This document shows, in pieces, positions 1 to 64,000 of a stretch of 64,000 bases of DNA (positions are counted from its first letter, which is position 1; each line of letters starts with the position of its first letter). Source of the DNA: Bacillus cereus (GTDB lineage: Bacteria > Bacillota > Bacilli > Bacillales > Bacillaceae_G); contig NZ_NUOT01000024.1 in assembly GCF_002584535.1 (NCBI RefSeq), forward strand, positions 124,001 through 188,000, in the 5' to 3' direction. A model generated the notes under the pieces. That model was not told where the DNA came from. It saw only the letters and a list, made by a program, of their open reading frames with translations, and ran no database searches. The translations under genes were made by a program, and so were the position numbers.

Positions 1-383
1 TTGTCGCAATTGATGCAAGGAAAGTAAAAGAAAATAAATGGAACGTATATGTAAATGGTGGACGGATTGATACAGGAATTGATGCTGTACAATGGGCAAA
101 GCAGGTAGAACAGTTAGGGGCTGGCGAGATTTTACTTACGAGTATGGATGCAGATGGGACGAAGGATGGCTATGATATTCGTTTGACTAAAACAATTTCA
201 GAAGCTGTCTCGATTCCAGTTATTGCATCAGGAGGATGTGGAAGCGCGGAACATATTGTAAAGGTGTTTCAAAAAACATCGGTAAATGCAGCATTAGCAG
301 CCTCTATTTTTCACTATGGTGAGGCAACAGTGCAAGAGGTGAAGAAAAAATTACAAGAAGCGAAAATTGAGGTGAGAATATGA
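1..383 (+). CDS. hisF: Imidazole glycerol phosphate synthase subunit HisF, C-terminal part
   Basis: The frame is open from base 3 of the window, so only about the last 126 residues are present. HisF is the cyclase subunit of IGP synthase. It converts PRFAR plus ammonia (supplied by HisH) to imidazole glycerol phosphate and AICAR in the cytoplasm. Visible family motifs are [12 protein letters not shown], the phosphate-binding [18 protein letters not shown] with the catalytic Asp region, and the late (beta/alpha)8-barrel loop [11 protein letters not shown]. The stop overlaps the hisI start (ATGA), which indicates translational coupling in a his operon whose upstream genes lie outside the window. 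Confidence 0.96.
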
Positions 384-685
384 CGCCTGATTTCTCAAAG
401 GGATTGTTGCCAGCTATTGTGGTAGAAGAAGAAACAAAAGAAGTTTTGATGTTAGCATATATGAATGAAGAAGCATATAAAAAAACGTTAGAGACGAAGA
501 AAACATGGTTTTATTCACGCTCGCGGCAAGCGTTATGGAATAAAGGAGAAACGTCTGGGCACATGCAGTATGTTCAATCTCTGTATTTAGATTGTGATCA
601 AGATTCGATTGTAATTATGGTTAAGCAAGTAGGACCAGCTTGTCATACAGGAGAGAAAACATGCTTTCATTATAAAATCATATAG
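380..685 (+). CDS. hisI: Phosphoribosyl-AMP cyclohydrolase HisI
   Basis: 101 residues, the size of a stand-alone HisI; in many bacteria it is fused to HisE, but here the two are separate genes. It opens the adenine ring of phosphoribosyl-AMP in histidine biosynthesis. Family motifs are [31 protein letters not shown], the metal-binding DCDQDSI, and the cysteines of [12 protein letters not shown]. The ATG overlaps the hisF stop by 4 bases, and hisE follows after 12 bases. Confidence 0.96.
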
Positions 686-697
686 GGGGATCTGAGG

Positions 698-1021
698 ATG
701 GAAGACGTACTGAAGTCTTTATATGAAACTATTGAGCAGCGTAAAGAAAGTCCAATTTCGGAATCATATACAAGTTATTTATTTACAAAAGGTGAAGATA
801 AGATTTTAAAAAAAATAGGGGAAGAGTGTACAGAAGTTGTGATCGCTGCAAAAAACGATGATAAAGAAGAACTTATAAAAGAAATGGTCGATGTGATTTA
901 TCACTGCTTTGTTTTACTAGCCACAAAAAATATTCCATTAGAAGATGTGTTAGAAGAAGTGAAAGAGAGACAAGGAAAGCTCTCAAAAACAGGGGAACGA
1001 AAAGAAATTGATACATTATAA
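698..1021 (+). CDS. hisE: Phosphoribosyl-ATP pyrophosphatase HisE
   Basis: 107 residues of the MazG-like HisE fold. It hydrolyses phosphoribosyl-ATP to phosphoribosyl-AMP and pyrophosphate, the step before HisI. The acidic helical signature is visible: [14 protein letters not shown] followed by [14 protein letters not shown], the EExxE/ExxD metal-binding pattern. A GGGGG ribosome site precedes the ATG. The neighbours hisI and a histidinol phosphatase confirm the pathway. Confidence 0.95.
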
Positions 1022-1033
1022 GGGGGGAAGAGT

Positions 1034-2056
1034 ATGAAAGTAGATTATCACCTTCATTTAGAAGAAGGTCCGTATTCAATAGGATGGTTGGCGAGAATAA
1101 ATGAATCGCTAGAACATTTTCAACCACTCAAAGAAGAAAAGCACTCTATTGAATGGCTCATGAAAACACAAGAACGTTTGCAAAAGCGTGTGCAAGACGG
1201 TCCGTTTACAGCGGAATGGATTGATTTATATTTAGAAGAAGCACTGCAAAAAGGAATAAAAGAAGTGGGGATTGTTGATCATCTCTATCGCTTTTATGAG
1301 GCAAAAGAGTATTACGAAAAATATGTAGACATTAGTGATTCAAAGCTCGGTCGACTGCAGAAAGAATGGCTAGATCAAGTGCGGGTAGCTTCCATTTCTG
1401 ATTTTACAAAAGCAATTCAAGAGGCAAAGGAGCGTTGGAGAAAAAGAGGAGTAGTACTGCGCCTTGGGATTGAAGCGGATTATTTTATTGATGGAGAGAG
1501 AGAGCTAGAAGATTTGTTAGCATTAGGAGATTGGGATTATGTAATTGGTTCTGTCCATTTTATTGATGGATGGGGATTTGATAACCCAGATACGAAAGAA
1601 TATTTCGAAAAACATCAGCTAAATACATTGTATGGTGCCTTTTTCACAACAGTAGAAAAGGCAGTTCGTTCGAGATTATTTGATATTGTAGCGCACCTTG
1701 ATAATATAAAAGTATTTAATTATCGATTAGATGAAAATGTACAGATTCCATATTACGAAAGAATTGCTAAGGCATTAATAGAAACAAATACAGCAACGGA
1801 AGTAAATGCTGGATTATATTATCGTTATCCTGTTCGAGAGATGTGTCCAAGTCCGCTTTATTTACAAGCGTTAGCGCAGCATAAAGTACCGATTACTCTT
1901 TCATCAGATGCTCATTACCCAAATGACTTAGGAAATTATATCCGGGAAAATGTGAAAACATTACGTAATCATGGTATTTCTCATGTTGCTACATTTGAAA
2001 AACGGGTGAGGAAGATGAAGCTGCTTGAAGAAGAATCGGTAACTGTTTCAAAGTAA
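1034..2056 (+). CDS. PHP-family histidinol phosphatase
   Basis: 340-residue PHP-domain metallophosphoesterase that closes the his operon, so the likely reaction is L-histidinol phosphate to histidinol. Metal-ligand motifs are DYHLHLE at the N-terminus, VGIVDHLYRF near residue 82, GSVHFIDGW near 175, VAHLDNIK near 217 and SSDAHYP near 292. It is longer than B. subtilis HisJ (about 268 aa), mainly through an insertion after the first HxH motif. It follows hisE by 12 bases behind a GGGGGGAAGAG site. The substrate is inferred from context, because PHP phosphatases vary in substrate. Confidence 0.88.
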   Translation: MKVDYHLHLEEGPYSIGWLARINESLEHFQPLKEEKHSIEWLMKTQERLQKRVQDGPFTAEWIDLYLEEALQKGIKEVGIVDHLYRFYEAKEYYEKYVDISDSKLGRLQKEWLDQVRVASISDFTKAIQEAKERWRKRGVVLRLGIEADYFIDGERELEDLLALGDWDYVIGSVHFIDGWGFDNPDTKEYFEKHQLNTLYGAFFTTVEKAVRSRLFDIVAHLDNIKVFNYRLDENVQIPYYERIAKALIETNTATEVNAGLYYRYPVREMCPSPLYLQALAQHKVPITLSSDAHYPNDLGNYIRENVKTLRNHGISHVATFEKRVRKMKLLEEESVTVSK

Positions 2057-2124
2057 AAATGATTTTGTGATGAAAACCTTTCTTTTTGCTCAAAATAAAA
2101 AAGAATGATAAAGGAGGGTTTGAA

Positions 2125-2289
2125 ATGACAAAACAAAACAACAAACAGAACATGAAAGTGACGAATCAAAGTTATGCTTCCCAAACGAACGAGGAAGTTG
2201 ATTCTGTAGTGCAAGAACAAATTAGTGATACGGTAGCAGAAGGAACGATTGATGTAAAGCTTGGAAAACAATCTAGTGAAGAGCAATAA
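2125..2289 (+). CDS. Small YozQ-like (DUF4025-type) protein
   Basis: 54-residue hydrophilic protein, rich in Asn and Gln at the N-terminus and acidic at the C-terminus, with no cysteine and no membrane segment. The start is placed at 2125 because AAAGGAGGG lies 6-7 bases upstream; the in-frame ATG at 2086 has no ribosome site. It resembles the YozQ/DUF4025 family of small Bacillus proteins of unknown function, a recognition from memory and only moderately firm. It is probably monocistronic, with its own terminator directly after the stop. Confidence 0.6.
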   Translation: MTKQNNKQNMKVTNQSYASQTNEEVDSVVQEQISDTVAEGTIDVKLGKQSSEEQ

Positions 2290-2290
2290 A

Positions 2291-2322
2291 TAAAAGAGGA
2301 GATATCGATCTCCTCTTTTATT
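2291..2322 (+). terminator. Intrinsic terminator of the small DUF4025-type gene
   Basis: Perfect inverted repeat TAAAAGAGGAGATATCGATC with its complementary right arm, followed by TTTTATT. Confidence 0.85.
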
Positions 2323-2439
2323 ATGTGGAAAAGTGTCAGTTTTCGGAACTGTAATCAAATTTCTTGGCTTTTTTGATATAGATTTCTTACAATAAAATAT
2401 AAAGGAGTTTTCATTTTTAAATAGAAGAGGTGCTTATTA

Positions 2440-3411
2440 GTGGCGAAAATATTAGTGGCAGGAAAAATTCCAGAAATCGGACTACAATTATTACAAAATC
2501 ATGATGTGGAAATGTATGATAAGGAAGGATTAATTAGTGTAGAGGAACTAGCAGAACGAGTAAAGGAAAAAGATGCACTGTTAAGTTTACTTTCAACAAA
2601 GGTAACAAAGGAAGTAATTGATGTAGCACCTGATTTGGAAATCATTGCCAACTATGGTGCGGGTTACGATAATATCGATTATATGTATGCTGCAGAAAAA
2701 GGAATTACAGTTACAAATACACCAAAAGTTTCAACAGAAGCAACAGCAGAGTTAACATTTGCCCTTCTTTTAGCAGCTGCAAGACGAATTCCAGAAGGGG
2801 ATACATTATGTCGTACTGTAGGATTTAATGGCTGGGCACCACTCTTTTTCCTAGGCCGAGAAATATATGGGAAAACAATTGGAATCATCGGCCTTGGTGA
2901 AATTGGAAAAGCAGTTGCGAAACGTGCAAAAGCATTTGGAATGAATGTGATTTATACAGGACCAAACCGTAAGGATGAGGCAGAAAGTGAATTAGAAGCA
3001 ATATATGTAACATTAGAAGAACTATTACAAACAGCAGACTTTATTACGATTAATTGTGCGTATAATCCAAGTCTTCATCATATGATTGATGAAGAACAAT
3101 TTAAAATGATGAAGAAAACAGCATATATCATAAATGCAGCACGTGGTCCAATTATGAATGAACTAGCGCTTGCTCATGCGTTAGAGACAAATGAAATTGA
3201 AGGGGCGGCTCTTGATGTATTTGAGTTTGAACCGAAAATTACAGAGAGATTAAAGGGACTGAAAAATGTTGTTCTTACTCCGCATGTTGGAAACGCAACG
3301 TTTGAAACACGTGACGCTATGGCTGAAATGGCAGTACGTAACATTTTAGCTGTATTAGAAGGAGAGGAACCATTAACACCTGTGAAACAAAAAGTATTAG
3401 TTACAAAATAG
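2440..3411 (+). CDS. D-isomer 2-hydroxyacid dehydrogenase family protein
   Basis: 323-residue NAD(P)-dependent dehydrogenase. The Rossmann motif is GIIGLGEIGKAVAKRAKAFG near residues 149-167. Catalytic Arg lies in NAARGPIMNE, catalytic Glu in the FEFEP region and catalytic His in TPHVGNAT. The start is GTG with an AGAAGAGGTG site. Family members reduce glyoxylate, hydroxypyruvate or other 2-keto acids, and the substrate cannot be fixed from sequence. It is transcribed alone and ends in a terminator shared with the convergent pssA. Confidence 0.9.
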   Translation: MAKILVAGKIPEIGLQLLQNHDVEMYDKEGLISVEELAERVKEKDALLSLLSTKVTKEVIDVAPDLEIIANYGAGYDNIDYMYAAEKGITVTNTPKVSTEATAELTFALLLAAARRIPEGDTLCRTVGFNGWAPLFFLGREIYGKTIGIIGLGEIGKAVAKRAKAFGMNVIYTGPNRKDEAESELEAIYVTLEELLQTADFITINCAYNPSLHHMIDEEQFKMMKKTAYIINAARGPIMNELALAHALETNEIEGAALDVFEFEPKITERLKGLKNVVLTPHVGNATFETRDAMAEMAVRNILAVLEGEEPLTPVKQKVLVTK

Positions 3412-3444
3412 CAAGAACCCTTCCGAATTCGGAAGGGTTCTTGC
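3411..3444. terminator. Bidirectional terminator between the dehydrogenase and pssA
   Basis: 14-bp perfect stem GCAAGAACCCTTCC around a GAATTC loop. It occupies exactly the gap between the two convergent stop codons. Confidence 0.92.
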
Positions 3445-4151
3445 TATTTTTCTTTATTTGCTCGTTTTTTATGAGATGGCCTTTGTCTAAGAAATTGAGA
3501 TAACATAAACAAAATATAAAGTGGAATAGCAATGAATAGAAATACTGAAATGTTGCCAAAACTCGTTTTATACATTGTATAAATACTACCAATTAAAAAT
3601 AGCGTAACAATAATGCTGTAACGTGGAATTGGTACATCTTTTAAACTTGGGATTCGAATACGACTTACCATTAAAAATGCAAACGTTACAAATACCGTAA
3701 TGAGGACGATTTTTGGAATGGTATTTGAAAACAATGTTAAGAAGGCAACAAGTCCTCCTGCTGCAGTAATAGGAACACCAGTGAAATACTTCATAGAAGT
3801 AGAGGATGGCGTTACATTGAACCTTGCTAAGCGATATGCTCCGAATAGGGGGAATAGTCCTGCTATGTATAGTCCAATAATTCCGTAATTGGAAAAGGAG
3901 GTGTAGTACATTAAAACCGCAGGCGCAGCACCGAATGTTACAACATCTGCTAGTGAATCAAGTTCTTTTCCCATTTGTGAATCAACACGCAATAAACGAG
4001 CAACCCGACCATCAAGACTATCTAACATCATCCCGATTAGTACTAAAATAGCAGCTGGTTTATAATACCCTAAAGATGCATAGCCGATTGATAAAAATCC
4101 ACTGTATAAATTTCCGAGCGTAAATAAGTTTGGAATTGCTGCTCTATACAA
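3444..4151 (-). CDS. pssA: CDP-diacylglycerol--serine O-phosphatidyltransferase
   Basis: 235-residue integral membrane enzyme making phosphatidylserine from CDP-diacylglycerol and serine, the first step to phosphatidylethanolamine. The CDP-alcohol phosphotransferase motif DGx2ARx8Gx3Dx3D is intact near residues 47-69 (DGRVARLL, then GKELDSLAD). About six to seven hydrophobic segments follow. The C-terminus is basic. No psd or other lipid gene is adjacent. It is convergent with the dehydrogenase and upstream of an LtaS-type gene on the same strand, separated by that gene's terminator. Confidence 0.9.
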   Translation of the reverse strand: MYRAAIPNLFTLGNLYSGFLSIGYASLGYYKPAAILVLIGMMLDSLDGRVARLLRVDSQMGKELDSLADVVTFGAAPAVLMYYTSFSNYGIIGLYIAGLFPLFGAYRLARFNVTPSSTSMKYFTGVPITAAGGLVAFLTLFSNTIPKIVLITVFVTFAFLMVSRIRIPSLKDVPIPRYSIIVTLFLIGSIYTMYKTSFGNISVFLFIAIPLYILFMLSQFLRQRPSHKKRANKEK

Positions 4152-4280
4152 AATCTGATCCCTTGCTTTCTGTAATAAATTCTTAATTAGTGTATGAAAG
4201 TTTACTTATTTTATCATAACATAAATTTCTTTCGACGTACGAAAAAATTCCCATTTTGTGAAAGATTTCATAACGTGAAA

Positions 4281-4320
4281 CCCTCATTTAGCTTAATGGT
4301 GGGATTCGATAAAGTGAGGG
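4281..4320. other. Hairpin in the pssA upstream region
   Basis: CCCTCATTT pairs with AAAGTGAGGG across about 20 bases. The right part, GATAAAGTGA, resembles the dispersed ATAAAGTGAAACTT motif but is degenerate. Nothing else is recognised in 4152-4390 apart from a likely pssA promoter in the AT-rich stretch at 4160-4220. Confidence 0.35.
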
Positions 4321-4395
4321 TTGAGCTAAGGGAGAGAGAGGGGTGCTAGATAAGATCGTCATGTTTATGAAAGAGTAAAGATTTAATTAAGAAAA

Positions 4396-4431
4396 AAGAA
4401 ACCTCAAGTTGTTATCATTTGAGGTTTCTTT
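4396..4431 (-). terminator. Terminator of the LtaS-type gene
   Basis: Reading the minus strand, AAAGAAACCTCAAATG pairs with CTTGAGGTTTCTTTTTTC. It lies just past the stop codon. Confidence 0.85.
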
Positions 4432-4436
4432 GAAAT

Positions 4437-6323
4437 TTATTCAAATTTAGTTATCATTGATCCTGTTTTATATGTATTGTTAGGATCAAATCGTAATAAA
4501 TCTCCATATATAAGTTTGTCGGAATAATTTAATTCTGTTTTTGCTTTTTCAATATATGGCTGGCAAATTGCTGAATCAATAGGTTCACCTGTGCTTTTTT
4601 TATAGCACATATTTTTTGTATAAACATAATCGTTTGTTACGAAACTACCATCACGCATAATCATAAGTGGATCTTCATTTTTTATAAATAAATCAGTACC
4701 AAATTCAATGGATTGGTTTGTTTTGATACCAAGTAAATGGAGCAATGTTGGTTTTAAATCGATTTGTCCAGATACTTTGGGAATGATTTTTCCTTCTTGA
4801 CCAGGAACGTGAATAATAAGTGGTACACGTTGCAGCTGCATTGAATCAAATGGAGTTATGGATTCTTTACCGAGAAACTGTGCCATCGCAGTATTATGGT
4901 TTTCAGAAATACCATAATGATCTCCATAAATAACTATAACTGAATTATCATATAGCCCCTCTTCTTTTAATCGATTGATAAATAGTTTAAGAGCTTCGTC
5001 TGTATAGCGAACGGTTGGGAAATAACGATTGAATACACCACTCTCAGAATTATACTCATTAATGTATTGATCTTCTGGATTTAAAAGAAATGGGAAATGA
5101 TTTGTTAATGTAATAAATTTTGTGTAAAACGGTTGTGGCAAGGATTTAAGCTTTGAAATCGATTGTTCAAAGAACTCTTTATCTTTTAGTCCCCAACCAA
5201 CAGACATTTGTTCTGTTCCTGTATAATCATTGAGGTTAAAATAACGATCGTATCCGAGTGCTGGATACATTACATCCCGATTCCAAAAGGTTTTATCATT
5301 TGAATGGAATACAGCGGAATAATATCCGTATTTTTTTAACTGTTCAGGAGTTGCTGTGTATTCATTTTTTGCATGCGTAAAGAATACAGAGCCGCGGTCT
5401 AATGGGTATAATGAATTTTCTACAATAAATTCGGCATCGGATGTTTTTCCTTGTCCAGTTTGATGATAAAAGTTATCGAAGTAATAACTATCTTTTATAA
5501 ATTGATTTAAAAATGGAGTAATTTCTTTTCCATTTATTTTTTTGTTGATAACAAAATTTTGTGTGGATTCCATTGAAATTAAAATGACGTTCTTTCCTTT
5601 TGCAGCTCCGAATAAATTTTTATCAACTTGTTTATCTTTTGAATTCACATAGTTTTTAATTTCAGAAAAACCGTCTCCACTTGCAAATACACGCTCTGCA
5701 GAAGATTTAGACTGAAGTGTAATGTCAAATAGGTGATACGTGTATAAACCTAGATTTTTCACAACAGTTTGACGATCAAAAGAGTGTGAAAATAACTGTG
5801 GCTTATGAATGACAGAAACAATAACTTGCAATGCTAATAGAGCTGTTACACCACTAAAAAAGGTTCGTTTTTCAGAGCGGGACAGTGGTGTGTTATCACA
5901 AAAGTTCGGGAACTTACGTGAAATAAAAATTAAGATCATCGCATCTGCAAATAGAAGTAATGTTTTGTACGTAAATAGTTCTTTAATACTTGTTCCTAAA
6001 TCAGCCATGTTATTTGTTTGGAATAGAACAGGGAATGTGACAAAGTCATTATAAAATCCATAAAACATTGCATTTCCAAATAAAATAAATGACAGCAAAA
6101 AGCTTATTCCAATAATAATTCGATTTCGATATTTTGATGCTAATAAAGCTAGACCAAAAAATAAAAGCAATGAAGCAATTGGATTAAACAAAAGCATCAT
6201 TTCTTCGAAGAAGCTATCAATTTTAATATCGAAGGCTAGCTTGTACACAATATATGTTTTGATCCATAATAAAACGACTGCAACAAGTGCAAATCGTAAT
6301 TTTGGGAACAAATGTTGTAACAT
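4437..6323 (-). CDS. LtaS-type lipoteichoic acid synthase family protein
   Basis: 628 residues: five N-terminal membrane helices (about residues 8-205), then an extracellular sulfatase-fold domain. LtaS enzymes polymerise glycerol phosphate from phosphatidylglycerol onto a glycolipid anchor. Active-site features are present: ISMESTQNFVI (metal-binding Glu), QGKTSDAEF (Thr nucleophile), the GWGLKDKEFF segment and YGDHYGIS (Asp/His metal ligands). B. cereus strains carry several LtaS paralogues. I cannot tell whether this is the main synthase, a primase-like YvgJ homologue or a stress-induced one. It is monocistronic. Confidence 0.9.
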   Translation of the reverse strand: MLQHLFPKLRFALVAVVLLWIKTYIVYKLAFDIKIDSFFEEMMLLFNPIASLLLFFGLALLASKYRNRIIIGISFLLSFILFGNAMFYGFYNDFVTFPVLFQTNNMADLGTSIKELFTYKTLLLFADAMILIFISRKFPNFCDNTPLSRSEKRTFFSGVTALLALQVIVSVIHKPQLFSHSFDRQTVVKNLGLYTYHLFDITLQSKSSAERVFASGDGFSEIKNYVNSKDKQVDKNLFGAAKGKNVILISMESTQNFVINKKINGKEITPFLNQFIKDSYYFDNFYHQTGQGKTSDAEFIVENSLYPLDRGSVFFTHAKNEYTATPEQLKKYGYYSAVFHSNDKTFWNRDVMYPALGYDRYFNLNDYTGTEQMSVGWGLKDKEFFEQSISKLKSLPQPFYTKFITLTNHFPFLLNPEDQYINEYNSESGVFNRYFPTVRYTDEALKLFINRLKEEGLYDNSVIVIYGDHYGISENHNTAMAQFLGKESITPFDSMQLQRVPLIIHVPGQEGKIIPKVSGQIDLKPTLLHLLGIKTNQSIEFGTDLFIKNEDPLMIMRDGSFVTNDYVYTKNMCYKKSTGEPIDSAICQPYIEKAKTELNYSDKLIYGDLLRFDPNNTYKTGSMITKFE

Positions 6324-6377
6324 AATATACTCCTCTCCTATACTTATGACAGTTATAGTGATTGTACCTTACTGAAT

Positions 6378-6392
6378 AGAAGTTTCACTATA
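6378..6392. repeat. Dispersed GTTTCAC motif, degenerate copy G
   Basis: AGAAGTTTCACTATA lies upstream of the LtaS-type gene. It matches the recurring motif (consensus on the other strand ATAAAGTGAAACTT) except for one or two bases. Confidence 0.4.
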
Positions 6393-6595
6393 TATACGAA
6401 CAGCCCTATATGATTATGATTATTATACTATGTGTACTATTATACGAGAACAAAGCGGGATTGTGGATGATTTTTGTAATAATCGAGTAGAAAAAGAGAA
6501 GTGGGAGAAAATAAAATGAAACTTTAATTCATGGATGCTGATCCATTGATTAAAATAATGGGATGAAAACGTTGCGTAAGAATATGGAGGTTGTA

Positions 6596-6991
6596 ATGAA
6601 AAAGTTACTTTGTTTAGCATTATGTAGTGTTTTTATATTATTTTCTTCTCCAGCAGCGATTGCAGCACAATATGATGTACCTTTAATGGAGGATGCCCTC
6701 TATTCTGTATTGTTTCCAAAAATAAACGCTGCGATTGAAAAGAATTATGGAAAACTAAAGCCATATGATTGTCCCAAAATCGTGAGTTTAAAAAAAATTT
6801 ATAGTGGTACATATGTATTTCAAGCTGTAATTGAAGTGACAAAATATGAAGTTAAAAGGGGAAAGGTGCTTCCGCCATTTGAAAAAATAAGAATTACGTT
6901 TGATAATGATGAGGGAGAATGGACTGTGAAAAAAATAGATATAAAGCGCTTGCCGAATGATACGAAATTAAATTGTAAAAAATTAATGTAA
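6596..6991 (+). CDS. Secreted DUF3888-type protein
   Basis: 131 residues with a clear signal peptide (MKKLLCLALCSVFILFSSPAAIAA) and probable cleavage after AIAA. The mature part is about 108 residues, alpha plus beta, with two cysteines (in YDCPKI and LNCKKLM) that could form a disulfide. It fits the Bacillus DUF3888 family, whose function is unknown. The start is placed at 6596 because TGGAGG lies just upstream; an in-frame ATG at 6563 has a poorer site. No neighbour gives a functional hint. Confidence 0.75.
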   Translation: MKKLLCLALCSVFILFSSPAAIAAQYDVPLMEDALYSVLFPKINAAIEKNYGKLKPYDCPKIVSLKKIYSGTYVFQAVIEVTKYEVKRGKVLPPFEKIRITFDNDEGEWTVKKIDIKRLPNDTKLNCKKLM

Positions 6992-6999
6992 AAAATTGT

Positions 7000-7029
7000 T
7001 TGACAAATAAATTATTCGTTTGGTATTGT
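7000..7029 (+). promoter_or_regulatory. Likely sigma-A promoter of the lysine leader
   Basis: Perfect -35 TTGACA (7000-7005), then 18 bases, then TATTGT (7024-7029). It lies about 45 bases ahead of the lysine aptamer. Confidence 0.5.
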
Positions 7030-7075
7030 TAATACCAATATAAGCTGTTTGAAAATTAAATAGTATTACCTCATC

Positions 7076-7262
7076 TACTCTCAAAGGTAGAGGCCGCGAT
7101 AGGAAAGAGTAAGCTATGGGAGATTTAGTGGAATCTGTGATCATAGATTGAAAGGGACTATTGCCGAAATATAAGATTGACCACATCATTCATATATTGG
7201 GACTACATTGAATAAATGTAGTACTGTCATAAAATTTTATTTTATGGAGAGCTATTTGGAGA
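7076..7262 (+). promoter_or_regulatory. Lysine riboswitch (L box) aptamer
   Basis: The conserved core runs in order: GGTAGAGGCCGCGA, AGAGTAAGC, GGGAGATTTAGTGGAATCTG, GAAAGGGACTATTGCCGAA, the TTGGGACTACATTGAATAAA region, CTGTCATAAAATTTTA and the closing GGAGAGCTAT. This is the five-helix lysine-binding leader known from Bacillus lysC and lysA genes. Binding of lysine should favour the terminator ahead of lysA. Confidence 0.93.
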
Positions 7263-7272
7263 TGTTGATGCG

Positions 7273-7366
7273 GTTTCTTATTTGAGAAGATAACAACTCG
7301 TTTATTTTTTCATGATATATGATTCCTAATAAGAAACGCGTGTGAACATTGTTCCGCGCGTTTTTT
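7273..7366 (+). terminator. Riboswitch antiterminator/terminator pair ahead of lysA
   Basis: GTTTCTTATT (7273-7282) can pair with AATAAGAAAC (7328-7337), forming an antiterminator. The right arm overlaps the terminator hairpin AACGCG...CGCGCGTTTTTTG (7335-7366), so the two folds are mutually exclusive. This is the expected off-switch. Confidence 0.85.
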
Positions 7367-7441
7367 GTTTATCCAAAAGCGTGCTGCAATGAATAGAAGA
7401 CTGGGGTTATAAGTTGTAGAGGGAATAAGGGAGGAATTCAA

Positions 7442-8758
7442 ATGTATTTACACGGCACAAGCCGAATCAATGAGCAAGGACACTTAGAAATTGGAGGATG
7501 CGATACAGCGCAACTAGCTAAACAATATGGAACACCACTTTATGTATACGATGAGGCTTCTATTCGTGAAAAATGTCACGCGTTTCATCGTGCTTTCCAG
7601 GAAAGTGGATTCTCTTATCAAGTAGCGTATGCAAGTAAAGCGTTCTTGTGCATGGAGATGTGCCGAGTAGCTCGTGAAGAAAATATGTCGTTAGATGTTG
7701 TTTCTGGCGGTGAATTGTATACTGCTCTGCAGGCGGGCTTTCCTGCATCGCGCATTCATTTTCATGGTAATAATAAGACCGAAGAAGAAATCATAATGGC
7801 ACTACAAGCAGATATTGGATGCTTTGTAGTAGACAATTTCTTTGAAATGGAAGTATTACATGATTTAGCACAGCAGTATGGAAAAATTGTAAATATATTA
7901 ATTCGAGTTACACCTGGGGTAGAGGCACATACGCATGAATATATTACAACAGGGCAAGATGATTCGAAATTTGGTTTTGGGGTTTCTACTGGCCAGGCAA
8001 TGCAGGCAATTCAAATAGCGTTAGGAAAATCAAATTATAATGTGTTAGGCATTCATTCGCATATTGGGTCACAAATTTTTGAAACAGCAGGATTTGTTCG
8101 GGCGATTGAAGTATTGTATAACTTTTTAGAAGAAATAAGAGAACAGACTGGTTATGTTGTAACGGTGTTAAACGTCGGTGGAGGTTTTGGGATTCGATAT
8201 ACGGAAGCTGATACACCACTTACACTTGAAACATATGTGCATGCTGTCACTGATGCAGTGAGAGAACAATTTACACGAAATAATTATCCCCTTCCTGAAA
8301 TATGGATTGAACCAGGTCGTAGTATCGTTGGGGATACAGGAACAACAATTTATACAGTAGGAGCTGTAAAAAATATTCCTGGTATTCGTAAATATGTGTC
8401 AGTCGATGGTGGAATGACAGATAATTTAAGACCAGCTTTATATGGAGCACGTTATGAGGCGATGTTAGCAAATCGAGGGAAAGCAGCGGCTGAAGAAGTT
8501 GTTTCAATTGCTGGAAAGTGTTGTGAGAGTGGGGATATGCTTATTTGGGATATAGAATTGCCACAGGTTGCTCCAGGAGATCTGTTAGCAATTTCTTGTA
8601 CAGGAGCATATGGATATTCTATGGCGAACAATTATAATCGCATTCGTAGACCAGCTGTAGTATTTGCAAAAGATGGAGCGTCGCAAGTTGTTGTTGAACG
8701 TGAAACATATGAAAATATAATTGGGAACGATCGCATACACATAAAAGAGCTTGTGTAA
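7442..8758 (+). CDS. lysA: Diaminopimelate decarboxylase
   Basis: 438-residue PLP enzyme (alanine-racemase-like barrel plus beta domain) that converts meso-diaminopimelate to L-lysine. Visible motifs are YASKAFLC with the PLP lysine near residue 61, GIHSHIGSQI, NVGGGFGIRY, WIEPGRSIV, the substrate-site GKCCESGDML and GAYGYSMANNYN. The ribosome site is AGGGAGGAATTC. Expression should be lysine-repressed through the upstream riboswitch. It is monocistronic, with its own terminator. Confidence 0.97.
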   Translation: MYLHGTSRINEQGHLEIGGCDTAQLAKQYGTPLYVYDEASIREKCHAFHRAFQESGFSYQVAYASKAFLCMEMCRVAREENMSLDVVSGGELYTALQAGFPASRIHFHGNNKTEEEIIMALQADIGCFVVDNFFEMEVLHDLAQQYGKIVNILIRVTPGVEAHTHEYITTGQDDSKFGFGVSTGQAMQAIQIALGKSNYNVLGIHSHIGSQIFETAGFVRAIEVLYNFLEEIREQTGYVVTVLNVGGGFGIRYTEADTPLTLETYVHAVTDAVREQFTRNNYPLPEIWIEPGRSIVGDTGTTIYTVGAVKNIPGIRKYVSVDGGMTDNLRPALYGARYEAMLANRGKAAAEEVVSIAGKCCESGDMLIWDIELPQVAPGDLLAISCTGAYGYSMANNYNRIRRPAVVFAKDGASQVVVERETYENIIGNDRIHIKELV

Positions 8759-8765
8759 TCAATAA

Positions 8766-8797
8766 GAAGGAGTTGCTTAGACTGAGCAACTCCTTTA
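8766..8797 (+). terminator. lysA terminator
   Basis: AAGGAGTTGCT pairs with AGCAACTCCTT around a short loop, but the tail is A-rich with few T residues. It is a probable rather than textbook terminator. Confidence 0.65.
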
Positions 8798-8834
8798 AAA
8801 AAGAAAAAATATAAAATATATCGGAAAACTAGGA

Positions 8835-8862
8835 TTGAAAAAAATCAGAATTATGATAAAAT
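8835..8862 (+). promoter_or_regulatory. Likely promoter of the SAM-controlled sulfur cluster
   Basis: TTGAAA (8835-8840), 16-base spacer, TAAAAT (8857-8862). Transcription would start a few bases before the aptamer. Confidence 0.5.
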
Positions 8863-8874
8863 ACAGATACAAAG

Positions 8875-8978
8875 CTTATCAAGAGAAGCGGAGGGAACTG
8901 GCCCTACGAAGCTCAGCAACCTGCTTATGAAAGCAAGGTGCTAAGTCCAGCAAAATGGCATCCATTTTGAAAGATAAG
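8875..8978 (+). promoter_or_regulatory. SAM-I riboswitch (S box) ahead of yezD/cysH
   Basis: P1 is CTTATC (8875-8880) paired with GATAAG (8973-8978). The core motifs AGAGAAGCGGAGGGAACTGG, CCCTACGAAGCTCAGCAACC, GGTGCTAAGTCCAGCA and the AAAGAT closing segment match the S-box aptamer. SAM binding should promote the terminator that follows. Sulfate assimilation is thus tied to methionine/SAM status. Confidence 0.95.
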
Positions 8979-8997
8979 GTAAAATATATTACCGAAC

Positions 8998-9028
8998 AGT
9001 CTTTTCGAAATGGAAAAGATTTTTTTTA
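8998..9028 (+). terminator. SAM riboswitch terminator
   Basis: AGTCTTTTC pairs with GGAAAAGATT, followed by a run of T. It lies between the aptamer and yezD. Confidence 0.85.
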
Positions 9029-9050
9029 TGAATAAAAAGGGGGGCTGTTC

Positions 9051-9194
9051 GTGGGAGTACGTGGACATTTTGACGAAGTAGCTGAGAAAATTCAAACGAT
9101 GCTTGCAGGTATGAAATATGGTTCCATTACAATTGTTGTGCAAGATGGAAAAGTGATTCAGCTTGAGAAAAGTGAAAAAGTACGCTTAAAGTAA
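9051..9194 (+). CDS. yezD: YezD-family small protein
   Basis: 47 residues from a GTG start behind AAAAGGGGGG. The sequence includes AEKIQTMLAGMKYGSITIVV and VIQLEKSEKVRL, the YezD/DUF2292 pattern. This family recurs in sulfur-assimilation clusters, but its biochemical role is not established. It sits immediately after the SAM riboswitch and before a second terminator. It is therefore the only gene certain to be transcribed whenever the riboswitch is open. Confidence 0.85.
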   Translation: MGVRGHFDEVAEKIQTMLAGMKYGSITIVVQDGKVIQLEKSEKVRLK

Positions 9195-9218
9195 AAAGCG
9201 CTGACTAGAAAAACTAGA

Positions 9219-9257
9219 GGCGGTTTTAATCTATTTTATTAGGTTAAAACCGTCTTT
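9219..9257 (+). terminator. Terminator between yezD and cysH
   Basis: CGGTTTTAAT... pairs with GGTTAAAACCG, followed by TCTTTTTG. It separates yezD from the cys genes, so part of the transcripts may stop here. Confidence 0.75.
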
Positions 9258-9279
9258 TTGTGTTATAGGGGGAAATAAC

Positions 9280-9984
9280 ATGCTGACGTATGAAACGTGG
9301 AAAGAGGATTTCGTTTCTTTTTCTGAGGAAGATGAAACGAAGGGAGCATTACAAGTATTAGAATGGGCTTATAAACATTATGAGGATGATATTGTGTACG
9401 CATGTAGCTTTGGTGTAGAGGGGATGGTGTTACTACATCTTATAAATCAAGTAAATCCATCTGCAAACGTTGTATTTTTGGATACAAACGTTCATTTTCA
9501 AGAAACATACGATTTAATTAAGCGAGTGCGCGAAAGGTTTCCGAATCTCAAAATTACTGAAAAACAACCCTCGCTAACGCTTGAAGAGCAAGCAAAGGAG
9601 CATGGGGATAATCTGTGGGAGCATAATCCCAATCTTTGTTGTAAATTAAGAAAAATTTTACCGCTGGAAGAGTCTTTATCAAGTGGGAAATCTTGGATAT
9701 CGGGACTGAGAAGGGAACAATCTGAAACACGTAAACATACAAGATTTATCAATCAAGATCATCGCTTTCAATCTATTAAAATTTGTCCACTCATTCATTG
9801 GACGTGGAAGGAAGTGTGGCGTTACGTATTTAAGCATCATTTACCGTATAATCCGCTGCACGACGTTGGGTATCCAAGTATAGGTTGTGAAAAATGTACA
9901 TTGCCTATTGGAGAAGGAGGAGATTCCAGAGACGGACGATGGGCTGGAAAGTCGAAAACGGAATGTGGCCTTCATTATCAATAA
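9280..9984 (+). CDS. cysH: Adenylyl-/phosphoadenylyl-sulfate reductase CysH
   Basis: 234-residue reductase that converts activated sulfate to sulfite using thioredoxin. The PP-loop-like segment YACSFGVEG lies near residue 41. The C-terminal KTECGLH carries the catalytic cysteine. The pairs NLCCKL and GCEKC are the four-cysteine signature of 4Fe-4S APS/PAPS reductases, so APS use is likely, as in B. subtilis. It leads the group cysH-sat-cysC-sulfite reductase; the ribosome site is TAGGGGGA. Confidence 0.95.
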
Positions 9985-10029
9985 GAATTTAAGCACTTTT
10001 AAATATATGTGAAAGAGGCGGACAGGAAA

Positions 10030-11166
10030 ATGAGTAAAACAAACATATTAGTAAATCGCGTTGATGAATCATATGAAATAAAGGGAGTTACAAAAGAAAT
10101 TGAATTAGACCAAATGGCTTTAAGTGATTTAGAGCTTCTTGCAGTAGGTGGTTATAGCCCCCTTACAGGATTTTTAGGGAAAGAGGATTATCAATCTGTA
10201 ATAGAAACAATGCGCCTAGTAAAAGGGAGTGTATGGAGTATCCCTATCACACTACCAATAACGGAAGCAAAGGCGAAGCAATTAAAAATTGGTGAAGAGG
10301 TTCGTCTTGTCAAAGAGGGAATCACGTATGGTGCCATTCAAATAGAAGATATTTTTACACCGGATAAAGAGAAAGAAGCGTTGCTTGTCTATAGAACCAC
10401 TGATATTGCCCATCCAGGTGTGAAAAAATTATATGATAGACCGAATATTTATGTTGGAGGAACAATCACGCTTGTAAAGCGTTTTAAAAATGATAAGTTT
10501 GCTTCTTATCACTTAGATCCAAGCGAAACTCGTGCAGAATTTAAAAAGCGAGGTTGGAAAACGGTAGTAGGTTTTCAAACAAGAAACCCTGTCCACCGTG
10601 CACATGAGTATATTCAAAAGTCTGCACTGGAGATTGTAGACGGCTTATTTTTGAATCCGCTTGTTGGTGAAACGAAATCAGATGATATTCCAGCTGATGT
10701 GCGTATGGAAAGTTATGAAGTGCTGTTGAAAAATTATTATCCGAGTGATCGTGTCTTTTTAAGTGTTTTTCCAGCGGCAATGCGTTATGCGGGACCACGT
10801 GAAGCGATATTTCATGCGCTAGTTAGAAAAAACTTTGGCTGTACACACTTTATTGTCGGACGTGATCATGCGGGGGTAGGTAATTATTATGGCACGTACG
10901 AAGCGCAAGAGATTTTTGCGAACTTTACAGTAGATGAGTTAGGGATTACACCACTCTTTTTTGAACATAGTTTTTACTGTACCAAATGTGAAGCGATGGC
11001 TTCTACGAAAACGTGTCCACATAGTAAAGGTGACCATGTTATTTTATCTGGTACAAAAGTACGAGAGATGTTACGAAATAGAGAAATTCCGCCAAGTACA
11101 TTTAGCCGTAAAGAGGTGATAGAAATATTAATTCGTGGTTTGCAAAAAGAAGTCGTTACAAAATAA
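10030..11166 (+). CDS. sat: Sulfate adenylyltransferase
   Basis: 378 residues. It makes APS from sulfate and ATP. Motifs are [14 protein letters not shown] (substrate/ATP site), [13 protein letters not shown] and the zinc-type cysteines CTKCEAM...KTCPH, ending with SGTKVREML. The start is placed at 10030 because GAGGCGG lies 8 bases upstream; an in-frame GTG at 10009 lacks spacing. It is 45 bases after cysH and 12 bases before cysC. Confidence 0.95.
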
Positions 11167-11178
11167 GGAGAGAGTAAG

Positions 11179-11772
11179 ATGGGAAGAAATATTACTTGGC
11201 ATACAGCATCTGTTTCAAAAAAAGAAAGACGGAAGAAAAGTGATCACCACAGTTTTGTGCTCTGGTTCACTGGATTATCAGCTTCTGGAAAATCAACAGT
11301 AGCCAATGTGGTTGCTAGGAAGTTGTTCGAAAGAAATATAGGGAATTATGTGCTCGATGGCGATAATATTCGTCATGGTTTAAATAAAGATTTGGGCTTT
11401 TCCGAAAGTGATCGGACAGAAAACATTCGTCGTATTGGTGAAGTGGCGAAGTTATTTGTAGATCAAGGGACAATTGTATTAACAGCATTTATTTCACCAT
11501 TCCGAGTGGATCGTCAGCAAGTACGCGATATTCTTGAAACGGACGAATTTATCGAAGTGTTTGTAAAGTGTCCAATAGAAGAATGTGAGAAACGTGATCC
11601 GAAAGGACTCTATAAAAAAGCGAGGCAAGGCGATATTAAGCAATTTACTGGTATTGATTCGCCGTATGAGGAGCCTGTAGAGGCAGAAGTGGTAGTAGAA
11701 ACAAATCTTTATTCAATCGAACAATGTGCAGAACAAATTATTGGTTACTTACAAGAGCGTAGCTTTATATAG
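11179..11772 (+). CDS. cysC: Adenylylsulfate kinase
   Basis: 197 residues. It phosphorylates APS to PAPS. The P-loop is GLSASGKST near residues 33-41. The family signature is GDNIRHGLNKDLGFSESDR, and the PAPS-site region is DPKGLYKKAR...FTGIDSPYEEP. It sits between sat and the sulfite reductase. Having both APS kinase and a 4Fe-4S-type CysH is normal in Bacillus. Confidence 0.95.
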   Translation: MGRNITWHTASVSKKERRKKSDHHSFVLWFTGLSASGKSTVANVVARKLFERNIGNYVLDGDNIRHGLNKDLGFSESDRTENIRRIGEVAKLFVDQGTIVLTAFISPFRVDRQQVRDILETDEFIEVFVKCPIEECEKRDPKGLYKKARQGDIKQFTGIDSPYEEPVEAEVVVETNLYSIEQCAEQIIGYLQERSFI

Positions 11773-11783
11773 GGGGAATAAAA

Positions 11784-13406
11784 ATGAGTTATGAAAAAGT
11801 GTGGGCAAACAATGAAAAGTTAAATGCTACAGAGAAAAAGAAATTAGAAAAAGACGGGTTAGAAATTTTTAAAGCGATTCCGTATTATGCTGAACATGGA
11901 TTTGATTCTATTCCAAAAGAAGAATGGGATTCATTTAAATGGGCGGGGTTATATTTACAGCGGCCAAAAGAAGCGGGATATTTTATGATGCGCGTGAATA
12001 TTCCTTCTGGTATTTTAACGAATGAACAAGTGGAGGTATTGGCTTCGATTGCGGAAGATTATGGTCGTGATGTTCTGGATATTACTACAAGGCAGGCGAT
12101 TCAATTCCATTGGCTTGAAATTGGTCAAATACCAGATATTTTTGACCGATTAGAAAAAGTAGGATTATCATCAGCTGGAGCTTGCGGTGATATTACAAGA
12201 AATATCATTGGGAATCCTCTTGCTGGTATTGATGGTGACGAATTATTTGATACAGCACCAATTGTAAAAGAAGTGTATGAGTTCTTCCAACATAATGAAG
12301 AATTCTCGAATTTACCTCGAAAATTTAAAATGTCAATCAGCACAAATGTATATAATGCAGCAAATGCTGAAATTAACTGTGCTGCCTTTATTCCAGCTAC
12401 AAAAGAGATTGATGGAAAAACAGTGGAAGGATTTCATTTACGAGTAGGCGGAGGATTATCTGCCCGTCCGTATTTAGCGCAAGAGCTAGATTTGTTCATC
12501 CTTCCTGAGCAAGTGAAAACAGTAGCGATTGCAATTGCTACAGTTTTCCGTGATTTCGGATATCGTGAAAAACGACATTTAGCACGTTTGAAATTCTTAG
12601 TTGCCGATTGGGGACCGGAAAAATTTAAAGACAAATTATTAGAATATACAGGGCCTTTACATGATAAAGGAAAAGATGCTTTAAAAGGGTGGAACGCGGG
12701 TTATTTCTACGGTGTTCATAAGCAAAAACAAGGTGATTTATCATACGTTGGTTTTAACGTACCTGTTGGACGTTTACATTCTGAGGAGTTCTTTGAAATT
12801 GCTAGAATTGCGAAACAGTACGGAAATGGAGAGATTCGTACATGTAATTCCCAAAATTTAATCATTCCGAATATTCCGAAAGAAAATGTGGAGGGACTGT
12901 TAAAAGAACCTTTATTTGAATCTATTTCTGCAAGTCCAAAATCTTTTATAGGATATGCAGTATCGTGTACAGGGATTGAATATTGTAACCTTGCATTAGT
13001 GGAAACGAAAGAAAGACTACGTAATATTGCAGATTATTTAGATACGCAGCTTGTTTTAGATGTTCCGGTTCGTATTCATATGGTAGGGTGTCCAAATTCA
13101 TGTGGGCAAAGACAAATTGCAGACATTGGTTTGCAAGGGGTGAAATTGAAAACGAAAGAAAAAGGAATTGTGGAAGCGTTTGAAATTTATGTAGGTGGTA
13201 CGTTATTAGATGGTGGCGTCTATAACCAAAAATTAAAAGGGAAAATTGATGGGGAAGACCTTCCAAATGTTCTTGTATCATTTTTAACATATTTTAAAGA
13301 GCATAAACTGCCAGCTGAAACATTTTATGAGTTTGTTGGACGCATTGGTATAGAAGATTTACAATCCGCGTTAAATGTTATTTTAGAAGAAGTGATTGCA
13401 TCATAG
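11784..13406 (+). CDS. Ferredoxin-type sulfite (nitrite) reductase
   Basis: 540-residue sirohaem/4Fe-4S reductase with the duplicated ferrite-like halves of the family. The cluster/sirohaem cysteines are in SCTGIEYCN and GCPNSCGQ (C-x5-C and C-x3-C). DITTRQAIQFHWL and GEIRTCNSQNLIIPNI are the paired substrate-site segments. The operon context (sulfate activation upstream, sirohaem synthesis downstream) points to sulfite reduction to sulfide rather than nitrite. No flavoprotein CysJ subunit is adjacent, consistent with ferredoxin as donor. Confidence 0.92.
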   Translation: MSYEKVWANNEKLNATEKKKLEKDGLEIFKAIPYYAEHGFDSIPKEEWDSFKWAGLYLQRPKEAGYFMMRVNIPSGILTNEQVEVLASIAEDYGRDVLDITTRQAIQFHWLEIGQIPDIFDRLEKVGLSSAGACGDITRNIIGNPLAGIDGDELFDTAPIVKEVYEFFQHNEEFSNLPRKFKMSISTNVYNAANAEINCAAFIPATKEIDGKTVEGFHLRVGGGLSARPYLAQELDLFILPEQVKTVAIAIATVFRDFGYREKRHLARLKFLVADWGPEKFKDKLLEYTGPLHDKGKDALKGWNAGYFYGVHKQKQGDLSYVGFNVPVGRLHSEEFFEIARIAKQYGNGEIRTCNSQNLIIPNIPKENVEGLLKEPLFESISASPKSFIGYAVSCTGIEYCNLALVETKERLRNIADYLDTQLVLDVPVRIHMVGCPNSCGQRQIADIGLQGVKLKTKEKGIVEAFEIYVGGTLLDGGVYNQKLKGKIDGEDLPNVLVSFLTYFKEHKLPAETFYEFVGRIGIEDLQSALNVILEEVIAS

Positions 13407-13419
13407 GGGGGAGGGCAAT

Positions 13420-13632
13420 ATGGATTTATATCGTTTTGAAGCAGTATTGGAAAATGGTGTTATTCCTGTAGTAGTTGTTGCACAAAGTGAAGAACAGGCA
13501 TTTAGACTTGTGGAAGTAGAATTAGAGAAGTATTTTTTACCGCTGCCAGAAGTTAAGGAAATCTCTCTATATGAAAAAAAGAAGATTCGAAAAGGGGCAG
13601 CATTTGTCATTCATGAGCAAGAGACGTTGTAA
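13420..13632 (+). CDS. DUF3906-type small protein
   Basis: 70 residues, compact alpha/beta, with no membrane segment or cysteine. The start at 13420 follows AGGGGGGAGGG closely; the in-frame ATG at 13396 overlaps the reductase and has no site. It matches the DUF3906 family found beside sulfite reductase genes in the B. cereus group, with function unknown. It may assist the reductase or act as a small regulator; that is inference from position only. Confidence 0.7.
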   Translation: MDLYRFEAVLENGVIPVVVVAQSEEQAFRLVEVELEKYFLPLPEVKEISLYEKKKIRKGAAFVIHEQETL

Positions 13633-13753
13633 TACAAAATATTGGAAAGTTGGTAGAAAACGAGTGGGAATCCCCCTTTGTTCTTTATAGTCATGACGTA
13701 AATGTCAGTAAATCAAAATGGGTATATATTGTAACTTCCATTCGTAATAGGGA

Positions 13754-13771
13754 TGGAAGTTTCACTTTATA
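13754..13771. repeat. Dispersed GTTTCAC motif, copy A
   Basis: TGGAAGTTTCACTTTATA, preceded by a hairpin (AACTTCCATTCG against GGATGGAAGTT). It lies between DUF3906 and cobA. Confidence 0.55.
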
Positions 13772-13790
13772 GTAGAAATGAGGAGAGATG

Positions 13791-14567
13791 ATGGGAAAAG
13801 TATATATTGTTGGCGCAGGGCCGGGAGATCCAGATTTAATTTCTGTAAAAGGAGTCAAGTGTATCAAGCAAGCAGATGTCATTTTATATGATCGTCTTGT
13901 AAATAAAGAATTACTTTCTTATGCAAAGCCAAATGCAGATTTAATATATTGCGGGAAGCTCCCAAACTATCACACGATGAAACAAGAAACAATTCATGCG
14001 TTTCTTGTTAAATATGCGAAAAAAGGGAAAATTGTAACGCGCTTAAAAGGTGGGGATCCATTTGTATTTGGAAGAGGGGGAGAAGAAGCAGAAGTATTAG
14101 CGAAGCAAGGTATTCCATTTGAAATTGTACCTGGTATTACAGCTGGGATTGCTGCTTCAGCATATGCAGGTATTCCTGTTACTCATCGAGACGCGAGCGC
14201 GAGTTTTGCTGTTGTGACAGGGCATCGAAAAGATGGTGCTGAAGAAGAAGTGAAGTGGGAAAACTTAGCGAAAGGGGTCGACACGCTTGCTGTTTATATG
14301 GGAGTAAGTAATCTTCCTTATATATGTGAACAACTTTTGAAACATGGAAAAGAGGAAGATACACCTGTTGCTATTGTGGAGTGGGGAACTACATCATCTC
14401 AGCGAACTATTACAGGAACGTTGGGAACAATTGTAACGATTGCCGGAAATGAGCAGATTCAAAATCCGAGTATGATTGTGATTGGGGAAGTTGTTCGTTT
14501 TCGTGAAAAAATTCATTGGTTTGAACAACAGGCTGATACTACGTATCCAGTAAGTGGAGTGTTATAA
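13791..14567 (+). CDS. cobA: Uroporphyrinogen-III C-methyltransferase
   Basis: 258 residues. It adds two SAM-derived methyl groups to uroporphyrinogen III to give precorrin-2, the first step to sirohaem. Motifs are VGAGPGDPDLISVKG at the N-terminus, TRLKGGDPFVFGRGGEE near residues 81-97, EIVPGITAGIAA and THRDASASFAVVTGH. Two adjacent ATG codons occur, and the second is preferred because AGGAG is too close to the first. The product feeds the sulfite reductase upstream. Confidence 0.95.
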   Translation: MGKVYIVGAGPGDPDLISVKGVKCIKQADVILYDRLVNKELLSYAKPNADLIYCGKLPNYHTMKQETIHAFLVKYAKKGKIVTRLKGGDPFVFGRGGEEAEVLAKQGIPFEIVPGITAGIAASAYAGIPVTHRDASASFAVVTGHRKDGAEEEVKWENLAKGVDTLAVYMGVSNLPYICEQLLKHGKEEDTPVAIVEWGTTSSQRTITGTLGTIVTIAGNEQIQNPSMIVIGEVVRFREKIHWFEQQADTTYPVSGVL

Positions 14568-14568
14568 A

Positions 14569-15327
14569 ATGAAAGCTGTATTATATATATGCCATGGAAG
14601 TAGGCTCCGAGAGGCGAAAGAGGAAGCAATAGATTTTGTTTCTTCTTGTATGAATCGTGTGTCAGCTCCTATTCAAGAGCTGTGCTTTTTAGAGTTAACA
14701 AGGCCTTCTATTTCAGAAGGGTTTGCCGCTTGTGTAAGAAGAGGAGCAACAGAAGTTGTTGTTATTCCTGTTTTTTTATTAGCAGCAGGGCATGTGAAAG
14801 AAGATATTCCAAATGAATTGAAAAAACTGCAAAATAAATATCCGCACATTGCAATTACTTACGGAAATCCGTTTGGTGTTTCAGAACCCCTTGTATCAGC
14901 TACGTACGAGGGAAGTGGCATTAAAGTTTCTGAAAGCGAAGTGACCTTATTACTTGTCGCAAGAGGAAGTAGTGATCCTAGGGCATTAGAAGATATGAAA
15001 CGTATTGCTTCTTTGTTTGAAAAAGAAGAGAAAGTTAAAAAGGTAGAAGTATGTTATTTAGCTGCAGCAGAACCGCGATTTGAAGAAAAGTTAAAAGAAG
15101 TTGTAAAACGAGCTAATGAGAGCATCGTCGTTCTTCCTTATTTATTATTTACAGGATTGCTAATGAAACATATTGAACGAGAAGTTCGCAATTATAGTAA
15201 TTTGAATATATATGTAAGTCCTTATTTGGGAAGAAATCATGTGTTTCAAGAGGTATTGATCCAGAAGACGGAAGAAATTTTAAGGGGAGATGAACGTGTA
15301 TCCACTTACAGTTCGAATTACAAATAA
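14569..15327 (+). CDS. sirB: Sirohydrochlorin chelatase (CbiX/SirB type)
   Basis: 252 residues in two similar CbiX half-domains. The first carries YICHGSRLREAKEE and AAGHVKEDIPNEL. The second carries LVARGSSDPRALEDM and LPYLLFTGLLMKHIE. The family inserts ferrous iron (or cobalt) into sirohydrochlorin, and context favours iron and sirohaem. The start at 14569 directly follows the cobA stop. The 3' end overlaps sirC by 38 bases, indicating translational coupling. Confidence 0.9.
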   Translation: MKAVLYICHGSRLREAKEEAIDFVSSCMNRVSAPIQELCFLELTRPSISEGFAACVRRGATEVVVIPVFLLAAGHVKEDIPNELKKLQNKYPHIAITYGNPFGVSEPLVSATYEGSGIKVSESEVTLLLVARGSSDPRALEDMKRIASLFEKEEKVKKVEVCYLAAAEPRFEEKLKEVVKRANESIVVLPYLLFTGLLMKHIEREVRNYSNLNIYVSPYLGRNHVFQEVLIQKTEEILRGDERVSTYSSNYK

Positions 15328-15919
15328 ACGAGTTATTGTCATTGGTGGTGGACGAGTAGCGTCATATAAAATAGCTCCTTTACTAAAAGAAGGAGCGGAT
15401 ATAGTTGTAGTGAGTCATGATTTAGATCCGAGCTTAGTGAAGCTTGTAGAATCAAAGCAAATTCGTTGGTTTCAAAAGGACTATGAAAAAAGTGATTTAG
15501 AAGATGCATTTTTAGTAGTAGCAGCTACAAGTGATGCGATATTAAATGAACATATTGCACAAGATGCATCATTAAACCAGCTTGTTAATGTAATTACTAA
15601 CCCTGAAAGTGGAAATGTTCATTTTCCAGCGACTATTCATCGAGGGAAGCTCAATGTTGCTGTTTCTACTGGAGGTGCAAGTCCAAAACTTGCGAAAAAA
15701 ATTCGAGATGATATTGCGGAAAAATATGATGATGTGTATGAAGGGTACCTTGATTTTTTATATGAGGCGAGAATGAAGGTGAAGAAATTGTCTCTAGAAA
15801 AAAGAAGACAGCACATTTTATTACAAGAAGTGTTGAAGTCTGAGTACATTCAAAATCCGCAAAAAAGGGAAAGATTTTTACAAGAGTTAGATGAAAGGGG
15901 ATATAAAAGAATAGATTAA
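15290..15919 (+). CDS. sirC: Precorrin-2 dehydrogenase
   Basis: 209 residues. It oxidises precorrin-2 to sirohydrochlorin with NAD. The N-terminal Rossmann motif is VIVIGGGRVASYKIAPLLKEG, followed by VVAATSDAILNEHI and NVAVSTGGASPKLAKKIRDD. It has no methyltransferase or second chelatase domain, so it is the stand-alone SirC type. ATG follows AAGGGGAG inside the end of sirB. The three genes complete sirohaem synthesis from uroporphyrinogen III. Confidence 0.93.
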   Translation: MNVYPLTVRITNKRVIVIGGGRVASYKIAPLLKEGADIVVVSHDLDPSLVKLVESKQIRWFQKDYEKSDLEDAFLVVAATSDAILNEHIAQDASLNQLVNVITNPESGNVHFPATIHRGKLNVAVSTGGASPKLAKKIRDDIAEKYDDVYEGYLDFLYEARMKVKKLSLEKRRQHILLQEVLKSEYIQNPQKRERFLQELDERGYKRID

Positions 15920-15926
15920 ATACTTC

Positions 15927-15955
15927 TTTACAAACATAGCAATCTACTCTATAAT
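15927..15955 (+). promoter_or_regulatory. Promoter of the T-box/NSS transporter unit
   Basis: TTTACA (15927-15932), 17-base spacer, consensus TATAAT (15950-15955). The T-box leader starts about 20 bases later. Confidence 0.75.
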
Positions 15956-15971
15956 CACTAGTAACTTCAAT

Positions 15972-16250
15972 ATATGAAATCGATGAGCAAGAAGAGTACG
16001 TATATTTGATGCGTTCAGAGAGCTGGGATAAGGTGTGAGCCCGGTACGATAAAATATACAGAATGGGCTTGCGAGAGGTATGCTGAACATTTTAGTAGGT
16101 AGCCCGGGTTCCGCCGTTAAAAGGATAGGGTATCGGATGTTTCCTGTACCTGAACAAGTGGGATTGTTTAATCCAATTGAGGTGGTACCACGGTATTCTA
16201 TTACATATATCGTCCTCTACATGCATAGTAGCGTGTAGGGGACTTTTTTA
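15972..16250 (+). promoter_or_regulatory. T-box leader (tRNA-sensing riboswitch) of the NSS transporter
   Basis: Stem I carries AAGAAGAGTA (specifier-loop 5' side) and TTCAGAGAGCTGGG (distal AG motif). The 14-base T-box itself is GAGGTGGTACCACGG (16179-16193). The terminator GTCCTCTACATGC...GTAGGGGACTTTTTT spans 16212-16250. Opposite AGAGTA lies TGAACATTTTAG. If the triplet after GAAC is the specifier it reads ATT (Ile), with TTT (Phe) as alternative. I cannot settle this by eye. Uncharged cognate tRNA should allow read-through into the transporter. Confidence 0.93.
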
Positions 16251-16331
16251 TTTTCTAAAGGAGGTGTGCGAGTATGAAATGAAAGTGTATAATTAATAAA
16301 AGTGTAAATATTCAGAAAAGGAGATTTTATC

Positions 16332-17690
16332 ATGAAAGAAACACAGCAATGGACGTCGAAAATAGGTTTTGTACTCGCAGCAGCCGGAGCCGCAGTAGGA
16401 CTTGGAGCGATATGGAAATTTCCATACGTTGCAGGTAATGGTGGAGGAGGAGCATTTTTCCTAGTCTTCTTATTATTAACTTTGTTTATTGGTATGCCTC
16501 TTCTTATAGCTGAGTTTGTTATAGGTCGTAGTACACAAAAAGAAGCGGTTACTGCATATAAATTGTTAGTACCAAATAGTAAATTATATCCATGGATTGG
16601 TCGTATGGGCGTTGTTACTTGTTTTAGTGTATTATCCTTTTATAGTGTCGTAGGTGGATGGATTTTATTATATCTATATTATAGTGTGACAGGGGATTTT
16701 TGGAGCGGGGCAGTTGAATATGGAAAATTGTTTGAACAAACAATTTCGAATCCTGCTAGTGCAGTAGGCGCTCAGCTGATCTTTATGCTTTGTACTATTT
16801 TCGTTGTAAGTAAAGGTGTAGAAAAAGGAATCGAAAAAGCAAGTAAGTATATGATGCCGCTATTATTTATTTTGTTTATTGCTATTATTATCCGTTCTCT
16901 TACACTTGATGGCGCATGGGCCGGGGTAGAGTTTTTCTTAAAACCTGATTTTTCAAAGTTAACAGCAGATACGATTTTATATGCGATGGGACAATCTTTC
17001 TTCTCGTTAACGGTAGGAGCCTCTGTGATGGTAACGTATAGTTCGTACTTAAAGAAGGAGGAGCATTTAGCGAAATCAGCAACATCCATCGTAAGTTTAA
17101 CTGTTTTTATTACAGTACTTGCAGGTTTAGCGATTTTCCCGGCGATCTTTGCATTGGGGGTTAAACCAACAGAAGGACCGGGATTACTGTTTATCGTTCT
17201 TCCTGCTGTATTTGCGAAAATACCATTCGGACAATTTTTCTTTATTATGTTTTTAATTTTATTCTTCTTTGCAACTTTAACTTCTGCAATCTCGATGCTT
17301 GAAATTGTTGTCGCGTCTGTAGCGAAAGATAATGAGAAGAAACGTCCTTCAGCATCATTTATTATCGGATTACTCATTTTTGCCGTTGGAATTCCATGTG
17401 CTCTATCATTTGGTGTTATGAGTGATGTAAAAATCTTTGGGAAAACATTTTTTGACTTAGTAGATTTTACGGTAAGTAATGTATTGCTGCCGTTAGGAGT
17501 ACTAGCGATTTCATTGTTTGTGCCAAATAAAATGAGTAAAGATTTATTAATGAAGGAGTTAGAAGTTACAGAAACAAAAGGAAAAACATTATTTAACGTG
17601 TGGTTTTTCTTGTTACGCTATATTATTCCAGTAACAGTAGTAATTGTATTTTTGAATGCAATTGGTGTGTTTAAAATGTTTACAAAATAA
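16332..17690 (+). CDS. Sodium-dependent transporter, NSS (SNF) family
   Basis: 452 residues with about 11-12 membrane helices. The first helix carries the diagnostic sodium/substrate motif AAAGAAVGLGAIWKFPYV followed by GNGGGGAFF. Bacterial members (LeuT, TnaT, MhsT, B. subtilis YocR/YodF) import amino acids with sodium. The T-box leader means expression rises when one tRNA is uncharged, so this is almost certainly an amino-acid importer for the amino acid read by the specifier. The ribosome site is AAAGGAGA. Confidence 0.93.
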   Translation: MKETQQWTSKIGFVLAAAGAAVGLGAIWKFPYVAGNGGGGAFFLVFLLLTLFIGMPLLIAEFVIGRSTQKEAVTAYKLLVPNSKLYPWIGRMGVVTCFSVLSFYSVVGGWILLYLYYSVTGDFWSGAVEYGKLFEQTISNPASAVGAQLIFMLCTIFVVSKGVEKGIEKASKYMMPLLFILFIAIIIRSLTLDGAWAGVEFFLKPDFSKLTADTILYAMGQSFFSLTVGASVMVTYSSYLKKEEHLAKSATSIVSLTVFITVLAGLAIFPAIFALGVKPTEGPGLLFIVLPAVFAKIPFGQFFFIMFLILFFFATLTSAISMLEIVVASVAKDNEKKRPSASFIIGLLIFAVGIPCALSFGVMSDVKIFGKTFFDLVDFTVSNVLLPLGVLAISLFVPNKMSKDLLMKELEVTETKGKTLFNVWFFLLRYIIPVTVVIVFLNAIGVFKMFTK

Positions 17691-17720
17691 AAAGGCGAGG
17701 GGGATTCCCTGCCTTTTTAT
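17690..17720 (+). terminator. NSS transporter terminator
   Basis: AAAAGGCGAGGG pairs imperfectly with CCCTGCCTTTTT, followed by ATTTT. Confidence 0.75.
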
Positions 17721-17760
17721 TTTATCCCGCTATTCGCGGACAGTAATACTCTCGTTGGTT

Positions 17761-17777
17761 AAAGTTTCACTTTATTG
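17761..17777. repeat. Dispersed GTTTCAC motif, copy B
   Basis: AAAGTTTCACTTTATTG, preceded by the hairpin CCCGCTATTCGCGG. On the minus strand its TAA forms the stop codon of the 54-residue gene at 17772-17936. Confidence 0.6.
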
Positions 17778-17936
17778 TGATGTAGATGTTTGTAATAAAC
17801 GAGTATATGTCTTATAAGCTGTAGCAATTGATATAACGGAACCAATTAAAAATAGGATCGCACTACCAAGCGTAAATAATCGGCCAACATATGTTTCTTT
17901 GGCTTCTTGTAGTTCTGCTTGTTGTTCTATATTCAT
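17772..17936 (-). CDS. Small single-span membrane protein
   Basis: 54 residues. A charged N-terminal helix (MNIEQQAELQEAKETYVGRL) is followed by one hydrophobic segment (about residues 22-41) and a short polar tail ending TSTSQ. The ATG lies 6 bases after CTGGGGGG on the minus strand, which is a very strong ribosome site and the main reason to call it. I do not recognise the family. The stop codon lies inside a copy of the dispersed repeat, so the repeat may have set the C-terminus. Confidence 0.6.
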   Translation of the reverse strand: MNIEQQAELQEAKETYVGRLFTLGSAILFLIGSVISIATAYKTYTRLLQTSTSQ

Positions 17937-18043
17937 GTGTATCCCCCCAGATGAATAGGCATTTTGTTTTAGTTTATGTAAAATGCCTATAAAGTGTTAA
18001 AAACAAAGGGGCTTATAATAAAGAATATAATTTGGACATAAAT

Positions 18044-18073
18044 AAAAAAACTCGGTATGCACCGAGTTTTTTA
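18044..18073 (-). terminator. Terminator of the M23 peptidase gene
   Basis: AAAAAACTCGGT-GC-ACCGAGTTTTTT, symmetrical and able to work in both directions. It overlaps the end of the minus-strand gene. Confidence 0.88.
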
Positions 18074-18074
18074 T

Positions 18075-19337
18075 TTATAATCCGATATAAGGAGAAGGAT
18101 CAACGGCATTTGTTTTACCTACATTCCATTCACCGATATGAAGTTCGAAGTGTAAATGCTGTCCGAAAGATTGGCCAGTGTTTCCCATGAATCCTAATTG
18201 TTCGCCTTGTTTTACAGTTTGTCCGTTCGATACAGAACGACTGCTCATATGAGCGTATACTGTTGTATAAGTTTTACCATTGATACGATGTGATAAATAC
18301 ACGACATTTCCGTAACTGGATGACATCTCGGAACGAATGACAACGCCATCAGCAGCTGCAATAATTGGAACTGTTCCGGAAGCAGCGATATCAATTCCTT
18401 TATGGTTATCTAAAGAACGTGCGCCGAATCCAGATGTTTTTGAACCGGCTGCTGGCTTAATAAATCCACCTTTGTTTGTATCTTGTGGTGTTAGAGCAGC
18501 TTCTGAAGATGTAGTAGCTTGTTTCCGAGTTTCCTCTACCTTACGTGCCTCTTCAGCTTTCCGAGCTTCTTCTGCGCGTTTTTCTTCTTCAATCGCCTTT
18601 TGAACAGCTTGACGTTGATTTTCTAAAATACTTTTTGATTCTTCTAATCCTTCAATCTCAGAATCTACTTTTGATACTTTGGTATGTAAATCGTTAATAA
18701 GTGTCTGTTGTTCTTGTTGGTTTTTCTGAAGTTCTTGTTGTTTTTGCTCCAATTGTTGCTCGGATTCTTTTAGTTGTTGTTCTATTTTTTCAACGGCCTC
18801 TTTTTCTGCCTTTACAGTTTCTTGATCAGTTGTTTGCTTTTTTACGATGTCTGTGTCGTTATTTAAAATTAAACTAACAGAATACACATTATCGACAAGG
18901 TCGGCAAAATTGTTTGAGTTCATCAATACTTCAGTTATGATGTTTGTTCGTGGTTTCTCTTGCATAGATTGTAGTCGTTGTTTAATGACATCTTGGCGAG
19001 TGTCAATATTAGTTTGTAATTGCTCAATATGTTTCTTTTTTTCAGCAATTGTTTGTTGTGTTTTACTAATTTCTTTTTTTGTATCGTTTAATTCAGTTTC
19101 GTTTTTATTAATAGAAGTCGTTAAATCATCGATTTTTTTCTGTAATTCTTGTATTTCTTTTTCAATTTGTTCTTTCTCTGCTGATTTGTCCTGTAATTCT
19201 TGTTGATTGCCTTCTAACTCGGCTTGAATATTAGATAATTTATCTTGACTTGTTTCTGCATATGCTGGTGATAGCAAAGGAGAAACAAAAATAGTCCCTG
19301 CGGCTAAAACGCTGAAAGCTGCAAATTTCTTCTTCAT
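18075..19337 (-). CDS. Secreted coiled-coil M23 (LytM/EnvC-type) peptidoglycan hydrolase
   Basis: 420 residues. A signal peptide (MKKKFAAFSVLAAGTIFVSP..SPAYA) is followed by a long coiled coil (about residues 30-280) very rich in Gln, Glu and Lys. Then comes an M23 metallopeptidase domain (about 295-420). Its zinc-site motifs are complete: NHKGIDIAA (HxxxD), TVYAHMS and GQHLHFELH (HxH). The layout matches EnvC/CwlO-like cell-wall enzymes or hydrolase activators. With all ligands present it is likely an active endopeptidase, with the coiled coil perhaps docking to FtsEX. No ftsEX gene is adjacent. Confidence 0.88.
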   Translation of the reverse strand: MKKKFAAFSVLAAGTIFVSPLLSPAYAETSQDKLSNIQAELEGNQQELQDKSAEKEQIEKEIQELQKKIDDLTTSINKNETELNDTKKEISKTQQTIAEKKKHIEQLQTNIDTRQDVIKQRLQSMQEKPRTNIITEVLMNSNNFADLVDNVYSVSLILNNDTDIVKKQTTDQETVKAEKEAVEKIEQQLKESEQQLEQKQQELQKNQQEQQTLINDLHTKVSKVDSEIEGLEESKSILENQRQAVQKAIEEEKRAEEARKAEEARKVEETRKQATTSSEAALTPQDTNKGGFIKPAAGSKTSGFGARSLDNHKGIDIAASGTVPIIAAADGVVIRSEMSSSYGNVVYLSHRINGKTYTTVYAHMSSRSVSNGQTVKQGEQLGFMGNTGQSFGQHLHFELHIGEWNVGKTNAVDPSPYIGL

Positions 19338-19832
19338 TGTTGTCTAGCTCCCTTCTCTATGAATGTATATATCATAAGGAGAAGAAGAGTGTCTATTGTT
19401 GTAATCATAATGTAAAGGAAATTTTATAAAATTGCTAAGATTTGTCGGAATTTAGCATGATTTGGAGGAGTTTGTCATCAGTTTGAAACTATGTAATGGG
19501 ATCCAAAATCGGATTTTAAAATTTTTTTGATGTGAAACGAGTGAGAAATGTTGGCATTTTTCATAATGAAATCGTTTTTTTGAAACCTATAAATCACCAG
19601 TGAGGAATCGTTCTCATGTTAGGTTTTCTGACATGGGTTTTGTTTTTGTCAAGAAAATTATTTGTATTCATGCAAAGTTATTTTGTTGTCAGATTTAATT
19701 TTATGATTTATCATTTTAAACAGGGACAAATGTAGTGAATTGTCGAATAATATGTAATACTCTTAATTTCACTGTTTCATAACAAACGAGAAAAATAGAG
19801 TAAAAGCATCTAAGAAGGGGGTTGCAGCAAGT
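19338..19832. other. Long non-coding gap between divergent M23 and symporter genes
   Basis: 495 bases of AT-rich DNA holding the promoters of both flanking genes. I see no supported gene. A weak hairpin (AAACCTA near 19582 with TTAGGTTT near 19618) and a small stem AAAATC/GATTTT near 19505 followed by T residues are visible. The second could end a short transcript. No known riboswitch motif was recognised. Confidence 0.4.
19686..19714 (+). promoter_or_regulatory. Possible promoter of the dicarboxylate symporter
   Basis: TTGTCA (19686-19691), 17-base spacer, TATCAT (19709-19714), 119 bases ahead of the start codon. Confidence 0.4.
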
Positions 19833-21104
19833 ATGAAAAGAATTGGACTTGCATGGCAAATTTTAATAGGTCTTGCGCTGGGTATTGCGGTAGGGGCGAT
19901 TTTTTATGGCAATACAGCAGTTGTAGGATACTTACAACCAATTGGTGATATTTTCATTCGATTAATTAAAATGATTGTTGTACCAATTGTCGTAGCGAGC
20001 ATCGTTGTTGGTGTTGCTGGCGTAGGTGATGTAAAGAAGCTTGGACGATTAGGCGGAAAAACAATTATTTATTTTGAAATCATTACAACAATTGCAATCG
20101 TTGTAGGCCTACTGGTAGCGAATATTTTCCAACCAGGACAAGGCGTAGATATGAGTAAATTAACAAAGACAGATATTTCTAAATATACACACACGACAGA
20201 ACAAGTACAGAGTCACTCTTTTGCAGATACATTTGTAAACATTGTTCCGACAAATATTGTGAAATCTCTAGCTGATGGTGATATGCTTGCTATCATTTTC
20301 TTCTCTGTACTATTTGGTTTAGGCGTTGCAGCAATTGGTGAAAGAGGAAGACCAGTTCTTCAATTTTTCCAAGGTGTGGCAGATGCGATGTTTTATGTAA
20401 CGAACCAAGTTATGAAATTTGCACCGTTTGGTGTATTTGCTTTAATTGGTGTTACAGTTTCTACATTTGGTCTATCGTCATTAATCCCATTAGGGAAATT
20501 GCTCATTGTCGTATATGGAGCAATGATTTTCTTCGTTGTCGTTGTATTAGGCTTGACAGCGAAAATATTCGGAATTAATATTTTCCAATTCTTCAAGATT
20601 TTGAAAGATGAACTTATTTTAGCATATTCTACTGCAAGTTCAGAAACGGTTTTACCGAAAATTATGGAGAAAATGGAGAAGTTTGGTTGTCCAAAAGCAA
20701 TTACTTCTTTCGTTATTCCGACAGGTTATTCGTTTAACTTAGATGGATCTACATTATATCAAGCAATTGCAGCAATTTTCTTAGCGCAAATGTATGGTAT
20801 TGATTTATCAATTTCGCAGCAAGTTACATTATTGCTTGTATTAATGGTGACATCTAAAGGGATTGCGGGTGTACCAGGCGTATCATTCGTTGTATTGTTA
20901 GCAACACTTGGCACAGTAGGTATTCCGCCGGAAGGCTTAGCATTTATCGCAGGTATTGACCGTATTTTAGATATGGCTCGTACAGCAGTTAACGTAGTTG
21001 GTAACTCTTTAGCAGCTGTTGTTATGTCTAAGTGGGAAGGTCAATATGATGAAGCAAAAGGACAAGCTTATCTAAAAGAACTTTCAGAGAAGCGAGCAGC
21101 TTAA
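19833..21104 (+). CDS. Dicarboxylate/amino acid:cation symporter (glutamate/aspartate type)
   Basis: 423 residues of the DAACS family (GltP/GltT/DctA). It has eight membrane helices and two re-entrant loops. The first hairpin carries the serine-rich STASSETVLP near residues 266-275. The NMDGT-like motif of helix 7 appears as NLDGSTLY. The second hairpin has SKGIAGVPGVSFV. It imports glutamate/aspartate or C4-dicarboxylates with protons or sodium, and which of these is not decidable from sequence. ATG follows AAGAAGGGGGTTG. It is monocistronic. Confidence 0.92.
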   Translation: MKRIGLAWQILIGLALGIAVGAIFYGNTAVVGYLQPIGDIFIRLIKMIVVPIVVASIVVGVAGVGDVKKLGRLGGKTIIYFEIITTIAIVVGLLVANIFQPGQGVDMSKLTKTDISKYTHTTEQVQSHSFADTFVNIVPTNIVKSLADGDMLAIIFFSVLFGLGVAAIGERGRPVLQFFQGVADAMFYVTNQVMKFAPFGVFALIGVTVSTFGLSSLIPLGKLLIVVYGAMIFFVVVVLGLTAKIFGINIFQFFKILKDELILAYSTASSETVLPKIMEKMEKFGCPKAITSFVIPTGYSFNLDGSTLYQAIAAIFLAQMYGIDLSISQQVTLLLVLMVTSKGIAGVPGVSFVVLLATLGTVGIPPEGLAFIAGIDRILDMARTAVNVVGNSLAAVVMSKWEGQYDEAKGQAYLKELSEKRAA

Positions 21105-21116
21105 TTGGTAATGAAT

Positions 21117-21146
21117 AAAGCCCTCACAATAGAGTGAGGGCTTTTC
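21117..21146 (+). terminator. Symporter terminator
   Basis: AAAGCCCTCAC-AATA-GAGTGAGGGCTTTT, a near-perfect stem. Confidence 0.88.
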
Positions 21147-21170
21147 TGCATAGAGAATGGAGAGGGAATA

Positions 21171-21689
21171 ATGAAAAGAAAGTATGGGGATGGTTCTTCT
21201 TGGAATCGGTTAATAGAGAAAACATATGAAGTAAAGGCAATAGAGCAAGGTATGTTAGGTATATTGCGTATACAAAAGGTAAAAGAGCCGAGCTATAAGA
21301 AATATAATGATCGAGAGCTTTGTATTGTAGATGCAGGTTATACGTGGGTGCAGTATTTTATAAACGATAAGAACTTTGCCATCACAGCTATGTTAAATGA
21401 AAAAAGGGAATTAGTGCAGTATTATATTGATGTGGCTAAAGAATATAAAATAGATGAGCGAGGTATGCCATATTTTGATGATTTATATTTGGATGTAGTG
21501 TTATTACCTAATAGGGATATATATTTGCTTGATGAAGATGAATTAGAAGAGGCATATAGAGATGGAGATATTTCTAAAGAGGAATATAATGAATCGGTGG
21601 ATACAGCAAAATGGCTTATCGAAGTAATTGAAAAAGAAAAATTCCCTTGGATTACAATTTTAGAAAAAGAAATTCAAAAATTAAAATGA
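21171..21689 (+). CDS. DUF402-domain protein
   Basis: 172 residues. The DUF402 core is recognisable: DAGYTWVQYF, YYIDVAKEYKIDERGMPYFDDLYLDVVLLPNR and LDEDELEEAYRDGDISKEEY. Some DUF402/FomD-like proteins hydrolyse nucleoside diphosphates or phosphate esters, so a phosphatase-like activity is plausible but unproven here. It is acidic and soluble, transcribed alone, and preceded by AGAGGGAA. Confidence 0.8.
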   Translation: MKRKYGDGSSWNRLIEKTYEVKAIEQGMLGILRIQKVKEPSYKKYNDRELCIVDAGYTWVQYFINDKNFAITAMLNEKRELVQYYIDVAKEYKIDERGMPYFDDLYLDVVLLPNRDIYLLDEDELEEAYRDGDISKEEYNESVDTAKWLIEVIEKEKFPWITILEKEIQKLK

Positions 21690-21773
21690 ATATTTTTCGT
21701 TTGTAATGCTTGATTTATTCGTACTTTTGTATAAATATCAAAAAAATACCAACTATTTTTATACAAATAATAA

Positions 21774-21802
21774 TTGACTTTTGATTAGTAAGCGGGTAAA
21801 GT
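21774..21802 (+). promoter_or_regulatory. Likely promoter of the metT SAM leader
   Basis: TTGACT (21774-21779), 17-base spacer, TAAAGT (21797-21802), about 38 bases before the aptamer. Confidence 0.5.
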
Positions 21803-21840
21803 TAGGGAAGAAATTATTATTAAAAAATAAAATATGAAAC

Positions 21841-21947
21841 CTTCTTATAAAGAGAGGCGGAGGGACTGGCCCTACGATGCCTCGGCAGCGGACTCACGAT
21901 AGAGTGCTGTGCCAAATCCAGCAAGCATGTGCTTGAAAGATGAGGAG
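21841..21947 (+). promoter_or_regulatory. SAM-I riboswitch (S box) ahead of metT
   Basis: P1 pairs CTTCTTAT (21841-21848) with ATGAGGAG (21940-21947). Core motifs are AGAGGCGGAGGGACTGGCCC, GATGCCTCGGCAGC, CTGTGCCAAATCCAGCA and TGAAAGATGAG. It is a second SAM sensor in the same window, controlling a methionine-type transporter. Confidence 0.95.
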
Positions 21948-21967
21948 AGTGTTTCTTATAGATGTAT

Positions 21968-21999
21968 AAGACCTCTTCTCTTTGGAAGAGGTCTTTTGT
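21968..21999 (+). terminator. SAM riboswitch terminator ahead of metT
   Basis: AAGACCTCTTC pairs with GAAGAGGTCTTTT around CTTTG. Confidence 0.9.
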
Positions 22000-22041
22000 T
22001 ATTGGATAGAAAAGGTTTAGAATTAGGGGAGAGATGTTATT

Positions 22042-23358
22042 TTGAAACAAACGAGAGGAAATGGCTTAGCATTATTACCACTTGGAATATTTTTAGCACT
22101 ATTTATTGGTTCTGGAATCATTACAGGTGATTTTTATAAATTGCCGATACTAGTAGCGATTTTAATTGCTGTAGGAATTGCATTAGCGATGAATAGAAAA
22201 GAAAGTTTTACAGCAAAAGTAGAACGGTTTGCCAAAGGGGCTGGTAATCCGGATATTATGATTATGGTGTTAATCTTTGTACTTGCAGGTGCGTTTTCTG
22301 AAACAGCAAAAGGAATGGGTGGAGTTGATTCTACAGTTAATTTAGCGCTGTCTATTTTACCGCAAGGATTTATCGTTGCTGGAATTTTTGTTATAGGGTC
22401 CTTTATTTCATTAGCAATGGGAACTTCAATGGGAACGATTGCTGCATTAGCACCAATTGCAGTCGGTATTAGCCAACAAACAGATATTTCTATTGCACTA
22501 GTAATGGCAACAGTTGTTGGCGGAGCGATGTTTGGTGATAATTTATCATTTATTTCTGATACAACAATTGCAGCGGTTCGCTCGCAAGGTACGGAAATGA
22601 AGGATAAGTTTAAAACAAACTTTTTAATTGTATTACCAGCTGCTGTTATTACCATCGTATTATTGGTTGTGCTTACACTTGGAAATGATGCAGAAATAAA
22701 AGCTCATGCATTCGATTGGGTGAAAATTTTACCGTATGCGGGTGTGTTAATAACCGCGTTACTTGGTTGGAATGTACTTATTGTATTAACGGGCGGAACG
22801 GTTTTATCAGGTATTATTGGTCTTATTGATGGGAGTTACACATTGGCAAGCTTCTTTAAAAGTGTAACAACAGGAATTAATGGTATGATGGAGCTAGTAC
22901 TTTTATCGATTTTAATCGGAGGAATGGTTGAAATCATTCAATATAATGGTGGTATTCAGTATTTAATGGACGTATTAACACGTAATATTCGTTCGAAAAA
23001 AGGTGCTGAATTTGGAATTGCTGGTTTAGTAAGCATGACAAATATGTGCACAGCGAATAACACGATTTCTATCATATTTACTGGCCCTCTTGCAAAAAAC
23101 ATTGCGGATCAATATGAAATTGATCCACGAAAATCAGCAAGTGTATTGGATCTTTTCTCATGTTGTATACAAGGGTTGATTCCGTATGGTGCTCAAATGT
23201 TAACGGCAGCAGGATTTGCAGCATTGTCACCGGTTGAATTGTTACCATATGCGTTTTATCCAATTTTGGTTGGGATTTGTGGTGTGATTTCTATCTTAAT
23301 AGGCTTTCCGCGATTTTCAAAAGTAGCAGAAAAAAAGCAATATCATAAAACAGCTTGA
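22042..23358 (+). CDS. metT: NhaC-family transporter, predicted methionine permease MetT
   Basis: 438 residues, about 11-12 membrane helices, of the NhaC/ion-transporter superfamily. The start is TTG behind GGGGAGAG. By sequence alone it would be called a sodium/proton antiporter. S-box-regulated members of this family are the predicted methionine transporter MetT in comparative genomics, and the SAM riboswitch directly upstream puts this gene in that group. Transport of methionine is inference from regulation, not from a residue motif. The gene ends in its own terminator. Confidence 0.85.
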   Translation: MKQTRGNGLALLPLGIFLALFIGSGIITGDFYKLPILVAILIAVGIALAMNRKESFTAKVERFAKGAGNPDIMIMVLIFVLAGAFSETAKGMGGVDSTVNLALSILPQGFIVAGIFVIGSFISLAMGTSMGTIAALAPIAVGISQQTDISIALVMATVVGGAMFGDNLSFISDTTIAAVRSQGTEMKDKFKTNFLIVLPAAVITIVLLVVLTLGNDAEIKAHAFDWVKILPYAGVLITALLGWNVLIVLTGGTVLSGIIGLIDGSYTLASFFKSVTTGINGMMELVLLSILIGGMVEIIQYNGGIQYLMDVLTRNIRSKKGAEFGIAGLVSMTNMCTANNTISIIFTGPLAKNIADQYEIDPRKSASVLDLFSCCIQGLIPYGAQMLTAAGFAALSPVELLPYAFYPILVGICGVISILIGFPRFSKVAEKKQYHKTA

Positions 23359-23383
23359 CCTTAATGTGAATCGTATAGGATAT

Positions 23384-23419
23384 AAAAACGCTCAGCCAAT
23401 AAATGCTGGGCGTTTTTTG
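23384..23419 (+). terminator. metT terminator
   Basis: AAAACGCTCAGC pairs with GCTGGGCGTTTTTT. Confidence 0.88.
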
Positions 23420-23423
23420 CTAC

Positions 23424-23846
23424 TTATAAATCCTTCTTTAAATAGTAATGCTTATAGTCTCTTCCTACATTATCAAGAATACCAAATTCTTGATAACCGT
23501 GCTTTTTATAAAAGTCTAAGGCTTGAAAGCTTAAAGTATCAACTTTTATAAAATCACAACTTCTTTCTAAAGCAATTTTTTCTACTTCTAACAACAATTT
23601 GGATCCATATCCTAATTTGCGGATGTCTTCATCAATCAAAAGAGTATGAATCTCTAACCAGTTCCAGCAAACTTCACCTAATAGTCCTCCGCGGACCTTG
23701 TCATTTTCATCTTTAAGAAATAAATGAATTTCTGAGTATCTTCCTCTTAAATCTGGTGGGAAATGTTTTAAATTATATTCGTAAAGAGCATTGTTGATAT
23801 AGTTTTTATCGGCAGTATTCATTTCTTTTACAATATGAAAATTCAT
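23424..23846 (-). CDS. GNAT-family N-acetyltransferase
   Basis: 140 residues with the GNAT acetyl-CoA-binding segment EDIRKLGYGSKLLLEVEKIA (motif A). It is followed by the CDFIKVDTLSFQALDFYKKHGYQEFG tail typical of small acetyltransferases. The substrate is unknown, and no resistance or tRNA context is adjacent. Convergent with metT; the short gap holds the metT terminator. The ribosome site AAAGGGAGAC lies upstream on the minus strand. Confidence 0.85.
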   Translation of the reverse strand: MNFHIVKEMNTADKNYINNALYEYNLKHFPPDLRGRYSEIHLFLKDENDKVRGGLLGEVCWNWLEIHTLLIDEDIRKLGYGSKLLLEVEKIALERSCDFIKVDTLSFQALDFYKKHGYQEFGILDNVGRDYKHYYLKKDL

Positions 23847-24035
23847 AATATAAGTCTCCCTTTATTTGGATATAGCCTTCTTCCTCATTTTAACATATTT
23901 TTCAAAGTTAATTTCTAAAAATTTTGATTTTGTGTAAACTTCACTATATTTAACTTTAAAGCGAATATTATCATTCAAAGTAGCAAAAAAGTCTTTGTTT
24001 CTATATATATGAGATTTGTAAAGGGCTGAATGCGA

Positions 24036-24053
24036 CTCAGTCTTAAGTCCGAG
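24036..24053 (+). promoter_or_regulatory. Putative LiaR operator ahead of the lia operon
   Basis: CTCAGTCTTAAGTCCGAG is an imperfect palindrome (7 of 9 pairs), 85 bases before the first lia gene. Its AGTC-TTAAGTC core resembles operators of the LiaR/VraR/CesR regulator family, a recollection rather than a calculation. LiaR autoregulation of the operon is the known Bacillus arrangement. Confidence 0.5.
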
Positions 24054-24137
24054 ATGAAAACGGTTCTTAAGCTCGTTATGGAAAAACGAAAAAATAGTTA
24101 AGATAAGAGTATCAAATCGAAGGGAGGCAAGCACAAG

Positions 24138-24494
24138 ATGAAACAATTTCTAGCGTTTATCGCAGCTGGTATTTTGGCTTTAATTGCTCTTGGAAGTCTT
24201 GCTGGTATAGTAGGATTCGCAATTGGAGCAGGAATTGTGTATTGGAGCTATAAATCATTTGTGCGGGCACAATCATTTTTTGGGAAATTAGCTTGGGGTA
24301 TTGGTGGTTTAATCGGCTTGTCAATCGCCCTATCTCATTCACCGGCATTAATCGGTATTGCGGCATTAGTAGTTCTATACTACGGATACCGTGAGTGGAA
24401 AAAAGAAAAACATGTAGTAGTTGATTCTGCTTCAGAAGGTTCTAAACCATATAGTAACTTTGAAGATGAATGGAATAAGTTAATGAAAAACTAA
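24138..24494 (+). CDS. LiaI-like (Lmo0954-type) membrane protein
   Basis: 118 residues with three hydrophobic stretches (about 3-35, 52-68 and 72-84) and a charged cytoplasmic tail (REWKKEKH...EWNKLMKN). It is the first gene of the envelope-stress operon, just ahead of pspA. In B. subtilis LiaI anchors the PspA-like LiaH at the membrane. Position and topology suggest the same here, though sequence similarity to LiaI itself is not obvious to me. ATG follows GGGAGG. Confidence 0.8.
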   Translation: MKQFLAFIAAGILALIALGSLAGIVGFAIGAGIVYWSYKSFVRAQSFFGKLAWGIGGLIGLSIALSHSPALIGIAALVVLYYGYREWKKEKHVVVDSASEGSKPYSNFEDEWNKLMKN

Positions 24495-24539
24495 TATAAA
24501 ACAACTTAAATCATAAAATAAAAGAGAGGAAGATTTATA

Positions 24540-25202
24540 ATGAAACAATCTTTATTCGGACGTGTGCGCGATGCAATTTTAGCAGATTTTCATAATGTAT
24601 TAGATGAGAAAGAAAGAAAGAATCCAATCGCTATGTTAAACCAATATTTACGCGATAGTGAGCGTGAAGTAACAAAAATTGAAAAGTTAATCCAACGTCA
24701 TAAAACATTAAAATCTAACTTTGCTCGTGAACTTGAACAGGCTCGTTACTTCGTAAATAAGAGATCAAAGCAAGCTGTAATTGCGCAAGAAGCAGGAGAA
24801 ATGCAATTGCATGAACGTGCATTAGAAGAAGTAGCATACTACGAAGGGCAAGTGGCTCGACTAGAAGAAATGTATGCAGGTGTAGTGGAGCAAATTGATG
24901 AATTAGAACGCCGTCTTTCTGAAATGAAAAATAAGCTAAAAGAAATGAATGCAAAGCGTATGGAATTAATGGCACGCGAAAATATGGCTCATGCGAACCG
25001 TCGTATGAATACAGCTCTTCATAAAATGGATGAGAATAATCCGTTCTTACGATTTGAAGAAATTGAAGATCACATTCGTGATTTAGAGCTTCGTATGAAT
25101 GAGGATCATGAGCGTGATACATTTGATATGAAAATTGCAAAACTTGAACGCGAAATGAAAGAAAAAAATGAAGTATCTTTAGACAAAGAAGTAATAAAAT
25201 AA
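24540..25202 (+). CDS. liaH: PspA/IM30-family protein (LiaH)
   Basis: 220 residues, almost entirely helical coiled coil. The family N-terminus (SLFGRVRDAILADFHNVLDEKE) and NPIAMLNQYLRDSEREV are clear. PspA/IM30 proteins are ESCRT-III relatives that form large rings on stressed membranes. It lies 45 bases after the LiaI-like gene behind AGAGAGGAAG. A hairpin after the gene would make it and the first gene more abundant than liaFSR. Confidence 0.92.
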   Translation: MKQSLFGRVRDAILADFHNVLDEKERKNPIAMLNQYLRDSEREVTKIEKLIQRHKTLKSNFARELEQARYFVNKRSKQAVIAQEAGEMQLHERALEEVAYYEGQVARLEEMYAGVVEQIDELERRLSEMKNKLKEMNAKRMELMARENMAHANRRMNTALHKMDENNPFLRFEEIEDHIRDLELRMNEDHERDTFDMKIAKLEREMKEKNEVSLDKEVIK

Positions 25203-25239
25203 TTGTAGTATATTATAAAATGAGCTTATGATATAGTGG

Positions 25240-25280
25240 TAGAAGAAAAGGTGTTGGAAAGCAATACCTTTTTCTTCTAT
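25240..25280 (+). terminator. Internal terminator/attenuator between liaH and liaF
   Basis: AGAAGAAAAGGT-loop-ACCTTTTTCTTCT, with a short T run. It separates the two effector genes from liaFSR, so read-through would be partial. Confidence 0.7.
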
Positions 25281-25309
25281 TTATATGTAACAAGAAGGGG
25301 GGAGCTGAA

Positions 25310-26050
25310 ATGAAGAAACAATTTTCAAAAACACAATTATTGGGGATGCTCCTCATCGTATTTGGATTTGGTCTTTTTCTTGATATGGTTCTCGGACATT
25401 TTGAACCAGGGGCCCTTATTTTTGCGTTTATTATGATTATGTTCGGAAGGCATTATCGGAAAAAGAATCGTTATGTGAGAGGGAATGTGTTTTTATTTGT
25501 TGGGGGGATTGTTTTTTTATTCTTCCTGTTTTCATCAGCGGCCTTCGTGCTAGTTGTATTTGCTTGCATAGCTTTTATTGGTTATCAACTTATTCAAGGA
25601 CAGCAGAAACCAAAAACTATACAAGTTGAAATTAAGGAAAAAGGATATATAGATGAAGAAAAACAAATTTATCGCACAGAACCATACCTTAAGAATATAA
25701 TGGTTGGTAACATAAGAATGATGGACCATATTTATGAGTTAGAAGATATTAATGTCCAGTACGGAGTCGGTGATGTTGAAATTGATTTGACAACGGCAAT
25801 GATTCCCGAAGGAGAAACGGTCATTGTTATTCGTGGTGTTATTGGGAACATTCGTTTATATGTTCCGTATGATATCGAACTATCTTTAAACCATTCTGTC
25901 ATCATGGGGAGAGTTTCGCTTCCGGGGCATGAAGAAACAGGTTTTAATCGAAATGTGACGTTTAGGACAGAACAGTATAAAGAAACTCCTCGCCGAATTA
26001 AAATTATTTCTTCGCTTGTCGTAGGCGATACGGAAGTGAGGAAAGTATAA
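25310..26050 (+). CDS. liaF: LiaF, negative regulator of the LiaSR system
   Basis: 246 residues. The N-terminal half has about four membrane segments (residues 8-30, 33-47, 60-75 and 76-92). The C-terminal half is the cytoplasmic beta-rich DUF2154/LiaF domain with NIMVGNIRMMDH, VQYGVGDVEIDLTTAMIPEG and VIRGVIGNIRLYVPYDIEL. In Bacillus, LiaF keeps the LiaS kinase quiet without cell-wall stress. Its stop overlaps the liaS start by one base (TAATG). Confidence 0.92.
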   Translation: MKKQFSKTQLLGMLLIVFGFGLFLDMVLGHFEPGALIFAFIMIMFGRHYRKKNRYVRGNVFLFVGGIVFLFFLFSSAAFVLVVFACIAFIGYQLIQGQQKPKTIQVEIKEKGYIDEEKQIYRTEPYLKNIMVGNIRMMDHIYELEDINVQYGVGDVEIDLTTAMIPEGETVIVIRGVIGNIRLYVPYDIELSLNHSVIMGRVSLPGHEETGFNRNVTFRTEQYKETPRRIKIISSLVVGDTEVRKV

Positions 26051-27102
26051 TGAAAAAGCAAGGAAATATTTCATGGATGTACATCCGTTATTCTATGTTA
26101 TCTTCTGTTAGTATTGCACTTATTTGTACAGTTGTATATGTATGGAAAAGCGGACAGGATGTATATGATTTATTATGGAAAGAATCCATTGCTTCTGTTC
26201 CAATCGGCTTGTTAATTATAAGTACAAGTCTTCTTATGGGTGGAATTGTAGGATATGCGATTGGTTATTATATGCAGCAGCGTATTCAAGGCTTGAATAC
26301 TTTCTTGTTTGAAGTAGAGCGTGGGAACTTTCCAAAGGATGTTTCGTTTACTGCAGAAGATGAATTTCATGAAGTAGAACGAAAAGTAATTGCGCTTGCT
26401 CGAAGATTAGAGGAACAAGCTGGGTTATTTCAAAAGGTAACGAATGAACGAGCTCATTGGAATGAAGAAATGAGACAAGAAGCGATTTCTCAGGAAAGGC
26501 ATCGACTAGCAAGGGAACTGCATGATTCAGTGAGTCAGCAGCTTTTTGCAATGTCTATGATGATGTCAGCGATTAATGAACAAGTAGATCATATGCCAGA
26601 AACAACGAAAAAACAATTACAACTTGTAGAAAATATGGTTGTCAATGCGCAATCGGAAATGAGAGCATTACTTCTCCATTTACGTCCTGTACAACTTGAA
26701 GGTAAAAAGTTAACAGAGGGTATAGAGGAGTTGTTAACAGAACTTTCTAGAAAACAACATATGAAAATTGAATGGTTGATTGAACCGATTCAATTAAAAA
26801 AAGGTGTAGAAGATCATTTATTCCGTATTGTACAAGAGGCATTGTCTAATACATTACGACATGCCAAAGCGAAGAAAACGGAGGTACGCCTTCGCCAAAT
26901 TGATCAATATGCGATTTTGAAAATCATTGATGATGGTGTTGGATTTGAAGTAGGTGTCAATAAAGCTGGATCATATGGTCTAAGGTCCATTCAAGAGCGT
27001 GTTCATGAAATTGGTGGAACATTAAAGGTGCTAAGTTTTCCGAATAAAGGTACACAAATTGAAGTGAAAGTACCAATTATGATAGAGAGAGAGGAAGAGT
27101 AG
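26050..27102 (+). CDS. liaS: Sensor histidine kinase LiaS
   Basis: 350 residues. Two membrane helices (about 13-30 and 52-76) enclose a very short extracellular loop, the intramembrane-sensing type. A HAMP region follows, then a HisKA_3 dimerisation domain with the phospho-acceptor in [20 protein letters not shown]. The ATPase domain has [12 protein letters not shown] and DDGVGF. It senses cell-wall antibiotics through LiaF and phosphorylates LiaR. Confidence 0.95.
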
Positions 27103-27103
27103 C

Positions 27104-27736
27104 ATGATTAAAGTATTGCTTGTTGATGATCATGAAATGGTGCGGATGGGTGTATCAGCATATTTATCCACTCAGCCGGATATTGAAGTTGTTGGGGAAG
27201 CTGAAAATGGAAGAAAAGGTTCAGAATTAGCATTAGCATTAAAGCCAGATATTATTTTAATGGACCTTGTTATGGATGAAATGGATGGTGTGGAGGCAAC
27301 GCGTACGATTATTCAAGAATGGCCAGAAGCAAAAATTGTTGTCGTGACAAGCTTTTTAGACGATGAAAAACTATATCCTGTCATTGAAGCAGGGGCAACG
27401 AGCTATTTATTAAAAACATCAAGAGCGAGCGATATCGCAGATGCAGTACGAGCGACTTATGATGGAGAAACAGTACTTGAGCCGAAAGTTACTGGAAAAA
27501 TGATGTCTCGTATGCGTCAAAAGAAAGAACAGCCACTTCATGAAGATTTAACGGAACGAGAGTTTGAAATCTTATTATTAATTGCAGAAGGAAAAAGTAA
27601 TCAAGAAATAGCAGATGAGCTATTTATTGCACTAAAAACTGTGAAGACACATGTAAGTAATATATTAAATAAATTGAATGTAAGTGATCGTACGCAGGCG
27701 GTTATTTATGCTTTTAGACATCAGTTAACGAAATAA
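27104..27736 (+). CDS. liaR: Response regulator LiaR
   Basis: 210 residues, NarL/LuxR class. The receiver domain has the acidic pocket VDDHE and the phospho-acceptor Asp near residue 54 ([13 protein letters not shown]). The C-terminal helix-turn-helix is [33 protein letters not shown]. It starts 1 base after liaS. It likely activates its own operon through the palindrome at 24036-24053. Confidence 0.95.
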
Positions 27737-27743
27737 GATGGAG

Positions 27744-27786
27744 CTTCCACTGGATATGACTGGTTTCATTAGTGGAAGTTTTTTAT
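27744..27786 (+). terminator. lia operon terminator
   Basis: CTTCCACTGG... pairs with ...AGTGGAAG, followed by TTTTTTAT. Confidence 0.82.
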
Positions 27787-27828
27787 CTTATGATTGGTGG
27801 ACAGAAAGATCTCCACTTCCCACCGATT

Positions 27829-27845
27829 AAAGTTTCACTTTATTG
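27829..27845. repeat. Dispersed GTTTCAC motif, copy C
   Basis: AAAGTTTCACTTTATTG, preceded by hairpin GATTGGTGG / CCACCGATT (27792-27828). Confidence 0.6.
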
Positions 27846-27911
27846 ACGAATTCATTTGAGAGCGCTATCATTTGAGTAGAAACGAGTAAAAAAGAAAAGT
27901 TAGGAAATTAC

Positions 27912-28034
27912 GTGAATGTATTGCAAGCACTTAAGGAACAATATGATATTGTAAAAGTGGAAACAGTTGATACGAACATTAAGTATTATACAAAAGCATA
28001 TAAAATAAGTAGTTTCAATCATACTTCTTATCAA
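27912..28034 (+). pseudogene. Possible 5' remnant of a gene
   Basis: From GTG at 27912 a coding-like frame runs (VNVLQALKEQYDIVKVE, then tyrosine- and lysine-rich sequence). It passes straight into the inverted terminator at 28036 instead of ending at a stop of its own. I do not recognise it. It may be a truncated gene start or chance. No good ribosome site is present. Confidence 0.25.
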
Positions 28035-28035
28035 A

Positions 28036-28330
28036 TAAAAAAACTCCCGTTTAAGGGAGTTTTTTTATTTACCCGCGATACCACCCTAGTTCATACATAT
28101 AGAAATATATTTATATGTACGAAGCTTTGCAACGTACAACATGATACGTGTTCTTCGTAACGGGGGACGACAGGTAAGAACTTGCTACATCGTTCGGTTC
28201 TACTTCTTAGAGATGATTTTCGGTTACGCGCTGAGCATCGCCTTTCAGCAAGATGCCTACTCTTTGGGGAACAGCTGTATAACGTACACGTTCTCGTCGA
28301 TGAATTTTGTTTAAGTATTCTGAAAGGACT
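28036..28330 (-). promoter_or_regulatory. T-box-like leader with no gene downstream (orphan)
   Basis: On the minus strand AGGGTGGTATCGCGGG (complement of 28072-28087) is a T-box sequence with one change (ATC for ACC). It is followed by the strong terminator AACTCCCTTAAACGGGAGTT and T residues (28036-28068). Upstream a large folded region is visible. GACGA...GAAC pairs with GUUC...UCGUC to close a stem I-like domain of about 150 bases, and UUACGAAG pairs with CUUCGUA as a later hairpin. The distal AGAGAG motif is not clear, so a divergent or decayed T-box is possible. It starts just after the 5'-nucleotidase stop and points into the back of the lia operon. Confidence 0.6.
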
Positions 28331-28351
28331 TTCATATGTCTTATTTAAAAG

Positions 28352-29890
28352 TCAATATGTTTTTTGAATAGAATCTTGAGGAATTGTATCAATATGAGAA
28401 ATGGAACGAATATAATTTGCAAAAGCTTCTTGATCTGTCGGGCCTTCTATACGATTTCTTCCTGATTTGAAAGTTATAAATTTATCTCCTCCGTTTGCTA
28501 AAAAAGAGTTGGCCACAACAGAGTATGTTTGATCATCTTGCAGAGGAGTTCCATTTTCTAATGAAATAGATTGGATTAAATTATTTTTCCAGCTATAACG
28601 AAGGCCAGAAATTTGTAGCATGCGAGTTTCTTCTTTCCATTGTTCTTGCAAGATGTTTCGAATTTCTTTTCCTGACAACTCCATCTTGATTAATGGGTTA
28701 CCGAATGGTTGTATGAGGAAGGCATCTTCCCACGTAATTGTTCCTTTTTGTAAATCGTGCCGAATGCTCCCGGGATTTACAAAAGCAATATCCGTTTGCA
28801 TAGTTTGACGTTGAGCTATAGCAAGAAGGGCGCCTAATTTTGATTCGCCATGTTCGTTTCGATCACGGGTTAATTCGTAGTTTGCTATTCCTAATTGTTC
28901 TTCTATTTTAGAATGGATTTTAGATGTATAAGAATCTATCCATTTTCTTATATGAGAATCAGGAGAAAGCGTATTTTGGTAGACTGGGACAATAGTTGCA
29001 TCTTTTCTTATAATGTCTTTGGTTTTACGATTTAATGTAACAGTGACGTTTGAAAAAGCTTTTCCATATGAATAAGCTTGCACAAGGAGTTTCCAGTTTA
29101 CGTTTCCATTTACATAAGAATGGGTATGTCCACCAAAGATAATATCGACGTCAGTATCTAGGTTATTTGCTAAATTAACTAGAGCTCCAGTGGTATTATC
29201 ACCGGTTGTATTACCACCAAGATGAGCAAGAATTATAAATGCATGAATGCCTTTCTTTTGTAGTTGATGTACATAGGAATTAATGGAAGTAGCTTCATCC
29301 AAAAAGAGGACAGAAGACATATTGGTATGCATTGTTAGAAATGGAGTATCTTTTGTGACGACACCAATGAATGCAATGGGAATACCATCGATCCATTTAA
29401 TTGTATAGGGAGGAAAGAGTGCCTTTTTTGTTTTACTATCTAAAGCATTTGCACATACATAGGGGAATGAACTGCCTGAAAACGAATTTATTTGTGCAGT
29501 AGATTCACCACTAATGAGTTGCTGAAGAGCAACTGGTCCTCTATCAAATTCATGGTTTCCAATTGTACCAACATCAACTTGAAGCTTATTTAAAAATTCC
29601 ATCGTTGGTTTATCATGAAACAGTGCCGAAATCGGAGGACTCCCGCCAATCATATCTCCTGTATGAACAAGTAAGGTGTTGGGGGTTTTATCGCGGTAGG
29701 ATTGAATGTAGGCGGATATGTAATCGGCGCGTCCTACAGCTTTACCATGCAATGTTGAAGTGGTATTTAATTGGCCGTGCAAATCATTGAGGCCAAGGAT
29801 TTGCACGGATATGTCGGCAGGTAGAGAAGGAGAGAATAGCACGGGAAAAATCAGTTTGATAAGAAATGGGAATAATATGAAATAGTTCAT
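28352..29890 (-). CDS. Secreted 5'-nucleotidase/metallophosphatase (UshA type)
   Basis: 512 residues. A hydrophobic N-terminus (MNYFILFPFLIKLIFPVLFS) acts as signal peptide. Then comes a calcineurin-like phosphoesterase domain with LGLNDLHGQL, HTGDMIGGSP, GNHEFDRG and FGGHTHSYV (metal ligands). The C-terminal 5'-nucleotidase domain carries FVNPGSIRHDL, EDAFLIQPFGNPL and VVANSFLANGGDKF. It probably releases nucleosides and phosphate from nucleotides outside the cell. It lacks a sortase motif at the C-terminus. It is monocistronic, with no obvious terminator before the T-box-like element. Confidence 0.9.
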   Translation of the reverse strand: MNYFILFPFLIKLIFPVLFSPSLPADISVQILGLNDLHGQLNTTSTLHGKAVGRADYISAYIQSYRDKTPNTLLVHTGDMIGGSPPISALFHDKPTMEFLNKLQVDVGTIGNHEFDRGPVALQQLISGESTAQINSFSGSSFPYVCANALDSKTKKALFPPYTIKWIDGIPIAFIGVVTKDTPFLTMHTNMSSVLFLDEATSINSYVHQLQKKGIHAFIILAHLGGNTTGDNTTGALVNLANNLDTDVDIIFGGHTHSYVNGNVNWKLLVQAYSYGKAFSNVTVTLNRKTKDIIRKDATIVPVYQNTLSPDSHIRKWIDSYTSKIHSKIEEQLGIANYELTRDRNEHGESKLGALLAIAQRQTMQTDIAFVNPGSIRHDLQKGTITWEDAFLIQPFGNPLIKMELSGKEIRNILQEQWKEETRMLQISGLRYSWKNNLIQSISLENGTPLQDDQTYSVVANSFLANGGDKFITFKSGRNRIEGPTDQEAFANYIRSISHIDTIPQDSIQKTY

Positions 29891-29926
29891 ATTGACACTC
29901 CTCTATTAAACATATTTTAGGATGCG

Positions 29927-29943
29927 GAAGTTTCACTTTATTG
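29927..29943. repeat. Dispersed GTTTCAC motif, copy D
   Basis: GGAAGTTTCACTTTATTG in the divergent gap between the 5'-nucleotidase and the small gene at 30115. No matching hairpin is obvious beside it. Confidence 0.5.
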
Positions 29944-30114
29944 TATGAGGAGTGAAAGGGAATCTTTTGTAAAAAAATCGTAAAGTATAGAGGGAATGTA
30001 AATTTTTTGAGAAATATGACAATTGAGATGGAAAGGCAGGAATCTTTTTTATCAATAGCGAATAATACTACAATCCACTTACGGAAAAGAACAGACCAAA
30101 AAGAGGTGACGGAA

Positions 30115-30324
30115 ATGCTTGCGATGGGTATATTGTTTGGAATTGTAGTAATTTGTGGTTTCATATGGTTATATTATTCGCGTTCGTTTAAACAAGCAGA
30201 AGTGTTGCTCTTTCAAAAAGGAAGTTTGTTGACCAATCAATCTAGATACTTAGTGTGTCCAAAGTGTGGAAGTGCACAGGCTAGAAGTGGAGGATATCAA
30301 GAGTGTTGCAAAATTAGGTTATGA
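30115..30324 (+). CDS. Small membrane protein with a CxxC zinc-ribbon-like tail
   Basis: 69 residues: one hydrophobic span (MLAMGILFGIVVICGFIWLYY), a polar linker and a C-terminal CPKCGSAQARSGGYQECCKIRL. A zinc ribbon would need a second CxxC. Here the second half is CC followed by only four residues, so the tail looks cut short or altered. The start at 30115 is chosen for AAAGAGGTG just upstream; the frame is open back to 30007 without a site. Function is unknown. Confidence 0.5.
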   Translation: MLAMGILFGIVVICGFIWLYYSRSFKQAEVLLFQKGSLLTNQSRYLVCPKCGSAQARSGGYQECCKIRL

Positions 30325-30326
30325 AA

Positions 30327-30362
30327 GGAGAAAGCCTCACAAAATTATGTGAGGCTTTCTTA
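30327..30362. terminator. Bidirectional terminator
   Basis: AGAAAGCCTCAC-AAAATTAT-GTGAGGCTTTCTT between the small membrane gene and the convergent methyltransferase. Confidence 0.9.
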
Positions 30363-31136
30363 AGATTTTGTGGCACTCCAAATGGTCCAACGATCTTGTT
30401 CGACAATGGGAGCTATGTTGTGTAGCTTAGAGCGGATATGGTGGAGTAATTGAGAAAGTTCTTCGTCTGTTAATTCGTATAAAATAGATCGGCCTGTCCG
30501 TGGTGATAAATCTTGTAGTAATGTTTCAATGGAATCATGGATTTTTCGAACTTCCCAAATTGTTTGAAGGGGAAGTGGATGCATACCGTTTTGTGTGATT
30601 AATTGCTGTATATAGGTTGCTTTTGGTCTTCGCTTTTCCTCTATTGGAATGAGCTTAGGATAGACGGAGAAGAAATACCCACGAATATGTTCTGGGCTTC
30701 CTAGAATTGTACAATCTTCAATGGTACGATCTTGAAGAATAAGCATGCCATTTTTCTTTAAGATACGTGAGGCCTCTTGTAAAAACTTTGGGACGTCTTG
30801 TAAATGATGAACAACAGCACGAGAAATTACAATATCAAAAGTTTCATTAGCAAATGGCATATGGTGGGCATCACCGTGAATGAATGAGATGTTTTGGATG
30901 GAAGCGCAATTTTCTATTGCTGCTTGTAGCATTTTTTTTGAGAAATCGAAACCAACGACATTGCTAGCTCCCATGAGAGCCAGTTCTTTCGTATAAATAC
31001 CACCACCGCATCCAATATCAATTATGCTTTTACCTTTTACATCAATTATATTTTGGATTATTTCACACCAAGAAATATCTGCTTTTCGTGTGGCATAAGT
31101 GTACCTATTATTGGCATCATGAAAATTAATGGACAT
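30360..31136 (-). CDS. Class I SAM-dependent methyltransferase
   Basis: 258 residues. Motif I is VDIGCGGGIYTKELA near residues 38-52; then comes VVGFDFSKKMLQAA, the acidic HGDAHHMPF and DIVISRAVVHHLQDVP. This is the UbiE/type-11 fold and typical of small-molecule methyltransferases. The substrate is unknown and neighbours do not help. ATG follows AAAGGAGGC on the minus strand. Confidence 0.87.
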   Translation of the reverse strand: MSINFHDANNRYTYATRKADISWCEIIQNIIDVKGKSIIDIGCGGGIYTKELALMGASNVVGFDFSKKMLQAAIENCASIQNISFIHGDAHHMPFANETFDIVISRAVVHHLQDVPKFLQEASRILKKNGMLILQDRTIEDCTILGSPEHIRGYFFSVYPKLIPIEEKRRPKATYIQQLITQNGMHPLPLQTIWEVRKIHDSIETLLQDLSPRTGRSILYELTDEELSQLLHHIRSKLHNIAPIVEQDRWTIWSATKS

Positions 31137-31247
31137 GTAAAAGCCTCCTTTCGTGTATAGTATATCTCATTTCATCATACATAGCGTTTTTGTTTCATTT
31201 TCAAGGACAATAAGCTTTTCTTATTGTTCTATATAGGAGGGCGCGGA

Positions 31248-32099
31248 GTGAGTAAAAAATATTTGCTAATTATATTCATTTTTTTATTAGCATCGTGTAG
31301 TCAGTTTGAACAAAAAAAGGAGAAAAAACAAGTAGAAAAGACGGTGAATTCTGTGCAAGAAAGTATACAAGTAACAGTTATACAAAAAGGAAAGCTCGAG
31401 AAGGTTTTAAGCCAAGAGGAAGCAAAAGAAGTAGTGGAGATTATTAATAAGGCTGAGAAACAACAAATAACAGGGAGTTTTGGAGAGCCAGAGTATGAAA
31501 TACAAATTGAGAAAAATGGAAAGAAGAAAACATATCGTGCATGGTTAAGAGGAGAAGATCGACGTGGTTGGTTACAAGATGAAAAGGGTGCGTATATGCT
31601 CACAAAATCTGATACAGAACAACTGTTATCTATACTTCCGACTGTGCCTGAATCAACAAGTGATGATACGAAAGTAAATACATTAACAGAAGTGACAAAA
31701 AAGGATTTACAAATTACTGCTTTTCACATTAAAACAAATGAAAAAAGCATAAATTATACAGTATTTTATACGATTTCGGATTCTTTATATAAAACGTTGG
31801 AGAAAGATAGGGAGTACTATTTTCAATTGACGTTTCCTTCTAAAGTACAACAAGTGATTGGAAAGAAAACAAGTGAAATCATGCAAGGTGAGAAAGTGAA
31901 AGAGGGGTATAAACAATATGAAGTGAGTATCGTTGTACCAGTAGAGCATGTATCAACCTCTCAAATAAAAGCATTAGAAACTTATTACGATGAGTATGAT
32001 TTACAAGTATTAAATTACAAAAAAGAAAAAGTAGGAGCGTTTCAAAATATTATTCAGATTGTAAAAGATTATGGTGAAAAAATGAATTTGCAAAGATAG
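31248..32099 (+). CDS. Putative lipoprotein of unknown function
   Basis: 283 residues from a GTG start behind AGGAGGGCGCGGA; an earlier in-frame codon at 31224 overlaps that site. The lipobox is IFLLASC, with Cys at about residue 18. The mature protein is charged and beta-rich, with a basic linker KKEKKQVEK after the anchor. The second half (about residues 150-283) may be a separate domain. No catalytic motif was seen. Family not recognised with confidence; it has the look of YhfM-like Bacillus lipoproteins. Confidence 0.75.
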   Translation: MSKKYLLIIFIFLLASCSQFEQKKEKKQVEKTVNSVQESIQVTVIQKGKLEKVLSQEEAKEVVEIINKAEKQQITGSFGEPEYEIQIEKNGKKKTYRAWLRGEDRRGWLQDEKGAYMLTKSDTEQLLSILPTVPESTSDDTKVNTLTEVTKKDLQITAFHIKTNEKSINYTVFYTISDSLYKTLEKDREYYFQLTFPSKVQQVIGKKTSEIMQGEKVKEGYKQYEVSIVVPVEHVSTSQIKALETYYDEYDLQVLNYKKEKVGAFQNIIQIVKDYGEKMNLQR

Positions 32100-32121
32100 C
32101 TAAACTCTTTCCTAGGAAATG

Positions 32122-32158
32122 AAAAATAGAGTGAACTAAAAGGTTCACTCTATTATTT
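32122..32158. terminator. Bidirectional terminator
   Basis: AAAATAGAGTGAAC-TAAAAG-GTTCACTCTATTATTTT between the lipoprotein and the convergent small membrane gene, overlapping the latter's stop. Confidence 0.9.
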
Positions 32159-32350
32159 TGTTTTTGCAGATGGTTCGTTCATTGATTTTCGTGTAATAAG
32201 ATAGGAAATCATAAGAGCAGAAAGGACAATAAGAGCGATAAACAAATGATTGGGTAACCAATCTAATAATAGTAAATAGCCAACTGTATAAAAAATTAGT
32301 GTTGAGGCTAAAAAGGATAAAGTGCCAATCATGAGAGATTGTAATGACAT
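32153..32350 (-). CDS. Small two-span membrane protein
   Basis: 65 residues with two hydrophobic helices (about residues 3-25 and 29-51) and a basic C-terminal tail (TRKSMNEPSAKTK). The start is placed at 32350 because GGAGGT lies 8 bases upstream on the minus strand; the frame is open further upstream without a site. Family not recognised. No operon partners. Confidence 0.6.
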   Translation of the reverse strand: MSLQSLMIGTLSFLASTLIFYTVGYLLLLDWLPNHLFIALIVLSALMISYLITRKSMNEPSAKTK

Positions 32351-32552
32351 TTTATGTCTACCTCCTTCCGTTATTTTTCTGTTCTCAAGCAATCAATCTT
32401 AGTATTGTATTGAAGAAAAAGAAGAATAACTGCTTGAAACATATTCTTTTCTTATTTTTGGCTAATTTTGGATTATATAAACGTCATTTCTGATAAAAGA
32501 AAAAATATGACATACATAGAAAGAGGGAGAGATAGGAATCATCTAGTGTAGA

Positions 32553-32822
32553 GGTTTCAAAAACGAGAACCGTTTTTAAAAGATATAATACCGGAAATAA
32601 AAAAGAAGCAGATAAAACAAGATGTAAGGCGAAGTTTAAGGTTTTGAAAAAGGGGATAGAAGTCAGGAAGAGTGAATACGTCGTTTATGCTCATCGTGTT
32701 TACCACGACTTAATAGTATTATAAACAAATATACAGGTGAAACAAATATATGGGGATATACTGAGTTTGGGAACGGAAAAGGTATACAAGTAATCGAAGA
32801 ATCTCTTCAAGCCCAGTCTTAA
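32553..32822 (+). pseudogene. Decayed gene (3' fragment with a frameshift)
   Basis: An open frame without start (from after the TAG at 32550) reads FQKREPFLKDIIPEIKKEAD and continues to EYVVYAHRVYHDL at about 32712. There TTAATAGT breaks the frame. Restoring one A (TTAAATAGT) lets the reading continue as NSIINKYTGETNIWGYTEFG and on to a natural stop at 32820-32822. Both halves look coding. The family is not recognised. This and the surrounding 32351-33037 hold no other gene. Confidence 0.5.
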
Positions 32823-32961
32823 GTTGGGGAATTTTGGTTAGTTTGTTTTCTTTTAGAAAAGATAGGATGGGATATAAAGCAAAAATTTGTTTGGTTTAGC
32901 AGCAAATAACAGGATAAATCTAAATCGTTCATACATTTTTCACAAAAACACCGTGTTTATA

Positions 32962-32975
32962 GTGATTAAAATCAC
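32962..32975. promoter_or_regulatory. Crp/Fnr-type palindrome upstream of hmp
   Basis: GTGATTAAAATCAC, that is GTGA-N6-TCAC, 63 bases before the hmp start. It fits the half-site geometry of Crp/Fnr-family operators. A Crp/Fnr-family regulator is encoded on the other side of hmp. Confidence 0.55.
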
Positions 32976-33037
32976 AACATCCAGTGAACATTTCATTTAC
33001 ACTAACAATAGTTAAAGAAATAAAGGAGTGGGATACA

Positions 33038-34246
33038 ATGTTAAGTGCAAAAACAATTGAAATTGTAAAATCAACAGTACCATTATTACAAGAAAAAGGC
33101 GTTGAAATTACGACACGTTTTTATCAAATTATGTTCTCGGAACATCCGGAATTATTAAATATTTTTAACCATACAAATCAGAAAAAAGGAAGACAGCAAC
33201 AGGCGTTAGCAAGTGCAGTGTATGCAGCTGCTACATATATTGATAATTTAGAAGCTATTATTCCTGCTGTAAAACAAATTGGTCATAAGCATAGAAGTTT
33301 AGGAATTAAAGCAGAACACTACCCAATCGTCGGAAAATGTTTATTACAAGCGATTAAAGAGGTAGCAAATGCGCCACAAGAAGTGTTAGATGCTTGGGGA
33401 GAAGCGTATGGTGTAATTGCTGATGCATTTATTAGTATCGAAGCAGAAATGTATGATGAAGCGGCAAAAAAAGAAGGCGGTTGGAAAGATTTCCGTAACT
33501 TTGTTGTTGTGAAAAAAGAGAAAGAGAGCGACGTAATTACATCGTTTTATTTCAAACCAGAAGATGGTGGAGAACTGTCAACATTCTTACCTGGTCAATA
33601 TGTAACGATCCAATTAAATATAGAAGGTGAAACATATACACATAATCGTCAGTATAGCTTATCAGACGCTCCTGGAAAAGGCTACTATCGTATTAGTGTG
33701 AAACGAGAAATAGCTGCAGAAACACCTGATGGAAAGGTATCTAATTATTTACACGATCATGTTCAAGAGGGAGATATCTTGCCACTAAGTGCACCGGCGG
33801 GGGATTTTGTATTAAATATGGATTCAAATTTACCGATTGTGTTAATCAGTGGCGGCGTTGGTATTACGCCGATGATGAGTATGTTAAATACATTAATTGA
33901 GCGAGATTCAAACCGCAAGGTATACTTTATTCACGCAGCATTAAATAGCAAAGTGCATGCCATGAAAGAACATGTGCAGCAAGTAGAGAACGACCATGAA
34001 CAAGTAGAAGTATACACTTGCTATTCTTCACCAACAGAACAAGATTTACAAGCGAAAAACTTTGATAAAGAAGGTTTCATTGATTTAGATTGGTTACAAT
34101 CAATTATTCCTACAAATAAAGCGGACTTTTATTTCTGTGGCCCGGTACCATTTATGAAACATATTAATAAGGATTTAGTAGAATGGGACGTTTCACCTGA
34201 ACACATTCATTATGAATTTTTTGGTCCGGCAGCAAGTTTATCATAA
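33038..34246 (+). CDS. hmp: Flavohaemoglobin (nitric oxide dioxygenase)
   Basis: 402 residues: an N-terminal globin (about 1-140, with haem His in KHRSLGIKAEHYPIVG), then an FAD domain (about 150-255, RQYSLSDAPG and GKVSNYLHD). An NAD domain follows (about 260-400, VLISGGVGITPMMSML and FYFCGPVPFM). It converts NO and oxygen to nitrate with NADH and protects against nitrosative stress. The start at 33038 follows AAAGGAGTGG. Regulation by the nearby palindrome is inferred. Confidence 0.97.
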   Translation: MLSAKTIEIVKSTVPLLQEKGVEITTRFYQIMFSEHPELLNIFNHTNQKKGRQQQALASAVYAAATYIDNLEAIIPAVKQIGHKHRSLGIKAEHYPIVGKCLLQAIKEVANAPQEVLDAWGEAYGVIADAFISIEAEMYDEAAKKEGGWKDFRNFVVVKKEKESDVITSFYFKPEDGGELSTFLPGQYVTIQLNIEGETYTHNRQYSLSDAPGKGYYRISVKREIAAETPDGKVSNYLHDHVQEGDILPLSAPAGDFVLNMDSNLPIVLISGGVGITPMMSMLNTLIERDSNRKVYFIHAALNSKVHAMKEHVQQVENDHEQVEVYTCYSSPTEQDLQAKNFDKEGFIDLDWLQSIIPTNKADFYFCGPVPFMKHINKDLVEWDVSPEHIHYEFFGPAASLS

Positions 34247-34253
34247 GGCAAAC

Positions 34254-34286
34254 AAAAAACGAGGTGTTAGTTCCCCTCGTTTTTTA
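34254..34286. terminator. Bidirectional terminator between hmp and the Crp/Fnr gene
   Basis: AAAAAACGAGG-TGTTAGTTC-CCCTCGTTTTTT. Confidence 0.88.
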
Positions 34287-34788
34287 CTTGTTCTCGTAAC
34301 AAGCGATTTACTGTTTCACGACGTACACCGATCAGTTGTCCGATTTCTGTTTGTGTTAATATTTCATAGATTGGAATTTCCCCTAAATATAGTGAGAACC
34401 ACTCTTGTAAACGGTAGAGACGTTCTTTCGGAGAAACAGTTGTTAATTGATCGATTCGCTGCTGCATCATTCGTAATTTTGTTTGTAGTTGCATGGCGAT
34501 ATCAGCGTATAATTCTGGATTCTCCTGTAGTTTTTCGTACCATGTATTACATACAATGGGCTGGACCTCTGTTTTAATTAAAGCAATTGCTGTACCATGA
34601 TACTCCTTTGGTGAAATTAAAGAATGGTGAGGGATTGTCTCACCTGGAACAATAATGTTAAATAAAAATGGTGTTCCGTCTTCTTGTAATCGAATAACTT
34701 TTAATAGTCCCGTTTTAATAAAATATAAGGGACCTTCTTCACCTTGACGAAATAATGTATCCCCTTTATGTAGAATCAATGTTAGCAC
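34267..34788 (-). CDS. Crp/Fnr-family transcriptional regulator
   Basis: 173 residues, shorter than the usual 210-240. A trimmed cyclic-nucleotide-binding-like domain (LHKGDTLFRQGEEGPLYFIK, then VPGETI) is followed by the dimer helix and a Crp-type helix-turn-helix (LTQTEIGQLIGVRRETVNRLLRE). It has no N-terminal cysteine cluster, so it is not a classical iron-sulfur Fnr. The single Cys (PIVCNTW) could be redox-sensitive. Convergent with hmp; a role in hmp control is inferred from the upstream palindrome. Confidence 0.87.
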   Translation of the reverse strand: MLTLILHKGDTLFRQGEEGPLYFIKTGLLKVIRLQEDGTPFLFNIIVPGETIPHHSLISPKEYHGTAIALIKTEVQPIVCNTWYEKLQENPELYADIAMQLQTKLRMMQQRIDQLTTVSPKERLYRLQEWFSLYLGEIPIYEILTQTEIGQLIGVRRETVNRLLREQVKNEGN

Positions 34789-34976
34789 CTCATTTAATCA
34801 TTTCTATTCGTTCATTGTACCCGATTTATAGTCTGTTTGTATTAAAAAATAGATGAATAAAAGAAGATAAGCTTACAAAACAGCAATTTAATTGACGGAA
34901 TGTATGCTATTACAGTAGTATACTATTTAGTGTGTAATAGTACTAGCAATAAATACGCTGTAGGGGGTTTACTATA

Positions 34977-35201
34977 TTGTTAGATGCGAAAATGACTGAT
35001 ATGAAAATTCCAGCTAATGCTGTAATACATGTGGAAGAGATGAAAGGTGGAGTCGTTCTATCAGTTGAAATAGATGGTCAAATTATCTATACAATGACTT
35101 ATGATGAAGAAACGGATAGCTACGCTGAATTGTATGATAGGAATGATAAACGAGCACGTCAAGTACATGAAGATTTTATGGGATGGTCACTCCTTCACTA
35201 A
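34977..35201 (+). CDS. Small acidic protein of unknown function
   Basis: 74 residues from a TTG start behind GTAGGGGG. It contains short beta-strand-like segments (AVIHVEEMKGGVVLSVEIDG, IIYTMTYDEETDSYAELYD) and ends GWSLLH. No membrane span or cysteine is present. Not recognised. It has its own terminator, which supports a real single-gene unit. Confidence 0.6.
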   Translation: MLDAKMTDMKIPANAVIHVEEMKGGVVLSVEIDGQIIYTMTYDEETDSYAELYDRNDKRARQVHEDFMGWSLLH

Positions 35202-35228
35202 AAAGATGTCAATATGACATCTTTTTTT
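35202..35228 (+). terminator. Terminator of the small acidic protein gene
   Basis: AAAAAGATGTCA-AT-ATGACATCTTTTTTTG. Confidence 0.88.
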
Positions 35229-35379
35229 GTTGAATCGATAGATTATACAAGCAGATGCAATAAACTGATAAAATTTGTAATAATTGCTTTTGCATTGTTA
35301 GCGCTTTGTAACAGCACACCCTCTGTTTTTTCGCTATCATAAAGGTAATAGTCACAGCTATAGAAGTGGAGTGATCAAC

Positions 35380-35472
35380 TTGGGTAAATTGCATATTTCA
35401 AATTTGACGTTGTTTTGTATGTGTACGGTATTATGTTTTATTTTTGGGGTGTTTTTGTATTCCTGCGTATAA
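35380..35472 (+). CDS. Possible 30-residue membrane peptide
   Basis: TTG start 8 bases after AAGTGGAG. The peptide begins MGKLHISNLTLFCMC and forms one hydrophobic span ending LYSCV, with four cysteines. Its stop abuts a hairpin that can also serve as terminator. It fits a small membrane peptide but could be chance, since only the ribosome site and hydrophobicity support it. Confidence 0.3.
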   Translation: MGKLHISNLTLFCMCTVLCFIFGVFLYSCV

Positions 35473-35502
35473 AAAAACGCATTCTAAAAAGAACGCGTTA
35501 CA
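35471..35502 (-). terminator. Weak terminator of the TauE/SafE gene
   Basis: On the minus strand AACGCGTTC-TTTTTA-GAATGCGTTTTTTT, an imperfect stem followed by a long T run. Confidence 0.65.
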
Positions 35503-36298
35503 AGAAAGAAATGATAATTAATCTAGTTCCAAGAATAATTAATGTGACACGCAATAATTTGATAATCGCATTACCGCTTAATTTTGTATTGATGAAAGCT
35601 CCAATTTTTCCGCCAATCCAAGCGCCTGGAATAAGAATCAATGCATAAATCCAGCTAACATTGCCAAGAGAAATATGAGTCATAGAACTTACGATTGCTG
35701 ATAAAAAGACAATAAACATGGAAGTTGCGACAGCAATTTGTGCAGGGAATGCAAAAAGAAGCATCATCGCTGGAACGAGTAATGCACCGCCACCAATGCC
35801 AAATAATCCAGATATAAAACCAACTACAAATGCGATAATAATCGAAAGAAACGGTGGGAATTGATAATGAACGGTGTTACCTTCAGCATCTGTGAAAGAT
35901 CGTTTAATAACATTTGCATTTGAGAGGGAAAGAGGTTTCAATTTATCGCGTAACATGAGAAGGATAGATACGAAAATAAGGAAAATTCCAAAGTATAATG
36001 AGAAAGAATCCTGATTCAAAAATTTGTTTGCCCACGATCCAATAATACCTCCAGGGCCGCTCCCTATAAATAAAATAAGTCCACTTTTATAATCTACTCG
36101 CTTATGTTTCATATAAGTAAGAGTAGAGGAGAGACCAGTGAAAACTACGGTCACCATTGATGTACCAACTGCGAGTTGTGGTGATAAACTATGCAACCCA
36201 ATCAGTAAGGGGACGATAATAATTCCTCCACCAAGTCCTACTAAACTTCCGACTGTTCCTGCGATTAATCCAATGAAAAGTAACATGATGTATTCCAA
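35498..36298 (-). CDS. TauE/SafE-family (TSUP) sulfite/sulfonate exporter
   Basis: 266 residues, eight membrane helices in two repeats. Each repeat opens with the family glycine motif: GTVGSLVGLGGGIIIVPLL near the N-terminus and GFISGLFGIGGGALLVPAM in the middle. Members move sulfite, sulfoacetate or other anions. The sulfur genes earlier in the window are 20 kb away and give no direct link. TTG at 36298 (8 bases after GAGGAG) is preferred over upstream codons. Confidence 0.85.
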   Translation of the reverse strand: MEYIMLLFIGLIAGTVGSLVGLGGGIIIVPLLIGLHSLSPQLAVGTSMVTVVFTGLSSTLTYMKHKRVDYKSGLILFIGSGPGGIIGSWANKFLNQDSFSLYFGIFLIFVSILLMLRDKLKPLSLSNANVIKRSFTDAEGNTVHYQFPPFLSIIIAFVVGFISGLFGIGGGALLVPAMMLLFAFPAQIAVATSMFIVFLSAIVSSMTHISLGNVSWIYALILIPGAWIGGKIGAFINTKLSGNAIIKLLRVTLIILGTRLIIISFL

Positions 36299-36374
36299 AA
36301 TTGCCAACTCCTCTGTATCACTAATACAACATTTATTATACATGCTTTTTGAAAAGAAATAAGATTGTTCACAA

Positions 36375-36413
36375 AAAAGTCGCCTTCCTAGAAAAATAAG
36401 GAAGGCGACTTTG
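36375..36413 (-). terminator. pit terminator
   Basis: AAAGTCGCCTTCCT-AGAAAAATA-AGGAAGGCGACTTT, a strong stem just past the pit stop. Confidence 0.9.
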
Positions 36414-36415
36414 TA

Positions 36416-37420
36416 TTAGAAAATAAAATGTAATAGGTAATAGAATAAGGCTGCTAATGAAGCAGAAATTGGAAGTGTAATTACCCATGTAATTAACATA
36501 CGTTGCGCAGTTCCCCATTTTACACCTTTTACACGATGGGAAGCACCTACCCCTAAAATAGAAGAAGAGATAACGTGCGTTGTACTAACTGGCAAATGAA
36601 TAAATGTAGCACCAAAAATAACAAGTGATGATGATAAATCGGCAGCTACCCCATTTACAGGACGAATTTTCATAATTTGTCCACCAACAGTTTTAATAAT
36701 TTTCCATCCACCGACAGAAGTACCAAGACCCATTGCAAGAGCACATGAGAATTGAACCCAGAAAGGAATATCTCCAGAACTATGAAGGCCATTTGTCATT
36801 AAGGCCATTGTAATAATACCCATTGCTTTTTGAGCATCGTTTGTACCATGTGTATAAGCTTGTAGTGCCGCTGTAAACACTTGGAATAAACGGAAGTTTT
36901 GATTCGTTTTCGTTAAATTAAAGTTTTTAAAGACAACTTTAAAAATACTATATACGATAAACCCAATAACAAATGCAACGATTGGCGAAATAATTAAAGC
37001 TTCAAGAATTTTAATAAATCCTTTGAAATTAATTGAACTTAATCCAGCAGCAGCAATTGCAGCACCTGCGATTGCACCAATAATTGCATGCGAAGAACTA
37101 CTTGGGATTCCATAGTACCAAGTAATTAAGTTCCAAGCAATTGCAGCAAGCAGAGCGGCTAAAATAACATATGATCCATGTTCTAAAGCAAATGGGTCAA
37201 CAATGTCTTTTGTAATTGTTTTTGCTACACCTGTAAATGTCATTGCACCTAAAAAGTTCATAATAGCTGCCATAATTATAGCTTGTCTCGGCTTTAATGC
37301 CTTCGTTGAAACAGCCGTTGCAATCGCGTTTGCTGTGTCGTGAAATCCGTTAATAAAGTCGAAAGCTAAAGCACAAATGACTATTAAAACAGTCAATATC
37401 AAGAGTGTATCCATGATCAA
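36416..37420 (-). CDS. pit: Low-affinity inorganic phosphate transporter Pit
   Basis: 334 residues, about ten membrane helices. The two PiT signatures are visible: FDFINGFHDTANAIATAVST near the N-terminus, and AYTHGTNDAQKAMGIIT plus LGTSVGGWKI in the second half. It co-transports metal-phosphate with protons. The DUF47 gene lies 5 bases upstream on the same strand, the standard two-gene pairing. Confidence 0.95.
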   Translation of the reverse strand: MIMDTLLILTVLIVICALAFDFINGFHDTANAIATAVSTKALKPRQAIIMAAIMNFLGAMTFTGVAKTITKDIVDPFALEHGSYVILAALLAAIAWNLITWYYGIPSSSSHAIIGAIAGAAIAAAGLSSINFKGFIKILEALIISPIVAFVIGFIVYSIFKVVFKNFNLTKTNQNFRLFQVFTAALQAYTHGTNDAQKAMGIITMALMTNGLHSSGDIPFWVQFSCALAMGLGTSVGGWKIIKTVGGQIMKIRPVNGVAADLSSSLVIFGATFIHLPVSTTHVISSSILGVGASHRVKGVKWGTAQRMLITWVITLPISASLAALFYYLLHFIF

Positions 37421-37425
37421 ACTCC

Positions 37426-38046
37426 TTATGCGTTCTTCATAATAATTGTTTCTAATACGTTTGCAACGCTTTGACAGCTATCAGCTACTTCTTCTAGCTC
37501 TTCATAGATCTCTTTGAATTGAATGATCTTAATTGGATCTTTTTCACGAGAGAATAAGTTCTTAATAGCATGGCGACGGATATCATCACACTGTGATTCG
37601 TAATCCTTAATTTTAATTGCATTTGTGCGAATATCCACTAATTTCTTATTCGACATAAGTTCAACGGAATTTGCAATCTCAATTGCACATTGATTAATTG
37701 CCTCCACAAATTTAATCATGTATTCATCTGCTTCTGTAATAGAATACATTTCGAATAAACCTGCACTGTGGTCTAGTCCATCAAGTACATCATCCATGCT
37801 CATCGCAAGTTGCAGGATGTCTTCACGTTCAATAGGAGTAATAAACGCTTTGTTTAGCTCCATAATGATTTCGTGAATAAATGAGTCACCTTTTGACTCG
37901 TATTCTTTCATGCGCATAGAAAATTCTTTTAGATCGCTGGCATTTTTAATTTTATACTCCACGAAAAATTGCGCGCCTTCTTTTAAATTTTCGGAAACAT
38001 TCATTAACATTTCGGAAAATTTATCTTTTTTAGATTTAAAGACCAT
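37426..38046 (-). CDS. DUF47/PhoU-like accessory protein of Pit
   Basis: 206 residues, all-helical, PhoU-like. Typical segments are YESKGDSFIHEIIMELNKAF, TPIEREDILQLAMSMDDVLDG and YESQCDDIRRHAIKNLF. DUF47 proteins partner with Pit transporters and are thought to regulate them. The start at 38046 follows GTGGGGGT; the longer frame has no site. Confidence 0.9.
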   Translation of the reverse strand: MVFKSKKDKFSEMLMNVSENLKEGAQFFVEYKIKNASDLKEFSMRMKEYESKGDSFIHEIIMELNKAFITPIEREDILQLAMSMDDVLDGLDHSAGLFEMYSITEADEYMIKFVEAINQCAIEIANSVELMSNKKLVDIRTNAIKIKDYESQCDDIRRHAIKNLFSREKDPIKIIQFKEIYEELEEVADSCQSVANVLETIIMKNA

Positions 38047-38358
38047 TATTGTTACCCCCACGAAAAGTAATATATGTAAAATATATTGGCTAGTCAATTC
38101 TAACAAAAAACTGTCGTTTTTTAAAACATTTTATCGAAAAGTTTACAAAAACTTAACATAACTCACATTGATGTATTAATAATATTAATAATCAATAATG
38201 AATATCTTACTTGTAGAATGTCCTTTTCTTGTAAAAAGTATGAATGTAAAAGAAATGCTTTACACTTGAGGAACTAATACGTTATTATAATAAATTCAAA
38301 AAGAGGACATTTTTTCCTTTTTTAATCGAAAGTGTAGACTCATGGAGGAAGTGAATAA

Positions 38359-40377
38359 ATGAAATTGAACAACACTCATTTCAAAAAAATGCTTGAGTGG
38401 TTCAACAAGAGGAAGAAATTGCGCAACATATTATTAATTTTTTCCAGTTTTTTTGTTACCCTATTTATTGCAGTAAATATAATGATATCCATTCAAGACA
38501 TATCTGCATTAAAACAAGCTGTTCCGCAGCCGACACTTATTTATGATGCTAATAAAGAAGTGGCAGCAAAGTTATCTTCTTCCAAGGCGGAAGGAATCAA
38601 AAGAAAAGATATTCCTGATATTATGATTCAAGCAGTTGTAGCAGTAGAGGATAAAGAATTTTTTAGCCATCATGGTATTGACTATAGTGGGATTATGAGT
38701 GCCTTGTTAAAAAATATTACTGCTGGAGAAGTAGTAGCTGGTGGGAGTACAATTACACAACAGCTTGCGAAAAATGTATTTTTAACACAAGAACGTACAT
38801 TTTCACGGAAGTTTAAAGAATATTTTTTAACAAAAAAGATAGAGCGTACGTATACAAAAGATGAAATTATTGAGATGTATATGAATCAAATTTATTTTGG
38901 TGAAGGAGCTTGGGGTGTAAAAAAAGCGGCTAAATCATATTTCAATAAAGAAGTAAAGGATTTAACAATAGCAGAAGCTGCGACAATTGCAGGGTTAATT
39001 AAGGGGCCATCAATTTATTCACCATATAAAAATTTTAATAAATCAATCGAAAGACGTAACGTTGTTTTAGCATTAATGAAAGAGCAAGGATATATTTCAG
39101 AAGAACAGTACAGCAATGAGAAAGAAAAGGGCCTTGTATTACGCCGTGGCGTTGATGATAAGTATAAGGGCAAATACTCGCAATATGTAGATTACATTGT
39201 CAGAGAAGCGATGGAGAAATATGAATTGACACAAAATGAAATTTTAGCTGGTGGATATCGTATTTATACAGAACTTGATCCGAAAAAACAACAAGCAGTG
39301 GAAGATGTTGTGAATAATGATAGTTATTTTCAAGGGAGTAATGCTGATCAACTTATGCAAACGGGCATTGTTCTAATGGATCCGAAAACTGGTGGTGTAC
39401 CCGCACTAGTTGGCGGGAGGGGAACGTATCAATTTTTACAATTTAATCATGCAACACAATTAAAAAGACAGCCTGGCTCGACATTAAAGCCTCTCGCAGT
39501 ATATGTACCTGCATTAGAACAGGGATATGAAGTATATGATGTTTTAAAGGACGAGCCACTTCATATAAAAGATTATACGCCTCAAAATAGTGATCATACT
39601 TTTCATGGCGATGTGACAATGTATGAAGCAATTGCTAAGTCTTATAATGTTTCAGCAGTTTGGTTGTTAGAACAAATTGGATTAGACAAAGGGTTGAAGT
39701 CATTAGAGCGTTTTGGTATTCCATTGCAAGAGGAAGATCGTACCCTTCCTATTGCTTTAGGGGGAATGCATACGGGAACTTCACCATTCATAATGGCTCA
39801 AGCTTATGCAACTTTTGCAAATGATGGAGTACAAGTTGAAGGGCATGCAATTCGTGAAATACAGAATGCTGAAGGAGAAATAGTAGGAAAGTGGTATAAA
39901 AAAGAAACACGTGTAACAAGTGAAGAGGTTGCTCAAAAAATGACATATTTATTAAAAGGCGTTGTTGAAAAAGGAACAGGTGAAAAAGCAAAGGTAAAAA
40001 ATATAGATACGGCTGGTAAAACAGGAACTACTCAGCTTGTAGACGGTCCGAGTAGCGGAGCGAAAGACTCATGGTTTGTTGGTTATACACCTGACCTTGT
40101 CGGTGCAATTTGGGTAGGGTATGATAAAACGGATAGAGAGCACTATATTCCAGGCGGTAGTCAAATTACAACAACAATGTTTCGAGATATTATGAAAAAA
40201 GCTGATGCCAACCCTAGTCAAAAAGCATTTCAATTATCACTAATATCAGAGACTGACTATGCAAAACAATTAAAGAAAATTGAAGAAGAAAAAAGAAGAA
40301 AAGAGGAAGAAAAAAAGCGTCAAGAACAACAAAAAGAGTGGATTGATAAAGTAAAAGAGTGGATTCCATTTTTGTAA
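38359..40377 (+). CDS. Class A penicillin-binding protein (PBP1A/2C/2D type)
   Basis: 672 residues. A cytoplasmic basic start is followed by one membrane helix (about 22-43). The glycosyltransferase-51 domain has VEDKEFFSHHGIDYSG with catalytic Glu and GGSTITQQLAKN. The transpeptidase domain has SxxK in PGSTLKP, SxN in SYNVSA and KTG in AGKTGTTQ. The C-terminus is a charged coil (EEEKRRKEEEKKRQEQQ). It polymerises and cross-links peptidoglycan. Size and tail resemble B. subtilis PbpF/PbpG. It is transcribed alone. Confidence 0.94.
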   Translation: MKLNNTHFKKMLEWFNKRKKLRNILLIFSSFFVTLFIAVNIMISIQDISALKQAVPQPTLIYDANKEVAAKLSSSKAEGIKRKDIPDIMIQAVVAVEDKEFFSHHGIDYSGIMSALLKNITAGEVVAGGSTITQQLAKNVFLTQERTFSRKFKEYFLTKKIERTYTKDEIIEMYMNQIYFGEGAWGVKKAAKSYFNKEVKDLTIAEAATIAGLIKGPSIYSPYKNFNKSIERRNVVLALMKEQGYISEEQYSNEKEKGLVLRRGVDDKYKGKYSQYVDYIVREAMEKYELTQNEILAGGYRIYTELDPKKQQAVEDVVNNDSYFQGSNADQLMQTGIVLMDPKTGGVPALVGGRGTYQFLQFNHATQLKRQPGSTLKPLAVYVPALEQGYEVYDVLKDEPLHIKDYTPQNSDHTFHGDVTMYEAIAKSYNVSAVWLLEQIGLDKGLKSLERFGIPLQEEDRTLPIALGGMHTGTSPFIMAQAYATFANDGVQVEGHAIREIQNAEGEIVGKWYKKETRVTSEEVAQKMTYLLKGVVEKGTGEKAKVKNIDTAGKTGTTQLVDGPSSGAKDSWFVGYTPDLVGAIWVGYDKTDREHYIPGGSQITTTMFRDIMKKADANPSQKAFQLSLISETDYAKQLKKIEEEKRRKEEEKKRQEQQKEWIDKVKEWIPFL

Positions 40378-40381
40378 GAAT

Positions 40382-40420
40382 AAAAAGAGGCGAATGATTA
40401 TTATATTCGTCTCTTTTTTA
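40382..40420 (+). terminator. PBP gene terminator
   Basis: AAAAAGAGGCGAAT... pairs with ATTCGTCTCTTTTTTAT. Confidence 0.88.
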
Positions 40421-40451
40421 TATGAATTGAAAACTTTTTCAGCGGGTGTAT

Positions 40452-40889
40452 TTACTGTTCAGTGAGGCGAATAATGATGTTAGAATGGGATTGTGAATTA
40501 TAAAAAATTGAAATTGTTGCTTTGCTAATTGGCTCAAAAGGTAAGTCATCTTCATATTTTCCAGTATTTTTATTGTGAATGGATAATGTAATTTCATCGA
40601 TTTTTTGGTTATTATATTGTTCTTTAATTCTTTTTGCAATCTGATTCAGGTCATGATGGGAAGAAGCTTCTGTAATAATCATTCCTTTAATAACTCTTTT
40701 TTCTTTAGATAAAGAAGATGAGAGAGGTACTATATTTTGGTTTGCATATAGCAGTTCGTATGAAGCAATGTTACTGTTTTCTGCTGCTTTTGATGCAGAG
40801 GTGCATTCTAAAGTCAAAAAGAGTGCTGAACATAAAATTATACATGACATAAGGACGATCCCAAAGCGTATTGACGATAAGGTGTTCAT
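40452..40889 (-). CDS. Small secreted or membrane-anchored protein, unknown
   Basis: 145 residues with an N-terminal hydrophobic segment (SIRFGIVLMSCIILCSALFLTL) followed by ECTSAS, which may be a signal peptide or anchor. The exported part has KGMIITEASSHHDLNQIAKR and IDEITLSIHNKNTGKYED, an alpha/beta look. The second ATG of MKMN is preferred because AGAGGG lies 6 bases before it. Family not recognised. Confidence 0.65.
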   Translation of the reverse strand: MNTLSSIRFGIVLMSCIILCSALFLTLECTSASKAAENSNIASYELLYANQNIVPLSSSLSKEKRVIKGMIITEASSHHDLNQIAKRIKEQYNNQKIDEITLSIHNKNTGKYEDDLPFEPISKATISIFYNSQSHSNIIIRLTEQ

Positions 40890-40999
40890 TTTCATCCCTC
40901 TTTCATATCATTGTCTTTGTTCTCTATCATACAGAATAAGCGTTAAGGTAGAGTAAATTTGAAGTAAAGAAACGTAAAGAAGGACATCTAACATTTAAG

Positions 41000-41176
41000 A
41001 TGGGAAGAATAGCCTCGAGTTCATTCTTACCGGAGTGTGTTGAGTTTGGAATGAAAGAAGAGACATTGAACTCATTAAGTTTTGTGGTATTTCTATATGA
41101 AAGAGGAAAAAATATAGAAGACATGTGGATTAAGAGATTGAGTAGTGAAGAACTTGGGGCATGTGAAAAAACATAA
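41000..41176 (+). pseudogene. Small open frame or gene remnant
   Basis: 58 residues from ATG (MGRIASSSFLPECVEFGMKE at the start, ELGACEKT at the end). Codons upstream of the ATG in the same frame (KKRKEGHLTFK) also look coding, but there is no start or ribosome site. It therefore looks like the 3' end of a decayed gene. No homology is recalled. The rest of 40890-41251 contains nothing I can support. Confidence 0.3.
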
Positions 41177-41251
41177 AATTGTATATTTTGAATATATTTA
41201 CGTAGTTATATCAGTGGGGCTTTATCCCCACTGATTCTTTTTTAGAAGATG

Positions 41252-42505
41252 CTATAAGCCCGCTTCTTTTTGTGCCAATGGAATGGAGATGATAAATGTT
41301 GTTCCATTTTCATTACTAGAAACTTTTAGAGTTCCATTGTGATTTTGAATGATTTTTTTTGTTACTGATAATCCGAGGCCAGTTCCGGTATCTTTTGTAG
41401 AAAAGAATGGATCAAATATATATTCTTGAATGGATGGAGGAATACCAAATCCATTGTCTTGGAAAGTGACGCGAGCAAAATTATCCAAACGATGACTAGT
41501 GATTTGAATGGATAAAGGTCTATCACTTTTTGCATCCACAGCATTTTGGAATAAGTTTAGGAAAACTTGAACGAGCTCATATCGATCAATATTTACTAAT
41601 ATGTTTTCTAAATCGGAAGATAAATTATATTCAATAGAAATGTTATGTAAAAATACTTCACTAGCTAGTAGCTGTTGGATATATTCACGTAAAAAAGTAT
41701 TGATGGGAAATGGTTCTCTTTTAAATTCGTGTGCTTTTGAAATAGATAAAAATTTAGTGATGATACTATTTGCACGATCTAATTCAGGAATGAGCAGATT
41801 TTGAAAGAGTTCTTTATTAGAAGGTGAAACACTTTCTTGTAAAAATTGTAAATAACCACGTACTGTTGTAAGTGGATTACGAACTTCGTGTGCAATTCCA
41901 GCTGCAATTCGACCAGCTAATGCAAGTTTTTCAGCATCACGCTCGGTATTTAAATAATGAAAAACACTGATAACACGGAAAATTTCTCCATTATAATCAC
42001 GAATAATGCGATTGTTTATAATACCATAGTTTAAGTCTAATACTTCTTCATTGTAAATTTCTTGCCCGCTGTGTAATGTTTCTAAAGCTTTAATTTTTTC
42101 TTCTGGTAAGTTTAATAACTTTTGGATTGGTTCACCAATTATATCATTTCGTAATACGCCAAGATCGTCTGCTGCAGATTGGTTGCATAATGTAATGATA
42201 CCTTTATTGTCAATGAAAGTGACATGATGTGAAAATGCATCAAATATATGAACAAAGTACTTTTCAAGTTGCTCAAATAGAAATAAGGAATCACAAGTTA
42301 GTACAAGATTTGATTCTATATCTTCTTTTGGGATGTGATGAATGAAATGAGAAGTTCCTTTTTTATGTAATTGTAAACCTAGTTGTGAATTTTCGTATGT
42401 GAAATGATGGGGTAATTGATTTACCAACTGTTCATAAAACTGCACTTTCTTTTCTAATTCTTTTATTTGATTTTCATGAGATAAAGTAGTATCCTCTTGA
42501 ATCAT
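41252..42505 (-). CDS. Soluble PAS-domain sensor histidine kinase (sporulation-kinase type)
   Basis: 417 residues, no membrane span. A coiled-coil N-terminus comes first, then a PAS domain (about 95-205: HHVTFIDNKGIITLCNQSAA). The HisKA domain has the phospho-acceptor in AAGIAHEVRNPLTTVRGYLQ. The ATPase domain has LFQNAVDAK, DNGFGIP and GTGLGLSV. No response regulator is adjacent. Orphan kinases of this layout feed the Spo0F phosphorelay in Bacillus, so a role in sporulation control is plausible. The start at 42505 follows GAGGAG. Confidence 0.88.
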   Translation of the reverse strand: MIQEDTTLSHENQIKELEKKVQFYEQLVNQLPHHFTYENSQLGLQLHKKGTSHFIHHIPKEDIESNLVLTCDSLFLFEQLEKYFVHIFDAFSHHVTFIDNKGIITLCNQSAADDLGVLRNDIIGEPIQKLLNLPEEKIKALETLHSGQEIYNEEVLDLNYGIINNRIIRDYNGEIFRVISVFHYLNTERDAEKLALAGRIAAGIAHEVRNPLTTVRGYLQFLQESVSPSNKELFQNLLIPELDRANSIITKFLSISKAHEFKREPFPINTFLREYIQQLLASEVFLHNISIEYNLSSDLENILVNIDRYELVQVFLNLFQNAVDAKSDRPLSIQITSHRLDNFARVTFQDNGFGIPPSIQEYIFDPFFSTKDTGTGLGLSVTKKIIQNHNGTLKVSSNENGTTFIISIPLAQKEAGL

Positions 42506-42666
42506 AAATAAATAACTCCTCAATTTAAAAATTCTTCCATCTAGTATATCATATTTTTATAAGGATGCTCTTGAGGAAAGCTGAAACTTTTTTATCAGGC
42601 TGAACTATTTGTTTTCGTTAATTCAGTATGTATGGATTGACAAAAATAGGATAAGGAGGGATAAGG

Positions 42667-43512
42667 GTGATTTCTATTGGATTAACAGGATGGGGAGATC
42701 ACGATTCTTTATATACGGATTCCTATGGAAATAGAAATAAATTGCGAACATATAGTGAGTATTTTCCTATTGTAGAAGTAGATAGTTCGTTCTATGCGAT
42801 GCAACCAGTTAAGAATTATATGAAATGGGCCGGAGAAACACCAAAAGATTTTTCATTTGTTGTCAAAGCCTATCAGGGGATGACAGGACATATGCAGGGA
42901 GAGATTCCATTCTCTAATTTCGATGAGATGTTTGAAATATTTAAACAATCTATTGTTCCGCTTCAAGAGGCACATAAATTAAAGGCGATATTATTTCAAT
43001 ATCCACCTTGGTTTGATTGTCAGAAGAAAAATGTCGATTTACTCCGTTATACAAAAGAAAAAATGGAAGGATTACCGTGTGCTATAGAGTTCCGAAATCA
43101 AACATGGTTTAATCCACATATGCATGATAAAACATTACAATTTTTAGAGCAGGAAAAGTGGATCCATACGATTTGTGATGAACCACAAGCTGGAATTGGT
43201 TCAGTTCCAATTGTATTAGAAGCGACTCATTCTGAAGTGACATTAATACGCTTTCATGGCCGCAATTTTCATGGATGGCTTGATAAAGGAGAAAATTGGC
43301 GAGCTGTGCGCTGTTTGTATCGTTATAATAAAAAAGAGTTAGAAGAATGGGTAGAAAGGTTACAGGTATTGCAGAAAAAGACGAAGAACATATATGTGTT
43401 ATTTAATAATAATTCCGGCGGGGATGCTGCTGATAATGCAAAACAGCTTATGACGATGATGCACATTACATACGGCGAACCAAAACCGGAACAACTCAAT
43501 TTATTTGAATAA
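42667..43512 (+). CDS. DUF72 (YecE-like) protein
   Basis: 281 residues, TIM-barrel-like DUF72 family. Motifs are GLTGWGDHDSLY, the YFPIVEVDSSFYA strand, FSFVVKAYQGMTGH, ILFQYPPWF, CAIEFRNQTWF and IYVLFNNNSGGDAADNA. Its biochemical function is unknown. The start is GTG after AAGGAGGGATAAGG. It is transcribed alone. Confidence 0.9.
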   Translation: MISIGLTGWGDHDSLYTDSYGNRNKLRTYSEYFPIVEVDSSFYAMQPVKNYMKWAGETPKDFSFVVKAYQGMTGHMQGEIPFSNFDEMFEIFKQSIVPLQEAHKLKAILFQYPPWFDCQKKNVDLLRYTKEKMEGLPCAIEFRNQTWFNPHMHDKTLQFLEQEKWIHTICDEPQAGIGSVPIVLEATHSEVTLIRFHGRNFHGWLDKGENWRAVRCLYRYNKKELEEWVERLQVLQKKTKNIYVLFNNNSGGDAADNAKQLMTMMHITYGEPKPEQLNLFE

Positions 43513-43524
43513 AATTAAAAAAGA

Positions 43525-43563
43525 AAAACACTGTACAAACAGGGGGAATGTACAGTGTTTTTC
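43525..43563 (+). terminator. DUF72 gene terminator
   Basis: AAACACTGTACA... pairs with TGTACAGTGTTTTT. Confidence 0.9.
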
Positions 43564-43634
43564 TATATGAAAAAGAGGGGTAACAATGTTACTGAGCGTT
43601 TGTTTGATTCATCAATTGTTGGCTTCATAATAAA

Positions 43635-43655
43635 TGATAATGGTTATCATTATCA
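43635..43655. promoter_or_regulatory. Fur box 1 (distal)
   Basis: TGATAATGGTTATCATTATC and the next A match the classical 19-base Fur operator GATAATGATAATCATTATC closely, with overlapping 6-1-6 repeats. It lies just upstream of the -35 region at 43698. Confidence 0.85.
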
Positions 43656-43697
43656 TTGTCAATACTTTTCTTAATGTTTTTTGTGGAAAATTTAAAT

Positions 43698-43726
43698 TTT
43701 ACAAAAAATTAATTTTATAATATAAT
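43698..43726 (+). promoter_or_regulatory. Promoter of the iron-regulated lipoprotein gene
   Basis: TTTACA (43698-43703), 17-base spacer, consensus TATAAT (43721-43726). Fur boxes stand on either side. Confidence 0.8.
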
Positions 43727-43738
43727 GAAAACGTTTAT

Positions 43739-43755
43739 TTGATAATAATTATCAA
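43739..43755. promoter_or_regulatory. Fur box 2 (at the transcription start)
   Basis: TTGATAATAATTATCAA is a perfect 8-1-8 palindrome containing TGATAAT-A-ATTATCA, the 7-1-7 Bacillus Fur consensus. It covers the first transcribed bases, so iron-loaded Fur would block the promoter. Confidence 0.9.
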
Positions 43756-43779
43756 TGTTAATTAAGGGAGCGGGAATGA

Positions 43780-45840
43780 ATGAAAAAGCCATGGAAAGTC
43801 ATGACGACAGTTGCTGTTGTTTCTTCACTTCTACTATCAGTAGGGTGTGCAGGGAAAAAAGAAGAAACGTCAAAAGAAAAAAATACATATCGTATACCAG
43901 TAACTGATTATTCGTTTGATACAGCAGCAAATATGTTTGCATATACGGAATTTGAATTGTCTGGGGAACCATTAGCAGAAGGACTTGGATTAGATTTAGA
44001 CATATTGGATGCACAAAAACGAAATAAACCAACGAAATTTGATTACATGGCTGGAATTGAATCTTATGAGTACTCAGAAGAAGCAATGTATGAGGTTGTT
44101 GAGAAATCCGGTCTTGGACTGCATTTACTGCACGCACCAATTGTACAAAAAATGACAAAAGCAGAAAATAAAGATGTTCCTACTTGGTTAGAGAGTCGAT
44201 TTTATACATTAGCTGATAGTGTAGGGTATCCACGTAAAGAAATATTTACAAATATGTACCCGACATTTATGGAATATGCTGGCGGTGATCCGCATTATAC
44301 ACAAAAGGTGGATACTTCTGTATATGCAGAAAACGATGATAAAACATATGTACCAGCGTACCAAATGGATTTTAAAACATTACGCTGGGATCGTACGAAA
44401 ATGAATAAAACGTTAACACCAGCAGCGTACGGTTCAACGTTTTTAAAACAAACATTATGGGCTGGGGACTTTTTAGGTGGTTTCCATACATTAGATAAAG
44501 ATGAAGAGTTAGAGGCAACATCAAGCACACAAGATAAAGATGCAAATATTCGTCTTGGAAAAAGTAGTGCAGATGGTATGCAAGGAGTGATTTTAACAGA
44601 AGAAATTTGGAATAAGCTTGCATATATTCGTGATGGATTATTTTATGATGCGAATGCAAAACAATTAACGAGCGGAATTGGAAGTAAATATAATCCAGAT
44701 AACGGCCTTGTTTATTTACCACATGAGATTAAAGTAAATGAAGAAGAAAAAGGCGGAATTGCAAAAGCTGGCGGATTAGAAGTGAAAGATGCACGCAGTA
44801 TGCTTCGTGATCAGTGGATGATGTTATGGCCAACAGCAGAATTTTTCGGAATGACGGATCAACGTCCCGATAATAAAAATGTAAATCCAGCCTTCCAAGC
44901 GACATTCGATGGTGCGCCATTTGCCAAAGCGGTAGCAGAAAATACAGATCTTGATGTAGTGAATGATGTAAAAGCAGATGACCCATATTCTTTAAATCGT
45001 GATGTAATGCTACATGTATTTAAAAATATTGAAGCGATGCACTACAATAAAGAAACAGGAGCATTTGTTGCAGAGCATAGCGGAACAGAGCAAGGAAAAC
45101 GAATTGATACATTTGATGCAAGTTATATGGTAGAAGCACTTCGTATGTTCCAGCGTGCGATTGATGGAATGCCAGTGGGATATGCCAGTGGTGCAGAGGC
45201 ACAAGGGTTACAAACAGAAGAAGGAAAACGTGCACTTACTATGATTAAGACACAAGCAGACTTTTTGTTAAAAAATATGAAAACAAAAGATGGTTTCATA
45301 GCAAATGGCTATACAATCGGTAAAGGGGTAGATGAGGAACCTGTAACACTAGAAGCACAACTAGGAGCAATTCGTGGGTTAACAGCGGCCTTTCTAGCAA
45401 CGAAAGATGAAACGTATCGCGTGGAAGCACGTAAACTATATGATTTAGTTGATCGTAAAATGTGGAATAAAGAAGCTCGTGCATATGAAACGAAAAAAGG
45501 TGAAATGAAATATACACCATATACAGCTGGTAGCGTATCAGCAGTTTTACGCGTTGCATTACAAAACTTAAGTAACACAGATGCAGATAAAACGAAATAT
45601 GATTCATTGGAACAAAAAGTAATTACTTCTCGTTATGTTGATTTTTATGAGCAAGTAATCAATGGACCATCATTAAAAGAAGGAATGCAAACAAGTGAAT
45701 TTTGGGATACTGGAGATGTTTATATAAAAGGAAAGCTTGGAAATGCTGATAAGGATAACGTACCACAAATTCAAGCTGGGCATGGTAAGAATGGTATTGC
45801 TCCGGTTCTTGTAAATGTTGAAGTGAAAAAAGAGAAATAA
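43780..45840 (+). CDS. Large Fur-regulated lipoprotein of unknown function
   Basis: 686 residues. The lipobox is SSLLLSVGC, with Cys at about residue 23, so it is anchored on the outer face of the membrane. The N-terminal half (about 35-330) holds conserved-looking aromatic segments such as WAGDFLGGFHTLDKDEE; its GxHxxD recalls, but does not equal, the imelysin GxHxxE motif. The C-terminal half (about 380-640) has repeated helical pairs (FDASYMVEALRMFQRAI, TLEAQLGAIRGLTAAFLATK, SVSAVLRVALQNL), suggesting a six-hairpin or alpha-toroid fold as in glycosidases and lyases. Two Fur boxes show iron control. Family not recognised; a role in iron acquisition or surface redox is inference. Confidence 0.8.
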   Translation: MKKPWKVMTTVAVVSSLLLSVGCAGKKEETSKEKNTYRIPVTDYSFDTAANMFAYTEFELSGEPLAEGLGLDLDILDAQKRNKPTKFDYMAGIESYEYSEEAMYEVVEKSGLGLHLLHAPIVQKMTKAENKDVPTWLESRFYTLADSVGYPRKEIFTNMYPTFMEYAGGDPHYTQKVDTSVYAENDDKTYVPAYQMDFKTLRWDRTKMNKTLTPAAYGSTFLKQTLWAGDFLGGFHTLDKDEELEATSSTQDKDANIRLGKSSADGMQGVILTEEIWNKLAYIRDGLFYDANAKQLTSGIGSKYNPDNGLVYLPHEIKVNEEEKGGIAKAGGLEVKDARSMLRDQWMMLWPTAEFFGMTDQRPDNKNVNPAFQATFDGAPFAKAVAENTDLDVVNDVKADDPYSLNRDVMLHVFKNIEAMHYNKETGAFVAEHSGTEQGKRIDTFDASYMVEALRMFQRAIDGMPVGYASGAEAQGLQTEEGKRALTMIKTQADFLLKNMKTKDGFIANGYTIGKGVDEEPVTLEAQLGAIRGLTAAFLATKDETYRVEARKLYDLVDRKMWNKEARAYETKKGEMKYTPYTAGSVSAVLRVALQNLSNTDADKTKYDSLEQKVITSRYVDFYEQVINGPSLKEGMQTSEFWDTGDVYIKGKLGNADKDNVPQIQAGHGKNGIAPVLVNVEVKKEK

Positions 45841-45872
45841 GAAAAACAAGAAAAAGCAATTCATGGTAGTAT

Positions 45873-45909
45873 TAAGACCGAACAAGTGTAGAAACTTGTT
45901 CGGTTTTTG
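45873..45909 (+). terminator. Terminator between the lipoprotein and the di-haem gene
   Basis: AAGACCGAACAAGT... pairs with ACTTGTTCGGTTTTT. The next gene must use read-through or its own promoter. Confidence 0.88.
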
Positions 45910-46036
45910 TGAAGTAAGGGTGTAGTAAGATGATACATTCATTGATGAGATTTTATAGACTAGTATCCACCAGTTTAATTGTCAATTTTTAAGTGGTAGG
46001 AATGTTGTCTAATGAGGGATAAGAAGGAAGGGTCAG

Positions 46037-47998
46037 ATGATGAAGCGCTTGTTTATTGCGGTTGTGTTGCTTCTATGCATTGGGGTGTTTGCGAGTTGCG
46101 AAGTGAAAATGTCAGGAAAAGAAGTAAAACGCGACGAAGCTGTTCATAGTAATAATATTATAGTAAGCAAAGATGGAAAATGGATTTATACTGCAAATAT
46201 TGATGTAAATACTGTAACGGTGACAGATGTAAAAAGTAGAAAAGTAGTATCGGAGATTCCAGTTGGAAAAGAACCGAGACAATTAACAATAAGTCCAGAT
46301 GAAAAGACATTATATGTTTCTTGTATGTATGATAATAAGATAGATGTTGTATCATTGGAAAAGAAAAAAGTGATTGATCGAATTGTAACAGAAATAGAGC
46401 CATTTGGTATTGTTACAAATCCAGATGGGACAAAGTTGTACGTATCAAATTTCCGTTCAGGGAATGTATCAGTTATTGATATTGATAAGAAAAAAACAAT
46501 TCAAAAGATTCAAATTGGCGACCGTCCACGAACGTTAGCGATGACAAAAGACGGGAAAAAATTGTATGTGCCACATTATTTAGAGGGGAAAATTAGTGTT
46601 GTAGATACAGAGAGTAATAAAGTAAAGAAAGTAATTACGCTTGCTCCTTCCCCAGACAAAGAAGACCGTAAAAAGAGTCAAGGGGTTCCAAATACATTAG
46701 AGCAATTTGTAATTGCACCAGATGGTAAGACAGCTTGGGTGCCACACATGCTGACGAATACCGATACACCAATTCAATTTGAGGAAACTGTGTTTCCAGC
46801 TGTTTCAATTATCGATTTAGAAAAAGATGAAGAAGTTACAAAACAACGTAAGCAATTATTTGAAGCGATGAATGTGAAAGATACAAAGAATGAAACAATG
46901 ATTGTGTCTAATCCATACGATGTAGTTTTTAATGAAAAAGGGACGAAAGTATTTGTTGTTATGTCAGGTAGTGAAGATCTTGTCATGTTTGATCTAACTC
47001 GCGGTGGCAATGCGACACAAATTGTAAGACGCATTCCAGGAAGTAACCCGCGGGGGATTATTTTACTTCCAAAAGAAAACACGTTGGCTGTTCATAATGC
47101 AATGAGTCATGACCTGGCATTTCTACAAACAGGTGGCGATGATTCATACGCAAAGGTGAAAGCTGATAAGAAGACAGTTAAATTAATTGAAAAAGATTCT
47201 TTACCAAAACTAGTACGCGAAGGGAAAGAAATTTTTTATAGTGCAAATAGTGATAAGTATGCAACAACAATAACCGGAAACAACTGGATGAGTTGTGTGA
47301 CGTGTCATAGTGATGGAGAAATTAATGGGTTATCATTGATGACACCAAAAGGGAAACGAAATGTACCAAGTAATGTTTTAACTACTCAAACAGGTTTATT
47401 TATGTGGGATGGATCACGTGATGATTTCACAGATTATATTCACACTGTACAAGGTGAAATGGGGGGGATGATGGAATTAGATCCAGGAAAAGAGATTCCA
47501 AAAGATGCCCAGCATATGTATGATGCGCTGCAGGCATTTTTAGATGATCCTAATTCATTCCCAGTACCAAAGAGCCCGTATCGTCAAGCTGATGGCTCGT
47601 TAACTCCTACGGCCAAAGACGGAGAGCAATTGTTTAAAGGAAAGGCAAATTGCTTAACATGCCACGGCGGAGAGAATTTGACCAATAGTACAAAAGCGAT
47701 AGATGAAAATGGAAAGTTGACAACGAATAATACAAATTTCCTTTATAATATTGGAACTGCGAATGAAACAGATACAGGCTATGAGGGTGACGCACGCGGT
47801 GGTTTTCAAAATAAGCGGCAAAAAGGATTTTTTGATCCACCAACACTTCGTGGTGTAGGGGCAACAGCACCATATTTACATGATGGTAGTGCAAAAACAA
47901 TTGAGGAAGCAGTAGAGAAGCATCAATATGAAGAAAAGCCGCAGTTATCTAAACAGGAAGTTCATGCAATTGCAGAATATGTAAAAGCGATTCAATAG
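46037..47998 (+). CDS. Beta-propeller/di-haem cytochrome c fusion lipoprotein
   Basis: 653 residues. The N-terminus (MMKRLFIAVVLLLCIGVFASC) looks like a lipoprotein signal with Cys near residue 21. Residues about 40-380 form a YVTN-type seven-bladed propeller (WIYTANIDVNTVTVTDVKSR, LYVSNFRSGNVSVIDIDKKK, LYVPHYLEGKISVVDTESNK). Residues about 400-653 form a MauG/cytochrome c peroxidase-like di-haem domain with CVTCH and CLTCH and distal PTLRGVGATAPYLHDG. Similar propeller/di-haem fusions act in quinol or metal redox. ATG follows GAAGGAAGGG. It is separated from the Fur-controlled lipoprotein by a terminator, but the genes run the same way. Confidence 0.87.
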   Translation: MMKRLFIAVVLLLCIGVFASCEVKMSGKEVKRDEAVHSNNIIVSKDGKWIYTANIDVNTVTVTDVKSRKVVSEIPVGKEPRQLTISPDEKTLYVSCMYDNKIDVVSLEKKKVIDRIVTEIEPFGIVTNPDGTKLYVSNFRSGNVSVIDIDKKKTIQKIQIGDRPRTLAMTKDGKKLYVPHYLEGKISVVDTESNKVKKVITLAPSPDKEDRKKSQGVPNTLEQFVIAPDGKTAWVPHMLTNTDTPIQFEETVFPAVSIIDLEKDEEVTKQRKQLFEAMNVKDTKNETMIVSNPYDVVFNEKGTKVFVVMSGSEDLVMFDLTRGGNATQIVRRIPGSNPRGIILLPKENTLAVHNAMSHDLAFLQTGGDDSYAKVKADKKTVKLIEKDSLPKLVREGKEIFYSANSDKYATTITGNNWMSCVTCHSDGEINGLSLMTPKGKRNVPSNVLTTQTGLFMWDGSRDDFTDYIHTVQGEMGGMMELDPGKEIPKDAQHMYDALQAFLDDPNSFPVPKSPYRQADGSLTPTAKDGEQLFKGKANCLTCHGGENLTNSTKAIDENGKLTTNNTNFLYNIGTANETDTGYEGDARGGFQNKRQKGFFDPPTLRGVGATAPYLHDGSAKTIEEAVEKHQYEEKPQLSKQEVHAIAEYVKAIQ

Positions 47999-48028
47999 AA
48001 AAAGAACAGCTTAGCGCTGTTCTTTTTC
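47998..48028. terminator. Bidirectional terminator
   Basis: AAAAAGAACAGC-TTA-GCGCTGTTCTTTTTC. It overlaps the last codons and stop of the minus-strand ribbon-helix-helix gene. Confidence 0.88.
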
Positions 48029-48205
48029 ATTTACATATTGTTGTAAATCAAATGGAGTTATTTCTTGAATAAACTCTCTTGAGATAAGTGATTGAACAAG
48101 AGTGCTTTCTGAAATTGTAGCACCTGTTTTCTTTTGATATGCTTGTTTTAATAAGCCGAGTTTTTCTGCTGTTTCTTTTGGTAATTCAATTGTTAGTGTG
48201 TTCAT
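48011..48205 (-). CDS. Ribbon-helix-helix (CopG/Arc-like) small protein
   Basis: 64 residues. The N-terminal MNTLTIELPKETAEKLGLLK is a typical RHH beta strand plus helix; a helix with TISESTLVQSLISREFI follows. Such proteins are often antitoxins or plasmid/phage repressors, but no toxin gene is next to it. ATG follows AAGGGGGAG on the minus strand. It may simply be a lone DNA-binding regulator. Confidence 0.65.
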   Translation of the reverse strand: MNTLTIELPKETAEKLGLLKQAYQKKTGATISESTLVQSLISREFIQEITPFDLQQYVNEKEQR

Positions 48206-48272
48206 AATTTCTCCCCCTTATTACTAGAGTACCACTACGAAATAAGAGAAACAAGAAAAGAGAAAATGAAAC

Positions 48273-48313
48273 ATAAAAAAGGTTACCAAGTTTAAAGTTG
48301 GCAACCTTTTTTA
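48273..48313 (-). terminator. Terminator of the recombinase gene
   Basis: On the minus strand AAAAAAGGTTGCCAAC... pairs with ...TTGGTAACCTTTTTT. Confidence 0.85.
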
Positions 48314-48335
48314 TGTATAAGAACCATGTTTGTTT

Positions 48336-48875
48336 TTATGCAATACCGATATATTTTAAAGTTTTTGATGGGGTACTGTGATCAAAGAAGTGTTGTAAGA
48401 ATGCAATATCAACACCAGATTTGTATGCACAATATCCCCAAGTTTTTCGCAGTGTATGTGAGCTAATCCCTTCTAAACCAACTTCTTTTGCAGCTTTGTT
48501 TAAAATATACCATGCATGCTGTCTTGTAATGGATTTTGTTCCTTTTTGCGATTTTAATAATGGTTCATTTCGCTTCCATATTTTACGCTCTCTCATATAA
48601 TCTTCGATTGCATGCTGTAAATCTTCATTTACAGCAAACCATTTATGTTTTTTTACTTTTTCATTGTAAAATAAAATGGAGTGACGAACATTTTCATTTT
48701 CATCGATGACATCACCGACTTTTAATTGTAAAATCTCACTTACTTTTAGACCGGAATTTACAGCTAGTACGAATAGTAAGCCATCACGTTTCGAAGATTG
48801 TAAAAGTATATTTTTGATTTTTTCTAATTGTGTTTCGTTTTGAATAGGTTGTCCTGCTTGTTTCATTTCACGCAC
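48336..48875 (-). CDS. Short tyrosine recombinase/integrase family protein
   Basis: 179 residues, only the catalytic domain; the usual N-terminal SAM-like arm-binding domain is absent. HTLRKTWG supplies the conserved HxxR, FFDHSTPSKTLKYIGI supplies the late His and the nucleophile Tyr. The first catalytic Arg, normally in GLRxSE, is Lys here (NSGLKVSEIL). That substitution would weaken or abolish cleavage. No attachment sites or mobile genes are adjacent. It may be a domesticated DNA-binding protein. Confidence 0.82.
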   Translation of the reverse strand: MREMKQAGQPIQNETQLEKIKNILLQSSKRDGLLFVLAVNSGLKVSEILQLKVGDVIDENENVRHSILFYNEKVKKHKWFAVNEDLQHAIEDYMRERKIWKRNEPLLKSQKGTKSITRQHAWYILNKAAKEVGLEGISSHTLRKTWGYCAYKSGVDIAFLQHFFDHSTPSKTLKYIGIA

Positions 48876-48973
48876 TCTCCTCTGTTATGTGTGTAAAGGA
48901 AAGGATTAACTTGTTTATAACTATAAAGGGAGAGTGTGAATTTCATGTGAACTCCTGGTGAAGTTAAGACAAA

Positions 48974-50788
48974 TTATTTGACTTCTTTTATTTTTTGTAA
49001 ATCAAAATAAAAAACGACGCTATCATTAGTATTATACACACCGTATTCGGCATGATGAAGTTCTAAAATGTTTTTTACGATTGATAGACCAAGTCCAGTT
49101 CCTCCAGTATGGCGGCTACGGGAAGCATCTAGACGATAGAAGCGATCCCATATTTTTTCTAAACTTTCATTTGGGATTGGATTACCAGTGTTTTCAATTT
49201 CCACTTTTACTTTTTCTTCATTTTCTATGATGCGAATACGAATCTCTTTACCATCAGGTGTATAGCGAATTGCGTTACTGAGTAAATTTACAACAACTTG
49301 CTCAATTCGATTGCGATTTGCTTCAACATGTATAGAAGGATTTGCATCAATTTCTACTTGTAAGTGTTTTTCCTCCATACTAAATAATAGCTTTGTATAC
49401 ACTTGGTGAACAAGTTCACCGATTGAAAAAGTATTCATTTCTAGTTTATACGTACCAGATTCTAGTTTTGCTAATTCTAACATTTCGACGATGAGTCGAT
49501 TCATGTTTTCTGTTTCCTCTAAAATCACATCTGTATAGTAAGTAGTATCTTTGCTGACACCATCTTTAATTCCTTCAGCAAAGCTTCTAATCACACTAAG
49601 TGGCGTTTTTAATTCATGAGATACACCAGAAATGAATTCTTTTCTCGTCTTTTCTAATTGACGTTCTCGCTCGATGTCTTGCTGTAATTTTGTATTTGCA
49701 ACGTTTAATCGATCTATTCGATCTTTTAGGTTTACGGATAACGTATTAATACTACTAGATAAACCAGCGATTTCATCATCCGCTGAAACAGGTAATTTTT
49801 CACTGAAATCGAAGTTAGCCATTTTTTTGGTCACTCGATTTATTTTAATAAGCGGTTTGACAATCATCTTTGAATAATAAAAAGATAATAAAATAATAAC
49901 GAGAAATACGATAATTAATGCATAGACATAATAATCTTTTAAAACAAGCATTGCTTCATTTACAGGTTGTAAGGAGGTCGTTGCAAAAGCAAACTCTTTA
50001 ATTTTACCGTTTTCCATGACTGGCTTTACAAAAATTTGGCTTTTTCCATTCTCCTCTTCTCCGATTGTAAATGTTGTCAATTCATTGGAATTGGTTTTAC
50101 CTAGTATTACAGATAACTCCCAATGTTGAATCCCTTGTAATGTCTCTAAATTATTTGCGAGACGAAGGTCGTTTTTAGAAGGAAGATGTATTTTTGATAC
50201 AATTCCTTCAAATGTATGAATGCCAAGTCTTGTGTCTTTTGCGTATTTGTTTTTCTTAGCGTTTGTCCAATCAATATTGAATAATTTAAAGTCAGAAATG
50301 ATATTATCATTTTTCCATGAATTATAACGAGTCGTAATCGTAACGGGTATAATTACGTCTTTTTTTAAAATTCCATCTATGAGAATAACATCATTATTTT
50401 TTAACTGTAAATTCATAAACTTGGTATATTCATCAATTGTTAAAATATTGTTGAGTGGAATGGAATACGTTTTATTGGATTTATCGACAATCTCAATATA
50501 GTAATTATTTTCATCTTTTATAATTCCATTTGGATCTAATAAAACGACATCAGCGTTTGTTTTTTCGTGAAAGTCTTGTTTGAGCTTCCTTATTTCCTCA
50601 AATGTCCTGTCACTTTTTTCATAATTTGATAAAAACTTTTCAAAAGCAGTTTGAACGGTTTGAACTTTTTTATTAATATAAAATTTTTCTAAAAACAACG
50701 ATTGCCCAAGGAAAAAAAGGAGGAAGGTAACAGTAAATAATGTTGATGTTAATAAAAATAGTTTAAAGACAATACTTCTCTTTTTCAC
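48974..50788 (-). CDS. Transmembrane sensor histidine kinase (HAMP type), no adjacent regulator
   Basis: 604 residues from a GTG start after GAGGTGAAG. One helix lies at about 9-30, then a large extracellular sensor region (about 31-285), then a second helix (about 287-307). A HAMP domain (PLIKINRVTKKMANFDFSEK) follows. HisKA has FISGVSHELKTPLSVIRSFAEG. The ATPase domain has NLLSNAIRYTPDG and GGTGLGLSIVKN. No response regulator gene flanks it: downstream is the recombinase and upstream is deoD. The ligand is unknown. Confidence 0.9.
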   Translation of the reverse strand: MKKRSIVFKLFLLTSTLFTVTFLLFFLGQSLFLEKFYINKKVQTVQTAFEKFLSNYEKSDRTFEEIRKLKQDFHEKTNADVVLLDPNGIIKDENNYYIEIVDKSNKTYSIPLNNILTIDEYTKFMNLQLKNNDVILIDGILKKDVIIPVTITTRYNSWKNDNIISDFKLFNIDWTNAKKNKYAKDTRLGIHTFEGIVSKIHLPSKNDLRLANNLETLQGIQHWELSVILGKTNSNELTTFTIGEEENGKSQIFVKPVMENGKIKEFAFATTSLQPVNEAMLVLKDYYVYALIIVFLVIILLSFYYSKMIVKPLIKINRVTKKMANFDFSEKLPVSADDEIAGLSSSINTLSVNLKDRIDRLNVANTKLQQDIERERQLEKTRKEFISGVSHELKTPLSVIRSFAEGIKDGVSKDTTYYTDVILEETENMNRLIVEMLELAKLESGTYKLEMNTFSIGELVHQVYTKLLFSMEEKHLQVEIDANPSIHVEANRNRIEQVVVNLLSNAIRYTPDGKEIRIRIIENEEKVKVEIENTGNPIPNESLEKIWDRFYRLDASRSRHTGGTGLGLSIVKNILELHHAEYGVYNTNDSVVFYFDLQKIKEVK

Positions 50789-50934
50789 TTCTTCACCTCA
50801 CAAAAGAATACCCGTATAAATATTTTCTTTATTATAACAAACGAAAAAAGAAAGAAGAGACTAAAAATCTGTCTCTCTTTGAAGCAGTTTTTTTTAAAAA
50901 GTCATATAAAGTAATTCTTTAATTTAGAAAATGA

Positions 50935-50972
50935 CAAAAAAGAACTCGCCAGACGTATGACAAGTTCTTTTT
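50935..50972 (-). terminator. deoD terminator
   Basis: Minus strand CAAAAAGAACTTG... pairs with ...CGAGTTCTTTTTT. Confidence 0.82.
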
Positions 50973-50978
50973 GCATTA

Positions 50979-51683
50979 TTATTGAATCGCCGCGTCTAAA
51001 GCAATTTCAATCATTTCGTTAAATGTAGTTTGACGTTCTTCAGATGTTGTTTCTTCTCCAGTGAAGATGTGGTCACTTACTGTTAATACAGATAATGCAT
51101 TTACACCGTATTTCGCCGCTAATGTATAAAGTGCAGTTGTTTCCATTTCTACAGCTAATACGCCGTATTCACCAAGTTTTTTTACCATGTCCATGCTCTC
51201 ACGGTAGAACACATCTGCTGTTAAAACATTACCAACGCGAACGTGTAATCCCTTTTCTGTTCCAGCATCATATGCTTTCTTTAAAAGATCGAAGTTTGCA
51301 GCTGGTGCAAAGTCAAATCCAGGGAATGTTAAACGATTCATGTTAGAGTCTGTACAAGCCGTCATTGCAATAATTACGTCGCGAACTTTTACATCTTTTT
51401 GAATCGCACCACATGTACCTACGCGAATTAAGTTTTTCACTCCATAGCTTTGGATTAATTCGTTAACATAAATAGAAATAGAAGGTACACCCATGCCTGT
51501 TCCTTGAACAGAGACACGTTTCCCTTTGTAAGTTCCCGTGAATCCTAACATACCACGTACATTGTTATAGCAAGTTACATCTTCTAGAAATGTTTCTGCG
51601 ATATATTTTGCACGTAATGGATCGCCAGGTAGTAAAATAGACTCAGCAATTTCACCCTGTGTTGCTTCAATATGAACGCTCAT
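50979..51683 (-). CDS. deoD: Purine-nucleoside phosphorylase DeoD
   Basis: 234 residues, the hexameric (trimer-of-dimers) PNP size. Motifs are [54 protein letters not shown] and [14 protein letters not shown], which includes the catalytic Asp. It splits purine (deoxy)nucleosides with phosphate for base salvage. The start at 51683 follows AAGGAGG; a longer frame upstream lacks a site. Confidence 0.97.
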
Positions 51684-51757
51684 AAAAATCCTCCTTGTTA
51701 TGTATCGATATAAATCAACATCATTTGCATTATATACTAGGAATTCTATCAAGTGAA

Positions 51758-51909
51758 CTACTCGCCACGCTAATGCGTAAAGTTGGGAGTTTCTCAGTTC
51801 CAAGCCGAAAGTAACCTTTTATCTGCTTAAGCGCTACTTTCCGTAGTCTCTACGGTAGATAACTGACGATTGGAGATTCTTTCTGGTGCCTGGATTATTT
51901 CACGAGTAG
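51758..51909. repeat. Structured 152-bp element with inverted ends (bcr1-like candidate)
   Basis: Ends are CTACTCG (51758-51764) and CGAGTAG (51903-51909). Inside, CCGTAG-TCT-CTACGG (51841-51855) is nested in TTATCT/AGATAA. The segment is more GC-rich than its surroundings and has no open frame. Size and folding recall the ~155-bp bcr1 repeats of the B. cereus group, but I cannot confirm the match without a search. The other DNA between deoD and 52320 is AT-rich and holds no supported gene. Confidence 0.45.
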
Positions 51910-52319
51910 AAGCGTTCGCTTTTTTTCGCATTTTATTTGTCCACTTAACTGTATATAATCAATTGTCAAAGAACACTTCATAATTAGAGTATAACAATAA
52001 AAGATATGCTTTGCTACGTAAAAAGTCAATACATCCTCCGTCTATTTGTTTGGATAATGCACCTTCACATGAGTTACAGAAGAAGACTTTAAGTTTGTTG
52101 AAAAATTTTACTTGTTTGTAGTATATAAGATACCCTATTTTCAATAATTGGCTATGTAATTTGCAATTTGGCGATATTTTTCTTCTAATAGGAACTTTAT
52201 TGTATTTCATAGAGGATTTTTATAAAAAAAATAGAATGAATTTTTTTATAATATTCTGTTCAGAAAGATAGTTGTATGAATTGCGTCACGATTTATAAAA
52301 TAGTATGGCAGGTGATTGT

Positions 52320-53096
52320 TTGAAAAATCTTGTCATTGGGCTAATTGCTTTACTACTTATTGTAGTTGGTGGATTCTACATGCAAAAGTATAAAGGAACG
52401 AAAGAAACAGCAGGAGACATTCGAGAAGTAAAATGGGATATGAAAAATGGAGAGGGAACTGAAAAGGTAGATATTACATTTCAATTGTTTAATAAGAATA
52501 ACAACGAAATTCGTGGAGTAAATGATCGTATTCGGGCTATTATTGTAGATGAGCAGTTAAAGGGAATTCAGCACATTAAACCTGCATTTGCTGGAAATGG
52601 CTCTTATAAGCTATCGGCAAGTGGGGCGAAAGGTAAAGCTTATACGGTTTTCTTATATGAGGATCATAGTAAAACAGAACAGTCCTTTTCTAAGAAAAAT
52701 TTTGGGGGAGAGGAAAAAGAGAAGAAACAAAAGAAACAAAAGGATTTAATAGAAGACACAGTACTTACAAAAAAAATTGGTGATTACCAAATGTCACTTT
52801 TATTTGAAGCGTTACACCCAAATGAAGCTGCTACACTGACATTTCAGCTGCAAATGAAAAAAGGAGAAAGTGTGAAATTTAGTTCAGGTACTGGAGAAAA
52901 TGCTGCACTTTATATCGTAGATGAAAAACGTGAACATTTCTTATATGCATTCCCTGTAAATGAAGAAGAGCAGCTGCAATATCGTATTACATTTCCAGAA
53001 GAAGGGACATATAAAATGTGGGGCACATTTTATATAAATGGAAAAAAGTATGAAAAGGAATTTATAATAAGAGTTCAGAAACGAAAAAACAGCTAG
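52320..53096 (+). CDS. Membrane-anchored exported protein, unknown
   Basis: 258 residues from a TTG start 5 bases after GGCAGGTGA. One N-terminal helix (LVIGLIALLLIVVGGFYM) anchors a lysine- and glutamate-rich exported domain. It looks like two immunoglobulin-like beta regions (about 45-125 and 155-255) split by a charged linker (EEKEKKQKKQK). No cysteine lipobox. Similar folds bind copper or act as accessory domains (YtkA-like), but I cannot assign it. Convergent with mprF. Confidence 0.65.
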   Translation: MKNLVIGLIALLLIVVGGFYMQKYKGTKETAGDIREVKWDMKNGEGTEKVDITFQLFNKNNNEIRGVNDRIRAIIVDEQLKGIQHIKPAFAGNGSYKLSASGAKGKAYTVFLYEDHSKTEQSFSKKNFGGEEKEKKQKKQKDLIEDTVLTKKIGDYQMSLLFEALHPNEAATLTFQLQMKKGESVKFSSGTGENAALYIVDEKREHFLYAFPVNEEEQLQYRITFPEEGTYKMWGTFYINGKKYEKEFIIRVQKRKNS

Positions 53097-53115
53097 TATC
53101 TCTAGCTGTTTTTTC
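53083..53115. terminator. Bidirectional terminator
   Basis: GAAAAAACAGCTAG-TATCT-CTAGCTGTTTTTTCG, overlapping the ends of both convergent genes. Confidence 0.9.
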
Positions 53116-55684
53116 GTTTTCCTATTAATTTTGTTACGGCAAGCATTGTAATTGGTAAGGAATGATTTTTTCGGAATGCTAAATATTTCCCACTCCAAGT
53201 TGGTTTGTATTTCTCTTTAAAATGTCGTAATCCACTAAAGCTATACGTATAACGAACATTATTGAAAATTGCTGCAGCGACACGCTCAGACCAAAAGGAT
53301 TGTGTAGATAAACCAACATTAGAAAGTGGAGCCATACCAATGTTAAAGGAATGATAATCGTTTTCTTTTGCCCATTGGAATAAATGGATAAAGATTGTAT
53401 CCATAATCCCTCCAGGTGCATCAGGGTAATAGCGCATTAAATCAACAGAAAGTTTACCAGGTTGGTAAACGGGCATAAACGTTGTAAATGCAATGATTTT
53501 TCCCTCAGTATCAGATAAAGTTGCAATAGGGGCACGATTTATATACTCACGATCAAAGTATCCAAGAGAAAAGCCCTTTTCTTTTTTTCCTCCAAGCCAA
53601 GCGTCTGAAACTATTTTTAATTCCTCATATAACTCATCTGAAAATGGTGGTTGATGGATGGAAAATGTATAACCTTCCCGTTCAAAACGGTTAAAAGTTG
53701 CACGTAATCCAGCACGTTTTTTCCCTGATATAGTAAACGTATTTAAATCAACAACAGCCTCTTCACCAAGTTTAAAGAAGTTATAGCCAAAGTCATGATA
53801 TAAGCTCATCCATTTGCTTTCAATTTGATAGAAAACGCAAATATATCCGAATCGATCTGCTTCAGCTAAAAATTCTTGTAGTACTATGCGGAATGAAGAC
53901 GGATTCCCAATTGGATCGCCAAGTACAACAAGTCTTTTCCCTGTTGTTGAAAATAAAAGAAGTGCTTTTCCATCACTACTAAAGAAGAATTGCTTATCTC
54001 CTAGAAAACCGAGATGACTTAGTACATTTCCGCCATATTCATCTAAGAAGTTTTGCAAACGTTTAGCGCTTGCTGGTTGCCCAGGAAATACGCTACGGTA
54101 CCGATTCGCGATAAGAGAAGCGATGAGTAAAAAGGTTGGAACAAAGAAAGCAGCTGCAAGTGCACTTTGCTTTACTTGTGTAATGTTACGAACGACAAAA
54201 TCAGGTTTGAAAGCTTCTTTTGCTCCTGCAAATAGGATACCTAAATTTTTATATAAGTATAATGTTAGCAGTAAAAATATAAATACTTTTACTACATCAG
54301 AAAGTGAAACTTCCATTTTCTCACGCACAAATCTTTTGCGAAGCATATATAATACGGCAAGTACGATTAGTAAAATAAAAGTCTCTTCAATGTCGATTCC
54401 TTTTAGCGTATTAAAAATGGCTGCTCCAATTAAAGAAATAATCGTCATATAGTAGGAACGTTTTGTCCCATAATAAATACCTCTTGATAGAATAAGGAGT
54501 AGAATTCCAAATGTTAATGATAAGCTAAAAGAAAATTGAATGAGATATTTTGGAGCTAAAATATGTAATGCATGAGCACGATTTACACTCGTCGGTAAAA
54601 TGGTTGATAAGATAACCATTAAGCCAGCAAAAACTGTTAAAGCAGCGGATGCCCATGAGCCTAGCTTTCCTAAAAAATCACGTTGCAATGTCCAAATGAC
54701 ACCTGTTGTTTCCAGGGCAGGTGCAATAAATGGTTTATCTTCAATCTTTTTTAGAGCAGCTCCAGTCATTTCGAAAGCCGCAAAAATTAAACCGAGGCAA
54801 AATGGTAAAATATAGTATACAAGTCGGTATAATAACATGGCAGGTAACAGTACACCTGTATCAATACCGTATTGACCCATCCCAGATAGAAAGACAAGGT
54901 CAAATGAACCGAGACCACCTGGTACAAGACTGACCACCCCTGCTAAAGCAGCAATAACATAAACACCTAAAAACTTTCGGAAATCAATGTCAATTCCAAA
55001 TAAAATTAAAATAACATACATGACGATGCCGGCAGAAACCCATTCCATTAACGAAACAAGTGAATATAGAACGGTTGGATTCTTTTCCTTTGTTTCTTCT
55101 TGTCCTTCTATGTGTTGCTTTTTTCGATTTTTAATTTTGGAGAACCCAATATAAAGCGGTACAAAAAGAGCAAAAAAGATGAGGACAGGCCATAGCCAAG
55201 GTTTTTCATGTAATATAAAGGTTGTATCTAGTATTCCTATAAGACCGAGGAATGAGAGAAGGGATAATCCATTTATAAAAGCAGTTGTCATCCAAGCAAT
55301 GCTTTTGATAAGTTTACCATTCTCTTTTACGTGAGGGCGATATAACATTGTCCGTATACCTGCTCCAACAAGTCCACCAAAACCGATAAATCCATTCAAG
55401 GTGTTAGCAATCCAAGAAACACGGAAGATCTTTTGAACAGGCACATCTGCTTTTAAATAGCGGAGCATAACAAAGTCATAAAAGAACATTGTTGAAACAG
55501 CAAATGCACCGAGCGTAATAGCTAAAAAGACTCCTCCAGTCGGAATGTTTTTAATTGTTTCAATAGCTTCTTGAAATGAAATACCTGACAATTCTTTCTT
55601 AGCTTGAAAGAATACAATTGTCAAGACAACAAATGGGAAAATGATTTTTCCAATTTGTAAGAAACGTTTCCACGAAAACGACAT
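53102..55684 (-). CDS. mprF: Lysylphosphatidylglycerol synthetase/flippase MprF
   Basis: 860 residues. The N-terminal ~500 residues have about 13-14 membrane helices (flippase, with GGLVGAGIRTMLYRP and VPGGLGSFDLVFLSG). The C-terminal ~330 residues form the GNAT-fold lysyl transferase (FGYICVFYQIESKWMSLYHD, FNIGMAPLSNVG, FKEKYKPTWSGKYLAFRK). It transfers Lys from Lys-tRNA to phosphatidylglycerol and flips the lipid, which protects against cationic antimicrobial peptides. The start at 55684 follows AAGGAGAG. Monocistronic. Confidence 0.95.
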   Translation of the reverse strand: MSFSWKRFLQIGKIIFPFVVLTIVFFQAKKELSGISFQEAIETIKNIPTGGVFLAITLGAFAVSTMFFYDFVMLRYLKADVPVQKIFRVSWIANTLNGFIGFGGLVGAGIRTMLYRPHVKENGKLIKSIAWMTTAFINGLSLLSFLGLIGILDTTFILHEKPWLWPVLIFFALFVPLYIGFSKIKNRKKQHIEGQEETKEKNPTVLYSLVSLMEWVSAGIVMYVILILFGIDIDFRKFLGVYVIAALAGVVSLVPGGLGSFDLVFLSGMGQYGIDTGVLLPAMLLYRLVYYILPFCLGLIFAAFEMTGAALKKIEDKPFIAPALETTGVIWTLQRDFLGKLGSWASAALTVFAGLMVILSTILPTSVNRAHALHILAPKYLIQFSFSLSLTFGILLLILSRGIYYGTKRSYYMTIISLIGAAIFNTLKGIDIEETFILLIVLAVLYMLRKRFVREKMEVSLSDVVKVFIFLLLTLYLYKNLGILFAGAKEAFKPDFVVRNITQVKQSALAAAFFVPTFLLIASLIANRYRSVFPGQPASAKRLQNFLDEYGGNVLSHLGFLGDKQFFFSSDGKALLLFSTTGKRLVVLGDPIGNPSSFRIVLQEFLAEADRFGYICVFYQIESKWMSLYHDFGYNFFKLGEEAVVDLNTFTISGKKRAGLRATFNRFEREGYTFSIHQPPFSDELYEELKIVSDAWLGGKKEKGFSLGYFDREYINRAPIATLSDTEGKIIAFTTFMPVYQPGKLSVDLMRYYPDAPGGIMDTIFIHLFQWAKENDYHSFNIGMAPLSNVGLSTQSFWSERVAAAIFNNVRYTYSFSGLRHFKEKYKPTWSGKYLAFRKNHSLPITMLAVTKLIGKRKNS

Positions 55685-55901
55685 AAATACAACTCTCCTT
55701 GCATAAGAAAACTGAGACAATATTCTTATTATGACAAACTTCATGGAAAATAAAAAGGTAAATTGCAGGATATATAAACTATTTTTTATATAAATATAAA
55801 AATATCATATATTTTTTACTAAGAATGAATAATGAATTAAAATTTGTTTGTTCAGAAAAATAAGTTAAAATGAAACAAAATAAGGAAGAGGGGGAAAGTG
55901 G

Positions 55902-56291
55902 ATGGTTATTATAGGTTACGCAGGCTATGAGCTAGAAAAAGCACAACCTAATACATCAGAAGATTTCTTTAATCGATCTGAAGTAACGTATATTTTGGGT
56001 GAACAAGAAAAAACATTTTCTGTCTTATATGTGCGTTATTTTGAAGAAATTTTGCAAGAAATTACTCCGTTTGAAGGAAATCCAGTTTTTAAAATAGAAG
56101 AACAAGACATATATTTACGTGATATCGTTGCTTTAGCTTGCTTTATTAAGAATAAAGAACTTCGTGGACAAAAGCGTGTATATATTAATGGAATAGAGGA
56201 GTTTCAAAAATATTTTGATGATGAAACAGTGGTAAAAGTACAAGACATAATGATTCAGTTACATAAAAATAAAAAAGTAGAAATAGCGTAA
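55902..56291 (+). CDS. Conserved hypothetical protein ahead of ypuI
   Basis: 129 residues, acidic, soluble, with short beta strands then a helical C-terminus (TVVKVQDIMIQLHKNKKVEI). ATG follows GAGGGGGAAAGTGG. It lies 23 bases ahead of the DUF3907 gene, so the two are probably co-transcribed. I do not recognise a family. Confidence 0.65.
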   Translation: MVIIGYAGYELEKAQPNTSEDFFNRSEVTYILGEQEKTFSVLYVRYFEEILQEITPFEGNPVFKIEEQDIYLRDIVALACFIKNKELRGQKRVYINGIEEFQKYFDDETVVKVQDIMIQLHKNKKVEIA

Positions 56292-56314
56292 AATGGCAAA
56301 GGAGAGAAAAGGAT

Positions 56315-56806
56315 ATGTCTAATTCAATGGTTGAAAATCAAACGCATCAAGTTTCTGAATTTTTAGAAGAAGTTGTTGATTTAATGACGGATTTTGTTAA
56401 TTATCATACATTACCTTCTTTATTAGAAGAGTCACCAGAAGGGAATAAACATTATTATGAAGGTTTATTATCATCATTAAGACGACTCCTTGTATTTTGT
56501 GAAGAAGGCTTGGATGCGTGTCTTGTTTTATTGAGTAGTCAACCATTTCGAAAAATGGCTGCCGAGAAAACATTATATAAAATTTATCATCAAGTAATTG
56601 CTGAATTCTTTTCACCAAAAAGTGATCAGTGGTATGAAAATAGTCGGTCGGCATATACAGGGAAAAATTCCATTGCATTTCAACAAATACCACCTCGCTC
56701 AATCGAAAAGGTAATGCAAGAATTAGAAAGTAAGTTCCAAACAATGCGTGAGGAGCTGGAATATTACGAAACGGACTATCAAACAAAGATGTTACACAAG
56801 TATTAG
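56315..56806 (+). CDS. ypuI: YpuI-like DUF3907 protein
   Basis: 163 residues, helical, soluble. Characteristic segments include VNYHTLPSLLEESPEGNKHY, SSLRRLLVFCEEGLDACLVLL and KTLYKIYHQVIAEFFSPKSD. B. subtilis ypuI sits close to dacB-spmA-spmB-rluB-res, as here, which supports the name. Function is unknown. The ribosome site is AAAGGAGAG. Confidence 0.8.
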   Translation: MSNSMVENQTHQVSEFLEEVVDLMTDFVNYHTLPSLLEESPEGNKHYYEGLLSSLRRLLVFCEEGLDACLVLLSSQPFRKMAAEKTLYKIYHQVIAEFFSPKSDQWYENSRSAYTGKNSIAFQQIPPRSIEKVMQELESKFQTMREELEYYETDYQTKMLHKY

Positions 56807-56847
56807 TATAAGATTGGAAGGAAATTATTTTCATTAGGTGGGGGAGA

Positions 56848-56885
56848 GGATTTGGCCATGGATAGAGGCGGTCAGATCCTTTTTC
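56848..56885 (+). terminator. ypuI terminator
   Basis: GGATTTGGCC pairs with GGTCAGATCC through all ten positions (two G-U pairs), followed by TTTTT. Confidence 0.65.
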
Positions 56886-57190
56886 AGCCTTATCCGAAGT
56901 GAGAACAAAAGAAGAACATCAGTAGGGCTTTCTTTTTATCTACATAGCAGTGATTTGCAGGTACAAAGCATTTCTGAATTGACGAACTGATAGAAAATTA
57001 TTTTTTAGATGGGGGTTGGGCTGAACGTAAACATTCGATTGGTGAGGGTTGATTAAAGTTTCAATTTACATAAGTATTAGAGAATGCTAAAAGAAGCTAG
57101 CGAAAGACTAGCTTCTTTTACTTTTTTGTAGGGTATATACAATGCGGACGCTGAATATAGTTAAAGTGGATAGCGTTGAGGGGGTGTCGT
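56886..57190. other. Gap before sodF with no supported gene
   Basis: The stretch holds a degenerate GTTTCAC repeat (copy E, 57054-57070, ATTAAAGTTTCAATTTACA) and a strong terminator hairpin. A short transcript from here is possible, but no promoter stands out. Confidence 0.4.
57089..57128 (+). terminator. Terminator-like hairpin with no gene before it
   Basis: AAAAGAAGCTAG-CGAAAGA-CTAGCTTCTTTT, then ACTTTTTTG. It ends an unassigned transcript or insulates sodF. Confidence 0.8.
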
Positions 57191-58105
57191 ATGAATCAGC
57201 AAGGGGTATTTACGGATTACTTTTATGAAGTAGAAAGTTGGTGTGAAAGTGTGTTACATGTATTAGATAGTCGTGCAACTGAAGTGTATGACGTCCATAT
57301 GCTTGCTTATAAAATTCAAACGCTGCTAGATCGTATGAAAGAAAATGAGTATGAAACAGATGCTGAATTACTGTATGAGATAAGTGATGATGTGGAACAT
57401 ATTCAAAATCATTTACAAGAAGTATTTATGCAAGAAAGTGAACAATATGAATTGCATGAAAGAACGTATGCTGAACGATCTGTTCCAATAGGGGGTCACA
57501 CGCTTCCGCCACTACCCTATCCATACAATGCACTAGAACCATATATTTCTCGAGAAATTATGATGTTACATCATGATAAACATCATCGGAGTTATGTGGA
57601 AGGGCTGAATAAAGCGGAAAAAATGATGGAAGAAGCAAGGAAAACAAACCAATTTGATTTAATAAAGCATTGGGAAAGAGAAGCGGCTTTTCACGGTTCA
57701 GGCCATTATTTACACACGATATTTTGGAATAACATGAAAAAAGATGGGGGTGGAGGTCCAAGAGGGGCATTATCTCGAGAAATCGAGAATAATTTTGGAA
57801 GCTTTTTACGTTTTCAGAAGCACTTTACAGAAGCTGCATCGAAGGTAGAAGGATCTGGGTGGGCTATTCTTGTATGGGTTCCTCGTGCGGGAAGGTTAGA
57901 AATTCTACAAAGTACCCTTCATCAATTATTCACACAGTGGGATACAATACCGTTACTTGTGCTTGATGTATGGGAACACGCATATTACTTGCAGTACCAA
58001 AATCGAAAAGATGAGTACATTAAAAATTGGTGGAATGTTGTAAATTGGCCGGATGTGGAAAAGCGCTATGAAAGTGCAAAACAGCTTGAGTGGACACCGT
58101 ATTAG
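57191..58105 (+). CDS. sodF: Iron/manganese superoxide dismutase with N-terminal extension
   Basis: 304 residues. The first ~95 residues are a helical extension absent from ordinary SodA (about 203 aa). Then comes the Fe/Mn-SOD body: LPYPYNALEPYIS, MLHHDKHHRSYVEGLN, the metal ligand region FHGSGHYLHTIFW, SGWAILVW and DVWEHAYYLQYQNRKDEYI. B. subtilis SodF has a similar long form. ATG at 57191 follows GAGGGGG. Metal choice is not decidable from sequence. Confidence 0.93.
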   Translation: MNQQGVFTDYFYEVESWCESVLHVLDSRATEVYDVHMLAYKIQTLLDRMKENEYETDAELLYEISDDVEHIQNHLQEVFMQESEQYELHERTYAERSVPIGGHTLPPLPYPYNALEPYISREIMMLHHDKHHRSYVEGLNKAEKMMEEARKTNQFDLIKHWEREAAFHGSGHYLHTIFWNNMKKDGGGGPRGALSREIENNFGSFLRFQKHFTEAASKVEGSGWAILVWVPRAGRLEILQSTLHQLFTQWDTIPLLVLDVWEHAYYLQYQNRKDEYIKNWWNVVNWPDVEKRYESAKQLEWTPY

Positions 58106-58130
58106 ACGCATATTTGTGCGTCTTTTTTTG
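58102..58130 (+). terminator. sodF terminator
   Basis: AGACGCA-TATT-TGTGCGTCTTTTTTTG, starting at the stop codon. Confidence 0.88.
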
Positions 58131-58215
58131 CTGGTAAAAAAGAATATTTCGTTCATATTTTAAAGGGCCAAGCATACACTTGTACAAAAAGTGTCAAAAG
58201 GACGTGGTGGGGAAT

Positions 58216-59337
58216 ATGAGACGAATTTGGATTGTAATTGCACTTGTTTTAATGGGTGCAAGTATTATACCGGTTCATACATATGCACAAATGAATGATG
58301 TAAGCGCCCATAATGCCGTATTGATGGAAGAACATTCAGGACGTGTTTTATATGGAAAGCTAGAACATGAACCACAAAAGATTGCTAGCATTACAAAAAT
58401 TATGACTGCCTTACTTGCTGCTGAATCAGGAAGAATGAAAGAGGCTGTACCTATTAGCGATAAGGCTGTTCGAGTAGAGGGTTCGGCCATTTATTTAAAA
58501 CCTGGAAATAAAGTACCGTTAGAGGATTTAGTGTATGGCCTAATGCTTCGTTCAGGTAATGATGCGGCACAAGCAATTGCTGAAAATGTTGGAGGGAGTA
58601 TAGAAGGATTTGTTTATTTGATGAATGAAAAAGCGGAACAAATCGGAATGAAAGATACACATTTTTCAAATCCACATGGTTTAGATGGGGACGGTACGCA
58701 CTTTTCATCTGCATATGATATGGCCCTTTTAACACGTTATGCAATGGGAAATGAAACGTTTCGGAAAATTTTCGGAACAAAAACATATCAATCGAAAGCA
58801 TGGGATTATCCATGGAAAAACAAGCATAAACTTGTAACTTCTTATTATGAATTTGCAACAGGAGGAAAGACGGGATTTACAAAGAAAGCTGGTCGTACAC
58901 TTGTTACAACAGCTTCGAAAGATGGTTTAGACTTAATTGTAGTGACGCTTAATGCATCTAATGATTGGGACGACCATATGTCGTTATTTAATCAAGGATT
59001 TGAACAGTATGAGTCAACGAAAGTTCTAGGAAAAGGGGCGCTTCCTGGACTACAGGAAAAGAAATATATAAATCATGTTTATATAAAAAATGATTTCTCA
59101 GTGCCGCTAAGGAAAGAGGAGAAGAAGCAAGTTAGGCTAGAGCTTGAACTTGATAGAAATGCAACATTAGTAGATGGAGAAAAAGTGGGTAAGACAATTG
59201 TGTATATTAATGAAGAGAAAGTAGGAGAGCGTAACTTATTTTATAGCAAGCGCAAGTTGGTTGCTACAACCGGAGTATATTGGAATGACGTGAGAGAAAT
59301 CTTTTCTCATATGTTAGGTGTTGGAACAGATGGTTAA
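58216..59337 (+). CDS. dacB: Sporulation D-alanyl-D-alanine carboxypeptidase DacB
   Basis: 373 residues with a signal peptide (MRRIWIVIALVLMGASIIPV..YAQ). PBP5-type carboxypeptidase motifs: SxxK in ASITKIMTALLA, SGN in RSGNDAAQAIAE, KTG in GGKTGFTKKAG. A C-terminal beta domain follows. It trims peptide side chains in spore cortex peptidoglycan, setting its cross-linking. The start at 58216 follows GGTGGGG. It overlaps spmA by 8 bases, the classic dacB-spmA-spmB operon expressed in the mother cell. Confidence 0.94.
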   Translation: MRRIWIVIALVLMGASIIPVHTYAQMNDVSAHNAVLMEEHSGRVLYGKLEHEPQKIASITKIMTALLAAESGRMKEAVPISDKAVRVEGSAIYLKPGNKVPLEDLVYGLMLRSGNDAAQAIAENVGGSIEGFVYLMNEKAEQIGMKDTHFSNPHGLDGDGTHFSSAYDMALLTRYAMGNETFRKIFGTKTYQSKAWDYPWKNKHKLVTSYYEFATGGKTGFTKKAGRTLVTTASKDGLDLIVVTLNASNDWDDHMSLFNQGFEQYESTKVLGKGALPGLQEKKYINHVYIKNDFSVPLRKEEKKQVRLELELDRNATLVDGEKVGKTIVYINEEKVGERNLFYSKRKLVATTGVYWNDVREIFSHMLGVGTDG

Positions 59338-59926
59338 CATCGTATGGGTAGCAATGGCGGTTATTGGGATCGTATATGCGATGGTGAACGGTACGATGGA
59401 GGAAGTAAATAAAGCGGTCTTTGAAGGGGCGAAAGATGCGGTAACAATTTGTATTGGGCTGATTAGTGTTTTAGTCTTTTGGCTAGGTTTAATGAAGATT
59501 GCTGAAGAGGCTGGCTTATTAAAGAAATTGGTCTCGTTTTTTATGCCAGTTGTAAAGAGACTATTTCCAGAAATACCAAAGGATCATCCCTCGATGGGAT
59601 TTATTTTATCAAATATGATGGCAAACTTTTTTGGACTAGGAAATGCAGCGACACCACTTGGTATTAAGGCTATGGAACAGCTCAAGGAATTAAATGGAGG
59701 AAAGGATTCTGCAAGCCGTTCTATGGTAACGTTTCTGGCGTTAAATACATCTGCCATTACATTAATCCCAACTACTGTAATTTCAATTCGGATGACGTAT
59801 GAATCGGCAAACCCGACAGAAATTGTTGGGGTTACGTTTATCGCACAAGTATTATCGATGATTGGAGCGATTTGGATTGACCGCTATTTTTACCGAAGAC
59901 GGAGTAGAAAGGGGCGGAAAAAGTGA
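59330..59926 (+). CDS. spmA: Spore maturation protein SpmA
   Basis: 198 residues with about five membrane segments, of the SpmA/nucleoside-recognition (Gate) family: VNGTMEEVNKAVFEGAKDAV and FILSNMMANFFGLGNAATPLGIKAM. SpmA and SpmB together help dehydrate the spore core. ATG at 59330 lies 9 bases after AGGTG inside the dacB end. It overlaps spmB by 4 bases. Confidence 0.94.
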   Translation: MVNIVWVAMAVIGIVYAMVNGTMEEVNKAVFEGAKDAVTICIGLISVLVFWLGLMKIAEEAGLLKKLVSFFMPVVKRLFPEIPKDHPSMGFILSNMMANFFGLGNAATPLGIKAMEQLKELNGGKDSASRSMVTFLALNTSAITLIPTTVISIRMTYESANPTEIVGVTFIAQVLSMIGAIWIDRYFYRRRSRKGRKK

Positions 59927-60453
59927 GCGTTGTGAATACAATTTCATTATGGGTGATTCCGTGTGTTATTGGTTTTATTTTATTATATGGAACGATAAAA
60001 AAAGTTCCAACGTACGAATCGTTTGTAGAAGGTGGAAAAGAAGGGATTCAAATTGCTGTCTCTATTCTACCATTTATGGTAGGAATGCTTGTATCTATTT
60101 CTATTTTTAGATCATCAGGTGCACTAGATGCGATGATATCAGTAATGAAGCCGATGTTAGATATGATTCATGTACCAGCAGAAATTGTCCCGCTCGCACT
60201 TATACGCCCGATTTCTGGGTCGGCCGGTTTAAGTATTACGACAGATTTAATCGCTACATATGGACCGGATTCATTTATTGGAAGGTTAGCGTCTACGATG
60301 CAGGGTAGCACAGATACAACATTTTATATTTTAACGGTATATTTCGGCGCTGTTGGAATTCGTAAAATGGGAGATGCATTAAAGGTTGGATTATTTGCAG
60401 ATTTAATAGGTATCATTTGTTCAATCGTATTTGTTTCCCTATTGTTTCGTTAA
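59923..60453 (+). CDS. spmB: Spore maturation protein SpmB
   Basis: 176 residues with about five membrane segments. The Gate-family pattern is TYESFVEGGKEGIQIAVSIL and LIRPISGSAGLSITTDLIATYG with STMQGSTDTTFYILTVYFG. It starts with GTG overlapping the spmA stop (GTGA). It partners with SpmA in spore-core dehydration and heat resistance. Confidence 0.94.
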   Translation: MSVVNTISLWVIPCVIGFILLYGTIKKVPTYESFVEGGKEGIQIAVSILPFMVGMLVSISIFRSSGALDAMISVMKPMLDMIHVPAEIVPLALIRPISGSAGLSITTDLIATYGPDSFIGRLASTMQGSTDTTFYILTVYFGAVGIRKMGDALKVGLFADLIGIICSIVFVSLLFR

Positions 60454-60496
60454 ACCTATTCATTTTTTGCTTTCATTCGCTTATAATACGTATACG

Positions 60497-60532
60497 ACCA
60501 CTATTAAGGTGTAGCTTAATAGTGGTTTTTTT
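60497..60532 (+). terminator. dacB-spmA-spmB operon terminator
   Basis: ACCACTATTAAG... pairs with CTTAATAGTGGTTTTTTTG. Confidence 0.9.
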
Positions 60533-60647
60533 GTGGGGTGTTTTTGACAAAATAATGAACTTTTGTTGTAAGCAGTGAGTAGCAGGTAAACAATAATAAA
60601 GGATAAAAGTAGCATTTGACCTTTAAAAGTTTGCACTATAGCTATGT

Positions 60648-60697
60648 GGTTTACGGTGGAAGAGGAAAAACGCTGTAAACCTTAGGCGGTTGCCAAC
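60648..60697 (+). other. Structured leader upstream of rluB
   Basis: GGTTTAC (60648-60654) pairs perfectly with GTAAACC (60675-60681) around a purine-rich loop (GGTGGAAGAGGAAAAACGCT). It is followed by GGCGGTTGCC. It sits about 45 bases ahead of rluB. No known riboswitch is recognised; it may be a regulatory leader. Confidence 0.4.
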
Positions 60698-60740
60698 TCT
60701 TTCTAATGAAGGTAAGATAAATTTGAGGTGAATTAAGGAA

Positions 60741-61469
60741 ATGGAACGATTACAAAAAGTGATTGCGCAAGCTGGAATTGCGTCAAGAAGAAAAGCTGAA
60801 GAACTTATTCAGCAAGGAAAAGTGAAAGTTAACGGTAAAGTAGTGTCTGAGTTAGGAACGAAGGTAACTCCTCAAGATAAAGTAGAAGTAAATAATATCC
60901 CTCTTGAAAAAGAAGAACCGATTTATTTCTTACTATATAAACCAACGGGTGTTATTTCGAGTGTATCAGATGACAAAGGAAGAAAAGTTGTCACAGACTT
61001 TTTCCCTGAAATTACGCAACGTCTATTCCCAATTGGTCGTTTAGATTATGATACGTCTGGCGTACTCCTTATGACAAACGATGGAGAGTTTGCAAATATA
61101 TTAATGCATCCGAAATATAAAGTTGAGAAAACATACGTTGCGAAGGTGAAAGGTCCATTAACAGGAGAGAAAATTCGCATGTTAGAAAAAGGTGTTGTAT
61201 TAGAAGATGGAAAGACAGCGCCAGCACGTGTGAAAATCCTTTCTTGGGATAAACGTAAAGAGATGGCAATTGTGCAATTAACAATCCATGAAGGACGTAA
61301 TCGTCAAGTTCGTCGCATGTTTGAAGCTCTTGGCTGTAAAGTAATGAAATTAAAACGTGAACGTTATGCTTTCTTAGAAGCAGGAAGCCTACGCCCAGGT
61401 GATGCAAGAGAGCTATCACCTCATGAAGTGAAACAATTACGTGCGCTTGCCTCTACAAAACCGAGATAA
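60741..61469 (+). CDS. rluB: 23S rRNA pseudouridine synthase RluB
   Basis: 242 residues. An N-terminal S4 RNA-binding domain (MERLQKVIAQAGIASRRKAEELIQ) comes first. The RsuA/RluB catalytic domain follows, with Asp in GRLDYDTSGVLLMTNDGE and GRNRQVRRMFEALGCKV. It modifies the uridine at about position 2605 of 23S rRNA. ATG follows TTGAGGTGAATTAAGG. It is separated from spmB by a terminator, so it has its own promoter. Confidence 0.94.
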   Translation: MERLQKVIAQAGIASRRKAEELIQQGKVKVNGKVVSELGTKVTPQDKVEVNNIPLEKEEPIYFLLYKPTGVISSVSDDKGRKVVTDFFPEITQRLFPIGRLDYDTSGVLLMTNDGEFANILMHPKYKVEKTYVAKVKGPLTGEKIRMLEKGVVLEDGKTAPARVKILSWDKRKEMAIVQLTIHEGRNRQVRRMFEALGCKVMKLKRERYAFLEAGSLRPGDARELSPHEVKQLRALASTKPR

Positions 61470-61530
61470 GCGATAAAGTGAAACTCCCATCCGTGGGGTA
61501 CTTTATATCCCTCGGATGGTTAATTAAATC
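61470..61530. repeat. Dispersed GTTTCAC motif, copy F, with hairpin
   Basis: GATAAAGTGAAACT (61472-61485), followed by CCATCCG / CGGATGG pairing (61487-61521). It directly follows the rluB stop and may serve as its terminator. Confidence 0.55.
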
Positions 61531-61641
61531 GCCCGTTTTGGTGAGTGGTTATGGCAACATAAATACTAAAGTGAACGAAGGACAAGTCATTAGTTACAGA
61601 AATTGTTTACATATAAATTCATCAAAGAGAGGAGAGAGAGT

Positions 61642-62163
61642 ATGAAGAAGAATCGCTTAATATTCCGTATTTTCATTTTGCTTATTTTGAGCGTGGCAGT
61701 AGGATTTACACTCTATCAAGGTTTTTTTGTTGATAAGGAAAAAATGCAAATTGGGAAACAAGCGCCTAACTTTGTTGTTTCAGATTTAGAAGGAAAGAAA
61801 ATCGAGTTACATGATCTAAAGGGAAAAGGTGTGTTTTTAAACTTTTGGGGAACATGGTGCAAACCGTGTGAAAAAGAGATGCCTTATATGAATGAGTTAT
61901 ACCCTAAATATAAAGAAAAGGGCGTTGAAATCATTGCATTAGATGCCGATGAAACGAATATTGCAGTGAAAAATTTTGTGAATCAATATGGATTAAAGTT
62001 CCCTGTTGCAATTGATAAAGGGCAAGAAATAATCGGTACATATGGCGTTGGGCCACTCCCGACAACATTTTTAATTGATAAAGAAGGAAATGTAATCGAG
62101 AAAATTACTGGTACGCAAACGAAGGAGCAAATGGAGGAATACTTAAAGAAAATTACTCCTTAA
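61642..62163 (+). CDS. resA: Thiol-disulfide oxidoreductase ResA
   Basis: 173 residues. An N-terminal membrane anchor ([21 protein letters not shown]) is followed by an exported thioredoxin fold. The active site is [15 protein letters not shown], with the Glu-containing ResA loop ([12 protein letters not shown]). It keeps the apocytochrome c haem-binding CxxCH cysteines reduced. ATG follows AGAGGAGAGAGAG. First gene of the res/ccs cytochrome c maturation group. Confidence 0.95.
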
Positions 62164-62302
62164 TAAAGAAAGTTTTTATATAATGTGATAGTAAGTTTGA
62201 TAGATGAAGGTGCTTTGCTTCGTCTTAGTGCCTGTTTTGAAAATTCTGAGTATTGAGGTAACTTGTGCTTTGACGGTACAATAGAAACAAGAGGCGGTGA
62301 GG

Positions 62303-63928
62303 ATGTTGGAACAAATTAAGTGTGAATGTGGGCACGTAAATCCAATAGGCACAATTTTTTGTGAAGCTTGTGGGAAACCTTTTGAAAACAAAGAAGGTAC
62401 AAGATTATTAGATATGCGATATGAGGGGAGTGCTAGGCGCTCTATTACTCATACAAAAACGATAGTCGATAAAGTTTGGAGTTTTTTTTCTTCTGTCAAA
62501 GTAGGGGTATGGCTCATTGTTATCACTCTGTTAGCATCAGCAGTTGGAACTATATTTCCACAAGAAATGTACATACCTCCGGGTGTTACGCCGAGTGAAT
62601 ATTATGAACAGGAATATGGTTTTCTAGGACAACTATATTACCAATTAGGCTTTAATAAGTTATATAGCTCATGGTGGTATATGATTTTAATTGCTTCAAT
62701 TGGTGTATCACTTGTGATATGTAGTCTAGATCGAGTAATTCCACTTTATAAAGCTTTAAAAAAGCAGGGAGTAAAAAGACACCCAAGTTTTTTAAAGAGA
62801 CAAAGGTTGTATGGGACAGGTTCTCCGAAAGAGGGGGATCTAGAACAGCTTCAAACTAATTTAAAGAAGAGAAATTATAATGTAAGAGTCGAAGGCGAAA
62901 ATATTTTAGCGGAAAAAGGAAGATTTTCTCGTTGGGGTCCATATGTGAATCATATTGGTCTTATTATTTTTTTATTTGGAGCAATGCTACGATTTCTTCC
63001 AAGTATGTATGTGGATGAATCGCTATGGCTACGTGATGGAGAAACAAAAGAAATACCAGGAACAGATGGGAAATATTATTTGAAGAATGAAAAGTTTATA
63101 AAAGAGGTTTATGACAAAGGTAAAGATGATAAAGTATTCAATGATGCAATTGATCGTGTAGGCGATAAAATGATTGCTAAAAACTTTCAAACAAATGCCG
63201 TATTATATAAAACGGTAGGAGAAAATGTTGCAGGGCAGAAACCAAAGTTAGAAAAGGTAAAAGAAAGTGAAATTAGAGTAAATGAACCACTCAAATTTGA
63301 TCAGTTTGCTATATACCAACTTGATTTTAAAGAGAATGAGTTTAGTAGCATGTCGTTTACTCTGCAGAAAAAAGATAATAATCAAAAACGGGGACCTATT
63401 AAAGTTAACTTAGAAAACCCAAAAGAAACCTATGATTTAGGGGATGGATATTCTATAAAATTATTAAGTTATTTTCCTGATTTTTATTTTGATGAGAATG
63501 GTCAGCCAAATACAAAAACAAAGATTCCAAACAACCCAGCTTTCGTTTTTAAAATGTTTACACCAGAGACGCCAGAAGGAGAAGTGAGTTTTGTAGGTAT
63601 ACAACAAAATATAGAACCTGAAGGAAATAATCAATATAAAATGACCTTTGCAGGAGTAGAAATGCGAAATGCAACAGGGCTTATCGTAAGAAAAGATTTG
63701 ACACTGTGGATTCTTGGTGTTGGCGGATTTATCTTCATGATTGGTGTGATTCAAGGAATGTATTGGAATCATCGTCGTATCTGGATACAACGTGTTAAAG
63801 ATGAATGGTGGATTGCTGGCCACACAAATAAAAATTGGTTTGGCTTGCGGAAAGATATTGAAAAAGTACTTGAAGGAACAACAATTCCACAACCATACGA
63901 CAAAGTAAATGATCAAAAAATTAGTTAA
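62303..63928 (+). CDS. resB: Cytochrome c biogenesis protein ResB
   Basis: 541 residues. An N-terminal zinc-ribbon-like segment (IKCECGHVNPIGTIFCEACGKPF) is followed by membrane helices and a large external domain (about 250-455). A final helix is LWILGVGGFIFMIGVIQGMYW. ResB with ResC forms the system II haem export and ligation complex. ATG at 62303 follows AGGCGG. It serves cytochromes such as the di-haem protein at 46037. Confidence 0.94.
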   Translation: MLEQIKCECGHVNPIGTIFCEACGKPFENKEGTRLLDMRYEGSARRSITHTKTIVDKVWSFFSSVKVGVWLIVITLLASAVGTIFPQEMYIPPGVTPSEYYEQEYGFLGQLYYQLGFNKLYSSWWYMILIASIGVSLVICSLDRVIPLYKALKKQGVKRHPSFLKRQRLYGTGSPKEGDLEQLQTNLKKRNYNVRVEGENILAEKGRFSRWGPYVNHIGLIIFLFGAMLRFLPSMYVDESLWLRDGETKEIPGTDGKYYLKNEKFIKEVYDKGKDDKVFNDAIDRVGDKMIAKNFQTNAVLYKTVGENVAGQKPKLEKVKESEIRVNEPLKFDQFAIYQLDFKENEFSSMSFTLQKKDNNQKRGPIKVNLENPKETYDLGDGYSIKLLSYFPDFYFDENGQPNTKTKIPNNPAFVFKMFTPETPEGEVSFVGIQQNIEPEGNNQYKMTFAGVEMRNATGLIVRKDLTLWILGVGGFIFMIGVIQGMYWNHRRIWIQRVKDEWWIAGHTNKNWFGLRKDIEKVLEGTTIPQPYDKVNDQKIS

Positions 63929-63942
63929 GGTGGGGAGAATAT

Positions 63943-64000
63943 ATGGTGCAAATAAGTAGTAATTTCCTATTTGCTGCTTTCATCTTGTATTTAATTGCAA
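63943..64000 (+). CDS. resC: Cytochrome c biogenesis protein ResC, N-terminal fragment
   Basis: ATG after GGTGGGGAG opens a frame (MVQISSNFLFAAFILYLIA) that begins a membrane helix and runs off the window end. The position after resA-resB identifies it as the CcsA/ResC subunit. Only 19 residues are visible. Confidence 0.8.
   Translation, partial: MVQISSNFLFAAFILYLIA

What the first reader, a model, noticed from the sequence alone, without database searches (positions are those of the whole stretch)
43629..47998. Fur-controlled lipoprotein next to a lipid-anchored propeller/di-haem cytochrome: candidate surface redox module for iron starvation
Seen: two Fur boxes around a consensus promoter, a 686-residue lipoprotein with no recognisable family, then a same-strand 653-residue lipoprotein fusing a YVTN propeller to a domain with two CxxCH motifs. 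Known: MauG-like di-haem proteins oxidise partners and some accompany metal-handling proteins. Inference: the pair may reduce, oxidise or bind ferric complexes at the Gram-positive cell surface, the first protein being substrate or scaffold. Iron repression of a haem protein's neighbour is unusual, because cells normally cut haem use when iron is short.
Basis: partly seen in the sequence, partly recalled or inferred. Interest (0 to 1): 0.72.

Follow-up and report, generated by a model that had tools for sequence, protein, structure and literature searches.

The report
Iron-starvation surface haem peroxidase pair
Two neighbouring surface-anchored proteins, one a sugar-enzyme-like barrel of unknown role and one a two-haem peroxidase-like protein, are inherited together, sit behind an iron-repressed switch, and probably form an undescribed oxidising unit that helps a separate iron pump feed starving bacteria.

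Summary
Window 43780-45840 encodes a 686-aa lipoprotein without Pfam or NCBIfam match; 46037-47998 encodes a lipobox-bearing YVTN propeller fused to a di-haem CCP/MauG-type domain. Fur boxes (one exact, one with one mismatch) flank a TTTACA-17-TATAAT promoter. The pair is real: 28 of 299 genomes of the order hold the lipoprotein, the same 28 the haem protein, always next door. A Fur-like box precedes the lipoprotein in 33 of 34 Bacillota loci. In six relatives a second one precedes the haem gene; not in the window, where a terminator-like hairpin lies between. The lipoprotein is predicted to be an (alpha/alpha)6 toroid. New link: all 37 tested pair-bearing Bacillota genomes carry an FTR1/EfeU iron permease; none of 28 carries EfeB (DyP). 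In one Aeromonas a propeller-multihaem homologue overlaps the FTR1 gene (TGATG). Best reading: an EfeB-like oxidase unit for an EfeU-type iron importer. Against: a tree-aware test was not significant, and 57 genomes have FTR1 with neither pair, EfeB nor canonical imelysin. MauG/MbnH-type maturation is weakened: no Tyr at the aligned ligand position. No iron response or activity was measured.

The parts
43635..43661 (+). upstream Fur-box cluster (TGATAATGGTTATCA, 1 mismatch, with overlapping 2- and 3-mismatch registers)
   Evidence: 145 nt before the start codon
43698..43726 (+). sigma-70-type promoter TTTACA-17 nt-TATAAT
   Evidence: 11 of 12 matches; the scan as a whole shows no excess over shuffles
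43740..43754 (+). exact Fur box TGATAATAATTATCA just downstream of the -10
   Evidence: a Fur-like box (at most 3 mismatches) within 200 nt in 33 of 34 Bacillota loci, window included
43780..45840 (+). lipoprotein, 686 aa, lipobox Cys23; predicted (alpha/alpha)6 toroid; many invariant acidic and some His residues in the N-terminal half
45874..45907 (+). terminator-like hairpin between the two genes (14-bp stem, 6-nt loop, U-rich 3' side)
   Evidence: z -5.2, 0 of 200 shuffles fold as well; not listed by the scan
46037..47998 (+). lipobox-bearing (Cys21) YVTN propeller (about residues 35-385) fused to a CCP/MauG-type di-haem domain (about 390-653; CxxCH at 420 and 539, W457, E474-M475, H629)

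Best explanation
The pair is the extracytoplasmic oxidase unit of a Fur-repressed, EfeUOB-like iron importer whose permease lies elsewhere in the genome. Under iron shortage Fur leaves the box over the promoter; the lipoprotein and, by co-transcription or its own promoter, the propeller/di-haem protein are made and anchored outside the membrane. The di-haem domain, with the conserved Glu-Met and bridging Trp of peroxidases, takes electrons from Fe2+ (or another donor) using peroxide or oxygen, so that ferric iron reaches an imelysin-like binding protein and the FTR1 permease, which form a second Fur-boxed operon. It does the job that the DyP peroxidase EfeB does in classical EfeUOB and Fet3 does in yeast. 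The (alpha/alpha)6 lipoprotein is most likely the dedicated partner that holds iron or its ligand near the haem protein. Shown by sequence: the pair, Fur-like boxes, lipoboxes, co-occurrence with FTR1, absence of EfeB, overlap of a haem-protein homologue with FTR1 in one Aeromonas. Inferred: iron oxidation, electron flow, iron binding by the lipoprotein, and that the window's own genome carries the permease (its genome is not held).
For: Pair: 14 of 14 loci; 28 of 28 carriers among 299 genomes, adjacent and on one strand by coordinates. Fur-like box in 33 of 34 Bacillota loci; a second box before the haem gene in 6 loci with 82-96 nt gaps, 2-3 mismatches, reached by 2-66 of 2000 shuffles. FTR1: 28 of 28 carriers against 95 of 271 non-carriers, 9 of 9 further pair-bearing Bacillota and the A. 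caviae record. EfeB/DyP: 0 of 28 against 37 of 271; canonical imelysin over cut-off: 0 of 28 against 38 of 271. In 20 of 20 FTR1 loci examined (12 of the 28 carriers, 8 of the 57 FTR1-only genomes, my choice) FTR1 follows a secreted protein behind an exact Fur box; that protein has weak imelysin similarity in 3 of 3 tested (E 0.004-0.016, under the cut-off). Both REXXE motifs in 20 of 20 and in A. caviae. A. caviae: a homologue of the haem protein (30 % over 584 aa, E 2e-71 in a small comparison) overlaps the FTR1 gene (TGATG), with homologues of the imelysin-like and membrane genes downstream. W457, Q472, E474, M475, H615 and both CxxCH invariant in the 16 complete sequences.
Against: The tree-aware test found only 4 independent contrasts: FTR1 goes the same way in 1.6 on average, the other way in 0, median p 0.5. 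58 of 123 FTR1 genomes have neither the pair nor EfeB (57 also lack canonical imelysin), and the 8 of these examined have the same FTR1 cluster, so FTR1 does not need the pair. In the Bacillota loci seen the pair is not next to FTR1. The Aeromonas haem protein has six CxxCH, lies about 80 kb from the lipoprotein homologue, and no good Fur box was found at either gene (best 4-5 mismatches before the lipoprotein homologue; none with up to 2 in the 14 kb around FTR1). In the window the genes are separated by a terminator-like hairpin and the haem gene has no Fur box. FTR1 in the window's genome could not be checked. No activity or expression data: in the one related iron-starvation array of which I saw passages (PMC2742718, top-50 table) I could not match gene names.
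Confidence: 0.5

Rival explanations
1. The di-haem protein is a MauG/MbnH-type maturase that oxidises Trp or Tyr residues of the lipoprotein to build a metal site or cofactor, as MbnH does to MbnP (recalled).
For: Similarity to the MbnH family model (E 3.5e-19) and the TTQ MauG model (1.7e-10); one-to-one pairing with a partner protein; Trp203, 227, 346 and 350 invariant in 34 Bacillota loci and A. caviae. A Tyr (Y631) lies two residues after the aligned position in 11 of 16 sequences.
Against: Far below the MbnH model's cut-off (69 against 362.85 bits). The position that aligns without gap with Tyr312 of 6e1c carries His629 in 12 of 16 and Arg or Lys with a His a few residues on in the other 4, never Tyr. 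In A. caviae the lipoprotein homologue is not beside the haem gene.
Confidence: 0.15
2. The haem protein is a surface peroxidase that protects iron-starved cells or their siderophores from H2O2, with no direct part in transport.
For: All peroxidase-type residues conserved; no His between the first CxxCH and the Trp in the window protein, which suggests an open catalytic haem without reductive activation (inference); genes that look, by eye, like catechol-siderophore synthesis beside the lipoprotein homologue in A. caviae.
Against: Does not explain the partner lipoprotein, the FTR1 co-occurrence, the exclusion of EfeB, or the FTR1 overlap in A. caviae.
Confidence: 0.2
3. The lipoprotein is a glycan- or ligand-processing enzyme of the (alpha/alpha)6 class that frees iron from a host or microbial chelate, and the haem protein only supplies oxidation.
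Against: In the only alignment seen, weak (E 0.18), the position of the GH88 catalytic Asp (recalled; Asn in that entry) meets an invariant Ala526. A shared fold shows no function. No glycosidase or epimerase family reaches its cut-off.
Confidence: 0.12

Closest known systems
EfeUOB (YwbLMN in B. subtilis; FepABC in S. aureus)
   Same: Iron-regulated in many cases, FTR1-type permease, extracytoplasmic haem peroxidase, imelysin-type binding protein (PMC9174327 and PMC3143127, passages).
   Different: Peroxidase candidate is a c-type di-haem domain fused to a propeller with a lipobox, not a DyP; extra (alpha/alpha)6 lipoprotein; pair not in the permease operon in the Bacillota loci seen; imelysin partner too divergent for the family cut-off.
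Imelysin/di-haem (DUF1111/DHOR) operons, e.g. PA4370-PA4373 and the Leptospira lruB operon
   Same: Fur- or iron-controlled di-haem peroxidase-like protein with imelysin partners, some of them lipoproteins (PMC3143127, PMC13066512, passages).
   Different: Partner here is a predicted (alpha/alpha)6 toroid with no imelysin match; the DHOR model hits only at E 0.007, under cut-off; propeller fused.
MauG/preMADH and MbnH/MbnP (pairings recalled)
   Same: CCP_MauG-type di-haem protein with one dedicated partner.
   Different: No Tyr at the aligned axial position; partner matches no NCBIfam family; below family cut-offs.
Hydrazine synthase beta and gamma subunits
   Same: Propeller plus di-haem domain; best PDB match of the di-haem domain (5c2v_C, E 9e-13).
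   Different: 105 bits against a cut-off of 1250 for the fused model. An alpha subunit was not searched for.
FTR1 with a cupredoxin and a kelch protein in Leptospirillum
   Same: FTR1 permease next to candidate oxidase genes, one with kelch motifs (PMC2631029, passages).
   Different: Kelch and cupredoxin instead of YVTN propeller/di-haem; relatedness not tested.

Membership tests
EfeUOB system | FTR1/EfeU permease with two REXXE motifs in the genome | tested here: met
   37 of 37 tested pair-bearing Bacillota genomes; REXXE twice in 20 of 20 loci examined, 12 of them from carriers. Not testable for the window's own genome.
EfeUOB system | DyP-type haem peroxidase EfeB | tested here: not met
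   0 of 28 pair-bearing genomes against 37 of 271 others; the haem protein is c-type di-haem.
EfeUOB system | M75/imelysin binding protein EfeO | tested here: inconclusive
   0 of 28 reach the PF09375 cut-off, but the secreted protein beside FTR1 matches it weakly in 3 of 3 tested (E 0.004-0.016).
EfeUOB system | peroxidase gene in the permease operon | tested here: not met
   Not in the 12 pair-bearing FTR1 loci examined. Met for the haem homologue in one Aeromonas record.
MauG/MbnH di-haem enzymes | two CxxCH in a CCP_MauG domain | tested here: met
   PF03150 30.4 bits, cut-off 25.6; CxxCH twice in 16 of 16 complete sequences.
MauG/MbnH di-haem enzymes | Tyr axial ligand (recalled) | tested here: not met
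   His629 aligns with Tyr312 of 6e1c and with the Met of 1nml; no Tyr in that column in 16 sequences, though Y631 follows two residues on in 11. Alignment-based only; the model's di-haem domain is poor.
MauG/MbnH di-haem enzymes | family model cut-off | tested here: not met
   TIGR04039 69 of 362.85 bits; TIGR03791 40.6 of 443.85.
bacterial cytochrome c peroxidase | bridging Trp, Glu-Met and PYxHDG motifs | tested here: met
   W457, E474, M475, Y613, H615-G617 in 16 of 16; WDG and PYxHDG aligned with CCPs. Role of each residue, and the match of Glu-Met to the CCP motif, recalled.
bacterial cytochrome c peroxidase | Met ligand of the electron-transfer haem (recalled) | tested here: not met
   His, Arg or Lys at the column, no Met.
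(alpha/alpha)6 glycosidases/epimerases | (alpha/alpha)6 barrel | tested here: met
(alpha/alpha)6 glycosidases/epimerases | family sequence match and catalytic residues | tested here: inconclusive
   No Pfam family for the window protein; weak hits in 5 of 14 relatives, E 0.016 at best; catalytic Asp of GH88 aligns with Ala526 in a weak alignment.
imelysin (M75) | lipoprotein matches PF09375 | tested here: not met
   0 families up to E 10; not among the 4 families hit by any of 14 members up to E 1.
hydrazine synthase | family model cut-off | tested here: not met
   NF052342 105.4 of 1250; NF052341 49.6 of 625 bits.
Fur regulon member | conserved Fur-like box at the promoter | tested here: met
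   33 of 34 loci with at most 3 mismatches, 29 of 34 with at most 2.
Fur regulon member | Fur binding and iron response | not testable with these tools
   needs bench data

The most novel reading that the evidence does not exclude
The pair belongs to an undescribed iron-uptake system of Gram-positive bacteria: an FTR1 permease and imelysin-like protein encoded with a lipid-glycosylation-like set (flippase-like, polyprenyl-phosphate GT2-like, alkaline-phosphatase-superfamily, unknown membrane protein), served at the surface by a di-haem oxidase and an (alpha/alpha)6 lipoprotein that binds a lipid-linked glycan carrying iron.
Probability: 0.15. Interest if true: 0.8.

Novelty: new variant of a known kind. 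Interest (0 to 1): 0.6.

Why it matters
If right, it adds a c-type di-haem propeller protein to the short list of oxidases that serve FTR1 permeases, gives a first function to a lipoprotein family without name, and explains how Bacilli with an EfeU-type permease but no EfeB could use ferrous iron. It also makes a testable claim about a surface redox protein that is made when iron is scarce.

Tried and rejected
Zur, PerR and MntR boxes were scanned beside Fur; Fur fitted best or as well in the window and most of the Bacillota loci shown there. A link to zinc was considered because in the Anoxybacillus plasmid a zinc-binding-protein gene and a GTP-binding-protein gene follow the pair on the other strand; not pursued. 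The loose Fur scan of the whole window shows no excess. A scan of viral contigs with the lipoprotein profile found 9 pattern matches and no relative. The Comamonadaceae plasmid hit of the haem protein (27 %) sits beside an SCO gene; no FTR1 is annotated in the stretch shown. Imelysin was not among the listed fold matches, which proves nothing.

The haem protein's predicted structure has a good propeller (residues about 31-200 mostly near or over 90 pLDDT) but an unreliable di-haem domain (409-484 and 537-615 under 50), so ligand geometry was not judged from it. Catalytic residues of the lipoprotein's fold class could not be tested well. My first reading that pair-bearing genomes lack imelysin altogether was given up when the protein beside FTR1 showed weak imelysin similarity. 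Hypergeometric figures (2e-12 for FTR1; EfeB exclusion 0.02 over 299 genomes, 9e-6 within the 123 FTR1 genomes) ignore kinship; the tree-aware test, on 40 genomes (12 of 28 carriers, 8 of 57 FTR1-only, 20 of 176 without FTR1, the first listed), is not significant.

Rows dropped or limited: one search used 34 Bacillota loci, window included, after leaving out L020, L022, L023 and L034 as second copies of L001, L002, L007 and L010; two Aeromonas loci were shown apart (best 5 and 4 mismatches). Gap boxes with shuffles were run for 12 of the 34: six as told, L018 with a 3-mismatch site 97 nt before the gene (95 of 2000), the window, L009, L011, L030 and L032 without a box. Haem-protein columns used the 16 of 34 loci that hold the whole gene. 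In one search the start codons were picked by script, in two loci (L064, L066) across a stop; the box lies upstream of the next start there too. Families of the FTR1 cluster were scanned for L055 only, its secreted protein also for L050 and L052; the rest of the 20 were recognised by eye from N-termini, and the flippase-like gene was not seen in 4 (L057, L061, L063, L064).

Papers: nine searches. Four gave none whose listing described this pair or an FTR1 partner of this build; the others were for context and listed none either. The library is open-licence PubMed Central only. PMC2742718, PMC3143127, PMC13066512, PMC9174327 and PMC2631029: passages seen; PMC3577903: search listing only.
Full report
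What is there. One search lists the two ORFs at the stated places on the + strand. The first (43780-45840) starts with a signal peptide ending SVGC; the second (46037-47998) has a Cys at 21. Both Cys are invariant in alignments with 13 relatives. Upstream of the first lie an exact Fur box (43740-43754), 40 nt before the start, and a one-mismatch box (43635-43649), with TTTACA-17-TATAAT between them. The window's loose Fur scan has no excess, so the weight rests on these two sites and on their conservation. Between the genes are 196 nt with a strong hairpin followed by U residues. The window's genome is not held; gene order suggests the Bacillus cereus group, but that is from memory.

The pair is inseparable so far in Bacillota. 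Fourteen of 14 loci found by sequence have the haem gene directly downstream, as has an Anoxybacillus plasmid. In 299 genomes drawn from the order, 28 have the lipoprotein and the same 28 the haem protein (E up to 1e-60), neighbours on one strand every time by coordinates; in one of them the lipoprotein reading has an in-frame stop. In a phylum sample, 2 of 398 genomes have the lipoprotein. The exception is Aeromonas: the lipoprotein homologue stands alone on the plasmid and chromosome stretches seen.

Fur. A box with at most 3 mismatches to TGAKAATNATTMTCA lies within 200 nt upstream of the lipoprotein in 33 of 34 Bacillota loci, window included, and at most 2 in 29 of 34. Six loci with gaps of 82-96 nt, among them L025, which lacks the upstream box, have a 2-3 mismatch box right before the haem gene; shuffles of the gap reach this in 2 to 66 of 2000. 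So the haem gene itself appears iron-controlled in relatives, through a short operon or its own box. In the window it has neither a short gap nor a box.

The FTR1 link. FTR1 (PF03239) occurs in 123 of 299 genomes: in 28 of 28 with the pair and 95 of 271 without, in 9 of 9 further pair-bearing Bacillota, Brevibacillus, Aneurinibacillus and Seinonella among them, and in the A. caviae record. Two more pair-bearing genomes, the host of the Anoxybacillus plasmid and the window's genome were not tested. EfeB (DyP, PF04261) occurs in 37 of 299 and canonical imelysin over cut-off in 38 of 299, none with the pair. I fetched 20 FTR1 loci (12 of 28 carriers, 8 of 57 FTR1-only genomes). In all 20 FTR1 lies between a secreted protein of about 250 aa and an unknown membrane protein, with a GT2-like and an alkaline-phosphatase-superfamily-like gene upstream, in 16 also a flippase-like gene, and uvrC downstream (by eye; family scans of L055). 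The secreted protein has a faint imelysin match (3 of 3 scanned). An exact Fur box precedes it in 20 of 20. Pair and permease operon are thus both Fur-boxed.

Aeromonas gives the only direct linkage. A. caviae has a 43 % homologue of the lipoprotein (by eye a secreted protein; the script's crude pattern also finds AIAC near its start) near genes that look like catechol-siderophore synthesis. About 80 kb away is a 989-aa propeller protein with six CxxCH, 30 % identical over 584 aa to the window's haem protein. Its stop codon overlaps the start of FTR1 (TGATG); a flavoprotein gene and homologues of the imelysin-like (E 1e-10) and membrane (E 1e-7) genes follow (E-values of a small comparison). 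No Fur box with up to 2 mismatches was found there. This is one record.

How strong is the link? Ignoring kinship the FTR1 association has P 2e-12; the exclusion of EfeB has P 0.02 over all 299 genomes and 9e-6 within the FTR1 genomes. On a UvrC tree of 40 genomes the pair needs 5 changes, and of 4 well-supported independent contrasts FTR1 goes along in 1.6 on average, never against; median p 0.5. The association may therefore partly reflect shared descent. 58 FTR1 genomes have neither pair nor EfeB. That fits the report, as cited in PMC9174327, that EfeU and EfeO of B. subtilis form a minimal complex for ferric iron, with the peroxidase as an addition; the pair would be such an addition.

Mechanism and rivals. 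I favour an oxidase unit for an EfeU-type importer (0.5). A simple surface peroxidase (0.2), a MauG-type maturase (0.15) and a ligand-processing lipoprotein (0.12) remain. What I did not find in print (open-licence library only) is this pair, or its tie to FTR1.

Verdict. Real, conserved and Fur-boxed; a new variant of FTR1-associated haem peroxidase systems by inference, with function untested.

Noticed in passing
L049-L068 (e.g. L055:1972-8401): FTR1 sits in a conserved cluster with GT2-like, alkaline-phosphatase-superfamily-like, in 16 of 20 a flippase-like gene, a faintly imelysin-like secreted protein and an unknown membrane protein, next to uvrC, in the 20 loci fetched; the presence of glycosylation-type genes there is unexplained.
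   Followed up: partly
NZ_AP026896.1 (L017, L048, L080): A 4.94-Mb record labelled plasmid pKAM479_3 of Aeromonas caviae looks like a chromosome by its size.
   Followed up: no
L060 (with pair) and L068 (without): Two genomes with nearly identical UvrC differ in having the pair, pointing to recent gain or loss.
   Followed up: no
L016:13088-15305: On the Anoxybacillus plasmid a zinc ABC transporter substrate-binding protein gene and a GTP-binding protein gene follow the pair on the other strand.
   Followed up: no
G430 / L035: The lipoprotein reading has one in-frame TAA in this genome although the haem gene is open.
   Followed up: no
Aneurinibacillus genome G005, contig C35: FTR1 (48908-49516) and the haem gene (62710-64671) lie about 13 kb apart on one contig.
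   Followed up: no
window 48336-48875: A lone ORF that looks like a tyrosine recombinase (by eye) on the other strand, downstream of the pair.
   Followed up: no
lipoprotein residues about 655-663: A conserved NTDGDNVPQ-like stretch resembles calcium-binding aspartate repeats (recalled).
   Followed up: no
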